Source: Lachnospiraceae bacterium
Lineage (GTDB): Bacteria > Bacillota_A > Clostridia > Lachnospirales > Lachnospiraceae
Length of the DNA stretch: 64,000 nucleotides
Assembly (NCBI GenBank): GCA_017626435.1
Contig: JAGAIR010000009.1
Span: 1-64,000, forward strand
Direction: 5' to 3'
Below are positions 1 through 64,000 of this stretch, one piece after another. Under the pieces are notes generated by a model. The model worked only from the letters and a program-made list of their open reading frames with translations. It had not been told where the DNA came from and made no database searches. The stretch's first letter is position 1. Each line of letters starts with the position of its first letter. Position numbers and translations under genes: made by a program.

Positions 1-11
1 GTACACAAAAA

Positions 12-33
12 GAGGAGAGCAGCAGCTCCCCTC
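12..33 (-). terminator. Integrase transcript terminator
   Basis: A 9-bp stem with one mismatch (arms 12-20 and 25-33, loop 21-24) is followed on the minus strand by five T residues (positions 11 down to 7). It lies just past the integrase stop codon at 49-51. It sits on the phage-right-end side of the attachment site, so the integrase gene would lose it on integration. Confidence 0.6.
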
Positions 34-48
34 CTGGAAATTCTGAGG

Positions 49-1590
49 TTATAGGTTGACAACATAGGCAAATGTGGTATAATCTTCAAAGAAGATGAGG
101 TTCGGATACAGCACCGAATCCCTCACTATCCGGTGTTCATCCGAACACCTAAAAACTTCAGGATCGAAGTCAACAGAGTGGTTGTTGTCTGCATAGTTGT
201 AGGCAATAACCACTTTTTTGTTGTACACATAAACAGAATGCACAAACACATCCATGAGCCTCTGCTTGAAATCAGGATCAGACACATCACCCTTTTTGAA
301 GAGGTTGAGCCAGTACACAATATGATCCCTGGTGAGAGCAGGCTTTTGGATCTCTTCTTTGGCAATATGCACCTTCAGATCTTCAGCCTGGGCCTCCAAT
401 TCCATGAGCCTCTGTTTGGTGGTGGAGGTGATGATGCCCTGCTCAATGGCCTTCATAATGTTATTGATGGCCTTCTCTGTATCCTTCAGGGCAGAAATAT
501 GCTGCTCTAATCTCAAATTAACTGTATCCCTGGCCTGGATCTCCATCACACGATCTGCCAGGTATTCAATCACATCATCCTGAAGCACATCATTGATGGT
601 ATGATATACAACAAAATCCTCTAAATCATCCTTGCGGTATGTTTTCAGAGTGCATTTATCAGAGCCATGCTTCCGCTTCCGGGCCGCACATTTATAATAT
701 GAGTACCGGATCCCCTTCTTTCCATATCCGCATTCACCCACCAAAAGAGAGCCGCACTCCCCACAATATGCTTTGAGAGAAAGCAAATACTTCTCATCTG
801 CTTTATAGGAAGAAGCCTGGCCAACACGTTTGTGGAAAGTAGCATGAACAGCATCCCACAATTCCTGGCTGATAATGGCAGGGATTGGAATTGGAATGCC
901 ATCATAGAAGCAGCGGCCAATATATTTCTCATTTCTGAGCATGGTGTATATACCATTCTTTGTGATCAAACCGCCTTTTCTGTTCTTAACTCCCATTTTT
1001 TCAAGATTTTCCAATATTTCAACAGCAGTGCATCCGGCTGCATAATTTTCAAAGACATAACGAACAACCCAGGCCTCTTTTTCTTCAACCTGGTACATTT
1101 TATCAACGATTTTATAACCATACGGAGCCTGGCCGCTGACAGCATAACCCTTCAGGGCACTCTCCCGGTGGCCTCTTTTCACTTTTTGTCTCAGATCAGC
1201 CACATAATACTCAGCAAGGCCCTCCATGAGGCTCTCCAAAATGATGCCTTCAGGCCCATCAGGTATGATTTCCTTTGCGTAAAGCAAGCGGATCCCATGC
1301 CTTTTCAGTTTAATCTTATTCAGGGCAATCTCTTCACGATCTCTCCCGAATCGGTCTATTTTCCAAACTATGATGGAATCAAACTGTTTTTTCTCCGCAT
1401 CCCGGAGCATCCGGTTGAATTCCATTCTGTTCTCAAAATCAGAGCCGGAGATATGCCGATCCGCATATACATCCAAAACAGTGATACCATTTTCTTTTGC
1501 ATAGGCCATGCAATCCCTCACCTGGCCCTCAATACTCTGATCCGTTTGCCGAGGGCCGGGAGAGTATCTTGCATATATAACTGCATTCAT
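49..1590 (-). CDS. int: Large serine recombinase (phage integrase)
   Basis: Integrates and excises the phage by serine recombination. The 513-residue protein has the N-terminal resolvase domain (about 1-150) with YARYS, nucleophile Ser10 and neighbouring Arg8, then SIEGQ and the IDRFGR motif. A recombinase domain and a zinc ribbon (CGEC ... C ... C, about 273-310) follow, with a coiled-coil stretch after it. The start at 1590 is chosen because AGGAGG sits 7-8 bases before MNAVIYAR; an upstream in-frame start lacks such a site. The putative attP (100-146) lies inside the 3' end of the gene, so residues from about 489 to the stop are encoded beyond the crossover point. In an integrated prophage the tail would be replaced by whatever the host flank encodes. 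It is last in the leftward repressor-TM2-int operon. Confidence 0.95.
   Translation of the reverse strand: MNAVIYARYSPGPRQTDQSIEGQVRDCMAYAKENGITVLDVYADRHISGSDFENRMEFNRMLRDAEKKQFDSIIVWKIDRFGRDREEIALNKIKLKRHGIRLLYAKEIIPDGPEGIILESLMEGLAEYYVADLRQKVKRGHRESALKGYAVSGQAPYGYKIVDKMYQVEEKEAWVVRYVFENYAAGCTAVEILENLEKMGVKNRKGGLITKNGIYTMLRNEKYIGRCFYDGIPIPIPAIISQELWDAVHATFHKRVGQASSYKADEKYLLSLKAYCGECGSLLVGECGYGKKGIRYSYYKCAARKRKHGSDKCTLKTYRKDDLEDFVVYHTINDVLQDDVIEYLADRVMEIQARDTVNLRLEQHISALKDTEKAINNIMKAIEQGIITSTTKQRLMELEAQAEDLKVHIAKEEIQKPALTRDHIVYWLNLFKKGDVSDPDFKQRLMDVFVHSVYVYNKKVVIAYNYADNNHSVDFDPEVFRCSDEHRIVRDSVLYPNLIFFEDYTTFAYVVNL
56..83 (+). promoter_or_regulatory. Sigma-A promoter inside the att repeat (left copy)
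   Basis: TTGACA at 56-61, a 16-bp spacer and TATAAT at 78-83. It reads rightward, so in this arrangement it fires antisense into the integrase 3' end and through the attP core. Both hexamers are perfect, but part of the same DNA codes for the integrase C-terminus, so chance is possible. Confidence 0.5.
100..146. other. Putative attP of the serine integrase
   Basis: Imperfect dyad: GTTCGGAT (100-107) and CACCG (112-116) on the left mirror CGGTG (131-135) and ATCCGAAC (139-146) on the right. The centre is near 123-124. The two 125-bp repeat copies stop matching at 126, within 3 bp of this centre, as expected if strand exchange occurs at the central dinucleotide. Large serine integrases use attP sites of about 40-50 bp with this symmetry. 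Confidence 0.75.
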
Positions 1591-1724
1591 TGCAAAACCT
1601 CCTAAATGGGCATAAAAATGCCCGGAAACTGATTGAAAGCTCCGGGAGATAATGCTAAAATATATCTGCGACAATATACATGAGCATTCTCATGGGAGCC
1701 TGGGTGAAAACCTGGGCTTTTATT

Positions 1725-2279
1725 TTACATTTTGCCGGAAAATTTCTGCTCAACCAATTCTAAATTATGATCTGAAAGCTCAGATCTGTGCTTCATAATA
1801 TCATCATAGGCCTTCCTGAATTGATTGCATTTGCCCTTTTCGGTTTTCATGCTATCTGCTTTGATGAGGGCATTGTTATAGCAGCGAACAATAAAAGATT
1901 CAATATTACTCTGCTTATAATCATTAAAGCGGCCAAGCATAACATAATCACCCATTTCAGAAAGAGTTTTCAGGAGCAGATCATATCTGCTGAAAAACAC
2001 ATCTGAATTTGTGGTGGTAGATATGAGCCTTGTGCAATCATCCACAATTCTCTTTCTATCATCAACAATCACATCCACATCAATCATGGGCTCATAATTA
2101 ACAGAGGCCTTCTGATCGCATTTTCTTATATTCACAAAAGAAATTATACAATCATAAATCCAACCGATTCCAAAGAGGCCAAAGGTGAGCAGATAAAGAA
2201 TGCCCATGCCGGTCTTTTTCTGAATAAACTTGTGAACACCGCACCATCCAAGAAGGAGGGTGATGATAAAGTTTGCCAT
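1725..2279 (-). CDS. TM2-domain membrane protein
   Basis: A 184-residue protein with an N-terminal TM2 domain: two hydrophobic segments (about residues 3-14 and 25-48) separated by a short basic turn, with GWCGVHKF and GLFGIGWIYD. The C-terminal about 120 residues are soluble, helical and charged. AGGAGG lies 6-7 bases before the start. It sits between repressor and integrase in the lysogeny operon. Its function is unknown; a membrane-sensing or exclusion role in lysogens is only a guess. Confidence 0.75.
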   Translation of the reverse strand: MANFIITLLLGWCGVHKFIQKKTGMGILYLLTFGLFGIGWIYDCIISFVNIRKCDQKASVNYEPMIDVDVIVDDRKRIVDDCTRLISTTTNSDVFFSRYDLLLKTLSEMGDYVMLGRFNDYKQSNIESFIVRCYNNALIKADSMKTEKGKCNQFRKAYDDIMKHRSELSDHNLELVEQKFSGKM

Positions 2280-2294
2280 GCAACTACCTCCTTT

Positions 2295-2786
2295 TTATGC
2301 CTCTTTTGCATTTTGTTCTGTGCCTTCTGTGGTATTCGAGGCAGATGAGCCCATGCTCTGTGCAGAATTGGAGATCTTTTTTATATATTGCTCTTCAGCT
2401 TCTTCCTTTGTAACTCTCCGGGCAGCAGATAATCTCTCTTTGAAATGTTGTATAAGCTGCTCACGAAGATCAGGATCAAGCTCAAAATAAGCCTTCAAAA
2501 TATTCAATTCCAAATCTGTGGCACTGTGCTGCTTTGCAAATTCATCCAGGCTGAAAGTTTCTGCCTGCACTTCCATTTCTCCATTGCCATTCAGCAACCA
2601 ATCCTCACTCACAGAAAACTCTTTGCAGATCAGTTTGATTAGGGAGAGTTTTTGCTCCGGCCTTGCCAGGGCATCCAATTCTATATTTTTAATAACAGAT
2701 CGGCTCACTCCCAACCTCTCACCAAAGGCTTCCTGAGAGAGTTTGTGCTTTTTTCTCAAAAGCCTGATTCTCTCATGCATTTCCAT
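2295..2786 (-). CDS. XRE-family phage repressor
   Basis: A 163-residue regulator with an N-terminal helix-turn-helix (RIRLLRKKHKLSQEAFGERL, then VSRSVIKNIE) over about residues 4-65, and an acidic helical C-terminus without a visible LexA-type protease motif. The start at 2786 is chosen because AAAGGAGG falls between it and the next upstream ATG. It is transcribed leftward from 2822-2850, divergent from the early promoter at 2883-2911, which is the layout of a lysogeny switch. It probably binds the repeats at 2886-2927. Confidence 0.85.
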   Translation of the reverse strand: MEMHERIRLLRKKHKLSQEAFGERLGVSRSVIKNIELDALARPEQKLSLIKLICKEFSVSEDWLLNGNGEMEVQAETFSLDEFAKQHSATDLELNILKAYFELDPDLREQLIQHFKERLSAARRVTKEEAEEQYIKKISNSAQSMGSSASNTTEGTEQNAKEA

Positions 2787-2821
2787 ATATGAACAACCTC
2801 CTTTGTGTTTCATGTGCTTTC

Positions 2822-2850
2822 AGTATATCTCTCAATTTTGGTTTAGTCAA
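2822..2850 (-). promoter_or_regulatory. Lysogeny promoter for the repressor operon
   Basis: On the minus strand: TTGACT (2850-2845), a 17-bp spacer and TATACT (2827-2822), about 36 bases before the repressor start. It is divergent from the early promoter. Confidence 0.75.
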
Positions 2851-2882
2851 GACAAAAAACGGAATAATATTTCAAAAAAGGA

Positions 2883-2911
2883 TTGACAAGGACAATTTGC
2901 AGGGATATAAT
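2883..2911 (+). promoter_or_regulatory. Early lytic promoter
   Basis: TTGACA (2883-2888), exactly 17 bp, TATAAT (2906-2911): a consensus sigma-A promoter 60 bases before the first early gene. Confidence 0.85.
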
Positions 2912-2927
2912 GGATTTACAAGGACAA
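2886..2927. promoter_or_regulatory. Candidate repressor operators (direct repeats)
   Basis: ACAAGGACAA occurs at 2886-2895 (overlapping the -35) and again at 2918-2927 (just past the -10), 32 bp apart, about three helical turns. Two copies bracketing the promoter core suggest binding sites for the divergent XRE repressor. This is inference from position and repetition only. Confidence 0.5.
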
Positions 2928-2973
2928 AATGAACGAGCGAAAAGATTGATTAAGCCAAACGGAGGGATAAGCC

Positions 2974-3273
2974 ATGAATAGAGCCGAATTTGAAAGCAGA
3001 GTTGAGAAGAGAAAAGGTTTTGCAATGAGCGTGACCGAAGCAGATTGGAAGATCATTGAGAAGGTGTACACCTTCCATCCTTCCATCAGCGAAACCAAAG
3101 GAAAAGAGCAGATTGCCGACCTCTACACAGAGTATGGCATGGGTATCATCAGAGATATGCTGCCAAGAGCTGAAGTGATGCAGAAGTTGGAGAATGAGCA
3201 GAGGAAGGCCAGGGCCGAGCTTGACAGAATCACCGCCCTGATCGAGGAAACAAGAGCAGGAGGTGAGATCTGA
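2974..3273 (+). CDS. Early phage protein, unknown function
   Basis: A 99-residue charged helical protein, first gene of the early operon, with GGAGG 6-8 bases before its ATG. The C-terminal third (QKLENEQRKARAELDRI) looks coiled-coil. No recognisable domain. The stop overlaps the next start (TGATGG). Confidence 0.75.
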   Translation: MNRAEFESRVEKRKGFAMSVTEADWKIIEKVYTFHPSISETKGKEQIADLYTEYGMGIIRDMLPRAEVMQKLENEQRKARAELDRITALIEETRAGGEI

Positions 3274-3740
3274 TGGCAGCGGCAAAGATTGAAGCCTTTT
3301 GGGATCAGGATCTTTATGATAACAGCATTCTAATCATATCCAAAAAGAGAGGCAAGCTCAATATGGCAGAGGTTGAGGATTTCCTCAGATATGAGAAGAG
3401 TGGTGCCTTCCAGGGAAATTATGTACATATCATCCGGGCCGGTGAAGCAACTTGCGGAGTGGATTGGGGCTTTGAAGAGGAGCCGAAGGGTGATGAATGG
3501 GTGCTCTACCAGGTGGAAGAGCTTGAAAAGTGCCCGGTGTGCAGAAAACTCTCCCCACTCATGCAATATTGCCCGGAATGCGGCCATGAGCTGATTGCAA
3601 AAGCAGATGCAGAGAGGGGCATCCGATCTCAATCAAAGGCCATCCTGGATGCTATCATCAGAACCAACCTGGTGAATGCTCAGGATGAAGAGGGATGCCT
3701 GAGGATCCTGGATGGAATTTTGAAGGAGGTACTCAGATGA
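3273..3740 (+). CDS. Early protein with zinc ribbon
   Basis: 155 residues. The C-terminal half carries CPVC and CPECG, spaced as a four-cysteine zinc ribbon at about residues 88-109. The N-terminal half is mixed alpha/beta without a family I recognise. Translationally coupled to both neighbours by overlapping stop and start codons. Confidence 0.75.
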   Translation: MAAAKIEAFWDQDLYDNSILIISKKRGKLNMAEVEDFLRYEKSGAFQGNYVHIIRAGEATCGVDWGFEEEPKGDEWVLYQVEELEKCPVCRKLSPLMQYCPECGHELIAKADAERGIRSQSKAILDAIIRTNLVNAQDEEGCLRILDGILKEVLR

Positions 3741-3967
3741 AAGAGAAGCAGAAGAACATTGAAGAAGCAGAAAAACTCCTTGAAGCCATGAAGCAGGAAA
3801 CAGTGCACATGATCAAGAGCACTGGGAACCGGGAAACAAGAAAAGCATGGTATCACTCCCACCTGGGATCCATTGATTTTGCAAGACAGATGGGCCTCAT
3901 CAGTGAAGAACGGAGGCGGCAGTTGTACAAAGAATTCAATGCAGAACTAAAGGAGGGGGAGAAATGA
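3737..3967 (+). CDS. Small helical early protein
   Basis: The start at 3737 is chosen because GAAGGAGG precedes it and ATGA overlaps the previous stop. 76 residues, charged and helical; no recognised domain. The stop overlaps the next start. Confidence 0.65.
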   Translation: MKEKQKNIEEAEKLLEAMKQETVHMIKSTGNRETRKAWYHSHLGSIDFARQMGLISEERRRQLYKEFNAELKEGEK

Positions 3968-4497
3968 CAGATAAGCAGAGAGAACTCCTGAAGAAGCTGC
4001 AAGCCCTGGCAGAGAGGGGCATTGGTGGTGAGAAGGAAACCGCTGAGAGAAAGCTGAAGCAACTCATTGAGAAATATGGTATTGAAGAGGCTGAGCTCTC
4101 AGAGGATAAGCTCATGGATTTTGAATTTAAGTACAAAGGAGAATGGGAAAGAAAACTCCTGAGGCAGATATTTTATAGGATGTTTGGAGCGGATTTCCGA
4201 AACAAAACCTATGTGTACAGATATGGCCAGGGCAGCAGATCCATATATGGCATAAACTGCACCCAGGCAGAGGGCCTGCAATTACAGATTGAATTTGATT
4301 TCTACAAAGGCCTTTATGAGGAAGAGTTGGAGCTCTTCAGGGATGCCTTCATACAGAAGCACCGCATATTTGATCCAAATGGTGGCTCAGATGGGAAGGA
4401 ATACACCCAGGAAGAGATACAGAGAACTTTGAGAATGCAGCAGATGATGAGTGGAATGCAGGATAAGAGCCTCAATCCGCTCCTGGAAGCAAATTAG
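3964..4497 (+). CDS. DUF2786-like phage protein
   Basis: 177 residues. Residues 5-42 (LLKKLQALAERGIGGEKE and then LIEKYGIEEAEL) match the helical DUF2786 pattern found in many phage early regions. A middle region with aromatic residues follows, as in DUF2786 proteins with a peptidase-like second domain, but no metal-binding HExxH motif is visible. Function unknown. Confidence 0.7.
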   Translation: MTDKQRELLKKLQALAERGIGGEKETAERKLKQLIEKYGIEEAELSEDKLMDFEFKYKGEWERKLLRQIFYRMFGADFRNKTYVYRYGQGSRSIYGINCTQAEGLQLQIEFDFYKGLYEEELELFRDAFIQKHRIFDPNGGSDGKEYTQEEIQRTLRMQQMMSGMQDKSLNPLLEAN

Positions 4498-4513
4498 GAA
4501 GGAGATGAACAGT

Positions 4514-4702
4514 ATGGCAGCAGTAGCAGAAGAGAAGAGAATGGATGTTGTATTGCCACAGTGTGAGAAGCCTATGGCGGTGGAGGTCATGGAGTTTTTA
4601 GGAGAATTGAGCCAGGGAGAGCAGAGAGATTTTATGAATTTCCTGCATGGTGCAAAGTTTGTTATGAACCTGAATGGAAAGCCGGCAAAAGAAGCCATTT
4701 AG
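4514..4702 (+). CDS. Small early protein, unknown
   Basis: 62 residues from ATG 4514, with GGAAGGAG nine bases upstream; the ATG at 4505 directly abuts that site and is less likely. The FLGELSQGEQRDFMNFL stretch looks helical. No known family. Confidence 0.6.
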   Translation: MAAVAEEKRMDVVLPQCEKPMAVEVMEFLGELSQGEQRDFMNFLHGAKFVMNLNGKPAKEAI

Positions 4703-4718
4703 ATCAGGAGGCAGCAGG

Positions 4719-4898
4719 ATGGGATACATAAATGTACAGCAGATCCCAAAATCCGAGGGCAACATGATTGGCAGCCTGCTTTTTACATCCATATCAGAGT
4801 ATTTTGCAGATCCACAGCATCAGCAGGAATTTGAAGAATGGAAGAAGAGCCGGGCAGACAAGCCCAAAAGAGGGAAGGTGATTCCGCTGAAAAAATGA
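4719..4898 (+). CDS. Small early protein, unknown
   Basis: 59 residues from ATG 4719, behind CAGGAGG. Mixed N-terminus and strongly basic C-terminus (KKSRADKPKRGKVIPLKK). Last gene before the structured non-coding region at 4899-5074; no recognised domain. Confidence 0.6.
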   Translation: MGYINVQQIPKSEGNMIGSLLFTSISEYFADPQHQQEFEEWKKSRADKPKRGKVIPLKK

Positions 4899-4900
4899 AA

Positions 4901-4925
4901 GGAGCAGATCTGAGAAATCTGCTCC
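4901..4925. other. Perfect hairpin upstream of rep
   Basis: GGAGCAGAT (4901-4909) pairs perfectly with 4917-4925 across a 7-base loop. No T-run follows, so it is not a normal intrinsic terminator. It is part of a structured leader before the Rep gene. Confidence 0.6.
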
Positions 4926-4932
4926 TGGATAT

Positions 4933-4983
4933 GCCCTAAAGTAGGACATACTAACACCTACAAATAGTATATCACTTTAGGGC
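4933..4983. other. Long hairpin upstream of rep, candidate replication origin
   Basis: GCCCTAAAGT (4933-4942) pairs perfectly with 4974-4983. Inside it, 4945-4953 pairs with 4965-4973 with one mismatch, leaving an 11-base loop (4954-4964). Extruded hairpins next to an HUH initiator gene are typical of rolling-circle nick sites, so this is a candidate double-strand origin. It could instead regulate rep translation. Confidence 0.45.
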
Positions 4984-5074
4984 TCAGAAGTCAATAAATA
5001 TCCGCTAAAATCAAGGCTTTTTGAGCCTTCTTAATTGCTTGATAAGGATATTAAAGTTAGGGGTGATATGCAAT

Positions 5075-5815
5075 TTGTATGTGAAGAAAATATTTGACCT
5101 GGGATGGGTGAAAGAGATCTCCAAATACTACCCAGGGAATTATGGAGCTCCCGGAGTGAAGAGGGGGCCAAGGAGAAAGAGAACACCGGAGGACATAGAG
5201 CGGCAGAATAAGACCAACAGAGAGAAGAAGGTGCAGCGGCTCATCCTGGCCAACTTCCATGAAGGAGATTGGCACCTGGTGCTGAAATACAAAAAGGAGC
5301 TGAGGCCGGGGAGCCTGGCTGAAGCCAAGAAGCAAGTGCAGAAGTTTTTGGCCGATATGAGGAAGGCCTATAAGAAAGCAGGGTATCAATTCAAATACAT
5401 ATATGTGACGGAGAGAGGAAAGCAGGGAGCCTGCCACCATCACCTGATCATAGAGGATATTACAGAGCCGGATCTGAACACCAAGAAGATGGTGCTGAAA
5501 TTTTGGCAATATGGATCCAAGGCATTCATTCCTCTGTATGAGGATGGAGAATTTGAGAACCTGGCTGAGTACATAGTGAAGAAAGAAACCAAAGAGGAGG
5601 CTGAAGGCTGCACCTATTCCCGGAGCAGGAATTTGATTGTGCCGGAGCCTCAGAGAGAAATCATCCACAGAAAGAGATGGCAGAGAGAGCCAAGACCTGA
5701 AAAAGGTTGGTATATTGTGCCTGATTCCCTGGTGAATGGTGAGAATCCAGTAACCGGATACCCATATCAGCACTACACCATGCGAAAGATAGATTATGGA
5801 GGTGATTCAGGGTGA
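5075..5815 (+). CDS. HUH rolling-circle-type replication initiator (Rep)
   Basis: A basic protein of about 246 residues with the HUH endonuclease signature: three consecutive histidines at about 121-123 in GACHHHLIIED, preceded by the YIYVTERG strand, and a tyrosine at about 166 in NLAEYIVKKE followed by lysines. HUH enzymes nick one strand and join covalently through that tyrosine. No helicase, primase or polymerase gene is visible in the phage, so this is the best candidate initiator. The start is uncertain: TTG 5075 has AGGGGTG nine bases upstream, with GTG 5081 and TTG 5021 as alternatives. The preceding DNA is rich in hairpins. The stop overlaps the next gene. Confidence 0.7.
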   Translation: MYVKKIFDLGWVKEISKYYPGNYGAPGVKRGPRRKRTPEDIERQNKTNREKKVQRLILANFHEGDWHLVLKYKKELRPGSLAEAKKQVQKFLADMRKAYKKAGYQFKYIYVTERGKQGACHHHLIIEDITEPDLNTKKMVLKFWQYGSKAFIPLYEDGEFENLAEYIVKKETKEEAEGCTYSRSRNLIVPEPQREIIHRKRWQREPRPEKGWYIVPDSLVNGENPVTGYPYQHYTMRKIDYGGDSG

Positions 5816-6267
5816 AAATTGAGGTGAGGATCTTCATTGAGAGCTCATGGAGAGGCCCATCAAAGAGAGATGGAGTAGCCATGTGGTTGGTGGAATGCAT
5901 GAGGAATGGTGAACCGCACACCAGGCAGGGATTCATTCACCTGGAAAATGGCACAGAGGCCCAGGGATGTTTGATGGCCATGATCAATGCCTTCCACATA
6001 CTCAAAAAACCATGCCAAGCCTCAGTATTTACTCAATGTGAGCACATTTTGAACACCATCCAAAATCACTGGCATATCCAGTGGCAGAAAAATGAATGGC
6101 ACAATGCCAAGGGAAAGCCAGTGAAGAATGTGGAATTGTGGAAGATGCTGATGGAGAAAACCCTGCCTCATGCCTATGCAGTGCATAAAGGCCATCACGA
6201 ATATGCAAATGTGATGCAGGCAGAAATAGAGAAGGAGATGGAAGCATGGAAGAGTACAGAGAAGTGA
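5812..6267 (+). CDS. RNase H-fold protein, probably catalytically inactive
   Basis: 151 residues from GTG 5812 (GGAGG upstream, GTGA overlapping the rep stop). The layout follows RNase HI: first strand (VRIFIESSW), a helix with Glu (EAQGCLMAMINAF), the strand position normally TDS (here VFTQC), the KPVKNVELW segment, and a late HKGHHEYAN. The DEDD acids are mostly replaced: Glu for the first Asp, Gln for the third, none obvious for the fourth. So the fold is probable and RNase activity doubtful. It follows Rep, so a nucleic-acid-binding role in replication is plausible. Confidence 0.6.
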   Translation: MKIEVRIFIESSWRGPSKRDGVAMWLVECMRNGEPHTRQGFIHLENGTEAQGCLMAMINAFHILKKPCQASVFTQCEHILNTIQNHWHIQWQKNEWHNAKGKPVKNVELWKMLMEKTLPHAYAVHKGHHEYANVMQAEIEKEMEAWKSTEK

Positions 6268-6506
6268 GGCAAAGAACCATCCAGGCGGTGATGGAAACAG
6301 TAAAAGGCCCGGAGGCAGCAGTGATGGAGATGGCAGAGAAGATTGCGGATGCGGTGATGGATGCCATTGCCGACAATTACCGGAGCATCACAGAGGTGCA
6401 TTCCATTGTGGAGGCGGTGAGGGCCGGCCATAGGGTACAGATAGCATATGCGGATCCTGATGAGGATGATTTTATGGATCCATATGTGGTGAGGGCTTGT
6501 TGGTAG
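6246..6506 (+). CDS. Small helical early protein
   Basis: 86 residues, starting inside the end of the preceding gene behind GGAG. Amphipathic helices (VMEMAEKIADAVMDAI) and an acidic C-terminal segment. No recognised family. Confidence 0.65.
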   Translation: MEEYREVRQRTIQAVMETVKGPEAAVMEMAEKIADAVMDAIADNYRSITEVHSIVEAVRAGHRVQIAYADPDEDDFMDPYVVRACW

Positions 6507-6515
6507 GAGGGAAGC

Positions 6516-7049
6516 ATGGAAATTTTGAAAATGTTTATATTCTGTGCCGCATTTGCGTTGATGGCAGCAGGATTGATGAAATTTATCTCAAAGGAGGATA
6601 AGAAAGTGGAAAACAAAGAGAAGAATGTGGATAAGGTGGGCATGGAAAAGGTGTATGTGTGCTCACAGTATGGCACGAGAGGAAACAGAGAAACCAATTT
6701 GGAATTTGCAAAAGTGTTCTGCATGGCGGTGATCGAAGAGGGCAAGATCCCGATCTGCCCACACCTCTTCTATAGCCAGGTGCTCAATGATGATGTGGAA
6801 TCACAGAGGGCAGCAGGCATGAGAATGGGATTAGAGCTCCTGGAAGATTGCTCTGAGCTGAGAATCTTCAGCAGATTATCTGACGGTATGAAGGGAGAGA
6901 TCCTGAAGGCTGAGAAGTTGGGCATCCCGGTGACAATCGGCAATATGGCCTATATCTATTCAGATGATCAGGCAGCAGCCATTGTGCAGGAGATATGGCA
7001 GGATTTGGAGGAACTCTATGGCAAAGAGCATCATACAGAAGAGAACTGA
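6516..7049 (+). CDS. Membrane-anchored DUF4406/DUF7768-like protein
   Basis: 177 residues. Residues 3-24 form one transmembrane helix, then a charged linker. From about residue 43 comes a nucleoside-2-deoxyribosyltransferase-like fold: KVYVCSQYG, an N-terminal helix, GKIPICPHLFYSQ, RMGLELLEDCSELRIF and a SDGMKGEI helix. Family relatives are usually soluble; here the anchor puts it at the membrane. The catalytic activity of phage members is not established. Confidence 0.65.
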   Translation: MEILKMFIFCAAFALMAAGLMKFISKEDKKVENKEKNVDKVGMEKVYVCSQYGTRGNRETNLEFAKVFCMAVIEEGKIPICPHLFYSQVLNDDVESQRAAGMRMGLELLEDCSELRIFSRLSDGMKGEILKAEKLGIPVTIGNMAYIYSDDQAAAIVQEIWQDLEELYGKEHHTEEN

Positions 7050-7383
7050 TCTGCTGAGCAGAGAGTGTTTTTTGTGCAGAGAGGAAGCTGACAAGATCGG
7101 GTATTTTGGAGAGCTGAAGCACACCGGGCTCCACAAGCATCATTTTGTGTTTGGAAGGTTCGGAGCCTTCAGGAAGAAGGCAGAAAAATATGGCCTTTGG
7201 GGCTATGTGTGCGAAGAGAGGCACCATGAGCATGGCCCGGAATCTCCTCACGATAATCAAGAGGTGAGAAAATACCTGACACAAGTGGCACAAAGAGCTT
7301 TTGAAGCAAAGTATGGCCATGAGCTGTGGATGCAGGAATTTGAAAAGAATTACCTGGATGAGGAGGTTGAATTTGATGAATAA
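7018..7383 (+). CDS. HNH-like phage protein
   Basis: 121 residues from ATG 7018 (GGAGG seven bases upstream), overlapping the preceding gene. Metal-binding residues are arranged like an HNH or zinc-finger nuclease: CFLC near the N-terminus, LHKHHFVFG in the middle, then VCEERHHEHGP. Similar small proteins occur in Clostridia phage early regions. Nuclease activity is inferred. Confidence 0.6.
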   Translation: MAKSIIQKRTDLLSRECFLCREEADKIGYFGELKHTGLHKHHFVFGRFGAFRKKAEKYGLWGYVCEERHHEHGPESPHDNQEVRKYLTQVAQRAFEAKYGHELWMQEFEKNYLDEEVEFDE

Positions 7384-7642
7384 GATGGTGGAAAGCATGA
7401 CACAAGTGGATCTCTCTGAGATCAAGATCCCCATGGCGGTGATATATGACAGCCCAAAGGATTTCCCTGGAATGTATTTATGCAGAATATGGGAAGGTGC
7501 AGGCTGCCATCCGACCAACACAGCCATGCAGAAGAACTCCCTGGAAGCAATGAGAGAGGATCTTCAGGCAGCGGGATTTTCAATCAGATTTCCCAGGGCA
7601 GATGGTGATGATCCGGTGATCCTGGAAACCTGGATGAAGTAA
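7376..7642 (+). CDS. Small early protein, unknown
   Basis: 88 residues from ATG 7376, with GAGGAGG nine bases upstream; overlaps the previous stop. Compact alpha/beta character (IPMAVIYDSPKDFPGMYLCR). No family recognised. Immediately precedes the radical SAM-like gene. Confidence 0.6.
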   Translation: MNKMVESMTQVDLSEIKIPMAVIYDSPKDFPGMYLCRIWEGAGCHPTNTAMQKNSLEAMREDLQAAGFSIRFPRADGDDPVILETWMK

Positions 7643-7653
7643 GGAGTGGCACC

Positions 7654-8664
7654 ATGAGAGTTGGATTGATTGATGTGGATAGCCACAACTTCCCGAATTT
7701 GCCATTGATGAAAATATCAGCATTCCACAAGGCAGCAGGAGATGCGGTGGAATTTGTGCAGTGGCAGCAGGAAGAAGGAAAAACTGTGAGTGCTATATAT
7801 GACAGAGTATACATGAGCAAGATTTTCTCTGAATCAACAGAACCGGCCGGAGAGATCAGATGCCTGGATGTAAGAAGAGGAGGCGGTGGATATGATCTGA
7901 AGAATGCCCTGCCTGACGAGATGGAGCATATCTACCCTGATTATAGCCTATATCCTGAATTGACAAAGGATACTGCATATGGATGGCTCACAAGAGGCTG
8001 CCCAAGGTGCAATCACAGCTCATTTTGTATCACACCGGAAAAGGATGGCCGGAAATCGGTGAAGGTAGCAGATCTCTCAGAGTTTTGGGATGGGCAGAAG
8101 AACATCATTTTGTATGATCAGAACATTTTGGCCTGCCCGGATCGCATGGATCTATTGGAACAGTTGGCCGGATCCGGTGCATCTGTGGAATTTAATGGTG
8201 GTATGGATGTGAGATTTTTCAATGATGAAGTGGCAGAAGCTCTGAGAGGGATCAAGGTGAAAGATTATCATTTTGCATGGGATGATCCAAGAGAGAATTT
8301 GATGGATAAATTCAGAGAATTTGCTGAGAGCGGCCTGAAAAAGCCAAGGGATGTGGGTGTGTATGTGTTGGTGAATCATTGGAGCACTCATTTTGAGGAT
8401 TTATACAGAATTTACACCCTCCGAGCCATGGGATTCATGCCATTTGTGATGATATATGACAAGCAGAAGTTTGTGGATTCCAAAGGCCATTGGCTGAAGG
8501 GGGTGGAAAAGATATACACCCGGCAGCAGTTGCAGCATTTTAAGACTTGCCAACATATGCAGAGATGGTGCGGAAATAGGAGATTGATCAAAACCACACC
8601 AAACTTTGAACAATATGAGAGATACAAAACATGGAAAGAGGCAGGAATGCCGGTGCCAGGATAG
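7654..8664 (+). CDS. Phage radical SAM-like protein with atypical Cys motif
   Basis: 336 residues resembling the phage radical SAM family whose members begin with a B12-binding-like domain (MRVGLIDVDSHNFPNLPLMK), followed by YMSKIFS and the cluster region. Members I recall carry C-x3-C-x2-C in a TSRGCPRGCAFC-like context. Here it reads TRGCPRCNHSSFC, cysteines spaced C-x2-C-x5-C, at about residues 113-123. Downstream motifs (LYDQNILACPDR, EFNGGMDVR, FAWDDP, YRIYTLRAMG) are conserved, so the frame is intact. The substrate is unknown. The altered spacing may mean a different cluster, or loss of radical chemistry. Confidence 0.75.
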   Translation: MRVGLIDVDSHNFPNLPLMKISAFHKAAGDAVEFVQWQQEEGKTVSAIYDRVYMSKIFSESTEPAGEIRCLDVRRGGGGYDLKNALPDEMEHIYPDYSLYPELTKDTAYGWLTRGCPRCNHSSFCITPEKDGRKSVKVADLSEFWDGQKNIILYDQNILACPDRMDLLEQLAGSGASVEFNGGMDVRFFNDEVAEALRGIKVKDYHFAWDDPRENLMDKFREFAESGLKKPRDVGVYVLVNHWSTHFEDLYRIYTLRAMGFMPFVMIYDKQKFVDSKGHWLKGVEKIYTRQQLQHFKTCQHMQRWCGNRRLIKTTPNFEQYERYKTWKEAGMPVPG

Positions 8665-8675
8665 GAGGGATAGAA

Positions 8676-8960
8676 ATGGCTCAATATTGCAGATATTGCA
8701 GTGATTTGGTAGTGGGTGATATTGCATACTGCACCACAAAGAAGAAAGAGATCCCGGAACACCTGGCCAAAACAACAAATTATTGCCCTCACTATGATTT
8801 CAACCCTATTGATGCCTTTGGTGAGAATGAGAAGGGATACCAACCCAGGAATGCCAAGGTGGTAGAGCAGCAGTGTGATGGGCAGATGGATATATCACAA
8901 TTTTTAGGGGAGGCAAAGGATGGCCAAGAAGAAGAAACCGGTGGAGATCAACCGGAATAA
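8676..8960 (+). CDS. Cys-rich early protein
   Basis: 94 residues from ATG 8676 (AGGAGGG upstream). The N-terminal half carries CRYC, CTTKKK and YCPHYDFNP, suggesting a small zinc site; the C-terminus is acidic. Similar in style to small phage zinc proteins that follow radical SAM genes, but I cannot assign a function. Confidence 0.65.
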   Translation: MAQYCRYCSDLVVGDIAYCTTKKKEIPEHLAKTTNYCPHYDFNPIDAFGENEKGYQPRNAKVVEQQCDGQMDISQFLGEAKDGQEEETGGDQPE

Positions 8961-9204
8961 ATACAATCAGATCCGCAAGATGGATCACAGCACCATGGAG
9001 GAATGCATTGGTGGATATTATGAGCAGGGATTTGCAGCAGGGTACAAAATGGGCCAGGCGGCAGCAGGATCCTTCAATACCGGCCTTGCATTGGAGGCTA
9101 TTGGCCAAATAAAAGGGATCGGCCCGGTGAAATTGGAGCAGATTCATTTGGCAATGGTGGCAGCAGGAGCAAAAGAAATGGCAGCAGGCAGCCAGGATGC
9201 CTGA
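8920..9204 (+). CDS. Small basic protein with helix-hairpin-helix-like motif
   Basis: 94 residues behind AGGGGAGG. Basic N-terminus, a central glycine-rich segment (GYYEQGFAAGYKMGQAA), and IGQIKGIGPVKLEQI at about residues 66-80, which resembles a DNA-binding helix-hairpin-helix. DNA binding is inferred. Confidence 0.6.
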   Translation: MAKKKKPVEINRNKYNQIRKMDHSTMEECIGGYYEQGFAAGYKMGQAAAGSFNTGLALEAIGQIKGIGPVKLEQIHLAMVAAGAKEMAAGSQDA

Positions 9205-9224
9205 GAACATAAGGAGGATAAGAA

Positions 9225-9857
9225 ATGAATATCACAAGAAAGCGAACAGAGGAAACAAATTGGGATTGCATCAGAGCCCTGGTGAGATCGGGAGGCCTGA
9301 ATGTAGGAGATGAGATTGCAGATGAGCTGCTCACCGGTGAGAAGATCACCTATGTGGTGGCCAACATCAGCCCGGAAGAGGTGTATTTCATCAGTAAGGA
9401 TTGCCTGGATCAGAGAGTGCAGTGGAATGCAAGTGGCATGAATGCAGGAGGCTTCAAAGATTCTGATGTATGCAGATTCCTGAATGAAACAGTGTGGAAT
9501 ATGCTTCCTGAAGAGCTCAGAGAGGTGATCAGTGAGAGAGAATGCCTTCAGATCGTGGATGGAGAGGAGAGCAGATTCTCCCTGAAGCTGTGGCTGCCTT
9601 CAGAGTATGAAGTATTTGAAGATGATTGGGCCTCTGAAGTAAAAGAGGGGCAGCAGTTTGAAATCTTCAAGGATCCGAGAAACAGAATCAAAGGGGCCGG
9701 TGACGGAGGAGGCCGGGCCTACTGGTGGCTTTTGTCTGTGTGCAGCGGCTACTCTACCCCTGCCTGCACTGTCGCCAGCTATGGCTATGCCAGCAACATC
9801 AGTTGCTCCAACGCTCTTCGGGTGCCGGTCTGCTTCAGTATCAAAATCAAGGAATAA
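9225..9857 (+). CDS. DGR variable protein 1 (early-region, DUF6273-like)
   Basis: 210 residues with no signal peptide or membrane segment. The body resembles DUF6273-type proteins (GDEIADELLTGEKITYVVAN, FLNETVWNMLPEEL, LWLPSEYEVF), and the C-terminus is the formylglycine-generating-enzyme/C-type-lectin-like fold used by DGR targets (RIKGAGDGGGRAYWWLLSVC ... RVPVCF). Residues about 164-203 are encoded by VR1 (9713-9832), which differs from the template at 35239-35358 only at template adenines. A GC-rich hairpin lies 12 bases past the stop. The gene sits in the early operon between an HhH-like protein and a small unknown, far from structural genes, so its ligand is probably not a host receptor used for adsorption. 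A second DGR target is at 33775-34734. Confidence 0.9.
   Translation: MNITRKRTEETNWDCIRALVRSGGLNVGDEIADELLTGEKITYVVANISPEEVYFISKDCLDQRVQWNASGMNAGGFKDSDVCRFLNETVWNMLPEELREVISERECLQIVDGEESRFSLKLWLPSEYEVFEDDWASEVKEGQQFEIFKDPRNRIKGAGDGGGRAYWWLLSVCSGYSTPACTVASYGYASNISCSNALRVPVCFSIKIKE
9713..9832 (+). repeat. DGR variable repeat VR1
   Basis: 120 nt aligned without gaps to TR (35239-35358). There are 14 substitutions, every one at a TR adenine and all inside AAC/AAT codons: 11 of 13 such codons changed and two (template codons 10 and 12) still read AAC. The 3' end GGTGCCGGTCTG is identical to TR and followed by C instead of A, matching the initiation-of-mutagenic-homology end of known DGRs. Confidence 0.95.
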
Positions 9858-9868
9858 TCAAAGACAAT

Positions 9869-9888
9869 CCCACCCCATCCGGGGTGGG
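9869..9888. other. DGR target hairpin downstream of VR1
   Basis: CCCACCCC (9869-9876) pairs perfectly with GGGGTGGG (9881-9888) across the tetraloop ATCC. It starts 37 bases after VR1 ends. In the Bordetella phage DGR a hairpin/cruciform just past the VR is needed for efficient target recognition. The absence of a T-run argues against a simple terminator. Confidence 0.75.
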
Positions 9889-9928
9889 GAATCATAAAGG
9901 GATAAGCGAACAAATTTGAGGATAAGCC

Positions 9929-10222
9929 ATGAGAATGAACGAAGCAGAGATTTGCAAGGAATACCGAGAGGCAAAGAATCCAAGGATGCAGATTGGGATC
10001 CTGGCAGATCTGAATGTATGTGAAAAAGAGGATATTTTGAGGATCCTGATCATAAATGGCCAGGATGTGACACCGGCAGGCCCAAAGAAACCAGGCCAAA
10101 AGGGAGATAAGGTGATACAGATGATATTTGCCCTCCTGGATGAAGTGGATCAAGAGGTGCTTGCAGCAGAAAAGAAGTACAAGGCCATTGCAGAATGCCT
10201 CAAACAATATGGAGGGAAATAA
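9929..10222 (+). CDS. Small helical early protein
   Basis: 97 residues (ATG 9929; ATG 9935 also possible) behind GAGGATAAG. Predominantly helical with a zinc-free HTH-like look (AEICKEYREAKNPRMQIGIL); a DNA-binding role is possible but weak. Its stop overlaps the next start. Confidence 0.65.
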   Translation: MRMNEAEICKEYREAKNPRMQIGILADLNVCEKEDILRILIINGQDVTPAGPKKPGQKGDKVIQMIFALLDEVDQEVLAAEKKYKAIAECLKQYGGK

Positions 10223-10764
10223 TGAACCGAAAAGAAACAACAGCCTTCCTGGGAAGATTATTGGAGAGGGATCTCTCCGGCATAGGAAAACACTATGCAA
10301 AAGAGGTGACAGTGGACTATGGAAGCAGCACAGAGAAAAGGATTGATTTTCTGCAATTTAAGCCTCCATCCGGGATGTTTCAAAGCAGCATAGAAAAAGG
10401 CATTTTCATCTGCTATGAGATAAAGAGCTGCCCTCAGGATGTATACAGTGGGAATGGCCTGAACTTCCTGGGAGAACAGAATTACATAGTGACAACCATG
10501 GAAACATACAAGAAATTGCAACCGGATATGAGAGAGGGAAAGTTATGGGATCACATCAGAAACACCAACCCGGAAAGCAGCAAGTATTTTGGCATCATGG
10601 TAGCAGTGCCGGATGGCCGGAAAGATTATGAAGAATATGAGGATCCAACAAGCCTGGATGCAGATTGTGAATGGAAACTCAGGAAAATCATTCCATGCAA
10701 TCCAGGGCCAAGAAAGAGAAGCATCACAGAGTTATTATTTTGCATGATAAGGAGTGGGAAATGA
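10222..10764 (+). CDS. PD-(D/E)XK-like nuclease family protein
   Basis: 180 residues from ATG 10222 (GGAGGGA upstream; ATG overlaps the previous stop). KRIDFLQFKP followed about 25 residues later by CYEIKSC gives the D...E-x-K core of a restriction-endonuclease-like fold, with GLNFLGEQNYIVTT after it. Phage proteins of this shape are often annotated MmcB-like or hypothetical. Nuclease activity is inferred. Confidence 0.6.
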   Translation: MNRKETTAFLGRLLERDLSGIGKHYAKEVTVDYGSSTEKRIDFLQFKPPSGMFQSSIEKGIFICYEIKSCPQDVYSGNGLNFLGEQNYIVTTMETYKKLQPDMREGKLWDHIRNTNPESSKYFGIMVAVPDGRKDYEEYEDPTSLDADCEWKLRKIIPCNPGPRKRSITELLFCMIRSGK

Positions 10765-11111
10765 TGAAATATTCACACGAACAGCAAGCAAAAGCAATGA
10801 GTGAGGCCGCCAAAAAGCTGAATTTAGATGCTCACATCACAATATTGCAATATAAAAAGGATTTGCACACATGGGCAGATAGAATCCTGGCAAGGTTTTT
10901 CAGGAAAGAAATGCCAATAAAGAGATCATATCTGTTCTGCGACAGCCTGGATGTGGATTTCTTTTTCACAGCAGATGGAGAGGCAGTATTCACATATGCA
11001 GGATATGCGGATCACAGAGATCTTGATGATGAAAAATTGATAAAAGCAATGCATATGGCAAAGCAGATGAGAGAAGAGATGCAGAAAATCATTGAGGAGG
11101 CAGCGGAATGA
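10761..11111 (+). CDS. Early phage protein, unknown
   Basis: 116 residues from ATG 10761 (AAGGAG upstream; ATGATGA overlaps the preceding stop). Helical ends flank a beta-rich middle (YLFCDSLDVDFFFTADGEAVF). No known domain. Confidence 0.65.
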   Translation: MMKYSHEQQAKAMSEAAKKLNLDAHITILQYKKDLHTWADRILARFFRKEMPIKRSYLFCDSLDVDFFFTADGEAVFTYAGYADHRDLDDEKLIKAMHMAKQMREEMQKIIEEAAE

Positions 11112-11299
11112 GAGAAGATGATCCGGTTTATTACAAAGTGCAGATGCAGAAGTTATTGAATAAAGCCAGGAAGAATGGCCTGGTGGTGGATGCCAGTGTA
11201 TATGATGGCCCGAAAGAGCGAAGTGTGAAGGTGCTTTTTAGAGATCCGGCATCCAGTGAGTGTGCAGGAGCAACAATATTGAAAAAGAGGAGGAACTGA
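11108..11299 (+). CDS. Small basic early protein
   Basis: 63 residues, overlapping the previous stop by ATGA. Basic, with YKVQMQKLLNKARKNGL helix. No family recognised. Confidence 0.6.
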   Translation: MREDDPVYYKVQMQKLLNKARKNGLVVDASVYDGPKERSVKVLFRDPASSECAGATILKKRRN

Positions 11300-11300
11300 G

Positions 11301-11492
11301 ATGCAGAGTGCAGTGAAACAGTTAAAAGAAGCAAAGAGATTCAACAAAATGGCAGCAGATCTGATTGTGATCATGCTCATCATCATGGGATTCATGGTGA
11401 GAGATATGAGATATTGGGCAGATCAGTATGAAGAGCTTGCAGGCAGATATGAAGTATTGTATGAGGAGCTGAAGGGCGGTGAACAGCAGTGA
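11301..11492 (+). CDS. Single-pass membrane protein
   Basis: 63 residues with one transmembrane helix at about 19-33 (ADLIVIMLIIMGFMV) followed by a charged coiled-coil tail. Its stop overlaps the start of the SleB-like hydrolase, suggesting a joint envelope role; in the early operon it is unlikely to be the lysis holin. Confidence 0.65.
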   Translation: MQSAVKQLKEAKRFNKMAADLIVIMLIIMGFMVRDMRYWADQYEELAGRYEVLYEELKGGEQQ

Positions 11493-12118
11493 GCGGTAGC
11501 AGGAGAGAGTATCTGTGGAGAAAAAGGAGAAGAAGAGCCAGGAGAATCAGAAAGATCATCATGGTAGCAGTGGCCACAGTGGCTCTCTTCCTGAGTGTGG
11601 CGGTAATATCCTGGGCATTTGAAAGTAGAAAGCCAACAGAGGAAACCCAGGCAGCTCCAATGCCAACAATAACTCCAAAACCAACCACAGAGCCTCAATA
11701 TGAGCCGGATCTGAGCAAGCCATCCCTGGATTGGGGTGCTGAAGATAGTTACCTACTGGCCAAGATTGCAATGGCAGAGGCAGAAGGTGAAGGGGTTGAG
11801 GGCAAGGCCATGGTGATCATGGTGGTGCTCAATCGTGTGTGGGCAGAAGGCTTCCCGGATAGCATTGAGGATGTGATCTTTGATTATAGCGAAGAGAAAG
11901 ATATATACCAATTCAGCCCGGTGGCACCGGGAGGAAGATGGTGGACTACTGAGCCGGATGAAGAGTGCTATGAGGCACTGAGGATCATCATGGTGGAGAA
12001 GTGGGATGAGAGTGAAGGGGCCCTATATTTTGAGGCTACATACAACGGAGAGGACACCTGGCACTCTGAGAATTTGGAATATATCAAAACAGTGGGAAAT
12101 CACAATTTTTACAAGTAG
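11489..12118 (+). CDS. Membrane-anchored SleB-type cell wall hydrolase
   Basis: 209 residues from GTG 11489. A very basic N-terminus (RRKRRRRARRIRK) precedes one transmembrane helix (about 24-43), then a Pro/Thr-rich linker and a Hydrolase_2 (SleB) domain from about residue 83: LLAKIAMAEAEGEG with the catalytic-type Glu, MVVLNRVWAEGFP, IYQFSPV and YFEATYN. This family cuts peptidoglycan in spore germination and remodelling. Being early and membrane-tethered, it is distinct from the late endolysin at 38736-40382. Confidence 0.8.
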   Translation: MSGSRREYLWRKRRRRARRIRKIIMVAVATVALFLSVAVISWAFESRKPTEETQAAPMPTITPKPTTEPQYEPDLSKPSLDWGAEDSYLLAKIAMAEAEGEGVEGKAMVIMVVLNRVWAEGFPDSIEDVIFDYSEEKDIYQFSPVAPGGRWWTTEPDEECYEALRIIMVEKWDESEGALYFEATYNGEDTWHSENLEYIKTVGNHNFYK

Positions 12119-12130
12119 GAGGATAAGCAG

Positions 12131-12715
12131 ATGGAAAGAATTTTTATAGGCGGCAGAGGATCCGGGAAAACAACCGGCCAAATTATAATGCTAATGTCAG
12201 AGGGCAATCCCGGATGTATGCAATTCCTGGCAGAGCTCATGCGAACCAAAGAAGGGCAGGAGGCAATGCTTGCCCTGGCAGAGTATGGGATCCTGGGCAG
12301 CAGGGCATATCAGTTGTGGAATGATTGCTGTGGAAGAGATACCGAGAAGGCAGTAGAGATCCTCTCCCTGGCCAAAGAGAAGAAAATCACCCATGAGGAG
12401 CTCTGTGAGCATATTGATCTGCCATATGGCAAACCATTTGACATTGAGGAGATCCGCAAGAGAGATCCGAAGCCGGAGGTGATGTGCCATAAGCTCAAAG
12501 TTGAGATGAATCCAATGATGAGAGGGCTCCCAGGAATGGAAAAGATGCAAATGGATAGAATGTATGGCCTTCTCATGGAGAGATTATTCAAAAATTCTGA
12601 TGATATTGGCAAAACCTTCACTGTGACAGTGGAGAAAACCTTTGAGCATGGCCAAATGTATCTATTAGCAAGAAAAGAAGAGGTGAGAAAGCATGGAAAA
12701 GATAAAACTGTATAA
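12131..12715 (+). CDS. Short P-loop protein, unknown
   Basis: 194 residues opening with MERIFIGGRGSGKTT, a Walker A motif resembling the start of phage terminase or FtsK-type ATPases. After about 25 residues the sequence becomes purely helical and no Walker B is evident. Perhaps a P-loop relic fused to a helical domain. Nucleotide binding is plausible, function unknown. Confidence 0.65.
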   Translation: MERIFIGGRGSGKTTGQIIMLMSEGNPGCMQFLAELMRTKEGQEAMLALAEYGILGSRAYQLWNDCCGRDTEKAVEILSLAKEKKITHEELCEHIDLPYGKPFDIEEIRKRDPKPEVMCHKLKVEMNPMMRGLPGMEKMQMDRMYGLLMERLFKNSDDIGKTFTVTVEKTFEHGQMYLLARKEEVRKHGKDKTV

Positions 12716-13079
12716 GGGAATCCTGCATACTGCTGATTTTACTGAAGAAATGGCCAAGGCTGAAGATCAGAACTACTCAGAGGAGGAGATCAAGATCATC
12801 ACAGACTATATGCAGGCCTGGGATGGTGCTCATGTAACACTGAGCAATCTGCTTCCTGAAGAGTATTCTGTGGTGGGTTGGCCACCCGAAGAGGATGAGA
12901 AGGTAAAAAATGCCATTTACCTCATGGAGCAGGATCCGGTATTTGGAATGTATGTGGATGATCGTGAGAGATTTGATGCAGATTGGGCAGCAGGAGAATG
13001 GGAGCCATCAGGATCCATTGTATTCTCACCGGCCATGGTGGAGATCATTGGAGAGTTAGGAGGCAAAGATGAGCAATAA
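12693..13079 (+). CDS. Acidic early protein, unknown
   Basis: 128 residues, starting inside the previous gene's end. Strongly acidic (QNYSEEEIKIITDYMQAWDG; PPEEDEKVKNAIYLM). Acidic small early proteins are sometimes DNA mimics, but nothing specific supports that here. Confidence 0.6.
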   Translation: MEKIKLYKGILHTADFTEEMAKAEDQNYSEEEIKIITDYMQAWDGAHVTLSNLLPEEYSVVGWPPEEDEKVKNAIYLMEQDPVFGMYVDDRERFDADWAAGEWEPSGSIVFSPAMVEIIGELGGKDEQ

Positions 13080-13461
13080 GGAGGAATTGGCCAGGCTGAT
13101 CCTGGAAAACCCGGAGCTCCCGGTGCTGTGCATGGTGGAATTTGAAATTGTGGCCGGAGATGATTGCCTCAGATGGGCTGCAAGCCTGGGAGAGTGTAAG
13201 ATCCGGGAATACATATACCATGAGGATGGCATGAGTGAATCTGTGATCTTTTGGAGAGAGGATGAGGAGAAGTTGGTTGATATGCTTGCAGAGGATGCAG
13301 AAGATCACCCTGAGCTTTATCCATTAGGTGCAGATCCGCAAACAGCAACAGCCAGGGCAGCAGCATATGCAAATGCAAGAATGCTTGCAAAGGTGAAGGT
13401 GAGAAATCTCCCATGGAAGAGAGCTATTGTTGTGAATATTGATTTGCCGGAGGAGATATGA
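13069..13461 (+). CDS. Early phage protein, unknown
   Basis: 130 residues behind AGGAGGCAAAG, overlapping its neighbours at both ends. Beta-rich first half (CMVEFEIVAG ... REYIYHEDG) and alanine-rich helical second half. No family recognised. Confidence 0.65.
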   Translation: MSNKEELARLILENPELPVLCMVEFEIVAGDDCLRWAASLGECKIREYIYHEDGMSESVIFWREDEEKLVDMLAEDAEDHPELYPLGADPQTATARAAAYANARMLAKVKVRNLPWKRAIVVNIDLPEEI

Positions 13462-13694
13462 GAGCAGAGGAAGAATTTGAGGAAGTATATGCCAAATTCA
13501 CTGGCAGCAGGCCCATATTAAAAATGCTGAATCACATTACCTCCGGGATCCCAAGGTGGAGGCTCCATATATTTGAGAGGGGCACTGCTCCGAATGGAGG
13601 AGATATGGAGCTCCTCTGCATAGAGAAGCCAACCAAAGAGGAATGCCTTCAGGAGGGCACAAGAAAGCTGAAAGAGAGGATAAAAGGTGAATAG
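13458..13694 (+). CDS. Small early protein, unknown
   Basis: 78 residues with GGAGG before the ATG, start overlapping the previous stop. No domain recognised. Confidence 0.6.
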   Translation: MRAEEEFEEVYAKFTGSRPILKMLNHITSGIPRWRLHIFERGTAPNGGDMELLCIEKPTKEECLQEGTRKLKERIKGE

Positions 13695-14217
13695 AAGGCA
13701 GAAAAAGAAGCAATTCAAGAAGGTTTATGGAATGAACCCGAAACAATATGAGAAGTGGATGCAAAAACACTGGCCGGAGATCCTGAAGGAGAGAGCAAAT
13801 GCCGGAGCTGAAGCAATCAGGGAAGGGCTGAAAGCATTTGGAGAGATGGCAGTGGAGGCCATGCACATATTCTCAGAGAGCCTGAGTGCCTGGGCAGAAG
13901 AGATCCAGGTGGCAGCAGGCTTCCAGGAAACAGATAATATGCTCAGAAAATCCAACCTATTGCCGGAGGGAGTTGAGAAGGAGCTCCTGAAGCATATTGG
14001 GATCCGCATGGATCGTTATGGATGGGCCTATGATTTTTATTATGATGAGGCTAATGATGAGTATTTTGTGGAGATTTTGCAGGAAGGAGGAGCAAAAGAT
14101 GGAATTGATGAAGATGATTCTGCAAATGTTGGGCATGGGATGCCTGATTGTGGTGGTGTTGATCATACTGATCTTTCTGATTGCCTGCCTGGTAGCAGTT
14201 GTAAAAAGTCTGAGTGA
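13687..14217 (+). CDS. Basic helical early protein with overlapping 3' end
   Basis: 176 residues from GTG 13687. Basic N-terminal half (RRQKKKQFKKVYGMNPKQYE), helical middle. The last about 40 residues are compositionally odd (GHGMPDCGGVDHTD) because that DNA also encodes a transmembrane protein in another frame (14099-14227). Confidence 0.65.
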   Translation: MNRRQKKKQFKKVYGMNPKQYEKWMQKHWPEILKERANAGAEAIREGLKAFGEMAVEAMHIFSESLSAWAEEIQVAAGFQETDNMLRKSNLLPEGVEKELLKHIGIRMDRYGWAYDFYYDEANDEYFVEILQEGGAKDGIDEDDSANVGHGMPDCGGVDHTDLSDCLPGSSCKKSE

Positions 14218-14227
14218 GAAAAAATAA
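14099..14227 (+). CDS. Tiny overlapping transmembrane protein
   Basis: 42 residues from ATG 14099, with AAGGAGG eight bases upstream, a much better start than any ATG further upstream. One strongly hydrophobic helix (CLIVVVLIILIFLIACLVAV) and a basic tail. It lies almost wholly inside the 3' end of the preceding gene in another frame. The good ribosome site and membrane helix argue it is real. Confidence 0.6.
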   Translation: MELMKMILQMLGMGCLIVVVLIILIFLIACLVAVVKSLSEKK

Positions 14228-14241
14228 GGAGGAAGAGCACA

Positions 14242-14586
14242 ATGTTTGATTTGGAAGGAATGAAAGAGCTTCAGAAGGAAGTTGGAGAGAACGCAAAAGC
14301 CCATGGATGGTGGGATGGAGAAGAGAGAACATTTGGAGAGTTGGTGGCATTGTGCCACAGTGAGCTATCAGAGGCCCTGGAAGAGCACAGAGATGGCCAT
14401 GCACCTACTGAAACCTATTACAGAGAGGATGGAAAGCCTGAAGGCATTCCTGCTGAGCTTGCGGATGTTGTGATCAGGATCATGGATATGTGTGATCATT
14501 ATGGAATTGACCTGGCAGCAGCCATTGCAGAGAAGCATGAATTTAACAAGAGCAGACCATACCGCCATGGAGGGAAAGTGATCTAA
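14242..14586 (+). CDS. MazG-like nucleotide pyrophosphohydrolase
   Basis: 114 residues. ELVALCHSELSEALEE gives the ExxE metal-binding helix, and EGIPAELADVVIRIMDMCDH the second ExxD helix of the all-alpha NTP-PPase fold. Hydrolyses NTPs or dNTPs to the monophosphate. Phage versions are thought to tune nucleotide pools or alarmone signalling. Followed directly by HD and HAD hydrolases, a nucleotide-processing cluster. Confidence 0.85.
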   Translation: MFDLEGMKELQKEVGENAKAHGWWDGEERTFGELVALCHSELSEALEEHRDGHAPTETYYREDGKPEGIPAELADVVIRIMDMCDHYGIDLAAAIAEKHEFNKSRPYRHGGKVI

Positions 14587-15182
14587 TGGAAAATCTCACA
14601 CTGGAAACAAAGAAGAGTATCATGGAGGATTTCTTCTGCCATTTCAGAGAAAGTGGCCTCCTGGAATATTTAGAGGCAGCGGGATTTTATGAGGCACCGG
14701 CATCAAAGGGGCACCATGGAGCCTATAAAGGGGCATTATTTGATCATAGCCTTCAGGTGGCATATGAGCTTATCGATCTCACAGAGAGATTAGGATTGAA
14801 GTGGGAGAGAAAAGAGAGCCCGGCTATTGTTGGAATGCTGCATGATTTGTGCAAGATTGATGCCTATATCCTGGTGCCGGATGAGGAGATTGTGGGTACA
14901 CAGACACTCACCGGAGAAGATACGAAGGTGCCGATTGTTACCGGATACCATTATGAATGGAACCGGCAGCAGTTATTGGATGGCCATGGAGAGAAGAGCT
15001 GCATCCTGGCCCTCAGATATATGGATCTCACTGATGAGGAGCTCATGTGCATCAGATACCACATGGGAGCCTTTGAAGGAGAGAAAAAGTGGGATAAATA
15101 CTCAGCAGCAGTGAAGAAGTATCCAAATGTATTATATACCCACACAGCAGATATGATTGCATCACAGATAAAAGGAGTTTGA
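14586..15182 (+). CDS. HD-domain phosphohydrolase
   Basis: 198 residues with the metal ligands of the HD family: a first His (LFDHSLQVAYEL), the HD pair in GMLHDLCKID and a later His (IRYHMGAF). Similar phage proteins act on nucleotides or 3'-ends; the substrate cannot be read from sequence. Lies between MazG and HAD genes. Confidence 0.85.
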   Translation: MENLTLETKKSIMEDFFCHFRESGLLEYLEAAGFYEAPASKGHHGAYKGALFDHSLQVAYELIDLTERLGLKWERKESPAIVGMLHDLCKIDAYILVPDEEIVGTQTLTGEDTKVPIVTGYHYEWNRQQLLDGHGEKSCILALRYMDLTDEELMCIRYHMGAFEGEKKWDKYSAAVKKYPNVLYTHTADMIASQIKGV

Positions 15183-15186
15183 TGAG

Positions 15187-15549
15187 ATGAAGAAAACAGT
15201 GGCTTTTGATTTTGATGGAGTGATTCACAGCTATACAAGCGGATGGCAGGGAGCTGATGTGGTGCCGGATCCACCGGTGCCTGGTATCAAGGAGAGTATT
15301 GAAGCCCTCAGGGCAGCAGGCTATGAGGTAGCAGTTGTTTCATCCAGGGCAAACACTGAAGAAGGATGTGCTGCAATCAACAATTTCCTGAAGGAGCATG
15401 AGATCATTGTGGATATGGTGACGGATAAGAAGCCACCGGCCCTGGTGTATGTGGATGATCGTGCAATCTGCTTTGATGGAAATGCAAAGAGCCTGATTGA
15501 GAAGATCATCAACTTCAGGCCGTGGAATGCAAAGGAGGTAAAGAAGTGA
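15187..15549 (+). CDS. HAD-superfamily hydrolase
   Basis: 120 residues. DFDGVIHSY supplies the DxD nucleophile motif, AVVSSRAN the second motif, and TDKKPPALVYVDDRA the lysine and acidic motifs. A small capless HAD, probably a phosphatase acting on nucleotides or DNA/RNA ends. Confidence 0.85.
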   Translation: MKKTVAFDFDGVIHSYTSGWQGADVVPDPPVPGIKESIEALRAAGYEVAVVSSRANTEEGCAAINNFLKEHEIIVDMVTDKKPPALVYVDDRAICFDGNAKSLIEKIINFRPWNAKEVKK

Positions 15550-15935
15550 ACAGTTGCGACTTTATAGGCCGGCTCACCAGGGATCCTGAGGTTAGGTATT
15601 CCCAGGGAGAAAAGCCGGTGTGTATAGCCAGGTTTACCCTGGCAGTGGATAAGCCAAAAGGAGATGGAGCATTTTATCTCACATTCAAGGCATTAGGGGC
15701 CAGGGGAGAATTTGCTGAGAAGCACCTGAGAAAAGGGCAACAGATCGGAGTGCATTCAAGAGCAGAATCCGGCTCATATGAAAAGGATGGAAGCAAGGTA
15801 TATTTCACAGAGTTTTTGGTGGAGGGCTTCACATTCTGCGGAAAGAAAGAAGGGAACGGAAATGCCGGCCCGGCAGCAGGAGATAGCTTCATGGATATTC
15901 CTGATGGCTATGATGAGGAGCTGCCATTCAATTAG
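15546..15935 (+). CDS. ssb: Single-stranded DNA-binding protein
   Basis: 129 residues from GTG 15546 with a perfect AAAGGAGG upstream; the ATG at 15522 lies inside the previous gene. OB-fold signature: FIGRLTRDPEVRY, ARFTLAVDKP, FYLTFKALG, then the flexible tail ending DEELPFN, the acidic tip that recruits partners in SSB. Coats single-stranded DNA in phage replication; fits a Rep that displaces a strand. Confidence 0.93.
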   Translation: MNSCDFIGRLTRDPEVRYSQGEKPVCIARFTLAVDKPKGDGAFYLTFKALGARGEFAEKHLRKGQQIGVHSRAESGSYEKDGSKVYFTEFLVEGFTFCGKKEGNGNAGPAAGDSFMDIPDGYDEELPFN

Positions 15936-15947
15936 GAGGTGCAGAAG

Positions 15948-16385
15948 GTGACAAAGGAAGATTTGGAACAATTACACGATCTCAGGAAAGAGATCACTGA
16001 GCTTGAATATAAGATTGCCAGGCTGAGCAGCAGGGGCAGCAGGATTGTATCTGATAAGGTGCAGGCATCATCCAAAGAATTTCCATATGTGCAAACCACA
16101 GTGAAGATTGAAGGCATTGATTTTGCAGGAGATCAGAAAAGCAGAAGGCAGCTCCGGCAGAAGAGGATACTCCTTCAGCAGAGGAAGGATCAGGCTGAGG
16201 CATTAGAGCTCAGGATCACTCAGTACATCAATTCTATTCAAAACAGTGGAATCAGAAGGATGATCGAATATAAGTACATAGAGGGATATACCTGGGAGAA
16301 GATTGGAAGAATTTTCCATTGTGACCGGACAACAGCGGAAAAGAAGGTATCAAACTATCTGAGGGAGCACCCTGAAGAAAAATAA
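15948..16385 (+). CDS. Sigma-70 region 4-like late regulator
   Basis: 145 residues from GTG 15948, nine bases after AGGAGG; GTG 15939 abuts the site. The N-terminal two thirds is coiled coil, and the C-terminus (MIEYKYIEGYTWEKIGRIF, then DRTTAEKKVSNYL) is a region-4-type helix-turn-helix as in ArpU/DUF1492 phage regulators. Last early gene, just before the late operon, so a late-transcription activator is likely. Confidence 0.8.
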   Translation: MTKEDLEQLHDLRKEITELEYKIARLSSRGSRIVSDKVQASSKEFPYVQTTVKIEGIDFAGDQKSRRQLRQKRILLQQRKDQAEALELRITQYINSIQNSGIRRMIEYKYIEGYTWEKIGRIFHCDRTTAEKKVSNYLREHPEEK

Positions 16386-16475
16386 AACTTTCCCACATTT
16401 CCCATTTTTTTATGGTATATTGGTATCAGGTGAAAATTTGTTGGCTTATCCCCTTATGAATTGAATCCTGATGAG

Positions 16476-16504
16476 AGGCATCATGCGTTTGCATGGTGCC
16501 TTTT
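16476..16504 (+). terminator. Early operon terminator
   Basis: 11-bp stem (16476-16486 with 16491-16501, one G-T pair) over a 4-base loop, running into TTTT. It closes the early operon 90 bases after the late regulator. Confidence 0.75.
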
Positions 16505-16527
16505 CATGTTGCAAAGGAGGATGAGAG

Positions 16528-16776
16528 ATGGCAAACAACATACAAACGAAGATCAACAAGCTCCTGATGGCCCTGAGGCTGAAGGGGATTGTATACAAAG
16601 TGAATACTTCACAATATTACTCTGAGAAGAGGGAGAGAATATGCACAAAGATGATTTTGTGGGAGGATCACCCAAACAGAGATGGTGAGGTGTTTTATAG
16701 CAAGGTTGAGATGCTGAAATACCTGGCAGACCGGTGGAAGGAAGTGAATGAACATGGAGAAGCCAAGGATGAATGA
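16528..16776 (+). CDS. Small late-operon leader protein, unknown
   Basis: 82 residues behind AAAGGAGG. Basic N-terminal half with a beta segment (ICTKMILWED) and a helical end. No domain recognised. Directly upstream of the terminase genes. Confidence 0.7.
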   Translation: MANNIQTKINKLLMALRLKGIVYKVNTSQYYSEKRERICTKMILWEDHPNRDGEVFYSKVEMLKYLADRWKEVNEHGEAKDE

Positions 16777-17188
16777 ATTGGCCAAGCTGATGAGCGAAAA
16801 GCAAAAGGCATTCTGTGATCATTATATTGCCACATTGAATGCCACAGAGGCCGCAAAATTGGCCGGATACTCTGAAAAAACAGCAAGAGCCATGGGAAGT
16901 GAGAACCTGACAAAACCATACATAAAAGAATATATAGATTTGCGGCTTGCAGAACTGGAAGAAAGCAGGGTGGCAGATGCCACAGAGGTGCTGCAATATC
17001 TCACAAGGGTGATGAGAGGAGAAGAGAAGGATCAATTTGATATGGATGCCTCCCTTCAGGATCGAACCAGGGCAGCAGAGCTCCTGGGTAAGAGATACCG
17101 GTTATTTGTTGATAAGCAGGAAATTGATGCAAAAGTGGAACCAATCACCATTGTGAATGACATTCCAAGGAGATCAGATGGAGGTTAG
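16754..17188 (+). CDS. terS: Terminase small subunit
   Basis: About 144 residues. LMSEKQKAFCDHYIATLNAT followed by EAAKLAGYSEKTAR is the Terminase_2 N-terminal DNA-binding helix-turn-helix. Residues 70-110 form the oligomerisation helices (ADATEVLQYLTRVMRGE, RTRAAELLGKRY). Recognises the packaging site and partners TerL. ATG 16754 fits the GGAAGGAAG spacing; 16748 and 16769 are alternatives. Confidence 0.88.
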   Translation: MEKPRMNELAKLMSEKQKAFCDHYIATLNATEAAKLAGYSEKTARAMGSENLTKPYIKEYIDLRLAELEESRVADATEVLQYLTRVMRGEEKDQFDMDASLQDRTRAAELLGKRYRLFVDKQEIDAKVEPITIVNDIPRRSDGG

Positions 17189-18446
17189 GCTCACAGATCT
17201 GATTGCTCCGCAATTTTATGATATTCATTGGGATATTTTGGATGGCAAACATACCCACTACAAACTGTATGGCGGCAGAGGATCCACAAAATCCTCATTT
17301 GTAAGCATTGAGATCATCATGGGAATGATGCAGGATCCTGATGCAAATGCAGCCTGCTTCAGGAAGGTTGGGAATACACTGGCAGAGAGTGTGTATGAGC
17401 AGCTCCTTTGGGCCATTGATGTCCTGGAAGTTGGGCACCTATGGAAGCAGAGTGTATCACCATTGAGGCTGACATATAAGCCCACCGGCCAAAGGATTGT
17501 ATTCAGAGGGTGTGATGATCCCAATAAATCAAAATCAATCAAGCTGAGGAGAGGCTATTTCAAATACATTTGGTATGAGGAGAGAGCAGAATTTGAAGGG
17601 GATGAGGATGAGCGAAAGATCAACCAATCCCTGATGCGTGGTGGAGATAAATATGTGGTGTTTTACACCTGGAACCCACCAAAGAGCCTCAATTCCTGGG
17701 TGAATCAGGATGTGCTTCAGCAAAGAGATGATACATTATGCAGCCACTCCACCTATTTGACAGTGCCCCGGAGTTGGTTGGGAGAGCAATTCTTCATAGA
17801 GGCCGAGGAGCTGAAGAAGAGGAAGAGGCTTGCATATAGGCATGAATACCTGGGAGAGGCCATTGGAACCGGTGGCAAGGTATTTGATAATGTGATTCTG
17901 AGAGAGATCACAGATGCAGAGATTGCAATATTTGACAGAATCAAGCAAGGCCTGGATTTTGGCTTTGCTGCGGATCCACTGGCATTTGAGAGAATGCACC
18001 TGAATAAGAAACAGAGGAGATTATATATCTTTGCTGAGGTGTACCAGGTGAACCTTAAAACCAGGAAGGCAGTGGAAGAGATAAAGAAAGTAAACCCGGA
18101 TAATAAGATCATCACAGCCGACAGTGAAGAGCCAAGATCCATTGCATCATTCAATGAGTATGGCCTGAGGGTGTACCCGGCAAAGAAGGGGCCTGGATCG
18201 GTGGATTTTGGAGTGGCTTATTTGTCGGATGATATTGATGAGATCATCATTGATCCGGTAAGATGCCCGAATGCAGCCAGGGAGTTTTCTTCCTACGAAT
18301 TGGAAAGAGATAAAAATGGCAATTTCAAAGGCTCATACCCGGATAAAGACAATCACAGCATTGATGCTGTGCGTTATGGGTTAGAGGATGAAATGATAAA
18401 CAAGAAGGCCAAGATCAGAAACAAAGTGAAGAGAGGCCTGAGATAA
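17178..18446 (+). CDS. terL: Terminase large subunit
   Basis: 422 residues from ATG 17178 (AAGGAG upstream). The ATPase domain has Walker A KLYGGRGSTKSS at about 37-48, and FKYIWYEERAEFEG as Walker B with catalytic Glu. The C-terminal RNase H-fold nuclease shows GLDFGFAADPLAF and ITADSEEPRSI, with NHSIDAVRYG near the end. Powers DNA packaging and cuts concatemers. Terminase_3 type, normal length. Confidence 0.95.
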   Translation: MEVRLTDLIAPQFYDIHWDILDGKHTHYKLYGGRGSTKSSFVSIEIIMGMMQDPDANAACFRKVGNTLAESVYEQLLWAIDVLEVGHLWKQSVSPLRLTYKPTGQRIVFRGCDDPNKSKSIKLRRGYFKYIWYEERAEFEGDEDERKINQSLMRGGDKYVVFYTWNPPKSLNSWVNQDVLQQRDDTLCSHSTYLTVPRSWLGEQFFIEAEELKKRKRLAYRHEYLGEAIGTGGKVFDNVILREITDAEIAIFDRIKQGLDFGFAADPLAFERMHLNKKQRRLYIFAEVYQVNLKTRKAVEEIKKVNPDNKIITADSEEPRSIASFNEYGLRVYPAKKGPGSVDFGVAYLSDDIDEIIIDPVRCPNAAREFSSYELERDKNGNFKGSYPDKDNHSIDAVRYGLEDEMINKKAKIRNKVKRGLR

Positions 18447-18459
18447 GGAGGAGAGAAAA

Positions 18460-19974
18460 TTGTTTAGATTTGCATATCCGGCAAGCAAATTTGATGAGAA
18501 AAACCTGGATAAAGGCATCATCCTGGATTTGGTGAGAAAGCATGAGGGAATGGTTGGCCGCTTGATGAAGAATAAGCAGTATTATGATGGCCACCATGCC
18601 ATAGAAGGAAGAACCAGGGAGAATGATGCACCCAATGCAAAAGTGGTGTGCAACCATGCAAAGGATATTTCAGACACAGCAACCGGCTATTTCATGGGCA
18701 ATCCCATCACATACTCAAACAGTGGTGATCAGGATATTGAGCCACTGCTCACAGCCTTTGATGAGGCCAATGTGGATGATGTGGATGCAGATAATGCCCT
18801 GGATATGAGTATCTATGGCATTGGGTATGAATATGTATATGCCAAAGAGGGGCAGGCAACACCGACCTCAAAGAACATATCCCCACTATCCACATTCATT
18901 GTTGTGGATGATTCCATTGAGGAGAATGAGCTTTGTGGAGTGTATTACTACAAGAAAAAGAACTCTGTGGAAAACTCCTACACCTATGTGGCAACAGTGA
19001 GCACCGCTCATTATACATATGTGATCAACATTGAAACATCAGGAGCGGATGCCACCGGAGAGCTGCCTAAACACCAGGAGCCATGGCCAGTGACAGAGGA
19101 ACCGGTGGAGCATTTCTTTGGAGAGCCTCAGATCATTGAGTATCTCAATAACAAGGAGGCTATTGGTGACTTTGAGCAGCAGATTCCACTCATTGATGCC
19201 TATAATATTCTTATGAGTGACAGAATCAACGATAAAGAGCAATTCATTGATGCTGTGCTTGTATTGTATGGAGCTTTGATGGGTGATGATGAAGAGGAAA
19301 CAAGCGAAGCGGTGAAACAGCTCAGAAAAGAGAAGCTTTTGGAGCTACCACTGGATGCCAAGGCTGAGTATTTGATCAGGCAGATGGATGAGAATGGAGC
19401 TGAGGTGCTCAGAAAAGCACTGAAGGAAGATATATACAACTTCTCCCATGTACCAAACTTCATGGATGAGAATTTTGCAGGCAATGTGAGTGGTGTGGCT
19501 ATGGAATACAAGCTCCTGGGCCTGGAAATGATCACGAAGGTGAAGGAAAGACACTACAAGAAGGGCCTCAGAAAGAGGATCCGCTTGTATTGCAACTTCC
19601 TGGGAATGAAGGCCATCCTCCTGGAAGCAGGAAGTATCATGGCATCCTTCAGCAGAGCTCTTCCTAAAAACCTTCAGGAATTAGCTCAGATTGTAGCAAA
19701 CCTCAGCAATAATGTATCTGCAAGAACATTGCTGAAGCTGCTTCCATTTGTGGAGGATCCTGATCACGAAATTGAGGAAGTGCAGAAACAGAAGGATGAG
19801 GAAGTGAAGAGGCAGCAGGAGCTTTTCTCCCAGGGCCAAAACACCCCACCGGAGTTTGAAGATGAAGAAGAGGAGGATCCGGCAGTGGATGATCCTGAAG
19901 AGGATGCTGAGGATCCTGAAGATAAAAAGCCGGATGATAAGAAGCCGGCAGCAGGCAAGAAGGCCAAGGAGTGA
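18460..19974 (+). CDS. Portal protein (SPP1 gp6-like)
   Basis: 504 residues from TTG 18460 (AAGGAGGAGA upstream). Typical portal features: GRTRENDAPNAKVVCNHAKD, DTATGYFMGNP, IYGIGYEYVYA, MDENFAGNVSGVAMEYKLLG. The C-terminal 60 residues are very acidic, ending in Asp/Glu/Lys repeats, as in SPP1-type portals. Forms the dodecameric DNA channel and connector. Confidence 0.93.
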   Translation: MFRFAYPASKFDEKNLDKGIILDLVRKHEGMVGRLMKNKQYYDGHHAIEGRTRENDAPNAKVVCNHAKDISDTATGYFMGNPITYSNSGDQDIEPLLTAFDEANVDDVDADNALDMSIYGIGYEYVYAKEGQATPTSKNISPLSTFIVVDDSIEENELCGVYYYKKKNSVENSYTYVATVSTAHYTYVINIETSGADATGELPKHQEPWPVTEEPVEHFFGEPQIIEYLNNKEAIGDFEQQIPLIDAYNILMSDRINDKEQFIDAVLVLYGALMGDDEEETSEAVKQLRKEKLLELPLDAKAEYLIRQMDENGAEVLRKALKEDIYNFSHVPNFMDENFAGNVSGVAMEYKLLGLEMITKVKERHYKKGLRKRIRLYCNFLGMKAILLEAGSIMASFSRALPKNLQELAQIVANLSNNVSARTLLKLLPFVEDPDHEIEEVQKQKDEEVKRQQELFSQGQNTPPEFEDEEEEDPAVDDPEEDAEDPEDKKPDDKKPAAGKKAKE

Positions 19975-19979
19975 TATAA

Positions 19980-21509
19980 ATGGGCTATTGGGAGAACCGG
20001 CAGGCTCAGATGATGTATGAGTACATGGAAGATGCTGAGGCAGTATCCCAGGAGCTTGCAGATATATATGCCAAGGCATCAAGGCATCTCAGTTTTGAGA
20101 TGGATGAGATCTTTGAGAAATTCATGGATAAGCATAATTTGACGGAGAAAGAGGCCAGGGAGTTGCTGAACAAGCTGAGAAACAGCACTGATATTGAGGA
20201 GCTGAAGGAAGCCCTGGCCAAGGATCCGAAAAATGCCGCACTCCTTGCAGAGATGGAGAGCGGTGCATATAGGGCAAGGATTGAGAGGTTGGAACAGCTT
20301 CAGGCCGAAATTGATCGGATGATGCAGCAAGTATTTGAGCAGGAGAAGAAGGTTACAACCTCCCACTATGTAGACCTGGCCACAAATTCCTATTATCGGG
20401 AGATTTACAGTATTCAAAAAGAGGTTGGCTTCCAATTCAGTTTTTCCGCTGTGGATCCAAATGCTGTGGCCATGATCCTGGAATCTGAATGGAGTGGAGC
20501 AAACTACTCTGCAAGAATATGGAAAAACACCCAGGGGCTTGCAAAGGAAGTGAAGGAGCAGATGATCATTGGCCTCCTCACCGGCAAAAGGCAGGAGGAG
20601 ATGGCCAGGGAAATTGCCAATAAGTACGCAACCGGAGCCTTTGAGGCCCGGAGATTGGTGAGAACAGAGAGCAATTTTGTATCAGGACAGATGCAGCTTG
20701 AAGCATACGAAGAGTGCGGAGCTGATAAATATGATTTTGTGGCAGTTTTGGATCTGAAAACCTCTGAGATTTGCCGGGAACTGGATGGAAAAACCTTCCT
20801 GGTAAAGGATGCAATGCCAGGCAAGAATATGAATCCAATGCATCCATTTTGCAGATCCACCACAAGGATCCATTTAGATGATGATGTGCTTGATGGAATT
20901 ATGGCCAAAGTGAGAGATCCGGCAACCGGTGAAAGAAAGATGGTGCCATTAAAACAGAATTATCAAGAATGGTACAAGCAGAATGTGGCAAACAATCCAA
21001 AAGCCATGGCTGCTGAGAAGATGATCAAGAACCGCTCCTCTGATAAAAAGCAATATGAGAGATACAGAGAAGTGATTGGAAAGAAAGCAGGCAAGAGCCT
21101 TGCTGATTTCCAGGAAATGAAGTATAATAAGCCTGAGGAGTGGGAAGGCATTCACACCAGGTACAAAGATACCAAGCTGAAGGAGAAAATCAGATCCGAC
21201 AGCACCAATAAAACCATCCACTCCGGGAAGCAGGGAAAGCACATACCTGGCCACAACAACTATAAAGAGGGCCGGAGCTATCTCACAATCACAGAGCAGC
21301 AGGCTCAGGAGCTTGTGAACCAATATGCAGGCACCGGAAAGATCATCCGGGATCGAAATGGTAAATATACCGGCAAAGAGAGGATCACAACCCAGGAGCA
21401 GATTGGTGTGTGCAAGGATTTGGAAGGAAACGAAGTGCCAACAAAGAGCTTTATGATACACTACTCAAAGGATGGTGTGCATATCGTGCCGGCAGGAGGA
21501 TCAAAATGA
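19980..21509 (+). CDS. MuF-like minor head protein fused to polymorphic toxin domain (Ntox50)
   Basis: 509 residues. Residues about 1-330 are the MuF/SPP1 gp7 head-morphogenesis protein: RMMQQVFEQEKK, ANKYATGAFEARRLVRTESN, then LDLKTSEICRELDGKTF and MHPFCRSTTR. From about residue 400 a second domain begins (GKQGKHIPGHNNYKEGRSYL, QAQELVNQYAGTGKI, QEQIGVCKDLEG, FMIHYSKDGVHIVPAGG) that matches Bacterial toxin 50, a predicted RNase. MuF-toxin fusions are known in temperate Firmicutes phages and may be delivered with the virion. The next gene is a candidate partner or immunity gene. Confidence 0.88.
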   Translation: MGYWENRQAQMMYEYMEDAEAVSQELADIYAKASRHLSFEMDEIFEKFMDKHNLTEKEARELLNKLRNSTDIEELKEALAKDPKNAALLAEMESGAYRARIERLEQLQAEIDRMMQQVFEQEKKVTTSHYVDLATNSYYREIYSIQKEVGFQFSFSAVDPNAVAMILESEWSGANYSARIWKNTQGLAKEVKEQMIIGLLTGKRQEEMAREIANKYATGAFEARRLVRTESNFVSGQMQLEAYEECGADKYDFVAVLDLKTSEICRELDGKTFLVKDAMPGKNMNPMHPFCRSTTRIHLDDDVLDGIMAKVRDPATGERKMVPLKQNYQEWYKQNVANNPKAMAAEKMIKNRSSDKKQYERYREVIGKKAGKSLADFQEMKYNKPEEWEGIHTRYKDTKLKEKIRSDSTNKTIHSGKQGKHIPGHNNYKEGRSYLTITEQQAQELVNQYAGTGKIIRDRNGKYTGKERITTQEQIGVCKDLEGNEVPTKSFMIHYSKDGVHIVPAGGSK

Positions 21510-21709
21510 TAAAGCAGGAATATTTGGGAAAGAAAATAGAGCTCACAGATATTGATGGCAAGGTATGGCATGGCAAGGTGGCCATGATCACACCGGCATC
21601 TGAGAGTGATTCAGGAGAGAATGAGTTGGCCATTGAGTTTGGTGGCGGCCTCACAGAGTTTAAAGAGAGTGAGATTGAGGCCATTGAGGAAGTAAAGAAA
21701 AATAAATAA
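21506..21709 (+). CDS. Small LSM-like protein, candidate immunity or chaperone
   Basis: 67 residues from ATG 21506 (GCAGGAGG upstream; ATGA overlaps the MuF-toxin stop). Beta-rich, with the feel of an Sm/LSM barrel: GKKIELTDIDGKVWHGKVAM, ENELAIEFGGGLTEF, KESEIEAIEEV. Coupled translation with the toxin fits an immunity protein, but similar genes also follow MuF genes without toxins. Function unproven. Confidence 0.65.
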   Translation: MIKQEYLGKKIELTDIDGKVWHGKVAMITPASESDSGENELAIEFGGGLTEFKESEIEAIEEVKKNK

Positions 21710-21784
21710 TTTCAGGCAGTAGAGAGCTATGCAGAGATGCATGGCTCTTTTTATATGCAAATTTTTAGAGAGGAGGATCTGAGC

Positions 21785-22048
21785 ATGAATTTTGGTGAAG
21801 CACTGGAAGCTCTGAAGAGCGGAAAGAAAGTGGCAAGAGCAGGATGGAATGGCAAAGGAATGTTTCTTTACCATGTGCCTGCGAACAGATACACAGCTTT
21901 GACGGATGCAGCCAAAGAGATTGCCGGTGAGGATGGCAAAGTGGAATATGGTGCCTACATTGCTATGAAAACAGCCCAGGGCAATGTGGTTCCATGGCTT
22001 GCAAGTCAAACAGATATGCTTGCAGAGGATTGGCTTGTTGTGGCATAG
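21785..22048 (+). CDS. tad2: DUF2829 protein, Tad2-type anti-Thoeris candidate
   Basis: 87 residues from ATG 21785 (GAGGAGG upstream). The sequence shows the DUF2829 signature: MNFGEALEALKSGKKVARAG, WNGKGMFLYHVP, YIAMKTAQGNVVPW, ASQTDMLAEDWLVV. DUF2829 is the Tad2 family, whose SPO1 member is similar in length and sequesters the cyclic ADP-ribose-type signal of Thoeris defence. Here it sits in the late operon between MuF-toxin and scaffold. Family assignment is strong; anti-Thoeris action in this phage is inferred. Confidence 0.85.
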   Translation: MNFGEALEALKSGKKVARAGWNGKGMFLYHVPANRYTALTDAAKEIAGEDGKVEYGAYIAMKTAQGNVVPWLASQTDMLAEDWLVVA

Positions 22049-22203
22049 GAAGACGGTGATCCTTTGATCTCCCTGGCTGAGGGTTAGAAAGCCGGCCCGG
22101 AGCTGCCAAGGGCCGAAAATAAGAGGCAGGCAAACAATAACCAAGAGAGTGAATCTGTGGGGCCATAGAGGCAATGCAGGGGCATATAGGAGGTAGAAAT
22201 CAC

Positions 22204-22950
22204 ATGAAGTACATGAACAATCATTTTGGTAACAGCAGAGTATTTGGAAAAGCAAGATGCAAGATGCCTATGGATCTTCAGTTTTTTGCTGAAGGTGGAG
22301 AAGGCGGTGCAGGCGGTGGAGCCGGAGGCAGTGCCTCAGGAGATGCCGGTGGTGCAGCAGGGGCAGCAGGATCCGAAGGTGGAGCAGCCGGAGGTGAGGG
22401 CGGTGCGGCAACCCTTCCGAGTTTTGATGATTTCTTAAAGGATCCTAAGAATCAGGCAGAATTTGATAGAAGAGTGGCAAAGGCCCTGGATACAAGCAGA
22501 ACCAAGATGCAGGCAGATATTGAGGCCAAGATGCAGGAGGCAAGAACCGAAGCAGAGAAGATGGCCAAGATGAATGCCGAACAGAAAGCACAGTATGAAA
22601 GAGAAAAGCAGGCCAAAGAGTTGGCCGACAGAGAGGCAGCAATCACCAAGAGAGAGCTCATGGCAACAGCTAAGGAGCAGCTTGCGGAGAAGGGGCTGCC
22701 TATTTCATTGGCATCTGTGCTCAATTATTCCAGTGCAGAGGAATGCACAGCATCCATTGATGCAGTAGGAAAAGCATTCCAGGAAGCAGTGGAGAAAGCG
22801 GTGAATGACCGCCTGGCCGGTGGAAAACCGCCAAAGAAAGCAGACAACCCGGCAGCAACCTTCACAATGGATCAGATCAAGGCAATGACACCTGATCAGA
22901 TCAATGCAAATTGGGATGCGGTGCAGGCTGCAATGAAGGCCGGAAAATAG
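22204..22950 (+). CDS. Phage scaffolding protein (DUF4355-like)
   Basis: 248 residues from ATG 22204 (AGGAGG upstream). The N-terminus contains MPMDLQFFAE, frequent in Firmicutes scaffold and coat genes, then a long Gly/Ala-rich stretch, a coiled coil (KMQADIEAKMQEARTEAEKM) and a C-terminal helical tail (TMDQIKAMTPDQINANWD). Directs capsid assembly; directly upstream of the coat gene. Confidence 0.85.
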   Translation: MKYMNNHFGNSRVFGKARCKMPMDLQFFAEGGEGGAGGGAGGSASGDAGGAAGAAGSEGGAAGGEGGAATLPSFDDFLKDPKNQAEFDRRVAKALDTSRTKMQADIEAKMQEARTEAEKMAKMNAEQKAQYEREKQAKELADREAAITKRELMATAKEQLAEKGLPISLASVLNYSSAEECTASIDAVGKAFQEAVEKAVNDRLAGGKPPKKADNPAATFTMDQIKAMTPDQINANWDAVQAAMKAGK

Positions 22951-22976
22951 GGAAAATGAAAAGGAGGAAATAGATA

Positions 22977-23828
22977 ATGTCAGTTGCAAATTTTATCCCT
23001 ACAATTTGGAGTGCAAGATTATTGGCACACTTAGACAAGAAGCATGTATATGCTGCCCTGGTAAATAGAGATTATGAGGGCGAAATCAGAAACTATGGTG
23101 ATACTGTAAAGATCAATCAGATCGGTGATGTTACCATCAAAGACTATGAGAAAGGCAAGGATATTGCGGATCCTGAAGATTTAAGCGGAGAGCAGACAAC
23201 CCTCACCATTGATCAGGCAAAATACTTCAACTTTGCCATTGATGATGTGGATGCTGCTCAGGTAAATCCTAAGCTCATGGATAAGGCTATGCAGAGAGCT
23301 GCATATGGCATGAATGATGTTACAGATACATTCCTTGCCAACCTCATGTATTTGGCAGCTCAGAACAATGGCAACAATTTGGGCACAGATGATGCTCCTA
23401 TTGTACCTACAAAAGACACTGCATACGATCTTTTGGTGGATTTAGGCACTGACCTCACAGAGAAGAATGTGCCTACTGAAGGCAGATGGGTTGTAGTGCC
23501 TGCATGGTATCATGGCCTCTTGCTCAAAGATAGCAGATTTGTTGGCAATGGCACAGACTACAACAAGGCCCTCATTGAAGGCGGTGAGGTAGGTGTGGCA
23601 GCAGGCTTCAAGATTTGGCTCTCCAACAATGTGCCTAACACAGCAGGAGCTAAATACAAGATCATTGCCGGTACAAATGAGGCAGCTTCCTTTGCAGAGC
23701 AGATCCTCAAAACTGAGGCATACAGACCTGAGAAGAGATTCTCTGATGCTGTGAAGGGCCTCCATGTATATGGCGGCAAGGTTGTGCAGCCTAAGTGCTT
23801 ATCTGTATTAACTGCAAACAAGGCTTAA
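22977..23828 (+). CDS. Major capsid protein (P22 coat family)
   Basis: 283 residues behind AAGGAGG. MSVANFIPTIWSARLLAHLD at the start, GDTVKINQIGDVTIKDYEKG and KYFNFAIDDVDAAQVN match P22 gp5-like coat proteins of Firmicutes phages. Codon use shifts toward T-ending codons (GCT, CCT) compared with neighbours, consistent with very high expression. Confidence 0.93.
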   Translation: MSVANFIPTIWSARLLAHLDKKHVYAALVNRDYEGEIRNYGDTVKINQIGDVTIKDYEKGKDIADPEDLSGEQTTLTIDQAKYFNFAIDDVDAAQVNPKLMDKAMQRAAYGMNDVTDTFLANLMYLAAQNNGNNLGTDDAPIVPTKDTAYDLLVDLGTDLTEKNVPTEGRWVVVPAWYHGLLLKDSRFVGNGTDYNKALIEGGEVGVAAGFKIWLSNNVPNTAGAKYKIIAGTNEAASFAEQILKTEAYRPEKRFSDAVKGLHVYGGKVVQPKCLSVLTANKA

Positions 23829-23846
23829 TAGAAGGGAGGGCCAACA

Positions 23847-24305
23847 ATGTTCATCTTAAATAAAAATAATCAGCAGATCCAGGAGTGCCACAATTCTGAT
23901 GTGATCAAGGTATGCACCAAAGACACAAAGAATTATGCTGTGGCAGCCACAAAGGAAGAATTGGCAGCAGTAGCAGCCGGAATGGCTCAGAATCAGCCTG
24001 AAATGAAGCAGGGTGAGGAAAATATCAACAAAGAGCAGAAAACGGATCCTGAGGGCACTCAGGAAGGCCAGGGAGGCACTTCTGATGGAGATGCCGGTGC
24101 CGGAAAGCAGGAAGGAACCAATGACGAAGGCAAAGGTGATGAAGCCGGCCAGGATGATTGGAAAACTCTTCCTGAAGAGGAGAAATTGGCAGCTTTAGAA
24201 GCAAAGAAGGTTGATGAGCTCAGAAAGATTGCAAAAGCTGAAGGAATCCAGGGTTATGGCAACATGAACAAGGATACACTGGTGGCAATGATTATGAATC
24301 ACTAA
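23847..24305 (+). CDS. Late protein with C-terminal SAP/HeH-like helices
   Basis: 152 residues. A small N-terminal beta region, a low-complexity Gly/Glu/Gln linker (about 55-105), and a C-terminal LEELRKIAKAEGI-type helix-extended-helix (KKVDELRKIAKAEGIQGYG). Genes of this shape follow the coat gene in many Firmicutes phages; DNA or head-surface binding is a guess. Confidence 0.7.
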   Translation: MFILNKNNQQIQECHNSDVIKVCTKDTKNYAVAATKEELAAVAAGMAQNQPEMKQGEENINKEQKTDPEGTQEGQGGTSDGDAGAGKQEGTNDEGKGDEAGQDDWKTLPEEEKLAALEAKKVDELRKIAKAEGIQGYGNMNKDTLVAMIMNH

Positions 24306-24324
24306 CCTTTTGGGAGGTGACAGC

Positions 24325-24681
24325 ATGACAGATGTGGAAATGCTCAAAAAAATAACCGGGGAGAGTGATGAAGAATTGCTCTCCCTTTTGCTTACTATGG
24401 CAGAGGAGAAGGTGCTCTCCCTGGCCAATAGAAGCAAAATCATCTATCCACTGAAGCCTGCGGTGAGAGATTGGGCCATTGTGGCCTATAACCGCCTGGG
24501 AATGCAGGGGGAAACAAGCAGAAGCGAGGGAGGAATTTCTTCAGCATTTGCAGAGATCCCGAAGGAAATTGATGAGGCAATAAAAAGATACAGATTGGGA
24601 AGGGTGTGCGGCCATGCGTATGAGAAGAAGTATGATGAAGAAGTATCATCTGAAGAGGAGAATACCGAAGAGAACCTCTGA
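24325..24681 (+). CDS. Head-tail connector protein
   Basis: 118 residues from ATG 24325 (GGGAGG upstream). MTDVEMLKKITGESDEELLS and the helical bundle with AVRDWAIVAYNRLGMQG are the gp6/gp15-like connector pattern. Attaches below the portal. Confidence 0.8.
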   Translation: MTDVEMLKKITGESDEELLSLLLTMAEEKVLSLANRSKIIYPLKPAVRDWAIVAYNRLGMQGETSRSEGGISSAFAEIPKEIDEAIKRYRLGRVCGHAYEKKYDEEVSSEEENTEENL

Positions 24682-24937
24682 AGGTAGCTCCTACACTGAA
24701 TATGCTGAGGCGGTTGAGATCCAGGCAATAATTTGGCCGGCAGGAGGCAAGGTGCAGGCTGAAATGTATGGTGAGAGGCTCTCATACATCAAAAATATGG
24801 AGTATGGAGGAGCTGAAACCATGCAGGAAGGTGATGGCATCTGTGTTTTTGTTGGCCCGGATGAAAAGCCTGATTATAAGATCATCTCAATAAAGCCGGA
24901 ATACAATCCCAAAAGGATGGAATTGGAGGCATTGTGA
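24614..24937 (+). CDS. Head closure / minor capsid protein
   Basis: 107 residues overlapping the previous gene. Beta-rich (VEIQAIIWPAGGKVQAEMYG, GICVFVGPDEKPDYKIISI), fitting the small barrel head-closure proteins in this position. The start is uncertain; ATGs at 24614, 24620 and 24632 are all possible. Confidence 0.65.
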   Translation: MRMRRSMMKKYHLKRRIPKRTSEGSSYTEYAEAVEIQAIIWPAGGKVQAEMYGERLSYIKNMEYGGAETMQEGDGICVFVGPDEKPDYKIISIKPEYNPKRMELEAL

Positions 24938-25476
24938 TGGCGGTAAAAGGCACAAAAGAACTGATGCAGCAATTCAAGCAGGCAGGAGATATTGATCCCA
25001 TTGTGAAGAGTGCTGTGCTGAAGCAAGCAATGGTGGTGAGAGGCATTGCATCATCCCTGGTGCAAAGACAGAGCTCAAACCATGGAGAACTTGCAGGGAG
25101 CATATATGCAAAAGTGGATCAGGAAGGCCATTCTGTGATTGGAACTGTATACACCAACAAGGAGTATGCGGCATATGTGGAATTTGGAACCGGCCCGGAA
25201 GGCCAAGCAGACCATTCAGGGATTTCTCCGAGTGTGGATGTGGTATACCGGCAGGATCCATGGTGGTTCCCTGGTGATAAAGTGGATCCCTCAGATGCAG
25301 AGAAATATCACTGGCCTCAGAGCAGCAACGGAGAAAAAACCTTTTACTATACAGATGGCCAACCGGCCATGCCTTTTATGTATCCTGCCCTGAAGCAATA
25401 TGAAGATAAAGCAACAGAGGGCATCAAAAATGATGTGGCAGCAGGCCTCAGAAAGAAAGTAGGTGGAAAAACATGA
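24937..25476 (+). CDS. HK97 gp10-like tail completion protein
   Basis: 179 residues from ATG 24937, overlapping the previous stop. KGTKELMQQFKQAG, RGIASSLVQRQSSNHG, YAAYVEFGTGPEG and a C-terminal MPFMYPALKQYED are characteristic of the gp10 family that joins heads to tails. Confidence 0.85.
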   Translation: MAVKGTKELMQQFKQAGDIDPIVKSAVLKQAMVVRGIASSLVQRQSSNHGELAGSIYAKVDQEGHSVIGTVYTNKEYAAYVEFGTGPEGQADHSGISPSVDVVYRQDPWWFPGDKVDPSDAEKYHWPQSSNGEKTFYYTDGQPAMPFMYPALKQYEDKATEGIKNDVAAGLRKKVGGKT

Positions 25477-25826
25477 TCAATGTAAAAGATCAGGTATATG
25501 AAAGTATAAAGGATGTTTGCGAGAATGTGGGTGATGAATACCCGAAGAATTGGGGCACCCTCCCGGCAGTGCAGCTCACTGAGGAAGATAATTCTGTGGT
25601 TGAGTGGGTGGATGGGAAAGAGAGCAAGGCTCATCTTTTATACAGATTTGATATTTGGCACAATCAGAGCACATCACAGATGGCCATGGATATTGATGCC
25701 AGGGTGTCAAAGTTAGGGCTGAGAAGAAAAGCCTGCGGTGATGTAGCGGATCCATCCGGTTTGAAGCATAAGGTGATGCGATATGAGGGCATCATTGATG
25801 TGGATACTCAGATGGTATACAACTAA
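25473..25826 (+). CDS. Tail completion protein
   Basis: 117 residues coupled to the previous gene (ATGA overlap). VQLTEEDNSVVEWVDGKESK and YRFDIWHNQS match the phage tail-terminator-like proteins in this position. Confidence 0.75.
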   Translation: MINVKDQVYESIKDVCENVGDEYPKNWGTLPAVQLTEEDNSVVEWVDGKESKAHLLYRFDIWHNQSTSQMAMDIDARVSKLGLRRKACGDVADPSGLKHKVMRYEGIIDVDTQMVYN

Positions 25827-25847
25827 AAAACAAGGAGGAAATGCAAT

Positions 25848-26264
25848 ATGTTAGCGAATGGTGCGAAATTAGGCTACAAGAAAAAGGGTGCCGGTGATGA
25901 TTATATTGATCTCACCGGATTGAAAGAGATCCCTGAATTGGGTGATGATCCTGAAAAGGTTGAGAATACTGGCCTGGCCGATAAGGTGAAGCAGTATGAG
26001 TTTGGTATTGGAGATGCCGGTGATCTTACATACAAATTCAAGTATGAGAACACCTCTGAAACCTCTCCATACAGAGTGATGAGATTGGCAGCAGCCACAA
26101 AAGAGGTACTCTCTTTCTGTGAAACTCTCCCGGATGGTACAAAGTATGAGTATGATGCTCAGGTATCTGTGAAGAGATCCGGTGGCGGTGTGAATGGAGT
26201 TATGGAGTGGGATCTCAACATGGCCCTTCAGAGCGAAATCACAGTAACGGATCCGGCAGCCTAA
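25848..26264 (+). CDS. Major tail protein
   Basis: 138 residues behind AAGGAGG. LGYKKKGAGDDYIDLTGLKE and the beta-rich body ending in ITVTDPAA match phage tube proteins of this module. T-ending codons increase as in the coat gene, as expected for a many-copy protein. Confidence 0.85.
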   Translation: MLANGAKLGYKKKGAGDDYIDLTGLKEIPELGDDPEKVENTGLADKVKQYEFGIGDAGDLTYKFKYENTSETSPYRVMRLAAATKEVLSFCETLPDGTKYEYDAQVSVKRSGGGVNGVMEWDLNMALQSEITVTDPAA

Positions 26265-26297
26265 AATCAACAAATAAATCAATAGGAGGATAAGAAT

Positions 26298-26801
26298 ATG
26301 GGATTTTTTGGCAACAATAGAGATGCAGCCACAGATGCGGCAGCAGTAGCAGCAGCTAACATGGAAGAGAACCAGGAACAGCAGGGGATGGAAGCTCAGG
26401 AGGAGGCACCTGAGGAGGCACCTCAGAAGAGAAAGCCCTTTGCATTGTGGGAGGTAGGAGATAAAACCTACAAGCTGAAGCTCAAAACTCCGGCGATCGT
26501 GGAATTGGAGCAGAAGTATAAAACCAACCTGATGAACATTATGGGATCAGGCCAGGGTGGAATGCCTGCTCTTTCTGTGATGTTGGATGTTGCTCATGCA
26601 GCAATGAAGGATTGGCAGCATGGAATCACCAAGAATGAAGTGCAGAACCTTTTCACAAAGTATGTTGAGGAAGGAGGCTCTCAGTTGTCGTTTTACATGA
26701 CAGTGTACATGGAGATCTTCACAGTGAGCGGTTTTTTCTCCGTAAATCTGAGCAATCAGATGAGTGGAGCACTTCAGGAAGCGAAGGACGAAGCCCTTTA
26801 A
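26298..26801 (+). CDS. Tail assembly chaperone G
   Basis: 167 residues. Low-complexity Ala/Glu start, then KPFALWEVGDKTYKLKLKTP and a helical domain. It is the short product of the tape-measure chaperone pair. A slippery T TTT TTC lies 21 codons before its stop (26732-26738), letting a fraction of ribosomes continue into 26738-27295. Confidence 0.85.
   Translation: MGFFGNNRDAATDAAAVAAANMEENQEQQGMEAQEEAPEEAPQKRKPFALWEVGDKTYKLKLKTPAIVELEQKYKTNLMNIMGSGQGGMPALSVMLDVAHAAMKDWQHGITKNEVQNLFTKYVEEGGSQLSFYMTVYMEIFTVSGFFSVNLSNQMSGALQEAKDEAL
26732..26738 (+). promoter_or_regulatory. Programmed -1 frameshift site
   Basis: The heptamer T TTT TTC is in the correct phase for X-XXY-YYZ slippage in the G frame (codons TTT, TTC). 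The -1 frame is open from here straight through the G stop codon to 27295. Classic arrangement in siphovirus tail chaperones. Confidence 0.85.
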
Positions 26802-27295
26802 AAGAGGCTGAAACAGTAACAGAGATCATATATGGGCTGTATCCGGTGTTTTTGGATGCCGGGTATGGCCCTTCTCTGTTTTGGGAGAGCAGCATTGATG
26901 AGATCAGTGATTTGCTTGAAAGCTATGCCCGAAGGAAGGAAAGAGAAGAGAAACACCGGGAGGCTGTGCTGAAGGATGAGATCATGGTTTTATTCAACCA
27001 GGCTCTTCAGATCGGGAATGTGGTTGGCAGGATGATGGATAAAAACACTCCAATCAAGATGCCAAGAGAATACTACCCGGAATTGTTTGGAACAACAGAA
27101 AACACAAATTTCACCGAGCAGGAGGCAAAGGGGGATGAGCACCAACTCAGCCCGGAGATGGAATTGCACAAGGCAAGAATGGATGATTTCATCTTTAGGC
27201 ACAACATGGCCATGAGAATGGCCAAGGAGCGAGGTGAAAGCAGTGGAAGGAATGACGTTGGAGAGGCTGCAAGTAATCATAGAGGCACAGACTAA
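26738..27295 (+). CDS. Tail assembly chaperone T extension (GT fusion by frameshift)
   Basis: About 185 residues added after a -1 shift at 26732-26738, giving a GT protein of about 332 residues. The T domain (YPVFLDAGYGPSLFWESSID, SYARRKEREEKHREAVLKDE) is helical and charged. No convincing start codon or ribosome site exists for separate expression; GTG 26846 has none. It overlaps the tape measure start at 27234. Helps fold and assemble the tape measure. Confidence 0.85.
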   Translation, partial: LRKSEQSDEWSTSGSEGRSPLKEAETVTEIIYGLYPVFLDAGYGPSLFWESSIDEISDLLESYARRKEREEKHREAVLKDEIMVLFNQALQIGNVVGRMMDKNTPIKMPREYYPELFGTTENTNFTEQEAKGDEHQLSPEMELHKARMDDFIFRHNMAMRMAKERGESSGRNDVGEAASNHRGTD

Positions 27296-30200
27296 GGCCT
27301 ATTATGAAGAGCTGAAGAAGGTGCAGCAGCAGACAAAATCAGCCACAAGTGCAGTGGAAGCTCAAACGAACAAAATAAAAAGTGCATTCAGCAAGATTGG
27401 AAAAGCAGTGGGCCTGGCCCTTTCCGTTACTGCAATCATCAGCTTTGGAAAGAGCTGCATTGAGTTGGGATCAACCCTCTCTGAGGTGCAGAATGTGGTG
27501 GATGTCACCTTTGGGGCAATGTCGGAAACCATCAACCGCTTTGCCAGGGATGCACTGGAAGAATTTGGCCTCAGTGAAACGAGTGCCAAAAAGTACACAT
27601 CAACAATGGGAGCCATGCTGAAATCCATGGGATTCACAACCCAGGCGGCTGCTGAAATGTCAATGGAAATAACCGGACTATCAGCAGATATGGCTTCCTT
27701 CTACAACCTGGATTCAGAAACCGCCTTTGAGAAGATCAGGGCAGGAATCTCCGGGGAAACAGAACCGCTGAAGCAGTTGGGCATCAATATGAGTGTGGCC
27801 AATTTGGAGGCCTTTGCACTCAGCCAGGGTATAACCAAGGCATACAATGCCATGACACAGCAGGAGCAGGCAATGCTCCTCTATAATTACCTGATGCAGG
27901 CAACAGCGGATGCTCAGGGGGATTTTGCAAGAACATCAGACGGATGGGCAAACCAGGTGAGAGTGCTCACAGAGAGATTCAATGCTCTGAAGGCAGCCAT
28001 TGGGCAGGGCCTCATTGCGGTGCTCACACCGGTGATCAGAGTGCTCAACAGTTTGTTGGCAAAGATCCTGACAGTAACAGATGCCTTCAGCAATTTCATT
28101 GCGAAGATAACCGGCAAGAATACCAAAACAACCACAACAGTGAGCGGCATTGGAGATGCAGCAGATTCAGCAGCAGGATCCATGGGTGATGTTGGGGATG
28201 CAACGGATGCAGCCGGCCAATCAGCAAAGAAGGCAGCAAAAGAATATGGCGGCCTATTGTCAATGGATGAGGTACATTCCCTCACAAAAAATGAGGGATC
28301 CGATTCAGGAGGCTCAGGCGGTGGCGGTGGAGCTTCAGGCGGTGGCCTGAGTGAAAATATTGTGGATGCAGCCACAGAAACAGATGATACCCTCAATCCT
28401 GCATTGGATAAGCTGATCACAAGGCTGAAGGAGTTGCAGGATCTTTTCAAGGCAGGATTTAAGGCCGGCATGGGGGATGTGGATCTGAGCGGCATCACAA
28501 AAGCGGTGGAAGGCATCAAAACGAGCCTGAAGAATATTTTTACCGCTCCCGAAGTAATAGGTGCAGCCAATAACTTTGCCAACACCCTGGCCTACACCAT
28601 TGGGCAGAATGCAGGGGCAGTGGCAAGTGTGGGTGTGACCATAGCAACAAATTTATTGGGGGGAATTGATAAGTACCTGGCAGGCAACCAGGGCCGGATC
28701 AAGCAATTCATTGTGAATATGTTTGATATAGGCTCAGAGATGGCCACGATTCAGGGAAATTTTGCCCAGGCAGCAGCCAATATCTTCTCTGTGTTCGGAG
28801 GAGAGAATGGGCAGCAAGTAACAGCAAACATCATTGGCATCTTCTCCAATGCAGCCATGGGGGTATATGAGCTCTCAGCGAAGTTGGGAAGGGATGTGTT
28901 GGATTGCATAACAAGGCCATTCATTGATAATCAGGGCAGTTTTAAAACAGCCATTGATGGGCTTTTAGGTGTAGCAGCCGGAGCCCTGGGAAATATCAAG
29001 CAAGTGGTGGATGATACAGTGGGGAAAGCCGGGGAGGTTTATGATGAACACCTGGCACCAATGTTCAGCTCACTGGCAGCAGGCCTCAGCAGCATCACCG
29101 GCACATTATTGGATGCCTACAACACCTATATCATCCCGGTATTGGAAGGGCTTCAGCAGAAGGTTGGGCCGCTCATTGATGAGCATATTCAGCCTGCGAT
29201 CAACAAGGCCCTGGAACTCATTGGCAAGATTGCTGATGCAGTGAAAGATATTTGGGAGCAAACCCTTGTGCCATTTATAAATTGGTTTATTGCCAATGTG
29301 GCTCCGATCATTGCAACCGCCCTGGATAAGGTGGGCACAGTATTCCTGACAGTAGCAGGAGTGATTTGGGATGTGATCAGCAGTGTATTGGATGCCCTGG
29401 GCGGCCTAATTGACTTCATAGCCGGAGTTTTCACCGGTGATTGGGAAAGAGCATGGGAGGGCATAAAATCCTTCTTCTCAGGCATTTGGGAAGCAATAAA
29501 GAGCATTGTGAGTGCTGTGTGGAATGCGATCAAGTCCATAGTATCAGCGGCAATCAGTGTGGTATCTTCAGTGATCAGCACTGTTTTGAATACCATCAAG
29601 ACGATTTTCAGCACAATATGGAATTCGATCAAAACCACTGTAAACACTGCGTGGAATGCCATCAAGAGCACGATCTCCACAGTGATCAACACCATCAGCA
29701 CGATCATCAGCACTGTGCTGAATACGATCAAGACCACATTCAGCACGATTTGGAACAGTATCAAAACAACAGTAACAACCGTTATCAACAGTATTAAAAC
29801 AACCATTTCCACAGTGATCAATGCTGTGAGCACTACAATCAGCACTGTACTGAATAGCATAAAAACTACTTTCAGCACAGTGTGGAACAGCATCAAAACC
29901 ACTGTGAGCACCATCATCAACAGTGTGAAGAGTACAGTATCCACAGTGATGGGATCCATTCAAACTGGAATCAGCACAGCTCTGAGCAGTATCAAAACGA
30001 ATTGGAGCAATGTGTGGACTAATATGAAAACCACTGTGGTGAATATTTTCAATGGCATTTGGAGCTCCATAAAAGGAGTGATCAACTCCATAATTGGCGG
30101 CATAGAGAAGATGGCCAATGGTGTGATTAAAGGCATCAATGGCATGATAAATGCTTTGAATAAGCTGAGCTTTGATGTGCCGGATTGGGTGCCGGAGATC

Positions 30201-30539
30201 GGAGGCAAAACCTTTGGCTTCAATATCCCGACTATCAGCACCATTTCCATTCCAAGACTTGCAACCGGTGGTGTGGTTGACCAGGCAACAGTGGCCATGA
30301 TCGGTGAAGCCGGCCAGGAGGCTGTGGTGCCTTTGGAGAATAACACTGGATGGATGGATAAGATTGCAGCACGAATTGGAGAGATCATATCTGTGAACCT
30401 TCAGGCTATTGTTGGAGAGATGGATGGCGGTGATGAATGGCAGACTATTCACACAGTTGTGAAACTTGACAGCAAGACACTTGTGGAGCAAACGGATAAA
30501 TTCAGAAGGAGAAAAGGCTATCAGATGGCCAATACATAA
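27234..30539 (+). CDS. Tail tape measure protein
   Basis: 1101 residues from GTG 27234 (AAGGAG four bases upstream; ATG 27252 possible). N-terminal coiled coil, hydrophobic helices (AVGLALSVTAIISF), a Gly-rich linker near 345-365 (GSGGGGGASGGG), then about 760-930 built of degenerate 11-residue units such as WNSIKTTV, INTISTIIS and LNTIKTTFS, and a C-terminal GGVVDQATVAMIGEAGQEAV typical of tape measures. Sets tail length and is ejected with DNA. The repeats in the DNA produce long spurious antisense frames. Confidence 0.95.
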   Translation: MKAVEGMTLERLQVIIEAQTKAYYEELKKVQQQTKSATSAVEAQTNKIKSAFSKIGKAVGLALSVTAIISFGKSCIELGSTLSEVQNVVDVTFGAMSETINRFARDALEEFGLSETSAKKYTSTMGAMLKSMGFTTQAAAEMSMEITGLSADMASFYNLDSETAFEKIRAGISGETEPLKQLGINMSVANLEAFALSQGITKAYNAMTQQEQAMLLYNYLMQATADAQGDFARTSDGWANQVRVLTERFNALKAAIGQGLIAVLTPVIRVLNSLLAKILTVTDAFSNFIAKITGKNTKTTTTVSGIGDAADSAAGSMGDVGDATDAAGQSAKKAAKEYGGLLSMDEVHSLTKNEGSDSGGSGGGGGASGGGLSENIVDAATETDDTLNPALDKLITRLKELQDLFKAGFKAGMGDVDLSGITKAVEGIKTSLKNIFTAPEVIGAANNFANTLAYTIGQNAGAVASVGVTIATNLLGGIDKYLAGNQGRIKQFIVNMFDIGSEMATIQGNFAQAAANIFSVFGGENGQQVTANIIGIFSNAAMGVYELSAKLGRDVLDCITRPFIDNQGSFKTAIDGLLGVAAGALGNIKQVVDDTVGKAGEVYDEHLAPMFSSLAAGLSSITGTLLDAYNTYIIPVLEGLQQKVGPLIDEHIQPAINKALELIGKIADAVKDIWEQTLVPFINWFIANVAPIIATALDKVGTVFLTVAGVIWDVISSVLDALGGLIDFIAGVFTGDWERAWEGIKSFFSGIWEAIKSIVSAVWNAIKSIVSAAISVVSSVISTVLNTIKTIFSTIWNSIKTTVNTAWNAIKSTISTVINTISTIISTVLNTIKTTFSTIWNSIKTTVTTVINSIKTTISTVINAVSTTISTVLNSIKTTFSTVWNSIKTTVSTIINSVKSTVSTVMGSIQTGISTALSSIKTNWSNVWTNMKTTVVNIFNGIWSSIKGVINSIIGGIEKMANGVIKGINGMINALNKLSFDVPDWVPEIGGKTFGFNIPTISTISIPRLATGGVVDQATVAMIGEAGQEAVVPLENNTGWMDKIAARIGEIISVNLQAIVGEMDGGDEWQTIHTVVKLDSKTLVEQTDKFRRRKGYQMANT

Positions 30540-30551
30540 GGAGGGAGAAAC

Positions 30552-30923
30552 ATGGCAGCAAAATACAACAATATTCTGATTGTCGGTGGAGTAACCCTCC
30601 CCGATCCTTCAGAAATGACCATCACAGATTATGATATTTCAGAGAGTGAGAGAAATGCAAATGGCAAAATGGTATCTCAGATCATCCGGGAGGATGTTCA
30701 CAAAATAGAGTGCAAATGGGCAATCCTGAGGCCGGCAGAGTATATGGCCATCAGGCAGGCCATCAAGAAGAAGTTTGGGCTCTCAGTGAGATTCTTTATC
30801 CCGGAGCAGAATGAAGAGGGAGAGTTGGAAATGTATGCCGGTGACAGAAAAACACCTATATACACCTATGTGGATGGGGTGCCGGTTTACAAAGATTTTG
30901 CCCTCAATTTTATTGAAATGTAG
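30552..30923 (+). CDS. Tail tip / DUF6711-like protein
   Basis: 123 residues behind GGAGGG. ILIVGGVTLPDPSEMTITDY and EMYAGDRKTPIYTY are typical of the small beta-sandwich proteins between tape measure and baseplate genes. Possible minor distal-tail component. Confidence 0.75.
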   Translation: MAAKYNNILIVGGVTLPDPSEMTITDYDISESERNANGKMVSQIIREDVHKIECKWAILRPAEYMAIRQAIKKKFGLSVRFFIPEQNEEGELEMYAGDRKTPIYTYVDGVPVYKDFALNFIEM

Positions 30924-30933
30924 GTGAGGAAAG

Positions 30934-33174
30934 ATGCAGTATGTGAGCAGTGAATACAAGGCAGCCATGAAGCAGGCGGCCAGGAATAAATCATATATGA
31001 GAATAAGCCTGGGCCTGATCAATCAGGCAGCCCAAACAGCAGCAGAAGTGCAGAGCGGAGGCTTCACCTATTTCTCAGACCTGATCAAACCGCTGAGCAG
31101 CGAATCTGTGAGCAGAGTGTATGCAACTTTTGAGAATGACTTTGCCAAGGTGGATCGGAGTATGTACTTCCTTCCAAGGGAGGGCTCAGGAAAGAGCTTT
31201 TATAACTCCGGCATCATCACAGAGGAGCTGTGTGGCCAGGGAGGGCAGCCTGCGGTGCTGATTAAGTTTAACACTGCGGATCCGGTGGATATAAAGGGCC
31301 TCACCCTGGAATTTGGGGATGCATACCCGGTGAAGTTTACAGTGCAGACGGATGAGGGAGAATTTGAATATGAGAATGGATCCTCTTCATTCAAAACAGA
31401 GGAAACCTTCAACAACACAACCTTTATGCGGATTGTGCCAACAGAGATGAAGAATGGGATTGCCCGATTCAGGATATACAATATCACCTTTGGGATCGGC
31501 ATCACATTTGAAAATGAGAAGATAGTGAGTGCGGAGCTGAAGAGCACCCTCTCACCAATATCAGAAAGCCTGCCAAGCATTGATTTTAATGTAACCATAG
31601 AGAATATGGATAAGTATTACAATGTGGATAATGATGATAGTGCCATCAACTACATGGAAACCGGGCAGGAGATGGAAGTGTATTATGGCTATACCCTGAA
31701 TGATGGCAGCATTGAGTGGGTAAAAGGTGCCACACTGTATATGCAGGAGTGGAGTGCGGATGATAAACTGGCCAAATTTGGTGCAGTGGATCTGTTTGAA
31801 TATATGCAGGATGAGTATAAAAGGGGCCAGTACCGGCCTGAGGGAATCACCCTCTATGATTTGGCTGTGGATGTGTTTGCAGATGCAGGGATCAGTGAGG
31901 ATGCATATTGGATTGATCCATACCTGAAGAAGGTGATGGTATATAACCCTCTTCCAATGGTGAAGCACAAGGAATGCCTTCAGCTCATTGCCAATGCAGG
32001 CAGAAGTGTGGTGATGCAGAATAGAGATGGAATCATCATGCTGAAATCATCATTTGAGCCTGAGAAGGCTGTGGAAGCTAACCAGGTGGCCGAATATGGA
32101 GATGTGCAGTGCCTCCTTCAGGAGGAAGCATATTCTGAGTATGCGGCATTTGAAAAGGACTATGCCCAGGTGGGCGGTGGCCAATATTTTATGCCGAGAG
32201 GCAGCAACTATATGCAAGTGGGGTATGTGAGCGAATCCATCAGTGATGCAGAGGGATATTTTGAAGAAAACCCGATCATCACCCTGAGCATGGAGAGTGC
32301 ATATACCTTTTACAATTTAACCCTGCTTTTTGGAAGCATTCAGCCAGTGGAGTTTGTAATTACCACATACAACAATGGAACCAAGCTGAAGAGCTTCAAG
32401 AGCAAGAGCATCACAGAGCGAACAGTGGTGAGCTATGATTTTATAGACACCGACAAGATCACCATTGAATTCACGAGGGCCAAGCCCAACAACAGAATCC
32501 ATCTGAGGAGGATCATATTTGGCGAGGAAACAGATTATGAGATCACATATGATGATCTGACTGCCACACCGAATGGAACCAAATTGGAGAAGGTGAAGGA
32601 GTTGAGGATGATCCGCACCATCTATGCGAAGGGAACTGAGCTGAAGGATCTCACGAGTGATGAAACAGTGTTGGCAGCAGGCCAGGCGGCAGAATTTGAG
32701 ATTGATTTTGGCAATGCTGTGCATGGGCTCTCTGTGGCGTGCCTCATTGATGATGTGGCTCAGGATTTTGGAGCGGAAATCACTGAAAGCAGCTCCTATT
32801 GGTGCCGGATCAGGATCTCAAAACCTCCGGCCCAGGATACAAAGGTGGTGCTCACAGTTAGAGGCTATGAGTACAACATCAGCACCTCCAACGAGGTGAC
32901 GAAGCTCAACAACACCGGCAGCATCCAAACATGGAACAATCCACTGATCAGCTCAGCAGAGGATGCCAGGGCCCTGGTGGAGTGGGTTGGCGAGTATTAC
33001 AAGGGCGGCAATCAGTATGAGTTAAAATACAGAGGAGATCCTATCCTGGATTGCAATGATCTCACCTATTTGGAGAGCCAATATGTAGCAGATCTCATTG
33101 TGAGATTGGAAGAGGTGGGCCTGAACTTTGCAGGGAGCCTGAGCGGAACATTGGTGGCAAGGAGGAAAATATAA
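30934..33174 (+). CDS. Large baseplate / tail protein with internal duplication
   Basis: 746 residues, beta-rich. Two copies of a jelly-roll-like module begin YATFENDFAKVDRSMYFLPR (about residue 53) and YAAFEKDYAQVGGGQYFMPR (about residue 407), each followed by an NSGIITEE/QVGYVSES turn and a hydrophobic strand region. The middle (SIDFNVTIENMDKYYNVDN, WSADDKLAKFGAVDLFEYM) resembles hub proteins. Probably the Tal/hub or a host-glycan-binding baseplate protein. Confidence 0.75.
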   Translation: MQYVSSEYKAAMKQAARNKSYMRISLGLINQAAQTAAEVQSGGFTYFSDLIKPLSSESVSRVYATFENDFAKVDRSMYFLPREGSGKSFYNSGIITEELCGQGGQPAVLIKFNTADPVDIKGLTLEFGDAYPVKFTVQTDEGEFEYENGSSSFKTEETFNNTTFMRIVPTEMKNGIARFRIYNITFGIGITFENEKIVSAELKSTLSPISESLPSIDFNVTIENMDKYYNVDNDDSAINYMETGQEMEVYYGYTLNDGSIEWVKGATLYMQEWSADDKLAKFGAVDLFEYMQDEYKRGQYRPEGITLYDLAVDVFADAGISEDAYWIDPYLKKVMVYNPLPMVKHKECLQLIANAGRSVVMQNRDGIIMLKSSFEPEKAVEANQVAEYGDVQCLLQEEAYSEYAAFEKDYAQVGGGQYFMPRGSNYMQVGYVSESISDAEGYFEENPIITLSMESAYTFYNLTLLFGSIQPVEFVITTYNNGTKLKSFKSKSITERTVVSYDFIDTDKITIEFTRAKPNNRIHLRRIIFGEETDYEITYDDLTATPNGTKLEKVKELRMIRTIYAKGTELKDLTSDETVLAAGQAAEFEIDFGNAVHGLSVACLIDDVAQDFGAEITESSSYWCRIRISKPPAQDTKVVLTVRGYEYNISTSNEVTKLNNTGSIQTWNNPLISSAEDARALVEWVGEYYKGGNQYELKYRGDPILDCNDLTYLESQYVADLIVRLEEVGLNFAGSLSGTLVARRKI

Positions 33175-33761
33175 TGCAATGGATTGAACCAAAAACAGAT
33201 TGGGCAACCCGAAGGGATGAAAATGGGAAGTATGCCGGTGATTATTTCAACATTGTGGACTATAACCGCATAAAGAACAATATTGAATTCCTGGGAGCGG
33301 TGGCCCGGCAGTTTTGGCCGGTATTTGTGAGAGCTATGCCGGATCGAAACCATGAAGAATATCCCTATGCGGATGAAATCAACACCCTGGCAGATAACCT
33401 GGAAGCAATCAATGCCTTTGTGGGCTGCGAGATTGGGCAGAAAACAGAGTATTCAGATAATGGTGCATTTATTGGCTTTGATGATCTGAACCGACTGGAA
33501 TCGGCCTGCCTGAAGCTCTATGAGGCAATGTGGAACCTTTACACAAGGCCGGTGAAGCTGCCAATCAGATTGGGCTCTCAGTATTATGCACTGAAGAATC
33601 CAAGAATCCCACCGAAGAAAACCAGGCTGCCTCTCAGATTGGGCATCCGCTTTGGTGGCACATATTATCCGCATGAGATGCCAAGCATCCCTCATGTGGA
33701 AACAAAACACAAGAAACTGCCAATGAGATTGGGATCTGAATATTTCCCATTCAAGAATTAG
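33174..33761 (+). CDS. Baseplate/fibre-associated protein with C-terminal triplicate motif
   Basis: 195 residues, ATG overlapping the preceding stop. The helical N-terminal two thirds is followed by three copies of a short motif: KLPIRLGSQYYALKN, RLPLRLGIRFGGTYY and KLPMRLGSEYFPFKN. Such short repeats often mediate fibre attachment. Directly precedes the DGR-variable tail protein. Confidence 0.7.
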   Translation: MQWIEPKTDWATRRDENGKYAGDYFNIVDYNRIKNNIEFLGAVARQFWPVFVRAMPDRNHEEYPYADEINTLADNLEAINAFVGCEIGQKTEYSDNGAFIGFDDLNRLESACLKLYEAMWNLYTRPVKLPIRLGSQYYALKNPRIPPKKTRLPLRLGIRFGGTYYPHEMPSIPHVETKHKKLPMRLGSEYFPFKN

Positions 33762-33774
33762 GAGGAAAAGTGAT

Positions 33775-34734
33775 ATGTCAATTTTGAAAACCGATTACAA
33801 GGATGATGTGATCAATGAACAGCTTGCCGCTGATCGTAAATTTGGAGAAGTGGCAAACGAAGATGGCACATTCAGCTATAATGATGTGACACCATACACC
33901 CAGGAGGGTGATGAATATGGTGCAGAGCAGATCAACCATGAGAATATGCATACCAATTTTGCGATTGAGGCAGCAGATCGTACCTATGAAGGAGTGGATC
34001 TCACAGTGAGATTTGCTGAAGAGATTGCCGGATATGCAAATGCATGGAGATGGATCAAGGCCCGACTTGCCGCAAGAAATGTGGATGGCCTTCATGTGGG
34101 AGATTATATCCCTATTTACATGGGCAATTATCTGATCAAGATGCAGATTGCCGGTATCAATACATATTACCGCACCACAGATCAGGAGTTGGGATGGCAC
34201 ATTGATTGGATCTCTAAAGATTGTTACCCTGATACAGTGCAGTGGTTCACTTCAAACAATAACAATGGTACAGCCGACAACCCGGCACCATACATGAAAT
34301 CCACAGTGAAGGAATTCCTGGATGGATTGGTGGCACAGCTCCCGGCAGAGGTGCAGGAAGTTATCAGCTCCAAGAGATTCCTTTTGGAGAGCAGATATTC
34401 TGCATCAGGAACCCTCACAGATTCTACATCCTGGGCATGGGCCGACCTGGGCAAATTGTGGATCCCTTCAGAGTATGAAGTGTTTGGATCCTGCATTTGG
34501 GCAACTAAGCCATGGGGTGCAGGCCAGGCGGTGCAGTATCCGATCTTTGCAAACAACTGGCTCAACCGCATCAAAGGGGCCGGTGACGGAGGAGGCCGGG
34601 CCTACTGGTGGCTTTTGTCTGTGTGCAGCGGCAACTCTACCTTTGCCTGCGGTGTCAGCAACGGTGGCGGTGCCAGCGGCGGCAGTTGCTCCTACGCTTT
34701 TCGGGTGCCGGTCTGCTTCCGAATCACAGAATAA
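33775..34734 (+). CDS. DGR variable protein 2 (tail fibre / receptor-binding candidate)
   Basis: 319 residues. Its position after baseplate genes suggests it is carried on the tail tip. The N-terminal about 200 residues are unique (NHENMHTNFAIEAADRTYEG, HVGDYIPIYMGNYLIKMQIA). The C-terminal part is shared with the protein at 9225-9857 (LWIPSEYEVF, RIKGAGDGGGRAYWWLLSVC, RVPVCF) and forms the C-type-lectin-like variable domain. Residues about 275-314 are encoded by VR2 (34596-34715). No signal peptide. DGR mutagenesis would vary about 13 surface residues and so probably host receptor specificity. The stop is followed by the target hairpin, then avd, TR and RT. Confidence 0.93.
   Translation: MSILKTDYKDDVINEQLAADRKFGEVANEDGTFSYNDVTPYTQEGDEYGAEQINHENMHTNFAIEAADRTYEGVDLTVRFAEEIAGYANAWRWIKARLAARNVDGLHVGDYIPIYMGNYLIKMQIAGINTYYRTTDQELGWHIDWISKDCYPDTVQWFTSNNNNGTADNPAPYMKSTVKEFLDGLVAQLPAEVQEVISSKRFLLESRYSASGTLTDSTSWAWADLGKLWIPSEYEVFGSCIWATKPWGAGQAVQYPIFANNWLNRIKGAGDGGGRAYWWLLSVCSGNSTFACGVSNGGGASGGSCSYAFRVPVCFRITE
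34596..34715 (+). repeat. DGR variable repeat VR2
   Basis: 120 nt aligned without gaps to TR (35239-35358). There are 18 substitutions, all at template adenines in AAC/AAT codons: 11 of 13 changed and two unchanged. Gly, Ser, Phe and Tyr dominate the result. Non-adenine positions are 100% identical. Confidence 0.95.
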
Positions 34735-34744
34735 TCAAAGACAA

Positions 34745-34768
34745 TCCCACCCCATCCCAGGGGTGGGA
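34745..34768. other. DGR target hairpin downstream of VR2
   Basis: TCCCACCCC (34745-34753) pairs perfectly with 34760-34768 across a 6-base loop. The stem sequence is the same as at VR1 (9869-9888), and 18 bases just upstream (TAATCAAAGACAATCCCA) are also shared. Likely the DGR target-recognition hairpin. Confidence 0.75.
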
Positions 34769-34796
34769 TACTTTATACAGAAAATGAGGTGAAGAA

Positions 34797-35207
34797 ATGA
34801 GTGTACTGGCCAGGCTGAGAGGGCCATCACAGATGGAAGTATTTCAATTAGCGGAGGAAATAAGAGCTGAGGCCACAAGGCTTGTGTGGAATACCAATGT
34901 GGTGCCAAAGGGGTGGAGAGATATATTTGCAAAACCAATGTGCAAGCTATGCCAAAAGCTCTATCACCATATAAGAAAAGCCAACTCCATTTGGGCCGAT
35001 ACAGAGGAGAGGGTGCAGGCAAGGAAGGATGAAACCCAGGAGGCAATCAACACCCTCCGGGATATTTATGATCTCATCAACTACATAGCCACCACTCTCC
35101 CGGTGGATTGGAATAAATTTGATAAGCTGCTCACTCTGATGCTGAAGGAAGAGGAAAAGCTGAAGAATTGGAAGGATGGAGTGAAGATAAGACAGAAAAA
35201 GAAATAA
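34797..35207 (+). CDS. avd: Avd-like DGR accessory protein
   Basis: 136 residues behind GAGGTGAAG. A basic four-helix-bundle protein (FQLAEEIRAEATRLVWN, MCKLCQKLYHHIRKANSIW, NTLRDIYDLINYIATTLP, MLKEEEKLKNWKDG) of the 23S-intervening-sequence/Avd type. Avd pentamers bind the reverse transcriptase and template RNA and are essential for mutagenic retrohoming. Its place between VR2 and TR is canonical. Confidence 0.88.
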   Translation: MSVLARLRGPSQMEVFQLAEEIRAEATRLVWNTNVVPKGWRDIFAKPMCKLCQKLYHHIRKANSIWADTEERVQARKDETQEAINTLRDIYDLINYIATTLPVDWNKFDKLLTLMLKEEEKLKNWKDGVKIRQKKK

Positions 35208-35238
35208 ATAATATGGGTTATTCTCTGTAAATTTTGCC

Positions 35239-35358
35239 CCGGGCCAACTGGTGGCTTTTGTCTGTGTGCAGCGGCAACTCTACCAATGCCTGCAATGTCA
35301 ACAACAATGGCAATGCCAACAACAACAGTTGCTCCAACGCTAATCGGGTGCCGGTCTG
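35239..35358 (+). ncRNA. DGR template repeat (TR), part of template RNA
   Basis: Non-coding donor of adenine-specific mutagenesis. In the VR frame it would encode 13 Asn codons (all AAC or AAT) at the variable positions, and it ends in TGA instead of the TGC of the VRs. It lies between avd and the RT, the usual order. The spacer 35359-35629, about 270 nt, is rich in inverted repeats (for example GATGTGTG with CACACATT) and probably belongs to the structured template RNA; I see no convincing gene in it. Confidence 0.95.
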
Positions 35359-35629
35359 ATTCACCACAAATATGATCCGACAAAGTAAGCCAATGAGGCT
35401 GAAATCTGTATCAGGTGGAGGAAGGAGGGAATAACCCTCACGCAAGTGTAAATTATCTCATCACCTTTTCCTGGTGTTCGTGGAGGTGATCTTGCTTGAT
35501 ATGGGTGGGTGTACGCTGCTTGCATGATGTGTGGCTGTGCCGCTCACACATTCCATACCCATACCATTATGCAGTTAGGATGGCACACTATAATATTGCT
35601 GTACAAGGGGGAAGTGAGCACATTTTATT

Positions 35630-36835
35630 ATGACAAGCGAAGAAAGATACCACGCAAGGTATTTGCGAAGGAAAGCAGCCAGGGAGGCCCACAGAAGGGA
35701 GAAACTATCACAATATGATGATTTCAACCGGGTGGCAGATTATAACTCCCTATACAGAGCATACAAAGATGCCCGAAAAGGAGTGACCTGGAAGGCCAGT
35801 GTGCAGAGGTATGGCCTGGATCTTTGCAAAAACCTATGCAAAACACATAATGCACTGATCGAAGGCAAGGATGTGAGAAAAGGCTTCATTGCTTTTGATT
35901 TGGTGGAGAGAGGAAAGCTGAGGCACATCCAAAGTGTGCATTTTGCGGAGAGAGTACCGCAAAAGAGCCTCTCTCAGAATGCTTTGATGCCAGTGTTATC
36001 CAACAGCCTGATCTATGACAACGGAGCCTCCCGGCAGGGAATGGGAGTGAGCCATGCCATTGACAGAACAACCCTATTTCTCCGGGAGTATTACAGAGAG
36101 CATGGAAATGAGGGATATGTGCTGCAAATTGATCTGAAAGATTATTTTGGCAGCATACCACATGAACCCATGAAGCAACTGATCCGGGAGAAATTCACAG
36201 ATGAGAAGATCATCCGGCTCACAGAGAGCTTCATTGATGCCTTTGCAGATGCAAAGATGCAGGAAGTGAAGAAATACAAGGATATTGCCATGGAATATGG
36301 TGATGAGTATGCCAAGGGCCTGGGATTGGGAAGTGAGATCTGCCAAATATGTGCAGTATCATATCCTGATAAAGTTGATCACTACATCAAGGAGAAGCTG
36401 CGGATCCGGCCATATGAAAGATATATGGATGATTCTTTTATCATTCACCCGGATAAGGAGAGGCTGAAGGAGATCCTGGAAGAGATCAGAGGAATATATG
36501 CATCATTGGGCATCAGGCTCAATGAGAAGAAAACCAAGATTGTGAAGCTCAGCCGGGGCTTCACCTTCCTCAAAACCCATTTCATTCTCACTGATACCGG
36601 CAAAGTTGTGAAAAGAATTTGCAGGGAATCAGTGACCAGGGAGCGGAGGAAACTGAAGAAATTTGCCAAACTGAATGCAAGAGGTGAGATGAGCTTTGAG
36701 CAGATCAGGGAGGCATACAACTCATGGAGAGGGTATGCAGCTCAAAAGGATGCATACAGAACCATCAGGAATATGGATGCCCTATTTAATAGGCTATTCA
36801 TAGAAAATTGGGTATATACCCCACAAGTAGCCTAA
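35630..36835 (+). CDS. DGR reverse transcriptase
   Basis: 401 residues. RT motifs in order: a basic N-terminus; VPQKSLSQNALMPVLSN; ASRQGMGVSHAIDR; LQIDLKDYFGSIPHE (catalytic Asp); KGLGLGSEICQICAV; YERYMDDSFII with YMDD at about 265-268; LGIRLNEKKTKIVKLSRGFTFL; and a short thumb. It lacks the maturase or endonuclease domains of group II introns. Copies TR RNA into adenine-mutated cDNA. The ribosome site is weak (GGGGG too far upstream), so the start is uncertain and expression may be low, or translated from a processed RNA. Confidence 0.95.
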   Translation: MTSEERYHARYLRRKAAREAHRREKLSQYDDFNRVADYNSLYRAYKDARKGVTWKASVQRYGLDLCKNLCKTHNALIEGKDVRKGFIAFDLVERGKLRHIQSVHFAERVPQKSLSQNALMPVLSNSLIYDNGASRQGMGVSHAIDRTTLFLREYYREHGNEGYVLQIDLKDYFGSIPHEPMKQLIREKFTDEKIIRLTESFIDAFADAKMQEVKKYKDIAMEYGDEYAKGLGLGSEICQICAVSYPDKVDHYIKEKLRIRPYERYMDDSFIIHPDKERLKEILEEIRGIYASLGIRLNEKKTKIVKLSRGFTFLKTHFILTDTGKVVKRICRESVTRERRKLKKFAKLNARGEMSFEQIREAYNSWRGYAAQKDAYRTIRNMDALFNRLFIENWVYTPQVA

Positions 36836-36852
36836 GGAAGGAGGAAACGAAC

Positions 36853-37065
36853 ATGAGCAACACAACCATGACAAGAGAGCAGATCGAGGAGGAGATCAGA
36901 AACCTGGATCAGCTTATGAGGGCCAATGATTATATTGGCACCAAGATTGCAATGGGCAGAGCTACCAAGGAAGAGTATGCCAAAGAGATTGCACAATCTG
37001 AGGAGTGGGCTCAGAGAAAGAATGAGCTTCAGGCCATGTTGGATGAGATGGATGCAGCAGAATAA
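36853..37065 (+). CDS. Small coiled-coil late protein
   Basis: 70 residues from ATG 36853 (GAAGGAGG upstream). Helical throughout (REQIEEEIRNLDQLMRAN, SEEWAQRKNELQAMLDEM). No family recognised. First gene after the DGR. Confidence 0.65.
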   Translation: MSNTTMTREQIEEEIRNLDQLMRANDYIGTKIAMGRATKEEYAKEIAQSEEWAQRKNELQAMLDEMDAAE

Positions 37066-37261
37066 TTTTGTTTGTATGCATGAAGCACTGAAACACTGTA
37101 AGAGGACACTGGAAAAGTGCAGCACCGAATGCAAGGAATATGGAAACTGTGGGGAATGCGGAAACTATCACATTCCTCCGGGCCAGGATCCTTGCCGGGG
37201 CTGTGCTTTTCTGCGTATTAAGGGGCCAAACAATCACCAGGAAGGAGAAGAGCAGGAATGA
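37052..37261 (+). CDS. Small Cys-rich protein
   Basis: 69 residues from ATG 37052, overlapping the previous gene (ATG 37073 is an alternative). Eight or more cysteines (LEKCSTECKEYGNCGECGNY, DPCRGCAF) suggest a zinc- or disulphide-stabilised fold. Function unknown. Confidence 0.5.
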   Translation: MQQNNFVCMHEALKHCKRTLEKCSTECKEYGNCGECGNYHIPPGQDPCRGCAFLRIKGPNNHQEGEEQE

Positions 37262-37698
37262 GCATAGGAGAAATCATTGCGGCAATATCAGCCGGGGTGC
37301 TTTGTTTGGGTACATTCATTGAAGTATCAAAAATCAAGATCAACCCATGGAGCAGCCTCTTCAGATGGATTGGGAATAGTATGATGGCTGATGTAAAAGC
37401 AGAGCTCAAAGAGGTGAAGGAAGAGCAGAAGGAGCTTGCCAAGAGGCAGGATGAGCTCACAAGGCAGAGAGCCATTGATGCCGCTGATCGCATCAAGGCA
37501 GAGATATTTGCATTTTACAATGAATGCCAAAAGGGGCAGCGGCACTCAGAGGGGGAATTCAATCACATCATTCAGCAAAACAAGAAATATGAGAAGCTGA
37601 TTGAAGAAACGAAGGAACCCAATGGAGTGTATGAGGCAGAGTACAAGTACATCCTGGGCATTTATGAGAAATGCCAAAAAGAAAAAGATTTTTTGTAG
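37258..37698 (+). CDS. Membrane-anchored coiled-coil phage protein
   Basis: 146 residues. N-terminal hydrophobic helix (IIAAISAGVLCLGTFIEVS), then a long coiled coil (VKAELKEVKEEQKELAKRQD) and a helical C-terminus with EGEFNHIIQQNKKYEKLIEE. Common in lysis regions of Firmicutes phages; possibly a holin accessory protein. Confidence 0.75.
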   Translation: MSIGEIIAAISAGVLCLGTFIEVSKIKINPWSSLFRWIGNSMMADVKAELKEVKEEQKELAKRQDELTRQRAIDAADRIKAEIFAFYNECQKGQRHSEGEFNHIIQQNKKYEKLIEETKEPNGVYEAEYKYILGIYEKCQKEKDFL

Positions 37699-37707
37699 GA
37701 GGTGGCC

Positions 37708-38109
37708 ATGTTGACAAAGAAAGAACTGAGGGAACATGAGGCCAAGCTCCGCAAGATCCGAAGGGCAGGAGAGAGAAAGCTCCTGAGAGATGAGCTGAGA
37801 AGAGAAAAAGAGGTGTATTGGCCAAGAAGGAAGTGGCCAAGCACCGCAAAATTGGCCATGGCATACATATTTGCATCCTGCACAGTGGTGCAGATCTATT
37901 CTATGGCAGCCATGTGGCACTTTGCGGATCTGTCTGCATTGTATAGCCTGATTGGAGCCACAGTGGGGGAAGTGATCTCCTACTGTGCATATGCGGCTAA
38001 ATCAACCAAGGAAAACACCAAGGGAGGAATTGTGCATGATATGGCCATGAAATCCCAGGAAGGGGCCACAGAGCCCTCACAGCAGGCCGAAGAAGAGGCC
38101 AAAGGATAA
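37708..38109 (+). CDS. Membrane protein in lysis module
   Basis: 133 residues from ATG 37708 (AGGAGG upstream). Charged N-terminal helix, then two hydrophobic segments (LAMAYIFASCTVVQIYSMAA; LYSLIGATVGEVISYCAYAA) and a polar tail. Same region as the LLH holin, so a lysis role is likely but not assigned. Confidence 0.7.
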   Translation: MLTKKELREHEAKLRKIRRAGERKLLRDELRREKEVYWPRRKWPSTAKLAMAYIFASCTVVQIYSMAAMWHFADLSALYSLIGATVGEVISYCAYAAKSTKENTKGGIVHDMAMKSQEGATEPSQQAEEEAKG

Positions 38110-38123
38110 GGAGGAATTGAAAG

Positions 38124-38441
38124 ATGGATGATTTATTATTTAACATTATCAAATTATTGGTGATCATTGTGATCACTGTCTTTATGAGATACGGAATCCC
38201 ACTCATCAAGCAGGCCATTGAGAGCTCCAAACTCAAAGGAGTGATGCAGTGGGTGGATGTTGCTGTGGCTGCATTAGAGCAGACCATCAGAGAATCCGGG
38301 GCCGGAAAAGAGAAAAAGGCCATTGTAACAGAATTTCTGAAGGAAATCCTCACAGAAAAGAATATCTCCATCTCTGATGATCAGCTTGATAAATTGATTG
38401 AGGCTGCTGTGTTCGCTATGAACAACAGCAAAGAGGAGTGA
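38124..38441 (+). CDS. Phage holin, LLH family
   Basis: 105 residues. One N-terminal membrane helix (NIIKLLVIIVITVFMRYGIP), then QWVDVAVAALEQTIRESGAG and an amphipathic C-terminus (EKNISISDDQLDKLIEAAVF) characteristic of LL-H-type holins. Permeabilises the membrane for the endolysin encoded just downstream. Confidence 0.88.
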   Translation: MDDLLFNIIKLLVIIVITVFMRYGIPLIKQAIESSKLKGVMQWVDVAVAALEQTIRESGAGKEKKAIVTEFLKEILTEKNISISDDQLDKLIEAAVFAMNNSKEE

Positions 38442-38443
38442 TC

Positions 38444-38758
38444 ATGTGGGGAGCACTGGCCATTGCCTATGTGGTGATGGCGGCAATCGTGTTCATATCC
38501 ATGATGGTGCTTTTGTGCCATGCATGGGCGAAAAGCAACGAAGAGGAGAGGATGATGGGTATGGAGTACCCGGAAAGTACAGCATCCGGCCTCCTGGCCA
38601 TTGCGGTGCTCTTCCTCACAAGCATCCTCATGGCAGTGCTGTGGCCTGCCTGCCCGGTGATCCTGATCGGAGTTTTTGTGTATGAGAAATTCCAGGAAAG
38701 ATGGCCGGAGCTCTGTGGAGTAAAGGAGGAAGAGGATGAACCTGGCACAGATAGCTGA
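38444..38758 (+). CDS. Two-helix membrane protein, lysis module
   Basis: 104 residues from ATG 38444 (GAGGAG upstream). Two transmembrane segments (ALAIAYVVMAAIVFISMMVL; GLLAIAVLFLTSILMAVLWP) and an acidic tail. A possible second holin or spanin-like partner; overlaps the endolysin start. Confidence 0.7.
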   Translation: MWGALAIAYVVMAAIVFISMMVLLCHAWAKSNEEERMMGMEYPESTASGLLAIAVLFLTSILMAVLWPACPVILIGVFVYEKFQERWPELCGVKEEEDEPGTDS

Positions 38759-40382
38759 GATTGCAGCGGAAATCATTTTCTCCCACGAAGGGAATTATGG
38801 CTCTGTGAATCGTGATGATAATGGAGCCATCTCAGTGGGCAAAGTGCAGTGGCATGGCAACCGGGCATTGAATCTGATGAGAACCATCTGCAAGGCCCTG
38901 GGAGCCTCACAGAGCACTTCCATTTTGGGGGTGGCACTTTATACGGAAATCAACGCAAAGGGCACCTCCTGGGCAAAGAGGAAGGCCACAGAGGCAGAAT
39001 CAGCCCGAATCTCCCAGGCATTGAGCACTGAGGAAGGAAAGAAGGCCCAGGATGCTTTGGCCCTGGCCGATATAACCGGATATTGCACCCATATCAAGAA
39101 TTTGGGTGTGACGGATCCGGCAGCAATCATTTTTATGGCCGATATTGAGAATCAGGGAGGAGCAGGAGCCTCAGCCCGGATCATCAAGGCGGCCAGTGGA
39201 AAGAACCTGGATGCACTGTATGCTTCAGCGAAGGTGGATCGTGTTTTCAAGAAATACATGGCCCGGAGGGATGCAGTGTATGCAGAAGTGAAGCAGTACG
39301 AAGAAAAGAAGGAGGGAACACAGATGGCAGTATTGATCGGCCATGCAAGTATTGATGAAAATGGCACAATTCAGGGGAGAACAGCCGGAGATCAGACCGC
39401 AAAAGAGATCTGCACAAGAAGTTGGTACAATAAGCCATGGAATGTGTACCTGGAATGCCTGGATGATAACCTGGCAGAAAAGGCAGCAGCATTCATGGAG
39501 CAGATCTGTGCAGATGCAGATTTTGGATATTCTCAGCCAAACAGATGGAAGGGGTACAACTCCATCATCAACAATGGCCGCAAGGTAGCAGGGGCAAAAG
39601 GTGATTTTGATTGCAGCTCCCTGGTGCTGACTTGCTATATTTTGGCAGGGTTATCCATAGCAGCCACCGGATACACCGGGAATATGAAGAGCATCCTGGT
39701 GGGCACCGGTAAATTCAAGGCATACACCGCCTCAAAATACATATCCTCAGATGCCTATGCAAAAAGAGGTGGCATATATCTGAGCGAAGGATCCCATGTG
39801 GTTATGGCTCTGAGTAATGGCTCAAAGGCCTCTGCAAGCTCCTCAGGCGGCTCAGGAGGGGCTTCATCCAATGAAGGCAATAAAAACTATGTCGGCAAGG
39901 GAATAGGCACCGCCACAGCCAAAACAAATATGCATGTGAGGGCAGGAAGTGACACCGGCAGCAAGTCCATTGGTGGAGTGACCAAGGGAGCCTCTGTGGA
40001 GGTATTGGAGAAGCTCAGCAATGGATGGCTCAAAATCGTATGGCCGGGAGCTTCATGTGGCTATGCCTACACAAGCAACAGATCCGGGAAATATTATACT
40101 TATGTTACCAATGGATCTGTGGGATCCGGCAACACATCCCTGAAGCCAGTGGCAGCAAAGAGCAAGAATAATGCCCTGGCCGGAACCTACACAACAACAG
40201 CCAACCTCAACCTGAGAGCAAAACCGGGTGTGCTGAAGGCTGATAATGTGATCGCTGTAATGGATAAAGGAGATAAGGTGCAGAACTATGGATACTATAC
40301 CATGATCAATGGTGTGAAGTGGTTATATGTGGCCTATGAGAATTTAACCGGATATTGCAGTGAGGAATATCTCAAAAAATAA
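38736..40382 (+). CDS. Multidomain endolysin (lysozyme-like + NlpC/P60-like + two SH3)
   Basis: 548 residues behind AAAGGAGG. Residues 1-190: lysozyme/chitosanase-like fold (IIFSHEGNYGSVNRDDNGAI, SVGKVQWHG). About 195-370: cysteine peptidase domain with GDFDCSSLVLTCY as nucleophile region and SEGSHVVMA supplying His, of the NlpC/P60 type. A Ser/Gly linker follows, then two SH3b-type wall-binding repeats (TKTNMHVRAGSDTGSKSIGG-like segment near 400; TTTANLNLRAKPGVLKADNV near 490). Cuts glycan and peptide bonds for lysis. Confidence 0.9.
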   Translation: MNLAQIAEIAAEIIFSHEGNYGSVNRDDNGAISVGKVQWHGNRALNLMRTICKALGASQSTSILGVALYTEINAKGTSWAKRKATEAESARISQALSTEEGKKAQDALALADITGYCTHIKNLGVTDPAAIIFMADIENQGGAGASARIIKAASGKNLDALYASAKVDRVFKKYMARRDAVYAEVKQYEEKKEGTQMAVLIGHASIDENGTIQGRTAGDQTAKEICTRSWYNKPWNVYLECLDDNLAEKAAAFMEQICADADFGYSQPNRWKGYNSIINNGRKVAGAKGDFDCSSLVLTCYILAGLSIAATGYTGNMKSILVGTGKFKAYTASKYISSDAYAKRGGIYLSEGSHVVMALSNGSKASASSSGGSGGASSNEGNKNYVGKGIGTATAKTNMHVRAGSDTGSKSIGGVTKGASVEVLEKLSNGWLKIVWPGASCGYAYTSNRSGKYYTYVTNGSVGSGNTSLKPVAAKSKNNALAGTYTTTANLNLRAKPGVLKADNVIAVMDKGDKVQNYGYYTMINGVKWLYVAYENLTGYCSEEYLKK

Positions 40383-40396
40383 GGAGGAAGAGAACA

Positions 40397-40645
40397 ATGG
40401 CAGAAACAAAAGCAACAGAACAGATCAAGGTATTGGCCGGAACATTCCCGGCAGCTCATGGTGATCAGGCAAGAAAGTTGGCAGGAAAGCTGAAGGAGGC
40501 CAAAATTGAAGGCTTTGCAGTAAAACCGGCCAAGGAGATGCCTGGCTATATCCAGGTGATTGCTGATTGCAAGGATAAGGCAGCAGCAGAGGACATGATC
40601 AAGCAGGGTGCAGAGAAGAAGATCAAGCTCTGTATGGCAAAATAA
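40397..40645 (+). CDS. Small SPOR-like protein
   Basis: 82 residues behind AGGAGGAAG. Pattern of strand-helix-strand twice (IKVLAGTFPAAHG, LAGKLKEAKIEGFAVK, YIQVIADCKDKAAAEDMI) resembling a lone SPOR domain, which binds glycan strands bare of stem peptides. Last phage gene before the attachment site; perhaps works with the endolysin. Assignment by pattern only. Confidence 0.6.
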   Translation: MAETKATEQIKVLAGTFPAAHGDQARKLAGKLKEAKIEGFAVKPAKEMPGYIQVIADCKDKAAAEDMIKQGAEKKIKLCMAK

Positions 40646-40653
40646 CCCTATAA

Positions 40654-40778
40654 GTACACAAAAAGAGGAGAGCAGCAGCTCCCCTCCTGGAAATTCTGAG
40701 GTTATAGGTTGACAACATAGGCAAATGTGGTATAATCTTCAAAGAAGATGAGGTTCGGATACAGCACCGAATCCCTCA
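40654..40778. repeat. Right copy of 125-bp repeat; phage-host junction (attR-type)
   Basis: Identical to 1-125. To its left is phage DNA; from 40,779 the sequence turns AT-rich and host-like. The left arm of the attP dyad is kept (40,753-40,769) but its right arm is missing, as expected for a hybrid attachment site after integration. Confidence 0.85.
40709..40736 (+). promoter_or_regulatory. Outward-facing promoter at the phage right end
   Basis: TTGACA (40709-40714), 16 bp, TATAAT (40731-40736), the second copy of the promoter at 56-83. In the prophage it points out of the phage into host DNA; a host terminator at 40818-40846 would make a transcript of about 100 nt. Confidence 0.5.
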
Positions 40779-40817
40779 TTATTAAAATTTATGTAAATAA
40801 ATATGATTATGAATGTT

Positions 40818-40846
40818 AAGGACTCTTTAAATGGGTTCTTTTTTTT
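40818..40846 (+). terminator. Host terminator next to the phage junction
   Basis: AAGGACTC pairs with GGGTTCTT (40833-40840; two G-U pairs) over a 7-base loop and runs into T8. It lies 40 bases inside host DNA, so it probably ends a host gene lying left of the insertion and outside this window. Confidence 0.7.
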
Positions 40847-40934
40847 GTTCTGATATACATAATAATGTTTTAATTATAAATGTTTTGTGTATTGTAGTGA
40901 AGTATAGTAAGAAGGGCGAAAAAGCCGTTGTAAT

Positions 40935-40944
40935 CTGGTATAAT
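40935..40944 (+). promoter_or_regulatory. Extended -10 promoter for the EAL gene
   Basis: TGGTATAAT (40936-40944), a TGn-TATAAT extended -10, about 80 bases before the coding start at 41026. No good -35 is visible. This gap (40779-41025) otherwise shows only the terminator and AT-rich DNA. Confidence 0.5.
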
Positions 40945-41025
40945 ACCTTTTATAATAAGTATATGAATTGAAATAGACTGTAAAGATGATTTCGTAAAAA
41001 GAGAGTATAAAAGGTGGATGAAATT

Positions 41026-43305
41026 ATGAAAACATTATATATAGTAACACTTTGTGGAGCAATGCTGTATATGAATTATCTTGGCATTCATATCCGGGTA
41101 GAAAAAAATCCATTAGTTAAAGCATTGAGACAATTGATTATTGTGGTTACGGTAAAAATCATGACCGGTATGCTTGCGATTCTTATACCAGAAAAAGAGA
41201 TTGCTCTGTTTATGCAGTGTGCACATTATGCTAGTACAGAATGGCTGTTGATATTTTTATTACGGTTTATGGAACAATATACAGAAGGGGTCAAGAGTAA
41301 TAAAATAACAAGAACAGTTATTTATTTCTTAGCTGTAGTAAGTAATGTTTCATTATTTCTAAATAATGTTTTTCATCATGTTGTTACCAGTCAATATACG
41401 GATATTGGAAATGGTGTAATGTGCTATGTTTTTACGAACAGAAAACCATGGTACAACTTTCACCTTTACTTTTCATATTTATTAGCAGCTTTTATTATGA
41501 GTATCCTGTTGGTACAGGCGTACAGGACATCAAGGTTTTATCGAAAAAAATTTACCATTGCATTGATTATGCTTGTTGTAACCTTATTAATGGATGGAAT
41601 CTGTAACATAATGAATTTTCCATTGGACTATTCATTATATGTCTATATTGCGCTGACAGTTTTCTTTACTTATTATTCCGTTTATTATATACCTCAGAGA
41701 TTAATTACAAGAACATTATCCTATGTTATTGCAGATTCTCACAGTGGTGTAGTGTGTTTTGATATAGATGGAAAATGTATTTATGCTAATGAGGAAGCTT
41801 TGCGGATTTATGGAATTCCCAATGAATTATCTGTTTTGGAAAAATTATTAAAAAAAGAAATCGGAACCGATGAATTTTCAGAAGTAGAAGAAAGAAAATG
41901 GGAAAAGGTCTTTCAGATAGAAACAAGAAAGTTGCATTATTTGATTAATTTTAACAAATTGTTTGATGAACAGGGTGGTTATATAGGCTGTTATCTTTTA
42001 ATGTATGATAAAACAGACGATGTAGAAAGACTTAACCAGGAACGATATCGTGCAACACATGATTCTTTGACAGGATTATTTAATAGAGATTACTTTTATG
42101 AGAAGGTAATGAGTATTTTAAAAAAGGAACCCAATCAGGAATATTATATGGTCTGTATTAATATTAAAGACTTTAAACTGATCAATAATCTGTATGGATT
42201 TAAAAAAGGAAATGATATTTTAATCCGGTTTGCTGAGGTAATGAGTGAATCCTTACCTAATGGAGCTGTTTGTGGAAGGATGGAAAGTGATCATTTTGCA
42301 TTTTGTATTCCAAAGGATTTGTTTCAAGAAGAACTCGTTCTTTCCAGTGTCGGTCAGGTGGTTCCTATTATTGAAAGCAGTGACTATCAGATACATATTC
42401 ATGCAGGAGTATATACTATTCAAAAAGAAGATTATGATGTCTCTGTAATGTGTGACCGGGCAAATATGGCAATTGATACGGTGAAGAATAACTACGAATG
42501 TACAATCGCCTATTATGATAAGCAGTTGATGGAACGTGTAATGCATGGAAAACAGTTGGTTGGTGAATTTGAATCAGCATTGGAGGATAAGCAGTTTTTA
42601 ATGTTTTTACAGCCGCAGGTAGCAACGGATGGAACAGTGTTAGGTGCGGAAGCATTGGTTCGTTGGAATCACCCAGAGAAGGGAATGATCTCACCAGGAT
42701 TATTTATAGAAGTCTTTGAAAATGCCGGTTTGATTCATTATCTGGATCAGTATATATGGGAGCTTGCGGCGCAGAAACTGAAGGAATGGAAAGAAAATGG
42801 CCGGGAAAATCTGTATATTTCAGTTAATATTTCGACAAAGGATTTTTATTATCTGGATATCTATAAGACCTTTACTGAACTGGTTGAAAGGTATGATATT
42901 TTACCAGAAAAATTGAAACTTGAAATAACAGAAACGGCATTAATGCTTGATCTGGATAAGCAGCTTGTATTACTGGATAAATTGCAGAGATATGGTTTCC
43001 ATATAGAAATTGACGATTTTGGCAGCGGATATTCCTCACTTAATATGTTAAAGGATATTCGTGCTGATGTTCTAAAAATTGATATGGGATTTCTACGGAA
43101 GACACAGAATCATGACAGGTCTAAAATCATTCTTGGAATGATAGTAAATTTGGCAAAACAGCTCCAAATGGCAGTAATTACGGAGGGTGTAGAGAATAAA
43201 GAACAGGTAGATTATCTGACAGAAGCTGGCTGTGATATATTTCAGGGTTATTATTTTGAAAGACCGATTAATGTATCGGAGTTCGAGTTACGGTATTTAA
43301 GTTAA
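41026..43305 (+). CDS. Membrane GGDEF(degenerate)-EAL phosphodiesterase
   Basis: 759 residues from ATG 41026 (AAGGTGG upstream). An N-terminal domain of about seven membrane helices, then a PAS-like region (VCFDIDGKCIYANEEALRIY), GGDEF (THDSLTGLFNRDYFYEKV) and EAL domains. The GGDEF active site reads GRMESDHFAF, so it cannot make c-di-GMP. The EAL domain keeps GAEALVRWNHPEKG, EITETALM, EIDDFGSGYSSL and TEGVENKEQ, so hydrolysis is likely, perhaps tuned by GTP at the degenerate site. Confidence 0.92.
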   Translation: MKTLYIVTLCGAMLYMNYLGIHIRVEKNPLVKALRQLIIVVTVKIMTGMLAILIPEKEIALFMQCAHYASTEWLLIFLLRFMEQYTEGVKSNKITRTVIYFLAVVSNVSLFLNNVFHHVVTSQYTDIGNGVMCYVFTNRKPWYNFHLYFSYLLAAFIMSILLVQAYRTSRFYRKKFTIALIMLVVTLLMDGICNIMNFPLDYSLYVYIALTVFFTYYSVYYIPQRLITRTLSYVIADSHSGVVCFDIDGKCIYANEEALRIYGIPNELSVLEKLLKKEIGTDEFSEVEERKWEKVFQIETRKLHYLINFNKLFDEQGGYIGCYLLMYDKTDDVERLNQERYRATHDSLTGLFNRDYFYEKVMSILKKEPNQEYYMVCINIKDFKLINNLYGFKKGNDILIRFAEVMSESLPNGAVCGRMESDHFAFCIPKDLFQEELVLSSVGQVVPIIESSDYQIHIHAGVYTIQKEDYDVSVMCDRANMAIDTVKNNYECTIAYYDKQLMERVMHGKQLVGEFESALEDKQFLMFLQPQVATDGTVLGAEALVRWNHPEKGMISPGLFIEVFENAGLIHYLDQYIWELAAQKLKEWKENGRENLYISVNISTKDFYYLDIYKTFTELVERYDILPEKLKLEITETALMLDLDKQLVLLDKLQRYGFHIEIDDFGSGYSSLNMLKDIRADVLKIDMGFLRKTQNHDRSKIILGMIVNLAKQLQMAVITEGVENKEQVDYLTEAGCDIFQGYYFERPINVSEFELRYLS

Positions 43306-43583
43306 TATACTGTTTTCTATTCTAGCTGTATCGGAATTGTATTTCAGATATCATTTTTTGTATATCATTATTTTGAAAAAATTTGTAGAATGAAAAATGT
43401 TTTGATATGATAAATTAATCGGATGAAAAATTCTTAAAGTAACTTATCTCTTTTTGTTTCAGTTAGATATAGTTACTTTTTTATTGGGAAAAGTAAAATA
43501 AAAAAAGATTTTTAATGCTAAGAAAAAAGATTCTATTTATTGTAGAATTAGTGAAAAAATCTGTCACGATATAAAAAATCAAT

Positions 43584-43622
43584 TCAATGAATCCTTGAAT
43601 AATTTGTTCAATGATTCATTGA
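43584..43622. promoter_or_regulatory. 39-bp nested palindrome upstream of XRE regulator
   Basis: TCAATGAATC (43584-43593) mirrors 43613-43622 perfectly, and inside it TTGAA (43595-43599) mirrors TTCAA (43607-43611). It lies 91 bases before the regulator gene: a likely operator for autoregulation, or a leader hairpin. The rest of the 43306-43712 gap is AT-rich and I see no gene in it. Confidence 0.6.
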
Positions 43623-43712
43623 TAGATTATTTTTAATAGATTTCGTAGAATAAGTTTGTAATTGATTACGTGTTAATTATTTTATTTAACCAATTAAAGG
43701 GGGACAAGAAAC

Positions 43713-44564
43713 ATGTTAGATATGAAACAATTTGGACGAAAAATTTCAGAACTTAGAAATAGTTATAATATGACACAAATGGAATTGGCAGATAAAATGA
43801 ATGTTACCTTTCAGGCTGTCTCTAATTGGGAGAGGGGCAATTCTATGCCAGATATTTCAAAATTACCGGAATTGGCAGAGATTTTTCATATAACCATTGA
43901 TGAATTGTGTGGCAGAACGTCTAAGATATTAGAAAGTGCCGCAAAGGAGGAATTGGATGGATATCTGAGGAAGAATGACGTTACGGCAGAGGAATTGTGT
44001 GATGTTGCACCAGTATTGAAAGGGAGTCAGGTGGAAAAGATTGCACAGCAGGCATTAAAATTAAATGTAAACAAGATTAATGAATTACTTCCTTTTCTAA
44101 GCCGGGATGTAGTTAATCAGCTTGTACAAAAAGTAATTGAAGAAGAAAAAGATTATGACAATATAGCAGGGATATTTCCTTTTGTTGACGAGGAAACTCT
44201 GGTTAATATAGCTCAAAAAATGGTTGAGCAAAATAAATTAACTTCAGAAATAATTCCATTTCTTCCAAAAGAAAAAATAGGCAGTATGGCAGAAGTTATA
44301 TATGAAAAAAATGGGATAGAAGGGATTGCTCATATTTTTCCTTTTCTTCTGAAAAAAGATATTGAAAAAATTGCTGTAGAAGAGTTTGAAAAAAATGGAT
44401 TGGGAGGAGGATTTGAGATGATGGCACCATTTTTAAATAAGCAGTTTCTTACAGAAATAGCAAAAAAAGCAATTCTTCATAATGGAGTGGAGACAATTAA
44501 TAAAATGGCTCCGTTTATAGATAGTGTGGAGATTTCTGAGTTTATAAAAACTAATTTTCTGTAA
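43713..44564 (+). CDS. XRE-family regulator with helical repeat sensor domain
   Basis: 283 residues behind AAAGGGGG. Residues 6-65 are an HTH_XRE (ISELRNSYNMTQMELADKMN, FQAVSNWERGNSMPDISKL). The rest contains about six degenerate repeats of roughly 27 residues, each with a hydrophobic-Pro-Phe turn (LLPFL, IFPFV, IIPFL, IFPFL, MAPFL, MAPFI) followed by an I-x-x-I-A helix. It resembles an alpha-solenoid that could sense a peptide or protein. Likely controls the ABC exporter pair that follows. Confidence 0.85.
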   Translation: MLDMKQFGRKISELRNSYNMTQMELADKMNVTFQAVSNWERGNSMPDISKLPELAEIFHITIDELCGRTSKILESAAKEELDGYLRKNDVTAEELCDVAPVLKGSQVEKIAQQALKLNVNKINELLPFLSRDVVNQLVQKVIEEEKDYDNIAGIFPFVDEETLVNIAQKMVEQNKLTSEIIPFLPKEKIGSMAEVIYEKNGIEGIAHIFPFLLKKDIEKIAVEEFEKNGLGGGFEMMAPFLNKQFLTEIAKKAILHNGVETINKMAPFIDSVEISEFIKTNFL

Positions 44565-44610
44565 GTAAACCAAGGGTTACAAGGAAATGAAAGGTGGATA
44601 GGAGGAGAAT

Positions 44611-46434
44611 ATGAAAAAGGAGAAGAAGAAAGAAAATATTTTGGCGAGTATAGGGAATGCCATTTATCAGATTTGGCAGGGGGATCATGCGATTGTTTAT
44701 TTTTCATTTTATAAAAATATATCTGAAGCAATATTTAATGCATTATATAGTATTTATCTGATCAAATATATTTACGAATGTATTGAGAATCGTGTAGATT
44801 TTCACAAGCTGTTCCTCATGGTAGGTATTTTTTGTATTGTACATGTAATCATTCACTTGACATCAGCATTCCACAGTTATTGCCAGAAAATAGCAGAAAT
44901 GAAGGTATACCGGCATATTTTTCAAAAAATTATTCATAGGGCAAAAAAGATTAAGATTAGCCAGTATGAAGATCCAAATTTTTATGATAATTTTTCCAGG
45001 GCATTGGACGAAGCGTTGGAGCAGGGTATCTGGGGAATGCTTTTTACTACATGGGGTGTCGGATCTGTTTTTGGAAGCATCGTCGCTTTAATTATATTGG
45101 CATCTGTGGATGTGATGTTAATTGTGTTTGCAATACCACCAGTAATTGGTAGTTTGTATTTTGGGATTAAGGAGAGCAGTGAGCAGTTTGCTGCCCGTAG
45201 GGATGAGACGGTTGGTAAGAGAAAAATGGAATATGCCAAGCGTGTGTTTTATGAAAAGAAATATGCTGGAGAACTTCGTTTGTATCCCATTTCAGAGGTA
45301 CTTTTTGGTATACATAGAGATGGATATCTGGAAAGATATGAAAAGAATAAGATTCACCAGCAAAAAATTGGTATTTACCGTATCATTGAAACATTGTTAT
45401 TTGCAGGACTTGTTACATTAGGATCTTATTTATATATTAGTTATCGGTTGAAGGTTAGTGGCAGTAGTGCCGTTGCTGCCTACATTGCTATGATTTTTGC
45501 GGTGGGATATGTTGTAAGCTCTATTAATGTAGCGATTGAATATTTTTCCCAGGCGGGAAAACTTTGTATGTACATGAATCATATTAAGGAATTTATGGAA
45601 TGTGAAGTGGAGAAAGCTGTAGATAATGCAGTTTTGCCAGGTTCTGCTATGGGAGAAATTGTTTTTGACCATGTTTCTTATCATTATCTGGGCAGTGACC
45701 AGATGATCATTAAGGATCTGAATGTGAAGATTCATCAGGGAGAACATATTGCACTGGTGGGAGAGAATGGGGCAGGAAAAACTACTTTAATGAAGCTTTT
45801 AATGGGATTGTATTCTGTTTCAGAAGGAAGGATTGTAGTGGGTGGAACTGATATCAGAAGATATGAGCCCACCGCTTATAGGGATTGTTTTGGAACAGTA
45901 TTTCAGGATTTTCAGATTTTTGCACTGCCTTTGGGAGAAAACGTCCTGATGAAGTCGCCGGAAACAGAGGAAGAGAAGCAGTTGATCATAGATTCTTTGG
46001 AGAAAGCACAGTTTGGTGAGGTACTGAAGAAAATGCCGGAGGGTATTGATACGTATCTAACCAAAGAATTTGATGAAAATGGTTTTGTCTGTTCTGGCGG
46101 ACAGGCGCAGAAAATAGCTATTGCCAGAGTATTTGCAAAGAATCCGGATGTAGTAATTCTGGATGAGCCTTCCAGCGCATTGGATCCCATTGCGGAATAT
46201 AATATGTATTGTAACATGATGGAGGCATCAGAAGGAAAAACGGTATTTTTTATTTCTCACAGAATGTCCTCTGCCCGGATGGCAGACCGTATTCTGTTTT
46301 TAGAGAATGGGCAAATTGTAGAAGAAGGCACCCATGAGGAATTAATGAGAAAAAATGGACGTTATGCTGCGATGTTCCGGTTGCAGGCACAAAATTATCA
46401 GGATGAGATGGGAGGTGTCCTCTATGCAGAATAA
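44611..46434 (+). CDS. ABC exporter subunit 1 (fused membrane and ATPase)
   Basis: 607 residues behind GGAGGAG. About six transmembrane helices in the first 340 residues, then an ATPase with GENGAGKTTLMKLL (Walker A), CSGGQAQKIAIARVF (signature), VVILDEPSSALDP (Walker B with Glu) and FISHRMSSA (His switch). Forms a probable heterodimer with the next gene, whose start overlaps its stop. Exporter class; the substrate is unknown, possibly a peptide. Confidence 0.92.
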   Translation: MKKEKKKENILASIGNAIYQIWQGDHAIVYFSFYKNISEAIFNALYSIYLIKYIYECIENRVDFHKLFLMVGIFCIVHVIIHLTSAFHSYCQKIAEMKVYRHIFQKIIHRAKKIKISQYEDPNFYDNFSRALDEALEQGIWGMLFTTWGVGSVFGSIVALIILASVDVMLIVFAIPPVIGSLYFGIKESSEQFAARRDETVGKRKMEYAKRVFYEKKYAGELRLYPISEVLFGIHRDGYLERYEKNKIHQQKIGIYRIIETLLFAGLVTLGSYLYISYRLKVSGSSAVAAYIAMIFAVGYVVSSINVAIEYFSQAGKLCMYMNHIKEFMECEVEKAVDNAVLPGSAMGEIVFDHVSYHYLGSDQMIIKDLNVKIHQGEHIALVGENGAGKTTLMKLLMGLYSVSEGRIVVGGTDIRRYEPTAYRDCFGTVFQDFQIFALPLGENVLMKSPETEEEKQLIIDSLEKAQFGEVLKKMPEGIDTYLTKEFDENGFVCSGGQAQKIAIARVFAKNPDVVILDEPSSALDPIAEYNMYCNMMEASEGKTVFFISHRMSSARMADRILFLENGQIVEEGTHEELMRKNGRYAAMFRLQAQNYQDEMGGVLYAE

Positions 46435-48271
46435 TTCAAAAAATACTCAGGAAAAGCTTCCAGTAAGCCGTATTCTCAGTAATTACTTTTATTTATTAAA
46501 GTATGCTTTTCGTAAGGATGCTTCTTTGATCATTTTGATCTTTGCATCCTTTGTGGCAGGTGGTGTTGGCTATGCCAGTATGGATACTATCTTCATGCGG
46601 GTATTTATCAATTATTTGTCTGATGACAGATATACTTTTCATCAGACAGCAGTTTTGGTAGCAGGGGCTACAATTGGTATGGCTTTGCTTATGGCATTTG
46701 AACGCTGTACTGAGAGTTTTGCCCAGCCGAGGATTATCCGTATGACAGGTATGATGCAGGAAGAGATGATTAAAAAAGTCGTTACTATGGATTTAATGTG
46801 CTATGATTGTGACACCTATTATGATGATTTTATTGTAGCAGCCTCCCAGCTGGAGGATATGATTTTAACAGCAATATTTGATCTGGCAAGAATGGGTAGA
46901 AATGTGACTACGGTATTAGTGCTGTCTGGTCTGATTACTTTTATTGATCCTGTCATTGCCATCTTTCCAGTGTTGGGATTTCTTATCAATATATTTTCCC
47001 GGTTCCGTATTATGAAGTTGGAGTATGAATATGATGTGGAGAAAAAGACAATTATGCGTCGTGCAAATTATTCCAAGCGGGTATTTTATCAGCCGGAATA
47101 TGCCAAGGAGATCAAACAGTCCCATATTGAAATCCCGTTGGAGAGACAGTTCCATCAGGCAATTGATGAGACCATTGCTGTTTCAAAAAAATATGGCATC
47201 CGGATTTCTCTTTGGTCTTTGGTGAACTGGATTTTAGTATTTACTTTCTTATCTCTGTTTTGTGTGCCGTTGTATCTGGGTTATATGGCACTGGTGGTTT
47301 GCCGCATCGGTTTGGGAGATGTTGCAGCTCTGAATAATGCCCAGAGTACTGTACGAAACCGATTGGATGCAATTAATTACTGTGTGGAACGAATACAGAG
47401 GGCAGGACTTTTCTGCGAGCGATTCCGGAAGTTTATGAATTATGAAAGTTCCATTGAAAATGCAAAGGGAACTGCCAATGTGCCAAAGGATAGGACTGTT
47501 TTAGAAATTAAAGATATGTCTTTTCATTATGATGGTAGTGATGAGGATACCCTGAAGCATATCAATATGAAAATTAAGGCTGGAGAAAAAGTAGCTTTTG
47601 TGGGAGAAAATGGTGCGGGGAAATCTACTTTTATCAAATTATTGATGAGGCTTTATGATGTGACAGAGGGAAGTATTTGTTATGGAGAGCATGATATCCG
47701 TGAGTTTAGTACGGAGGCTTACCGTGATATCTTTGGATCAGTTTTTCAGGATTATCAGATTTATGCAACCTCTGTTCAGAATAATGTTATGATGCATAAA
47801 TGGGATGAAAAAGAGCAGGAAAGAGTCAAAGCAGCACTTGAACAGTCCGGTTTTTGGGATAGGTTAAATACATTGCCAAATGGGTTGATGACTTCTCTTA
47901 CCAGAGAATTTGCCGACAATGGTGTGCAGTTATCTGGAGGTGAAGCACAGAAGATAGCCATTGCCAGATTATTTGCCAAAAAGGAACGGATGCACATTGC
48001 GATTCTGGATGAACCATCCAGCGCATTAGACCCAAAAGCAGAATATGAGCTGAATCAAAATATTCTGAACAAGGCAGGTGATGCAACTGTAATCTTTATC
48101 TCACATAGACTGTCTACCACCAGAGATGCAGATTGCATTTACATGTTTGAGAATGGGGAGATCATTGAGCAGGGAACGCACCGGGAGCTGATGGAGATGA
48201 ATGGAAAATATGCGGATATGTTCCGTTGTCAGGCAAAGTATTACCAGCAGAATCAGGAAATTATCTGTTAA
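46424..48271 (+). CDS. ABC exporter subunit 2
   Basis: 615 residues from ATG 46424 (GGGAGG upstream), overlapping subunit 1 by 11 bases. Six-helix membrane domain, then GENGAGKSTFIKLL, LSGGEAQKIAIARLF, AILDEPSSALDP and FISHRLSTT. Both subunits keep catalytic glutamates, so both ATP sites could work. Confidence 0.92.
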   Translation: MQNNSKNTQEKLPVSRILSNYFYLLKYAFRKDASLIILIFASFVAGGVGYASMDTIFMRVFINYLSDDRYTFHQTAVLVAGATIGMALLMAFERCTESFAQPRIIRMTGMMQEEMIKKVVTMDLMCYDCDTYYDDFIVAASQLEDMILTAIFDLARMGRNVTTVLVLSGLITFIDPVIAIFPVLGFLINIFSRFRIMKLEYEYDVEKKTIMRRANYSKRVFYQPEYAKEIKQSHIEIPLERQFHQAIDETIAVSKKYGIRISLWSLVNWILVFTFLSLFCVPLYLGYMALVVCRIGLGDVAALNNAQSTVRNRLDAINYCVERIQRAGLFCERFRKFMNYESSIENAKGTANVPKDRTVLEIKDMSFHYDGSDEDTLKHINMKIKAGEKVAFVGENGAGKSTFIKLLMRLYDVTEGSICYGEHDIREFSTEAYRDIFGSVFQDYQIYATSVQNNVMMHKWDEKEQERVKAALEQSGFWDRLNTLPNGLMTSLTREFADNGVQLSGGEAQKIAIARLFAKKERMHIAILDEPSSALDPKAEYELNQNILNKAGDATVIFISHRLSTTRDADCIYMFENGEIIEQGTHRELMEMNGKYADMFRCQAKYYQQNQEIIC

Positions 48272-49242
48272 GAAAAATCATTTTTTTTTATGGACGTGCG
48301 AAAGATAAAGAAAGCAATAACTGCTGCATAATTATAACCGATTAAAGGACGCATTCCCTGAATGATCCCATTGGCGGGGAGATAAAGAAATGTCTGCAAC
48401 TTATAATAAATACCAAGAATAACAACATAAATTTGAGAATATGCAGATAAAATTGCATTTAGGGAGGATATCAGCAGCGAAGGCAGGGCAAGATTTAATA
48501 TTGCCGGTATCCCGATGGAATAAAGTTTAAAATCAATATTGGTATTTTGTACAAAATATTTCCGGCTGATATGAATACGAACCGGATAACTAAAATATAC
48601 AAACAGATAAATGGCTAGTGTAACAATTTGTCCGATACCAGTGGCTAATGCTGCTCCTTCCATTCCCATTTTGGGAAATGGACCAAATCCAAAAATAAGG
48701 ATAGGATCTAGTATGATATTTGCGATGCATCCACACATTAAACTTACCATTGTGATTTTCATGTTACCTATTGACTGGAATATTTTCTCAAAGGAGAGGC
48801 TTAATGAAAGAGCAAGGGAAAAGGCAAATACAATTGTAGAATAGTGTATACCCAGGTTAATTACTTTTTTTGTTGATGTGAACATCCTCAGGAATACAGG
48901 CATAATGGAAATACATCCAATTGTCATGAGAAGCCCATGTAATGATGCCAAAAAAAGACCATGAGTTGCTACTGTATTCGCCTTTTGTTCATCATTGGCT
49001 CCCAGATAAAATGCAATCAATGCATTGATTCCTACACCAAACCCGATTGCGACTGCATTAACGAAGTTTTGGATTGGAAAAACAAGAGATAATGCGGTCA
49101 TTGCATGTTCGCTGATTTTCGATACAAAGAAGCTGTCAACAATATTATATAAAGAATTGACAAGCATGGAAATAACCATTGGAAGTGCCATGGATGTTAG
49201 TAACGGAAAGACCGGTTTTTCTTTCATAAAAGTTTCGTTCAT
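48268..49242 (-). pseudogene. C-terminally truncated MATE efflux protein
   Basis: 324 residues against about 450 for MATE transporters. The N-terminal bundle is intact (VFPLLTSMALPMVISMLVNS, LYNIVDSFFVSKI, GFGVGINALIAFYLGA) and homology runs to GMRPLIGYNY, the conserved motif that begins the last third, then ends in 19 unrelated residues. Helices 10-12 are missing. Its stop overlaps the ABC subunit 2 stop by 4 bases tail-to-tail, suggesting that a deletion brought the two genes together. Start at 49242 behind AAGGAG. Probably non-functional for transport. Confidence 0.75.
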
Positions 49243-49280
49243 TGTTTTACTCCTTCTGTAATTATGTTATAGTAATGTTA

Positions 49281-49361
49281 TCAGGATTTTATAAAAAAAA
49301 GCCACACAATTACCAAGATGTAATTGTGTGGCGAAAATGGTTGATCCAGAAAAATCCACAT
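49281..49361 (-). CDS. Possible leader peptide of the MATE attenuator
   Basis: A 26-codon ORF beginning MWIFLDQPFS runs through the attenuator hairpin and stops 36 bases before the MATE start. The ribosome site is poor. Translation-coupled attenuators of antibiotic-inducible efflux genes look like this, but the ORF could be chance. Confidence 0.3.
   Translation of the reverse strand: MWIFLDQPFSPHNYILVIVWLFFIKS
49293..49332 (-). terminator. Intrinsic terminator in the MATE leader (attenuator)
   Basis: GCCACACAATTAC (49301-49313) pairs perfectly over 13 bp with 49320-49332, and on the minus strand runs into T8 (49300-49293). It lies between a good promoter (49378-49406) and the MATE start, so it should stop transcription before the gene unless relieved. 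Confidence 0.8.
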
Positions 49362-49377
49362 CAAGTTTATCTATCAG

Positions 49378-49406
49378 ATAGTAGCATTTGATAGTCTTCC
49401 TGTCAA
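49378..49406 (-). promoter_or_regulatory. Promoter of the MATE leader
   Basis: Minus strand: TTGACA (49406-49401), 17 bp, TACTAT (49383-49378). Transcription would begin near 49370 and meet the terminator after about 40 nt. Confidence 0.8.
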
Positions 49407-49474
49407 GTATTTAATTCTGAAGAAAACTATGTTTGCTTATCCATGACACTTGGCAGATGAAAAGAGGTAAAAAG

Positions 49475-50092
49475 ATGAAAAATCCATGGGAAGAAATTAA
49501 ACTATCAGATTATGAAAATCATATGAAAAGGGATTCTGTTATGCAGCTACAAGCTTTGAATGTTATGATGAAAAAGCAGTTTAATCAGTATCAGATAGAA
49601 ACCGTTGCGGTTTTAGGAATTGCTGGTGGCAATGGCTTAGAACATATAGATACAAAAAAGATTCAGAAAGTATATGGTGTAGATATCAATAAAGAATATC
49701 TGAAAGAATGTACAGTAAGATATAAGAATCTGAACGGTATACTTGAGTGTATTTGTACGGATTTAACTTTTAAGAATAGTACAATCCCACATGCTGATAT
49801 GGTTATTGCGAATTTGTTAATAGAATATATTGGATATGATTGTTTTCGAAATGTAATTATGCAGATCAGTCCAATTTATGTGTCTTGCATTATCCAAATT
49901 AATACTGATGATAGTTTTGTTTCCGATTCTTCTTATATTCATGTCTTTGATAGACTGAATCAGGTACATCATCAAATGCAGGAAGATGAATTAATATTTA
50001 CCATGAGAAGTATAGATTATTATTTGATAGAGAAAATAGAACAATCGCTACCTAATGGTAAAAAGTTGATTCAACTTGATTTTAAACGATAA
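49475..50092 (+). CDS. Class I SAM-dependent methyltransferase
   Basis: 205 residues from ATG 49475 (GAGGTAAAAAG upstream). VAVLGIAGGNGLEHID is the SAM-binding glycine loop, KVYGVDINKEYLKEC the acidic second strand, and ADMVIANLLIEYIG motif IV. Substrate unknown. Confidence 0.85.
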   Translation: MKNPWEEIKLSDYENHMKRDSVMQLQALNVMMKKQFNQYQIETVAVLGIAGGNGLEHIDTKKIQKVYGVDINKEYLKECTVRYKNLNGILECICTDLTFKNSTIPHADMVIANLLIEYIGYDCFRNVIMQISPIYVSCIIQINTDDSFVSDSSYIHVFDRLNQVHHQMQEDELIFTMRSIDYYLIEKIEQSLPNGKKLIQLDFKR

Positions 50093-50143
50093 AATTCAGA
50101 TAATAGAGCTAAAAAGAACAAATTTGGAGGAGATATAGAAAGT

Positions 50144-50674
50144 ATGAGAAATGTTGTATTGTTTATTGCAATGAGTCTTGACGGTTATATAGCAGATTGT
50201 AATGGTGGGGTAGACTGGCTGACTGGACAAGACGACAATACAGAGAATCTAGATACTTATTCAACATTTGTAAAAGATGTAGATACGGTCTTTATGGGAT
50301 GGAACACTTATTACCAGGTTGTTACAGAGTTATCTCCAACAGAATGGATATATTCCAGTTTAACAAGTTATGTATTTACACATAAGGAAGTTCCTTCAAC
50401 AGAAAAGATTATTTTTACACAAGAAAATCCTTGTACTTTACTGAGAAAGTTGAAACAAAAGCAAGGGAAAAATATCTGGATTTGTGGAGGTTCTAATATT
50501 ATTCAGCAACTTATGCAAGAGGATTTAATTGATATATATTATATTTCAATTATTCCAACAATTTTAGGAAATGGTATCCGTCTTTTTGAAAGCATGGAGA
50601 AAGAGATTAAATTACAATTGGTAAGAACACAGAATTATAATGGAATAATTGACTTGATTTATAATCATAGATAA
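50144..50674 (+). CDS. Dihydrofolate-reductase-like (RibD C-terminal) protein
   Basis: 176 residues behind GGAGG. VVLFIAMSLDGYIADCNGGV, DTVFMGWNTYYQV and KNIWICGGSNIIQQLMQEDL are typical of the YyaP/RibD_C reductase family, an NADPH-binding fold related to DHFR. The physiological substrate of stand-alone members is mostly unknown. Confidence 0.9.
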   Translation: MRNVVLFIAMSLDGYIADCNGGVDWLTGQDDNTENLDTYSTFVKDVDTVFMGWNTYYQVVTELSPTEWIYSSLTSYVFTHKEVPSTEKIIFTQENPCTLLRKLKQKQGKNIWICGGSNIIQQLMQEDLIDIYYISIIPTILGNGIRLFESMEKEIKLQLVRTQNYNGIIDLIYNHR

Positions 50675-50724
50675 ACAGGAATTTAAAGGGATATTGAATG
50701 AGTTAAAATAAGGAGAAATTGATA

Positions 50725-51675
50725 ATGAATGATTTGGAAAAAGTAACTGAAAACAAGATTGTTGAAGAAAAGAAGAAAGTACGGAAACGTAAACTGTCAG
50801 ACCATGTCTTTAGTGTGTATTTAATCACGCTGATCCTCATTTTGCTTGGACAAATCCTGGGATCACTGCTACAATTGATACCCTTTATGATTAGTACGGA
50901 TGTTGGTACTACTGCGACAATGTATTTTACGTTCATAGGTATCTGGATTCTGACTATTATGTATATGCGTTTTACCAAGAAGAACCGTCCAATTTTAAAA
51001 GCAATTGGAACAGGTGCAGAAGGAAATAACTGGAAGAATGTTGTATTGGGTATTGTAATTGGGTTTAGTCTGAATGGGATCTGTATTCTGGCAGCGTGGC
51101 TGCACAAAGATATTTCGTTATATTATGATTCTTTTCAACCAGTTTATGTTGTAATCCTTTTTGTAGCAGTTTTTGTTCAGTCTTCCGCAGAGGAATTAGT
51201 ATGCAGAGGATTTTTATATCAAAGATTAAGACGGAGTTATAAAAATCCAGTTGTGGCTATTGTAGGAAATTCTCTGCTGTTTGCTTTATTGCATTTGTTA
51301 AATGATGGAGTTACGATATTATCATTATTAAATATTTTTGTCGTGGGAATCTTATTTTCTCTTATGGTTTATTACATGGACAGTATTTGGTGTGCCATGG
51401 CAGTTCATGCAGCATGGAATTTTACACAGAATATTATCTTTGGATTGCCAAATAGTGGAATGACAGTTCCATACTCTGTCTTTCGGCTTGATGCAGCTGC
51501 GGCAAATAACAGCGTTGTCTATAATGTTGGTTTTGGCATAGAGGGAACGCTGTTTGCGGATGTGATTCTTATTATTGCGTGTGTTTGTCTCTATTTATGG
51601 GGAAATAAATATGCAAAGAAACCTTGTGATGTCTGGAATGGAATTCTTGAAAAGGAAGACAGGAATTGTGTATGA
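50725..51675 (+). CDS. CPBP-family intramembrane metalloprotease
   Basis: 316 residues from ATG 50725 (AAGGAG upstream) with about eight membrane helices. Active-site motifs: SSAEELVCRGFLYQRL (EE and R), FALLHLLND (His) and AVHAAWNFTQN (His and Asn). Related to type II CAAX protease homologues, used in some bacteria for peptide maturation or bacteriocin self-immunity. Confidence 0.9.
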   Translation: MNDLEKVTENKIVEEKKKVRKRKLSDHVFSVYLITLILILLGQILGSLLQLIPFMISTDVGTTATMYFTFIGIWILTIMYMRFTKKNRPILKAIGTGAEGNNWKNVVLGIVIGFSLNGICILAAWLHKDISLYYDSFQPVYVVILFVAVFVQSSAEELVCRGFLYQRLRRSYKNPVVAIVGNSLLFALLHLLNDGVTILSLLNIFVVGILFSLMVYYMDSIWCAMAVHAAWNFTQNIIFGLPNSGMTVPYSVFRLDAAAANNSVVYNVGFGIEGTLFADVILIIACVCLYLWGNKYAKKPCDVWNGILEKEDRNCV

Positions 51676-51731
51676 ATAAACAGACAATTTCTATGTTATA
51701 TAAAAAAATCCAGATAAATGGAGGAAAGGGT

Positions 51732-52565
51732 ATGAACTTAAAGGTTGCTGTGCTACAAATGCGTTCCCTGGCAAAAAATATCGATAAGAATACGATGATT
51801 GTTATTAACAAAATAAAAGAGGTTGCTAAAAATAATGCAGATATTTTATTACTTCCTGAATGTTTTCTTACAGGATATTATCTGCCAATGGAGTATGAGG
51901 AGGCTTTAGAAGATGGCAGCGTATTTTTAGGACAGATTTGTGAAGCTGCAAAAGAATACAGGGTAGGAGTTGTAGCTACCACTTTTTCAAAGGGAAAAAG
52001 AAGACCTCAGAATACAGCATATGTCATTGACAAAAATGGAAAAATCATTATGAAATATTCTAAAGTCCATACTTGTGATTTTGCAGACGAAGCTGTATTG
52101 GAATCCGGGGATGAATTTAAAGTATGTGATTTTCATGGTGTGAAACTGGGCATTATGATCTGTTATGACAGGGAGTATCCTGAAAGTGCCAGAATCTTAA
52201 TGCTAAATGGTGCTGAGATTATTTTGGTACCAAATGACTGTGGTTCTATGAAACCTAGAATACAGGCAATTTCTACCCGTGCCTATGAAAATATGGTTGG
52301 AATTGCAATGGCAAATCCCAATGGAAGTAATGCCGGGTGTTCTTGTGCCTATTCTCCAATATGCTGGGACAAGGAGGGAGAATGTGTGGATAATACGATT
52401 TTTCTGGCGGATGATAGGACAGAGGGGTTATACTATGCAGATTTTGATTTAGATAGCATACGTGATTACAGAGAGCGTGAGATGATGGGAAATACATTTC
52501 GTAAAGTGAAAGCATATAAGGAATTGTTGAATCCAGTTATCAAACCACCATTTATCAGAGAGTAG
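51732..52565 (+). CDS. Carbon-nitrogen hydrolase (nitrilase superfamily)
   Basis: 277 residues from ATG 51732 (GAGGAAAGG upstream). Catalytic triad visible: Glu in LLLPECFLTGYY, Lys in YSKVHTCDF and Cys in GIMICYDREYPES. Hydrolyses an amide, perhaps a carbamoyl or omega-amide; substrate unknown. Confidence 0.9.
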   Translation: MNLKVAVLQMRSLAKNIDKNTMIVINKIKEVAKNNADILLLPECFLTGYYLPMEYEEALEDGSVFLGQICEAAKEYRVGVVATTFSKGKRRPQNTAYVIDKNGKIIMKYSKVHTCDFADEAVLESGDEFKVCDFHGVKLGIMICYDREYPESARILMLNGAEIILVPNDCGSMKPRIQAISTRAYENMVGIAMANPNGSNAGCSCAYSPICWDKEGECVDNTIFLADDRTEGLYYADFDLDSIRDYREREMMGNTFRKVKAYKELLNPVIKPPFIRE

Positions 52566-52568
52566 AAA

Positions 52569-52607
52569 GAAACCCAGGAAAAGATTAGTCATCTTTTCCT
52601 GGGTTTC
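52569..52607. terminator. Bidirectional terminator between convergent genes
   Basis: A perfect 17-bp stem (52569-52585 with 52591-52607, 5-base loop) with T-rich flank on the minus strand and TTTC at the stem end on the plus strand. It separates the amidohydrolase from agrB and also encodes the last seven codons of agrB. Confidence 0.85.
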
Positions 52608-53157
52608 TTGTACAGCTGATAACTTCTGCAAGCTGTCCAGCTGCTACCAGCAGTAGGGCAATGCAGATAGTTTTGGCATATATAGTATAATGATTCCAAA
52701 TCAAAAATAAATACAGTAAAATTTCAATTAATAAAATTCCCATGCATTTGTGATAATAGTACTTTTTTTCCTGGGGAGCCAATGGTTTATTTGCGCTTTC
52801 TACCGGTGAAAGTATTATGATTACCATAGAAATAATCAGTAACATTAAATGCATAATAAATATTGGGACAGGCAGAAAGAAAATGAGGAGTATACTAAGC
52901 AGGGTGCTGAAATAAGTCAGATACATACATAGTTTTTCTGTAGCTGCATGATATCCGCCTGCATATACCCGTATCAGGGTATATGCAATTTCAAATAGCA
53001 GTCCTGTAAAGGGATTCCCCATAATCCATGCACATACAAAGGTAAACAGTAAATCCAGTATCATATGATTCAATCGGTGAAGACCAAATTCAATAATTTT
53101 GTCATTGGAGTTATCTATATAACCCAGTTTACGGAAGTAGGTAATTAATCTACTCAT
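52585..53157 (-). CDS. agrB: AgrB, autoinducer peptide processing protease
   Basis: 190 residues, polytopic membrane protein. RVYAGGYHAATEKLCMYLTY contains the His and Cys that form the AgrB cysteine-protease pair. Cleaves the AgrD C-terminal tail and makes the thiolactone. Its ATG overlaps the agrD stop by 8 bases. Last gene of the leftward agr locus. Confidence 0.93.
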   Translation of the reverse strand: MSRLITYFRKLGYIDNSNDKIIEFGLHRLNHMILDLLFTFVCAWIMGNPFTGLLFEIAYTLIRVYAGGYHAATEKLCMYLTYFSTLLSILLIFFLPVPIFIMHLMLLIISMVIIILSPVESANKPLAPQEKKYYYHKCMGILLIEILLYLFLIWNHYTIYAKTICIALLLVAAGQLAEVISCTRNPGKDD

Positions 53158-53302
53158 TGCGATAACGATTGAGGGAAGTCAGCTGTTCATCCATTTCTTC
53201 CTGATAATAGCGCCAGTTACATGTAGTATTAACGGCAGCAGTTGCAAAAACAACTGCCAGGCTGCATGTGATTTTTGATAGGTGCTGTAAAATTCTTTTC
53301 AT
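53150..53302 (-). CDS. agrD: AgrD, cyclic lactone autoinducer precursor
   Basis: 50 residues behind AAAGGAGG. An amphipathic N-terminal helix (MKRILQHLSKITCSLAVVFA), core TTCNWRYYQ, and acidic C-terminal tail (EEMDEQLTSLNRYRNE) typical of AgrD. Cys28 is the expected thiolactone sulphur, giving a ring such as C-N-W-R-Y; the exact cleavage point is not readable from sequence. Located between agrC and agrB. Confidence 0.85.
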   Translation of the reverse strand: MKRILQHLSKITCSLAVVFATAAVNTTCNWRYYQEEMDEQLTSLNRYRNE

Positions 53303-53439
53303 TTTGGTTTCCTCCTTTTTAAAATTATGGGATAAAAAACTATCCGTATTAATAATATCATAAAATTAACAATTTTTTCCAAGTTGGTAAAAATAAATGG
53401 ATTCTCGCCAAAATTAGATCAATTTTGTTAAAATATAAG

Positions 53440-54705
53440 TTAAATTGTGGTGTGAAGGATGATATCTGCTTTGAAAATATTACTTTCCTGTTGAAAAATA
53501 GATTCACCATCGTATTTTTCTATAATGGATTGAATATTCCGAAGACCGTAACCATGTTTTTGGGAATCTTTTTTGGTTGTGTAAAGGATATCTCTTTTCT
53601 TGTTGAGTTGACCGTTAAAGGAATTATAGACGCTTATGTATAAGATATTTCTGTCGTACCGGATCAGGATATTCAGATATTTCTTTTCTGATTTTTTCAA
53701 TGCATCCAGTGCATTTTCTAATAAGTTGCTGAGAAGCATATTCAGATCAAAGGCAGAGATGATTTTTTCGTTGGGAACTCTTATCTGGGTTTCAATCTCA
53801 CAGTGTAATTGTTCTGCCTGATTTAGCAGATAATTCAGGATGCTGTCAATTTCGTTATTTCCCGTATGTGTATATTCCCTAAAGACATCTAAATGCATTT
53901 CTATTTCATCAATGTAGGAGAGTGCATCCTTATAATGCCCCTGATGAATGTAATTGGAAAGAAGGAGAAGATGGTTTTTCATATCATGACGAATAGAACG
54001 GATATTTTCCTGAGACTGATTGATTAATTCAAACTGGTTTTGATACATGGCAATTCGTTGTTCCATTGATTTCTGCTCCAGCGTTTTTTGATAGGCTTCA
54101 TTTATTTTATCGTATTGGAAGTAAGTAGATACATTGATCAGACATATCATACTGAGACCAAGCATGGTCAGAAAATGATTATTATTTCCCATGGTGACCA
54201 AAATATCACAGATTACAGCACTTCCAACAGAAATGATTATAATGTTGATATAACTATTTCTGGATAAGCGGATGCCTTTGGTAAAGTGAAGGAAATTTTC
54301 TAACAAAAGAATAATTGCCAGGGAGAGAAAGGAAGAAAACATACTTCCCAGTGCTTCGTCATTTGGAAAAATGCTGGATTTAGAAAAAATGAGCCAGATA
54401 ATATCCTCTGAAATAAAACCAAGAACAATTGATGCAGTTACAGACATTAGTTTGATCAATAAATTTCCGTTAAAAGAAAGAAGTGCAGCAGCCAGAAGTC
54501 CTGCAAAAAGAGAGGACAGAGTCAGGATAGGAGAGTCAAAAAAGAAATAGACGAGCCAGTTTATGATCCAGATGCCTGCATATAGAAATATAGGTGTTAT
54601 TACATATTTTTTTCTCGGTGTCAGAAATAATTTGATGACTCGTATATTTAAATATGTGCTAAACAGATTGACTGTCAGGCTAAATAGTGCTTCTATTGAT
54701 TCCAT
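53440..54705 (-). CDS. agrC: AgrC-like GHKL histidine kinase
   Basis: 421 residues. About six N-terminal membrane helices form the peptide sensor, then a coiled coil and NIRSIRHDMKNHLLLLSNYI with the phospho-accepting His, and a GHKL ATP-binding domain (LLSNLLENALDALK, KHGYGLRNIQSIIEKYDG). Should detect the AgrD-derived peptide and signal to the response regulator upstream. Confidence 0.9.
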   Translation of the reverse strand: MESIEALFSLTVNLFSTYLNIRVIKLFLTPRKKYVITPIFLYAGIWIINWLVYFFFDSPILTLSSLFAGLLAAALLSFNGNLLIKLMSVTASIVLGFISEDIIWLIFSKSSIFPNDEALGSMFSSFLSLAIILLLENFLHFTKGIRLSRNSYINIIIISVGSAVICDILVTMGNNNHFLTMLGLSMICLINVSTYFQYDKINEAYQKTLEQKSMEQRIAMYQNQFELINQSQENIRSIRHDMKNHLLLLSNYIHQGHYKDALSYIDEIEMHLDVFREYTHTGNNEIDSILNYLLNQAEQLHCEIETQIRVPNEKIISAFDLNMLLSNLLENALDALKKSEKKYLNILIRYDRNILYISVYNSFNGQLNKKRDILYTTKKDSQKHGYGLRNIQSIIEKYDGESIFQQESNIFKADIILHTTI

Positions 54706-54733
54706 ATGAAGTTCCTTTCCTTTGGTATTTTAT

Positions 54734-55459
54734 TTAACTACTTTTCTTTGCAATCTGATTTTTCAGGATATGTTCTTTTACGTGATTTCTCATAGAATAG
54801 CTGATAGGAATCAGGACTCCGTTACTCATGATGATTTCGGTGGCACGATATTCTGAAACATAATTCGTATTGATAATAAATGATTTATGAACGCTGCAAA
54901 ACATTTCATTGTTTATTTGCTTTAGCACATCAGATAATTTTCCATAAAAACAATTTTCACCATTGGAAGTAAAGAGATGGATAACCTTACCGGCACTTTG
55001 AAAATACAGAATACTTCTTTCGTCAATCCGGTATGCTTTCTTTTTGCTTTTGTATTCAAAATAAGATTTTGTTTGAACAAATAGCCGGCAATAGGTATTT
55101 ATAACATTTGTAATATCCTGAGGGGTGACAGGTTTGATCAGAAAATCCATTGGACGTGTTTGAAACAGCTGCATAGCGTAACTTTCTTTGGAAGAGACAT
55201 AAACAATTTGTGTTCTTTCGTTGGAAATATCATTGCGTAATTTGTTTCCGATTGTCACACCATTTGTATCATTCAGTTCGATATCCAGAAATAGCAGGTC
55301 GAATATTCCTCCGGAAGCTAAATAGTCACTAAGTCCTTTTCCTGATGTAAATATCTGTATTTCTATTGGTAACTTAATCTTGCTACAATAATCGATTAAA
55401 TATTCTTCTATTCTCCAACAAAATTCTTCATTATCATCACAAATACCTATTCTGTACAT
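54734..55459 (-). CDS. agrA: AgrA-like LytTR response regulator
   Basis: 241 residues from ATG 55459 (AAAGGA upstream, better spaced than ATG 55468). Receiver domain with IGICDDNEEF, LLFLDIELNDTNG (phospho-Asp), VYVSSKESYAMQ and FLIKPV; LytTR DNA-binding domain from about residue 135 (SILYFQSAGKVIHLF, FCSVHKSFIINTNYVSEY). First gene of the agr operon. Confidence 0.9.
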   Translation of the reverse strand: MYRIGICDDNEEFCWRIEEYLIDYCSKIKLPIEIQIFTSGKGLSDYLASGGIFDLLFLDIELNDTNGVTIGNKLRNDISNERTQIVYVSSKESYAMQLFQTRPMDFLIKPVTPQDITNVINTYCRLFVQTKSYFEYKSKKKAYRIDERSILYFQSAGKVIHLFTSNGENCFYGKLSDVLKQINNEMFCSVHKSFIINTNYVSEYRATEIIMSNGVLIPISYSMRNHVKEHILKNQIAKKSS

Positions 55460-55584
55460 TTGAGTCATCCTTTCATTGACTGTTATTAAAAAAATTAAAA
55501 TCCGCGGTTGTTCTCTTATGACTTTATACATTTTTTGTCTACAATTGTCACAGAGATTGGATCGTATTTTATTTTTGCGTTTCC

Positions 55585-55590
55585 ATTATA
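55585..55590 (-). promoter_or_regulatory. Probable -10 of the agr operon
   Basis: Minus-strand TATAAT at 55590-55585, 126 bases before the agrA start, with a weak -35 (TTTCAA) 17 bp away. The weak -35 would fit an activated promoter, for example by its own LytTR regulator. The 55460-55749 gap holds this, a divergent promoter and no gene. Confidence 0.45.
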
Positions 55591-55646
55591 GCAAATAAAA
55601 ATTATTATTGAAACAGGTTATTATCGTATAAGAAACCAAAATCAGA

Positions 55647-55675
55647 TTGATGATAAAAATCCAATATGCTATGAT
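55647..55675 (+). promoter_or_regulatory. Promoter for the DUF2007/spermidine-synthase pair
   Basis: TTGATG (55647-55652), 17 bp, TATGAT (55670-55675), 75 bases before the coding start at 55750. Confidence 0.7.
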
Positions 55676-55749
55676 AAAGAAAAAATTTTGGAAGGTTAAG
55701 TCGATAGATCAGGCGGAAGACTGGGTGTCACAACAGGGAGGGGTTCATT

Positions 55750-56190
55750 ATGGAAGAGGTTGTAAAGATAGCGCATGTGGGAAGTGAAGTGGAAGGCGAT
55801 ATGATTGTGGAAAGACTTCGCCAGAGTGGAATATATGGATATACACAGATAACAGGAGCAGTGCGTCCAAAATTGTATTCGGGAGGTTTGACAGCACAAC
55901 TGGGAGTGGATATTTATGTACATCAGGAAAATCAGAAGAGAGCAAAAGAGTTAATTGATAGATGGGAGAACAGGATGATAGCGGAGGAGGATATTCAGGA
56001 GGAGGCTGTTTCTTCACCGGAAATTGCAGAAGATGTTTTGGAATATCTTGAAGAACAGAAATCCGGGAATGATAAGTCCCTGGGAGATAAGATTTTTTGG
56101 AAAGGAAACAGGAGAAGAGTTGCGCAGATTACAGCCTCTATTTTACTGCTGGGGGTATTACTTTTCTTGGTTTTGGGATATATTTTATAA
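55750..56190 (+). CDS. DUF2007-like protein with C-terminal membrane helix
   Basis: 146 residues behind GGAGGGG. The N-terminal 75 residues (VVKIAHVGSEVEGDMIVERL, VDIYVHQENQKRAKELID) match the DUF2007/GlnB-like signal-transducing fold. An acidic linker and one C-terminal transmembrane helix (ASILLLGVLLFLVLGYIL) follow. Probably co-transcribed with the next gene. Confidence 0.75.
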   Translation: MEEVVKIAHVGSEVEGDMIVERLRQSGIYGYTQITGAVRPKLYSGGLTAQLGVDIYVHQENQKRAKELIDRWENRMIAEEDIQEEAVSSPEIAEDVLEYLEEQKSGNDKSLGDKIFWKGNRRRVAQITASILLLGVLLFLVLGYIL

Positions 56191-56209
56191 TGTGAAAGGG
56201 GGAAATGGA

Positions 56210-57811
56210 ATGGGGAATAAAACGATTTTACAAAATAAAATATATTTATATTTGACGGAGTTTTTTGCAGGAATGTCTGTTATGGCGGTAGAACTGGGGG
56301 CAAGCCGGCTTTTAGCTCCGTATTTTAGTTCTTCGCAGATTGTCTGGACGATTATTATTGGTACGATAATGATTGCCATGGCACTGGGGAATATTTATGG
56401 AGGAAGGGCAGCAGATCGAAATCCCAATCCGGATAAACTATATAGCAGACTGATTATTGCAGCAGTATGGATTGCTGCGATACCGGTGGTGGGAAAGTAT
56501 ATTATTCTGGGTATCTCCGCAGTGTTAATATTTACAGCGAACAGTCAGTTTCTGATTTGGGCAGCATTTTTTGCCTGTATGGTTCTCTTTGTATATCCAT
56601 TGTTTTTACTTGGTACTGTTACGCCATCTCTGGTTAAATATACTGTAGACAGTCTGGATGATAATGGTAAGACAGTGGGGACTCTGGGAGCATTTAATAC
56701 GATTGGAAGTATTTTAGGTACGTTTCTTCCGACTTTTGTGACTATTCCAGCGGTGGGGACCTCCCTTACTTTTTTGCTGTTTGCAGGAATTTTGCTAATG
56801 CTTTCTCTGGTCTATTTTATCAGTACCAGAACAAAGAGCAGGAAAATGGTAATGGGAATGATTTTATTTTTACTCTGTTGTCTCTGGGGACATTCCAGTA
56901 ATTTTGCTTTTTGGGAAAAGAATCTGACCTATGAGGGTGAGTCAGTTTATAATTATCTTCAGGTTAAGGAGAATGAAGAAGATGTGATACTGTCTACCAA
57001 TGTTTTATTTGGTGTACAGTCCATCTTAAAAAAAGAAGATACCCTGACGGGAATGTATTATGATTATGCCCTGGCTGCCCCTTTTATGTCTGGTGTCCAT
57101 GACAAAGAAACGTTGGATGTGCTGATATTGGGAATGGGTACAGGGACTTTTGCCACACAGTGTAAACAATATTTTGATAATGCGGATGTGGAGGGGGTGG
57201 AGATTGACCAAAAGATTACAGATCTGGCAGAGAGATATTTTGATTTGCCGGAGGAGGTTAAGGTGACTACCTATGATGGACGTGCTTATCTCAATGCAGT
57301 AGATCGGAAATATGATGTGATCATGGTAGATGCCTATCAGGATATCACCATTCCTTTCCAGATGTCATCTGTAGAGTTTTTTACTATGGTAAAGGAACAT
57401 CTCAGGGAGGATGGAGTTATGGTAGTTAATATGAATATGCGGGGAAATAAGGAGGGAAATATTAATCAATATCTTTCTGATACTATTTCTCATGTGTTTG
57501 ATTCGGTGTATACAGCAGATGTGGATGGATATACCAATCGGGAATTGTTTGCTTCCGCATCTCCAGATCTTCTGAATACAATGGAGGCAAATATTCAGAA
57601 GGAAAATCAGTGGGAACTTAAGCTTTTGATGAAACGGGTGTTGTCAGTTTTAGAAGAATACACACCGGGGTATTATCTTATGACGGATGATAAAGCTCCG
57701 GTTGAGTTGCTGGGGATGCAGGTGATCGATGACCTGATCCGGGATGAGGTGGATTACTACAGAAAAATTTATGAAGAAAAAGGATTACAAGGATTGCTGG
57801 AACAGCTGTAA
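56210..57811 (+). CDS. Membrane-fused spermidine-synthase-like protein
   Basis: 533 residues from ATG 56210 (GGGGGAAATGGA upstream). The N-terminal about 230 residues form seven or so membrane helices (LTEFFAGMSVMAVELGASRL, GTVTPSLVKYTVDSL), followed by a Rossmann spermidine synthase-like domain with LDVLILGMGTGTFATQ, VEGVEIDQKI, YDGRAYLNA and YDVIMVDAYQD. Such fusions are widespread; aminopropyl transfer is not proven for them. Confidence 0.88.
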   Translation: MGNKTILQNKIYLYLTEFFAGMSVMAVELGASRLLAPYFSSSQIVWTIIIGTIMIAMALGNIYGGRAADRNPNPDKLYSRLIIAAVWIAAIPVVGKYIILGISAVLIFTANSQFLIWAAFFACMVLFVYPLFLLGTVTPSLVKYTVDSLDDNGKTVGTLGAFNTIGSILGTFLPTFVTIPAVGTSLTFLLFAGILLMLSLVYFISTRTKSRKMVMGMILFLLCCLWGHSSNFAFWEKNLTYEGESVYNYLQVKENEEDVILSTNVLFGVQSILKKEDTLTGMYYDYALAAPFMSGVHDKETLDVLILGMGTGTFATQCKQYFDNADVEGVEIDQKITDLAERYFDLPEEVKVTTYDGRAYLNAVDRKYDVIMVDAYQDITIPFQMSSVEFFTMVKEHLREDGVMVVNMNMRGNKEGNINQYLSDTISHVFDSVYTADVDGYTNRELFASASPDLLNTMEANIQKENQWELKLLMKRVLSVLEEYTPGYYLMTDDKAPVELLGMQVIDDLIRDEVDYYRKIYEEKGLQGLLEQL

Positions 57812-57934
57812 CCTGTATTTGACAGGAAGAAGTCTGTGTTATCGGAAAAGGATGTCATTTCAATGGTTGCTGGGTATAGGTAAAATCTATGACTGGCAAT
57901 TACATACAGGTATATACAAAACTCTATATTCCTA

Positions 57935-57963
57935 TTGACAAAGTATGAAACAATTAATATGAT
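57935..57963 (+). promoter_or_regulatory. Promoter of the sulfhydrylase gene
   Basis: TTGACA (57935-57940), 17 bp, TATGAT (57958-57963), 85 bases before the start at 58048. The leader contains ATACT ... AGTAT flanking TATTGGGTAGGAAT, a possible sulphur-regulator site, but I cannot name the regulator. No SAM riboswitch fold is apparent. Confidence 0.75.
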
Positions 57964-58047
57964 AAATGCAAGCTAATCATACTTATTGGGTAGGAATAGT
58001 ATTTATCATAAAATAGATACTTGCTTCTACCGGAAAGAGAGGGGAAT

Positions 58048-59355
58048 ATGGGTAAAAGAGCATATAACGAAAGAAATTTGAAATTTGAGACATTACAGCT
58101 TCATGTGGGGCAGGAAGAGCCTGATCCGGTAACAGATGCCAGAGCAGTGCCCATTTATCAGACATCCTCCTATGTATTTCACAATAGCGAACATGCGGCT
58201 GCAAGATTTGGACTTTCCGATGCGGGTAATATATATGGCAGACTGACTAATCCTACAGAGGATGTGTTTGAACAGAGAATTGCGAAGCTGGAGGGTGGTG
58301 TAGCTGCACTTGCAGTTGCTTCCGGTGCAGCAGCAATTAATTACACATTTCAGAATCTGGCGCAGGCGGGAGATCACATTGTAGCAGCAAAAAATATCTA
58401 TGGTGGTACATATAACCTTTTGGAACACACACTTCCACAGTATGGTATTTCCACTACATTTGTAGAGCCAGATGATTTTGAGGAAATCCGTGGTGCTATT
58501 CAGGAGAATACAAAGGCGATTTTTATCGAAACCCTTGGCAATCCCAACTCGGATGTTGTAGATATTGAGGGAATTGCAAAAATTGCTCATGAAAATAAAA
58601 TTCCACTGGTCATTGATAATACCTTTGGTACACCGTATCTGATCCGGCCGATTGAATATGGTGCAGACATTGTACTGCATTCTGCTACTAAGTTTATTGG
58701 AGGTCATGGTACGACTATTGGTGGTGTGATTGTAGACAGTGGAAAATTTGACTGGGAGGCATCTGGGAAGTTCCCATCCTTAACGGAACCAAACCCAAGC
58801 TATCATGGTATCAGTTTTACGAAAGCAGTAGGCGCAGCAGCATTTGTCACGAAGATTCGAGCAATCTTACTGAGAGATACCGGAGCTACCTTGTCTCCAT
58901 TCCATGCATTTTTCTTTCTGCAGGGACTGGAAACGCTTTCTCTCCGTGTAGAACGGCATGTTGAAAACGCACTAAAGGTAGTAGAGTTTCTTAATAATCA
59001 TCCACAGGTAGAAGCGGTTCATCATCCTTCTATTACAGAGGACAGCAGACAGAAGGAGTTGTATGCAAAGTATTTCCCAAATGGGGGAGGTTCTATCTTT
59101 ACCTTTGAAATTAAGGGGGATGCAAAGAAGGCAATGGACTTTATTGATAATCTGGAATTATTCTCTCTTTTAGCGAATGTAGCAGATGTAAAGTCTCTTG
59201 TGATCCATCCGGCAAGTACGACTCATTCACAGTTGAGTGATGAGGAATTAACAGAAGTGGGAATCAAGCCAAATACCATCCGCTTATCCATAGGAACAGA
59301 GCATATTGATGATATTATTGAGGATTTGGAAGAGGCATTCCGTGCAGTAGAGTAA
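58048..59355 (+). CDS. metY: O-acetylhomoserine sulfhydrylase
   Basis: 435 residues from ATG 58048 (GAGAGGGG upstream). PLP enzyme of the Cys/Met metabolism family: [39 protein letters not shown] (Asp), [12 protein letters not shown] with the PLP lysine, and [11 protein letters not shown] near the end. Makes homocysteine from O-acetylhomoserine and sulphide for methionine synthesis. Confidence 0.93.
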
Positions 59356-59420
59356 TAGAAAGGCAGAGTCAGGAGACTGATTGACAAATATTGGGGATTG
59401 TGATATAAATGATTTATTAC

Positions 59421-59459
59421 AAAGGCGTAGTTTTTTTACTGCGCCTTTTTTCTTTTTTT
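59421..59459 (+). terminator. Terminator after the sulfhydrylase gene
   Basis: 10-bp stem (59421-59430 with 59439-59448, one G-U pair) and a long T-rich tail. Confidence 0.85.
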
Positions 59460-59535
59460 GGCATTTTTCCAGAATCTATTTTTTATTATGGGGATAATAA
59501 GTCTGGAGAATAAGATAGAAAGGATTGGAAAAATT

Positions 59536-59985
59536 ATGAAGCGGAATGAGTTGGATCATATTGACTATGAAATATTAAATATGCTGCAGGAGAATGCCAG
59601 AATGCCTTTGAAGGAAATCGCATCCCGAGTGTATCTGTCATCTCCGGCAGTTTCTGCCAGAATTGACAATCTGGTCGGTAAGGGATATATTGAAGGATTT
59701 CATGCACAGATCAATCCTGAAATTATGGGATTTCATATTAAGGCTTTTATTAATCTGGAGGTATCGCCAGAAGACAAAAAGGAGTTTTATCCGTATATTA
59801 AGGATTGTCCTAATGTTGTGGAGTGCAATTGTGTAACGGGAGATTATTCTATGCTGTTGCAGGTATTGTTTCAGAGTACAATAGAATTAGACCAGTTTAT
59901 CGGTGAATTGCAAAGATATGGCAGAACAAAAACTCTGATCGTGTTTTCTACATCTGTAGAACATAGAGGGGTGATCATGGAATGA
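59536..59985 (+). CDS. Lrp/AsnC-family regulator
   Basis: 149 residues from ATG 59536 (AAAGGA upstream). N-terminal HTH (LDHIDYEILNMLQENARMPL, YLSSPAVSARIDNLVGKGYI) and the RAM/AsnC effector domain (KAFINLEVSPEDKKEFYPYI, CNCVTGDYSMLLQVLF). Lies after the methionine gene, so control by an amino acid is likely. Confidence 0.9.
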   Translation: MKRNELDHIDYEILNMLQENARMPLKEIASRVYLSSPAVSARIDNLVGKGYIEGFHAQINPEIMGFHIKAFINLEVSPEDKKEFYPYIKDCPNVVECNCVTGDYSMLLQVLFQSTIELDQFIGELQRYGRTKTLIVFSTSVEHRGVIME

Positions 59986-59997
59986 TGGAATCATAAA

Positions 59998-60037
59998 AAG
60001 GGTGTCTGAATATGGTTATGCAGTTTCAAACACCCTT
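59998..60037. terminator. Terminator between convergent Lrp and LiaF-like genes
   Basis: AAGGGTGT (59998-60005) pairs perfectly with ACACCCTT (60030-60037) over a 24-base loop, followed on the minus strand by T5. Confidence 0.55.
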
Positions 60038-60073
60038 GAAATTAAAATTATGGATTCCTGTGGATACATGCTG

Positions 60074-60790
60074 TTAAATATAATAGACTTCTGTGCCGGC
60101 AAAGGAGACATCTCCAACCAGATACAAAGTTGGATTTCCTTCCTGATATTGACAGTTATCTGGATTTTTTATATGAACAGCACCAAAAGAGACGGAGGTA
60201 TTATCGATTATTTTCCAGGTCTTTGGAACATAGAGAACCATATTACCAAAGGAAACTTCAACACGAACCTGGGCAGATCCCTGTTGGATGATAGCGTTGT
60301 CAAAGTAAACTTTCATTTCGCCAAAGCTGGTCTCCAGATGTGCTTTTACAAAGTTTTCGGAATTGATATATTTGATAGTAGAACCAAAGGAGTTTTCAAA
60401 ATGGATCACCTGGTCATCGGGGATATCTACAATTTCCGGTGTATGTGCTGGATGGTTGTGGATATGCCAATGGTGTTTTTTGGGGAAGAGAAGGTTTAAT
60501 CCAATGGAGCCAAGCAGAGCGGCACCTAATACAGTCCAAGGCGTCAGTTCGGTGATGCCAAGAGGTTCATCGTAAAGGCATGCCAGAAAGGCAATGGAAA
60601 AGAGAATTTCTCCAAAACTGCGGGAGACAAGTCCTTTGATCAGTAGCCAGATAAATAAAATTGTCAATACAATACTAAAAAGTGAGAGGGTAGGCCAATA
60701 TCCCATTTTGCCTATGATCAGAGCCGCGGCTCCTGCCAGGAAACAGAGTCCCCAGAAAATTTTGTCTGCTTTAAAGTGTCTGTTATTCAT
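60074..60790 (-). CDS. LiaF-like membrane protein
   Basis: 238 residues from ATG 60790 (GAGG five bases upstream). Four N-terminal membrane helices, a His-rich linker (KKHHWHIHNHPAH), and a C-terminal beta-solenoid-like domain (FENSFGSTIKYINSENFVKA, ETSFGEMKVYFDNA, EVSFGNMVLYVPKTW, SVSFGAVHI) of the LiaF/DUF2154 type. Four SFG turns are visible. Probably senses envelope stress with the LytTR regulator upstream. Confidence 0.85.
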   Translation of the reverse strand: MNNRHFKADKIFWGLCFLAGAAALIIGKMGYWPTLSLFSIVLTILFIWLLIKGLVSRSFGEILFSIAFLACLYDEPLGITELTPWTVLGAALLGSIGLNLLFPKKHHWHIHNHPAHTPEIVDIPDDQVIHFENSFGSTIKYINSENFVKAHLETSFGEMKVYFDNAIIQQGSAQVRVEVSFGNMVLYVPKTWKIIDNTSVSFGAVHIKNPDNCQYQEGNPTLYLVGDVSFAGTEVYYI

Positions 60791-60848
60791 TGTAACCTCA
60801 TTTCCTGCACCTATTTTGTGCATTAATTGATATTTGTGTTGCTTTGAG

Positions 60849-61316
60849 TCATTCAAAATGTGTGGTCCGTTTTTCTTCTAATTTGTGGATCAGGGCTTTG
60901 TAATAATTACGTGAAACATATACCTGCTTGTGGGAAGACTGGAATTCTACTACACTGGACGCTGTCAGGTTTCGGCTGATCGCATAGACAAGATTTGTAT
61001 TCAATATGGAGGATTTTGATATTCTCATAAAGTGTCCTGGAAGGATTTCTTCCAGTTCATACAGCTTTAAGCGGGTCTGAAACATATCCTGTGTAGTGTG
61101 AGCCGCTACCATACCCCCATCTGTTTCAAAAAAGAGAATGTCATCCAGGGGCAGAAAATATTGCCGTTCTCCTTTTGTAAACTCCATTTTATTTTTGGAA
61201 GTGATGGAATCCGATATGGCACGTTGAATCTGTTGTACCTGTTCAGACAGACTGCGGCAGCGGATGATGACCTCCTCTTCCTGCAGCGTTTCGTCCAGTT
61301 CAATTCGTATTTTCAT
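60849..61316 (-). CDS. LytTR-domain regulator
   Basis: 155 residues from ATG 61316 (TGGAG upstream). Helical N-terminus without a receiver domain, then LytTR (LDDILFFETDGGMVAAHTTQ, LPGHFMRISKSSILNTNLVY). Of the stand-alone LytTR type usually paired with a membrane protein, here the LiaF-like gene 58 bases downstream. Confidence 0.88.
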   Translation of the reverse strand: MKIRIELDETLQEEEVIIRCRSLSEQVQQIQRAISDSITSKNKMEFTKGERQYFLPLDDILFFETDGGMVAAHTTQDMFQTRLKLYELEEILPGHFMRISKSSILNTNLVYAISRNLTASSVVEFQSSHKQVYVSRNYYKALIHKLEEKRTTHFE

Positions 61317-61483
61317 TTTTTGCTCCATTCTTCTAGGATAAAACAGTCTGTTTTTCTGCTGTTTGAACACATTATAGGGAAGACAGCAGAAAATGTAAAC
61401 CGTATTTTTGTAAGAGGTAAGAATTGCAGGGTAAGAGGTAATGATTAAATTGTTGAAAGTATTTATACAGAATGGAGAATATT

Positions 61484-62653
61484 ATGACATATGATGAATT
61501 ATTTCAATTAAAAGGATTGGAGAAGGCAAAACTTCTGGCTGGTAAATCTATACTTTCCAGAGAAATTACAGGTGCTCATGTTGTAGAAATTGTGGAGGCA
61601 CAGGACTGGGTAAAACGTGGGGAGCTGATCTTTGTCAGTGGAGTGGCTTTTCGTGATGTGGGGAAAGATTTAGAGAAGTCAATCCATGCCCTGGCAAAGA
61701 GACAGGTTGCAGGTGTGGTTGTTGAGATTGGTCCGTATATACCTGCTGTTACAGATGAAATGATTAATCTGTGCAATGAATTAAATCTTCCATTGCTGTC
61801 TCTTCCCTATGAGATACCGGTATCAGAAATTATTTCCCAGATTTATTTTGATATTTATAGTAAGGAGGAAACAAATAAATCCATTGGAAAATTTATGGAA
61901 GAGGTACTTTATGGTGATACGGGAAAAGCTTTGGAACGGATTGAGCTGTTTAAATTTGACCAGAATAAGAAGCATGTGGCTCTGTATATCGGACTGGATG
62001 TAACGGAAGGGAGATCGATTACTGAGGAAGACAGAGAAAATCTTCTTAAGGCTGTGCGGATGTCCTTTGTAAAACAAATCCAGCTCCTCTATCTGGAGGA
62101 AGAAGATGGCGTTGTTGCTATACAGGAGCTGGGTAAAGAGGAAAAGCTGCATCAGGTTATGGAGAAAAAACGGGAGGAAATAGAGAATAATCTGCAATAC
62201 AGTCTGAAAGGTGCTTCCGTCAGTATGGGGGTGGGAAATGCTTTTGGAGGAAGTTATGCCATGAAAGAAAGTGTGTCGGAGGCAAAGAAGGCATATCGGG
62301 TGCTTCGTGCCTGCCAGACGAAGGGCAGCCTGCGGTATTATGATGAAATTGGGATTTACCGGGTATTCTTTGATCTGAAAAGTGAAGAGGTGCTAGAGAA
62401 TCTTTTGGCAGAAACTTTGGGTGTTCTGATGGAATATGACAGGGAAAATGAAAGCGACCTGGTACATACACTGGAAGTATTTTTGGAGGAGGGTTGTAAT
62501 ATTTCTGCTGCAACAGAGAAACTTTTTGTTCATCGGAATACAGTGAAGTACAGAATAAAACGGATTGAAGAAATATTGGGAAGAGATTTAAAGGATGTGA
62601 CCATACAGTTCAATCTGCGGCTTGCATATAAAATACGCAGGTATCTCGGATAA
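61484..62653 (+). CDS. PucR-family regulator
   Basis: 389 residues from ATG 61484 (TGGAG six bases upstream). N-terminal PucR sensor domain (LLAGKSILSREITGAHVVEI, GVVVEIGPYIPAV), a GGDEF-like middle (SVSMGVGNAFGGSYAMKESV) and a C-terminal HTH_30 (HTLEVFLEEGCNISAATEKL, VHRNTVKYRIKRIEEILG). Likely controls the adjacent alcohol dehydrogenase. Confidence 0.9.
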   Translation: MTYDELFQLKGLEKAKLLAGKSILSREITGAHVVEIVEAQDWVKRGELIFVSGVAFRDVGKDLEKSIHALAKRQVAGVVVEIGPYIPAVTDEMINLCNELNLPLLSLPYEIPVSEIISQIYFDIYSKEETNKSIGKFMEEVLYGDTGKALERIELFKFDQNKKHVALYIGLDVTEGRSITEEDRENLLKAVRMSFVKQIQLLYLEEEDGVVAIQELGKEEKLHQVMEKKREEIENNLQYSLKGASVSMGVGNAFGGSYAMKESVSEAKKAYRVLRACQTKGSLRYYDEIGIYRVFFDLKSEEVLENLLAETLGVLMEYDRENESDLVHTLEVFLEEGCNISAATEKLFVHRNTVKYRIKRIEEILGRDLKDVTIQFNLRLAYKIRRYLG

Positions 62654-62771
62654 GTGTTCTGGATAATAGAGGGATATTTAATTGTCTACCATGGACAAAA
62701 GAAGAAAAAATACTTTGTTCACTGTGGATATAGAAAAGGAAACAGAGGGATGATAAGATAAGCGCATAAAG

Positions 62772-62819
62772 CAGACAACCAAAGGCGGTTAGAACTTCCG
62801 GAGGGTTGTCTGTTTTTTT
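62772..62819 (+). terminator. Terminator/attenuator between PucR and alcohol dehydrogenase
   Basis: CAGACAACC (62772-62780) pairs perfectly with GGTTGTCTG (62804-62812), then T7. It closes the pucR transcript or forms a leader for the next gene, 70 bases on. The 62654-62881 gap holds nothing else obvious. Confidence 0.8.
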
Positions 62820-62881
62820 CTATAATGAGGAATCGGTAAGACAGAGGATTTCGGATAGAAAATAGAGAAAGGAGAGAGAGG

Positions 62882-64000
62882 ATGAGCAGCAATTTTGTGA
62901 TGCCAAAGCAGATTATTTCCGGTGCAGGTGCATTGGAGGGAGCTGAGGCAAAAGAAGCTTTTAAGAATGCCGGAAGCAAAGCATTGATTGTATCCGGCAA
63001 GGTTATGGAAAAGGTCGGAAATGTGGCAAAGGTTACTGCGGTTCTGGATGATTTAGGAATCAGATATGCCATTTACACAGAGATTACTGGAGAGCCTACC
63101 GATACGATGATAGATGGAGGGCTGGAAGTATATAAAAAAGAAGGTTGTGATTTCCTGATCGGTTTTGGGGGAGGAAGTCCGCTGGATTCTATGAAAGCGA
63201 TTGCGGCACTGGTTACGAACCCCGGAAAGATACCGGATTATATGGGGAAAGTGATAACAAGACCAGTACCTCCAATGATAGCGATACCGACTACTGCCGG
63301 TACTGGTTCAGAGGCAACCTGGTTTACGATTATAACAGACAGCCAGAAGGACATTAAGATGTTGTTAAAGGGTCCTGTATTGATGCCGGATGTAGCAATT
63401 GTTGACTATCGTTTTACATTAACTTCTCCAAAGTCAGTTACGGCAGCGCCCGGACTGGATGCCCTGACTCATGCAATTGAGGGGTATACCTCCAGAAAGG
63501 CACAGCCTATGACAGATACATTTGCTGTATCAGCGGTGAAGCGTATTTTTAAGTATCTGCCGGTTGCTTATGCAGATGGAAGTAATGAGGAAGCAAGAGA
63601 ACAGATGTCTTTGGCTGCTCTGGAAGCAGGAATTGTTATCAATAATTCTTCTGTAACTATTGTACATGGTATGAGCCGCCCTATCGGAGCATTGTTTCAT
63701 GTACCCCATGGAATGTCCAATGCCATGCTGTTAAAAGCATGCTTTACCTTTGCATTAGATGGTGCCTATGGTAAATTTGCGGATCTGGGTCGTGCCATTG
63801 AGGTGGCAGACGGTTCCGACAGCGATGAGGCAGCAGCAGAGAAATTCCTGGATGCAGTGATTGATATTTGTAAAGTTTGTGAAATTCCTACTCTGGAAGA
63901 GTACGGTATTGATAAGGAAAAATTCTTTGCTTTTATTGATAAAATGGCTGACGATGCGCTGGCAAGTGGAAGTCCGGGAAATACCATGAAAGAAGTATCA
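62882..64000 (+). CDS. Iron-containing alcohol dehydrogenase (partial)
   Basis: 373 codons, running off the window end; starts at ATG 62882 behind GGAGAGAGAGG. The N-terminal NAD-binding half shows FLIGFGGGSPLDSMKAIA and IPTTAGTGSEAT, with metal ligands in DALTHAIEGY, TIVHGMSRPIG and FHVPHGMSNA. Type III alcohol dehydrogenase; the substrate cannot be told. Probably only a few C-terminal residues are missing. Confidence 0.93.
   Translation, partial: MSSNFVMPKQIISGAGALEGAEAKEAFKNAGSKALIVSGKVMEKVGNVAKVTAVLDDLGIRYAIYTEITGEPTDTMIDGGLEVYKKEGCDFLIGFGGGSPLDSMKAIAALVTNPGKIPDYMGKVITRPVPPMIAIPTTAGTGSEATWFTIITDSQKDIKMLLKGPVLMPDVAIVDYRFTLTSPKSVTAAPGLDALTHAIEGYTSRKAQPMTDTFAVSAVKRIFKYLPVAYADGSNEEAREQMSLAALEAGIVINNSSVTIVHGMSRPIGALFHVPHGMSNAMLLKACFTFALDGAYGKFADLGRAIEVADGSDSDEAAAEKFLDAVIDICKVCEIPTLEEYGIDKEKFFAFIDKMADDALASGSPGNTMKEVS

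Follow-up and report, generated by a model that had tools for sequence, protein, structure and literature searches.

A diversity-generating retroelement in a Lachnospiraceae-type prophage with an RT-2 RNA as the probable spacer domain of its template RNA

How the reverse transcriptase (RT) of a diversity-generating retroelement (DGR) chooses its template and its start point is the question touched by a locus in the window analysed here (a stretch of 64,000 nt from a Lachnospiraceae bacterium), in which a structured RNA lies between the template repeat (TR) and the RT gene. The DGR itself is an ordinary one, one of many representatives of a known kind of system that alters the tip of a phage protein, and it lies in the prophage of a Lachnospiraceae-like host; the newer point is the structured RNA. 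Target gene, hairpin, Avd-like gene, TR and RT had been noted to lie consecutively, and both their order and their coordinates were right (Table 1). The original prediction of a complete DGR was borne out by the adenine pattern of TR and VR, the affinity of the RT, the Avd-like fold and the variation of VRs in sister elements. The tail module that had been assigned to a phage is better described as that of a prophage, since the window contained a serine recombinase, an HTH repressor-like gene and a GC step near 40 kb.

Table 1. Coordinates of the DGR cassette and of surrounding prophage features in the window.
Feature	Position	Strand	Details
Large serine recombinase, likely integration gene	49..1674	-	
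Tail tape measure protein	27234..30539	+	phrog_1535, 3.4e-168
DGR target gene	33775..34734	+	319 aa; DUF6273 domain at residues 157-317, lectin-like model; C-terminal variable region
VR	34596..34715	+	differs from TR at 18 positions, each a TR adenine
IMH-like end of VR, TGCTTC	34714..34719	+	C34716 opposite IMH* adenine of TR
Inverted repeat after VR	34744..34769	+	10-bp stem, 6-nt loop; candidate hairpin/cruciform
Avd-like gene	34797..35207	+	136 aa
TR	35239..35358	+	29 adenines in 120 nt; repeat end 35362
IMH*-like end of TR, TGATTC	35357..35362	+	adenine A35359
RT-2 RNA (Rfam RF03077)	35371..35631	+	108.3 bits, model 1-222
Reverse transcriptase	35630..36835	+	401 aa, RVT_1, YMDD
Holin	38124..38441	+	
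Endolysin-like protein with SH3 domain	38736..40382	+	

A recount confirmed the 18 mismatches between VR and TR over 120 nt with 18/18 at TR adenines, and the probability that all of them would fall by chance on 29 of 120 positions was about 3e-14. The 13 AAC/AAT codons claimed for TR were present in the target frame but were not all variable, with 11 of the 13 changed in VR and the codons at 34633 and 34660 still AAC as in TR. Where two neighbouring TR adenines had both changed in the window, the same base was used twice (7/7), and across 59 elements same-base doubles were above independence for AAC (66/115, 48.6 expected) and AAT (40/79, 26.0 expected). Correlated change of neighbouring adenines was rejected as a feature of the mutagenesis since codon selection would explain the same-base excess equally well.

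The repeat finder extended the TR/VR pair to 124 nt and TR to 35362, which added a 19th mismatch, A35359 in TR to C34716 in VR. Because 57/59 RT-2 elements have A in TR and C in VR at this IMH* position, the pair is a fixed IMH*/IMH difference and not a product of mutagenesis. Lying just 3' of the exchanged stretch, it may label donor and recipient, and the same nucleotide would exclude a stop codon from the target gene. A pairing of the TR end CUGAUUC with the spacer string GAAAUCAG was also considered and dropped: many sequences fitted by eye, the window (GAAAUCUG) did not, and a suggestive double change in locus L089 had no match in L091.

The RT-n RNA families reportedly come from Weinberg and others 2017 (NAR). 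The match of the window to RF03077 was full-length and exceeded the curated cut-off of 40 bits, and the RNA did not belong to Phage_DGR (RF03022), with RF03077 alone reaching E 1 in 34700-35700. Searches by RNA alone, in genomes from groups already found by RT search and not in random ones, gave 20 loci over the Rfam cut-off beyond those from the RT searches; an adenine-type TR adjoined in 20/20 (one by a relaxed rule) and an RT in 19/20. RT-14 RNA was likewise associated with an adenine-type TR and RT in 7/9 loci. From these associations, RT-2 and RT-14 appear to form the spacer domain of the template RNA in their DGRs and to correspond to the Rfam Phage_DGR RNA in BPP-1. RT-2 RNA does not accompany every DGR: it was missing over the cut-off in 12 of the 17 sources of a further survey, and none was found in locus L007, where RT and TR/VR were present. 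That 14 control genomes had no RT-2 RNA says little, and a search of 239 genomes from the same phylum as G015 gave no RT-14 match, which does not show absence. No link between RT-2 and DGRs was found in the literature searched by RT-2 RNA terms, although it may be in print already, and RT-2 in an RNA sense did not occur among the matches listed in a broader literature search.

Overall, the locus very probably represents a DGR of a Firmicutes-type prophage that is complete and whose template RNA has RT-2 RNA as its spacer domain. Judging from the gene order, a single transcript would cover the Avd-like gene, TR, RT-2 RNA and the RT gene. By its position and by analogy with BPP-1, the RT-2 RNA may fold and bind an RT-Avd complex, and would position the 3' end of TR for primed, adenine-error-prone cDNA synthesis. 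An alternative accepts the DGR but makes RT-2 mainly a cis-acting 5' leader that regulates RT translation, its proximity to TR being due to gene order alone. The RNA does end where the RT start codon begins (35631 and 35630), but its 5' end is closely tied to TR, starting -9 to +18 nt from the TR end in 81/89 loci (24-141 nt in 8/89). In BPP-1, Phage_DGR RNA occupies the same slot, and PMC12875486 describes recruitment of the RT-Avd complex by the BPP-1 spacer, which makes a chiefly regulatory role improbable.

It was also considered that the DGR has decayed and that VR diversity is a remnant of past activity. However, all three cassette ORFs (target, Avd-like and RT) were open, the RT has YMDD, and TR, IMH*, RNA and hairpin were all present. 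The variation expected among strains was found across 8 records of sister prophages, whose three TRs resemble one another closely, with VR polymorphic at 21/26 always-A TR columns compared to 3/93 never-A columns. The VRs of these sister elements were very different although just 3/360 positions immediately upstream of VR varied. The evidence for adenine-site variation in nature thus comes from sister elements and not from the window's own element, and decay is rated as quite unlikely, below a leader role for the RNA.

The prediction that the RT would group with DGR enzymes held in a profile search of PDB. A profile built from the RT and 22 relatives had the BPP-1 DGR RT (8ub7, 1.9e-24) as its closest match, the sole DGR RT structure met in that search, followed by RTs of group II introns (7.1e-12) and by entries with retron-type names (9.1e-10 or weaker), and affinity did not place the RT among retrons or group II introns. 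The RT tree computed here was built without retron or group II RTs and does not bear on DGR lineage. That the RT came from a retron, group II intron or defence system beside a coincidental repeat has a negligible probability: DRT, group II and retron models did match it, but those from NCBIfam stayed far under their curated cut-offs (group II 79.3 against 300 bits), BPP-1 bRT headed the PDB ranking, and the adenine-only mismatches recurred as a TR/VR pattern in relatives.

The accessory Avd of DGRs was also represented. The Avd-like protein was 26% identical to the annotated Avd of Roseburia phage Shimadzu, while BLASTP gave no alignment at all with BPP-1 Avd and a sequence search of PDB gave no significant match. 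Its predicted four-helix model matched the BPP-1 Avd fold, a type of match that helical bundles make easily. From the DUF6273 domain, the lectin-like model and the place after the tape measure and tail genes, we infer that the target is a tail-tip receptor-binding protein, as had been proposed; no Mtd-type chain was among the matches listed in the fold comparison. The inverted repeat after VR is a candidate counterpart of the hairpin/cruciform that is required for homing in BPP-1 according to PMC3240598. A perfect stem of at least 7 bp within 70 nt after VR was found in 52/59 elements compared to 1.3 expected from mononucleotide shuffles, and the loop of 6 nt in the window differs from the 4-nt GRNA given in PMC3240598.

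In the 5' part of the RT-2 RNA, AGUA was located at 35384-35387 and GAA at 35401-35403, with a covarying pair at 35382-35405. The resemblance of these motifs to the BPP-1 spacer is a lead: AGUA/GAA is a common RNA module, the search was heuristic and favoured the pair later shown, and 8/89 loci had no candidate. A circular permutation of the spacer RNA, in which BPP-1 and RT-2 share the string CUUCUUGCAUGGC in an order swapped relative to the module, was rejected as stated because the BPP-1-type rows listed (of 89) show no conservation of CUUCUUGCAUGGC.

We lean slightly towards RT-2 as defining a second class of DGR ribonucleoprotein architecture, in which the conserved AGUA/GAA RNA module would lie directly 3' of the template (at the far end in BPP-1), the RNA class would track the RT clade (RT-2 versus RT-14 and Phage_DGR), and a single conserved nucleotide (GAU in TR, GCU in VR) would mark donor and recipient. 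If this second class is real, the Rfam families labelled merely 'RT-2 RNA' and 'RT-14 RNA' would gain a function. Their link to DGRs would provide dozens of natural spacer RNA variants with covariation (59 non-redundant here) and a route to DGRs from RNA without the RT gene, and it predicts that cDNA synthesis begins at G35358 or upstream of it.

Compared to known systems, the DGR of Bordetella phage BPP-1 (RF03022) has target, Avd, TR, spacer RNA and RT in the order of the window, an adenine-type TR/VR pair, a hairpin after VR (PMC3240598) and related RT and Avd. The spacer slot is filled by Phage_DGR RNA in BPP-1 and by RT-2 RNA in the window, which are different Rfam families, and the Avd proteins were not alignable by sequence. 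The AGUA/GAA-type module adjoins TR in RT-2 but, as placed by the heuristic search, the RT gene in BPP-1, so that details of how BPP-1 works may not carry over. According to PMC11792537, Faecalibacterium phages Lelie, CP11, Roos and Pioen have DUF6273 targets with C-terminal variable regions, a target type shared with the window. RTs of the Faecalibacterium phage DGRs were about 30-32% identical to that of the window; RT-2 RNA scored 175.1 bits in FP_Taranis and was not over the cut-off in FP_Brigit. Roseburia phage Shimadzu (LR596903) has annotated tail fibre, Avd and RT in the order of the window among P2-like tail genes, with an RT-2 RNA of 144.9 bits, 17/18 TR/VR mismatches at A (L110) and, besides the 26% for Avd, 53.5% RT identity. 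Lachnospiraceae prophages L055-L061 and IMG/VR L010 had RTs 79-80% identical to the window RT; their VR alleles differed and their RT-2 match was 279 nt versus 261 nt, while RT-2 RNA was present and TR was 124 nt as in the window.

The cassette in the window is a real, complete and ordinary diversity-generating retroelement (DGR). Target ORF, inverted repeat, a 136-aa ORF, template repeat (TR) and reverse transcriptase (RT) ORF followed one another on the forward strand, and the original prediction of target, hairpin, ORF, TR and YMDD RT in this order was borne out by the ORF and repeat coordinates. A repeat search showed a single long repeat pair, the TR and the variable repeat (VR) of the target, with 85% identity. 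As predicted, all 18 mismatches in the first 120 nt were at TR adenines (29 of 120 bases; chance ~3e-14). The changes across 124 nt were A>G (12), A>T (6) and A>C (1). The 13 AAC/AAT codons predicted were present in the TR in the target frame, of which 11 rather than all 13 were altered in the VR. The target probably encodes a receptor-binding protein. Imperfect GCCAATSAGATTGGG-like repeats (33560-33741, repeat family D4) were found at the end of the preceding gene.

Features of the DGR and its surroundings in the window
Feature	Position	Strand	Remarks
Large serine recombinase	49-1674	-	left end
HTH repressor-like gene	2295-2813	-	left end
Gene preceding target	33174-33761		
Target ORF	33775-34734	+	319 aa
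VR	34596-34719		
Inverted repeat	34744-34769	+	
ORF between inverted repeat and TR	34797-35207	+	136 aa
TR	35239-35362	+	
RT-2 RNA (RF03077)	35371-35631		108.3 bits, full model
RT ORF	35630-36835	+	401 aa, YMDD

The DGR is situated in a prophage. Rightward from the left-end genes were tape measure and the genes preceding the target, followed by the DGR itself and then by holin and endolysin. The GC content in 2-kb steps ranged from 0.43 to 0.50 over the first 40 kb and from 0.33 to 0.43 beyond, falling from 0.495 to 0.358 at ~40 kb where host-like genes started (EAL/GGDEF protein, ABC transporters and PucR regulator; 40000-64000), and the right-hand prophage end is probably at this point. The nearest RT relatives with DNA fetched (78-80% identity) were from Lachnospiraceae genomes and IMG/VR contigs.

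Of 87 sequences compared with themselves (the window stretch and 86 loci, some contigs being represented twice), 82 contained a repeat pair in which ≥75% of mismatches fell at the A of one copy; in the other five, every RT was <1000 nt from the locus start. In the 59 non-redundant RT-2-bearing DGRs including the window, 869 of 912 mismatches were at TR adenines, a share that is partly by construction as pairs were admitted only at ≥80% of mismatches at A; 48 of the 89 accepted pairs had 100%. Strain variation at A sites, which the original prediction had proposed to look for, was seen in a VR-VR comparison of sister elements independent of this selection. In eight sister records (L100-L103, L139, L159, L161 and L167, with three TR variants; L100 and L139 have an identical VR and may be one strain), the VR was polymorphic at 21/26 always-A TR columns versus 3/93 never-A columns, and at 5/5 columns where the TRs differ, while the 360 nt upstream of the VR had three polymorphic positions. 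Among target homologues (28 aligned of 120 listed, 583 found), 9-15 of the 16 VR residues with A at TR codon position 1 or 2 differed from the window, versus 0-9 of 22-23 other VR residues. In the 59 TR/VR pairs, TR adenines preceding G were changed in 11/108 (10%) versus 39-56% in other contexts, which may reflect enzyme context, codon selection or both.

RF03077 (RT-2 RNA) was the sole RNA in the 64 kb at Rfam's own cut-offs, beginning 8 nt past the TR and finishing at the RT start codon. It was labelled just 'Gene; sRNA' in the search outputs. In three sets of RT-found records it was present in 17/17, 36/38 and 29/29, and was absent in the set of 38 from L007 (remote RT, 32% identity) and L025 (locus begins within RT). 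RNA-only searches of five genome groups centred on genomes found earlier produced matches in 5/397, 6/396, 2/153, 9/192 and 7/297 genomes, with 5, 6, 2, 6 and 5 over cut-off, part of them previously known. A total of 101 RT-2 loci (L087-L187, near-duplicates included) were fetched and 89 passed the 80% rule for a TR/VR pair, all with the VR upstream. The distance between TR end and RT-2 start was -9 to +18 nt for 81 of these and 24-141 nt for the other eight. A same-strand RT was found in 97/101 loci and started downstream of the RT-2 start in all 97. The 12 loci without a pair were below the Rfam cut-off (L175, L180, L181 and L186, the first three also without RT), truncated upstream by the contig end (L118, L125, L142 and L158), had pairs visible in larger loci (L162 and L164, in L051 and L049), or were narrowly below the 80% rule with 77-78% of mismatches at A (L127 and L178). 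Twenty over-cut-off loci were absent from the RT-found set (L087, L105-L107, L109, L145, L168-L174, L176-L178 and L182-L185); 19 had a strict-rule TR whose end was at -9 to +17 nt relative to the RNA and L178 had one by the relaxed rule, and an RT was found in 19, L168 stopping 366 nt downstream. An extra segment between TR and RT-2 start was observed in L130-L134 and L155 (78-141 nt), L154 (24) and L156 (37).

The TR end read G-A-T versus G-C-T in the VR in 57/59 elements (40 with CTGAT script-counted, all C in VR; 17 judged by eye from printed rows), with C in both for L089 and L165. Judged from sequence, A35359/C34716 is a donor/recipient mark like IMH*/IMH, the 3' ends of TR and VR, because free mutagenesis would not yield one base each time; exchange would therefore terminate at or 5' of G35358. 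A perfect stem of at least 7 bp within 70 nt past the VR was present in 52/59 elements (expected 1.3), and the VR hairpin is general among them.

Within the RT-2 RNA, AGUA and GAA were both exact in 53/59 sequences. In 94% of these, the nucleotide at position -2 from AGUA and that at position +2 from GAA formed a standard pair, versus 39% in shuffles that ignore relatedness. The pair types were A-U (19), C-G (19), U-A (7), G-C (4) and G-U (1). Outer-stem pairs likewise covaried. This inner pair is unpaired in Rfam's drawn structure. AGUA/GAA has the letter pattern typical of a bulged-G (loop E) module.

A survey covering L007, L025 and 15 stretches of phage DNA with RT relatives showed RT-2 in 5/17 (160-175 bits), while the slot held RF03022 (Phage_DGR) in BPP-1 and, in Bacillus phage BalMu-1, another Rfam RNA family, RT-14. 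The other 10 were without such an RNA over cut-off; two of them, L201 and L025, had almost nothing upstream of RT. In L190 (phage nd12), L198 (FP_Brigit), L191, L192 and L007, no Rfam RNA upstream of RT exceeded the cut-off, and these perhaps hold further undescribed spacer RNA classes. RT-14 scored 35-42 bits, below its 48.1 cut-off, in three Vibrio/Pseudoalteromonas phages, each with an adjoining TR. A blind RT-14 search of 239 genomes of the phylum of genome G001 produced nine over-cut-off places in eight genomes, all with an RT; six had an adjoining TR by the strict rule and L303 by the relaxed rule (8/11 at A). The remaining two, L301 and L305, were neighbours in a single odd locus (G1727 contig C59, 7394-8135 and around) with one RT, a pair of RT-14 RNAs separated by 593 nt, and several TR-like repeats that include an exact duplicate of 105-112 nt. 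Mismatches among the repeat copies are at all bases, and the locus resembles a multi-template DGR. In a quick, midpoint-rooted RT tree (70 of 134 rows, without bootstrap or outside RTs), RNA labels clustered: a branch with SH-aLRT 100 set apart 19 Phage_DGR rows, with RT-14 rows adjoining, and RT-2 rows were across the root together with four rows without RNA label. The useful link, not put forward as a first report, is that RT-2 and RT-14 RNAs appear to be parts of DGR template RNA.

The adenine-only pattern, sister-element variation, an RNA family placed between TR and RT, the fixed mark and the inverted repeat were observed here; the RT-2 RNA may by analogy fold and recruit an RT-Avd complex, and cDNA would be expected to start at or upstream of G35358. 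For BPP-1, PMC12875486 describes a folded spacer that brings in the RT-Avd complex, with cDNA primed by an internal adenine. In a heuristic search, Phage_DGR RNAs had a similar AGUA/GAA-type element at their 3' end. A hairpin after the VR is described for phage DGRs in PMC3240598, where it carries a GRNA loop, whereas the window hairpin is without this loop on this strand.
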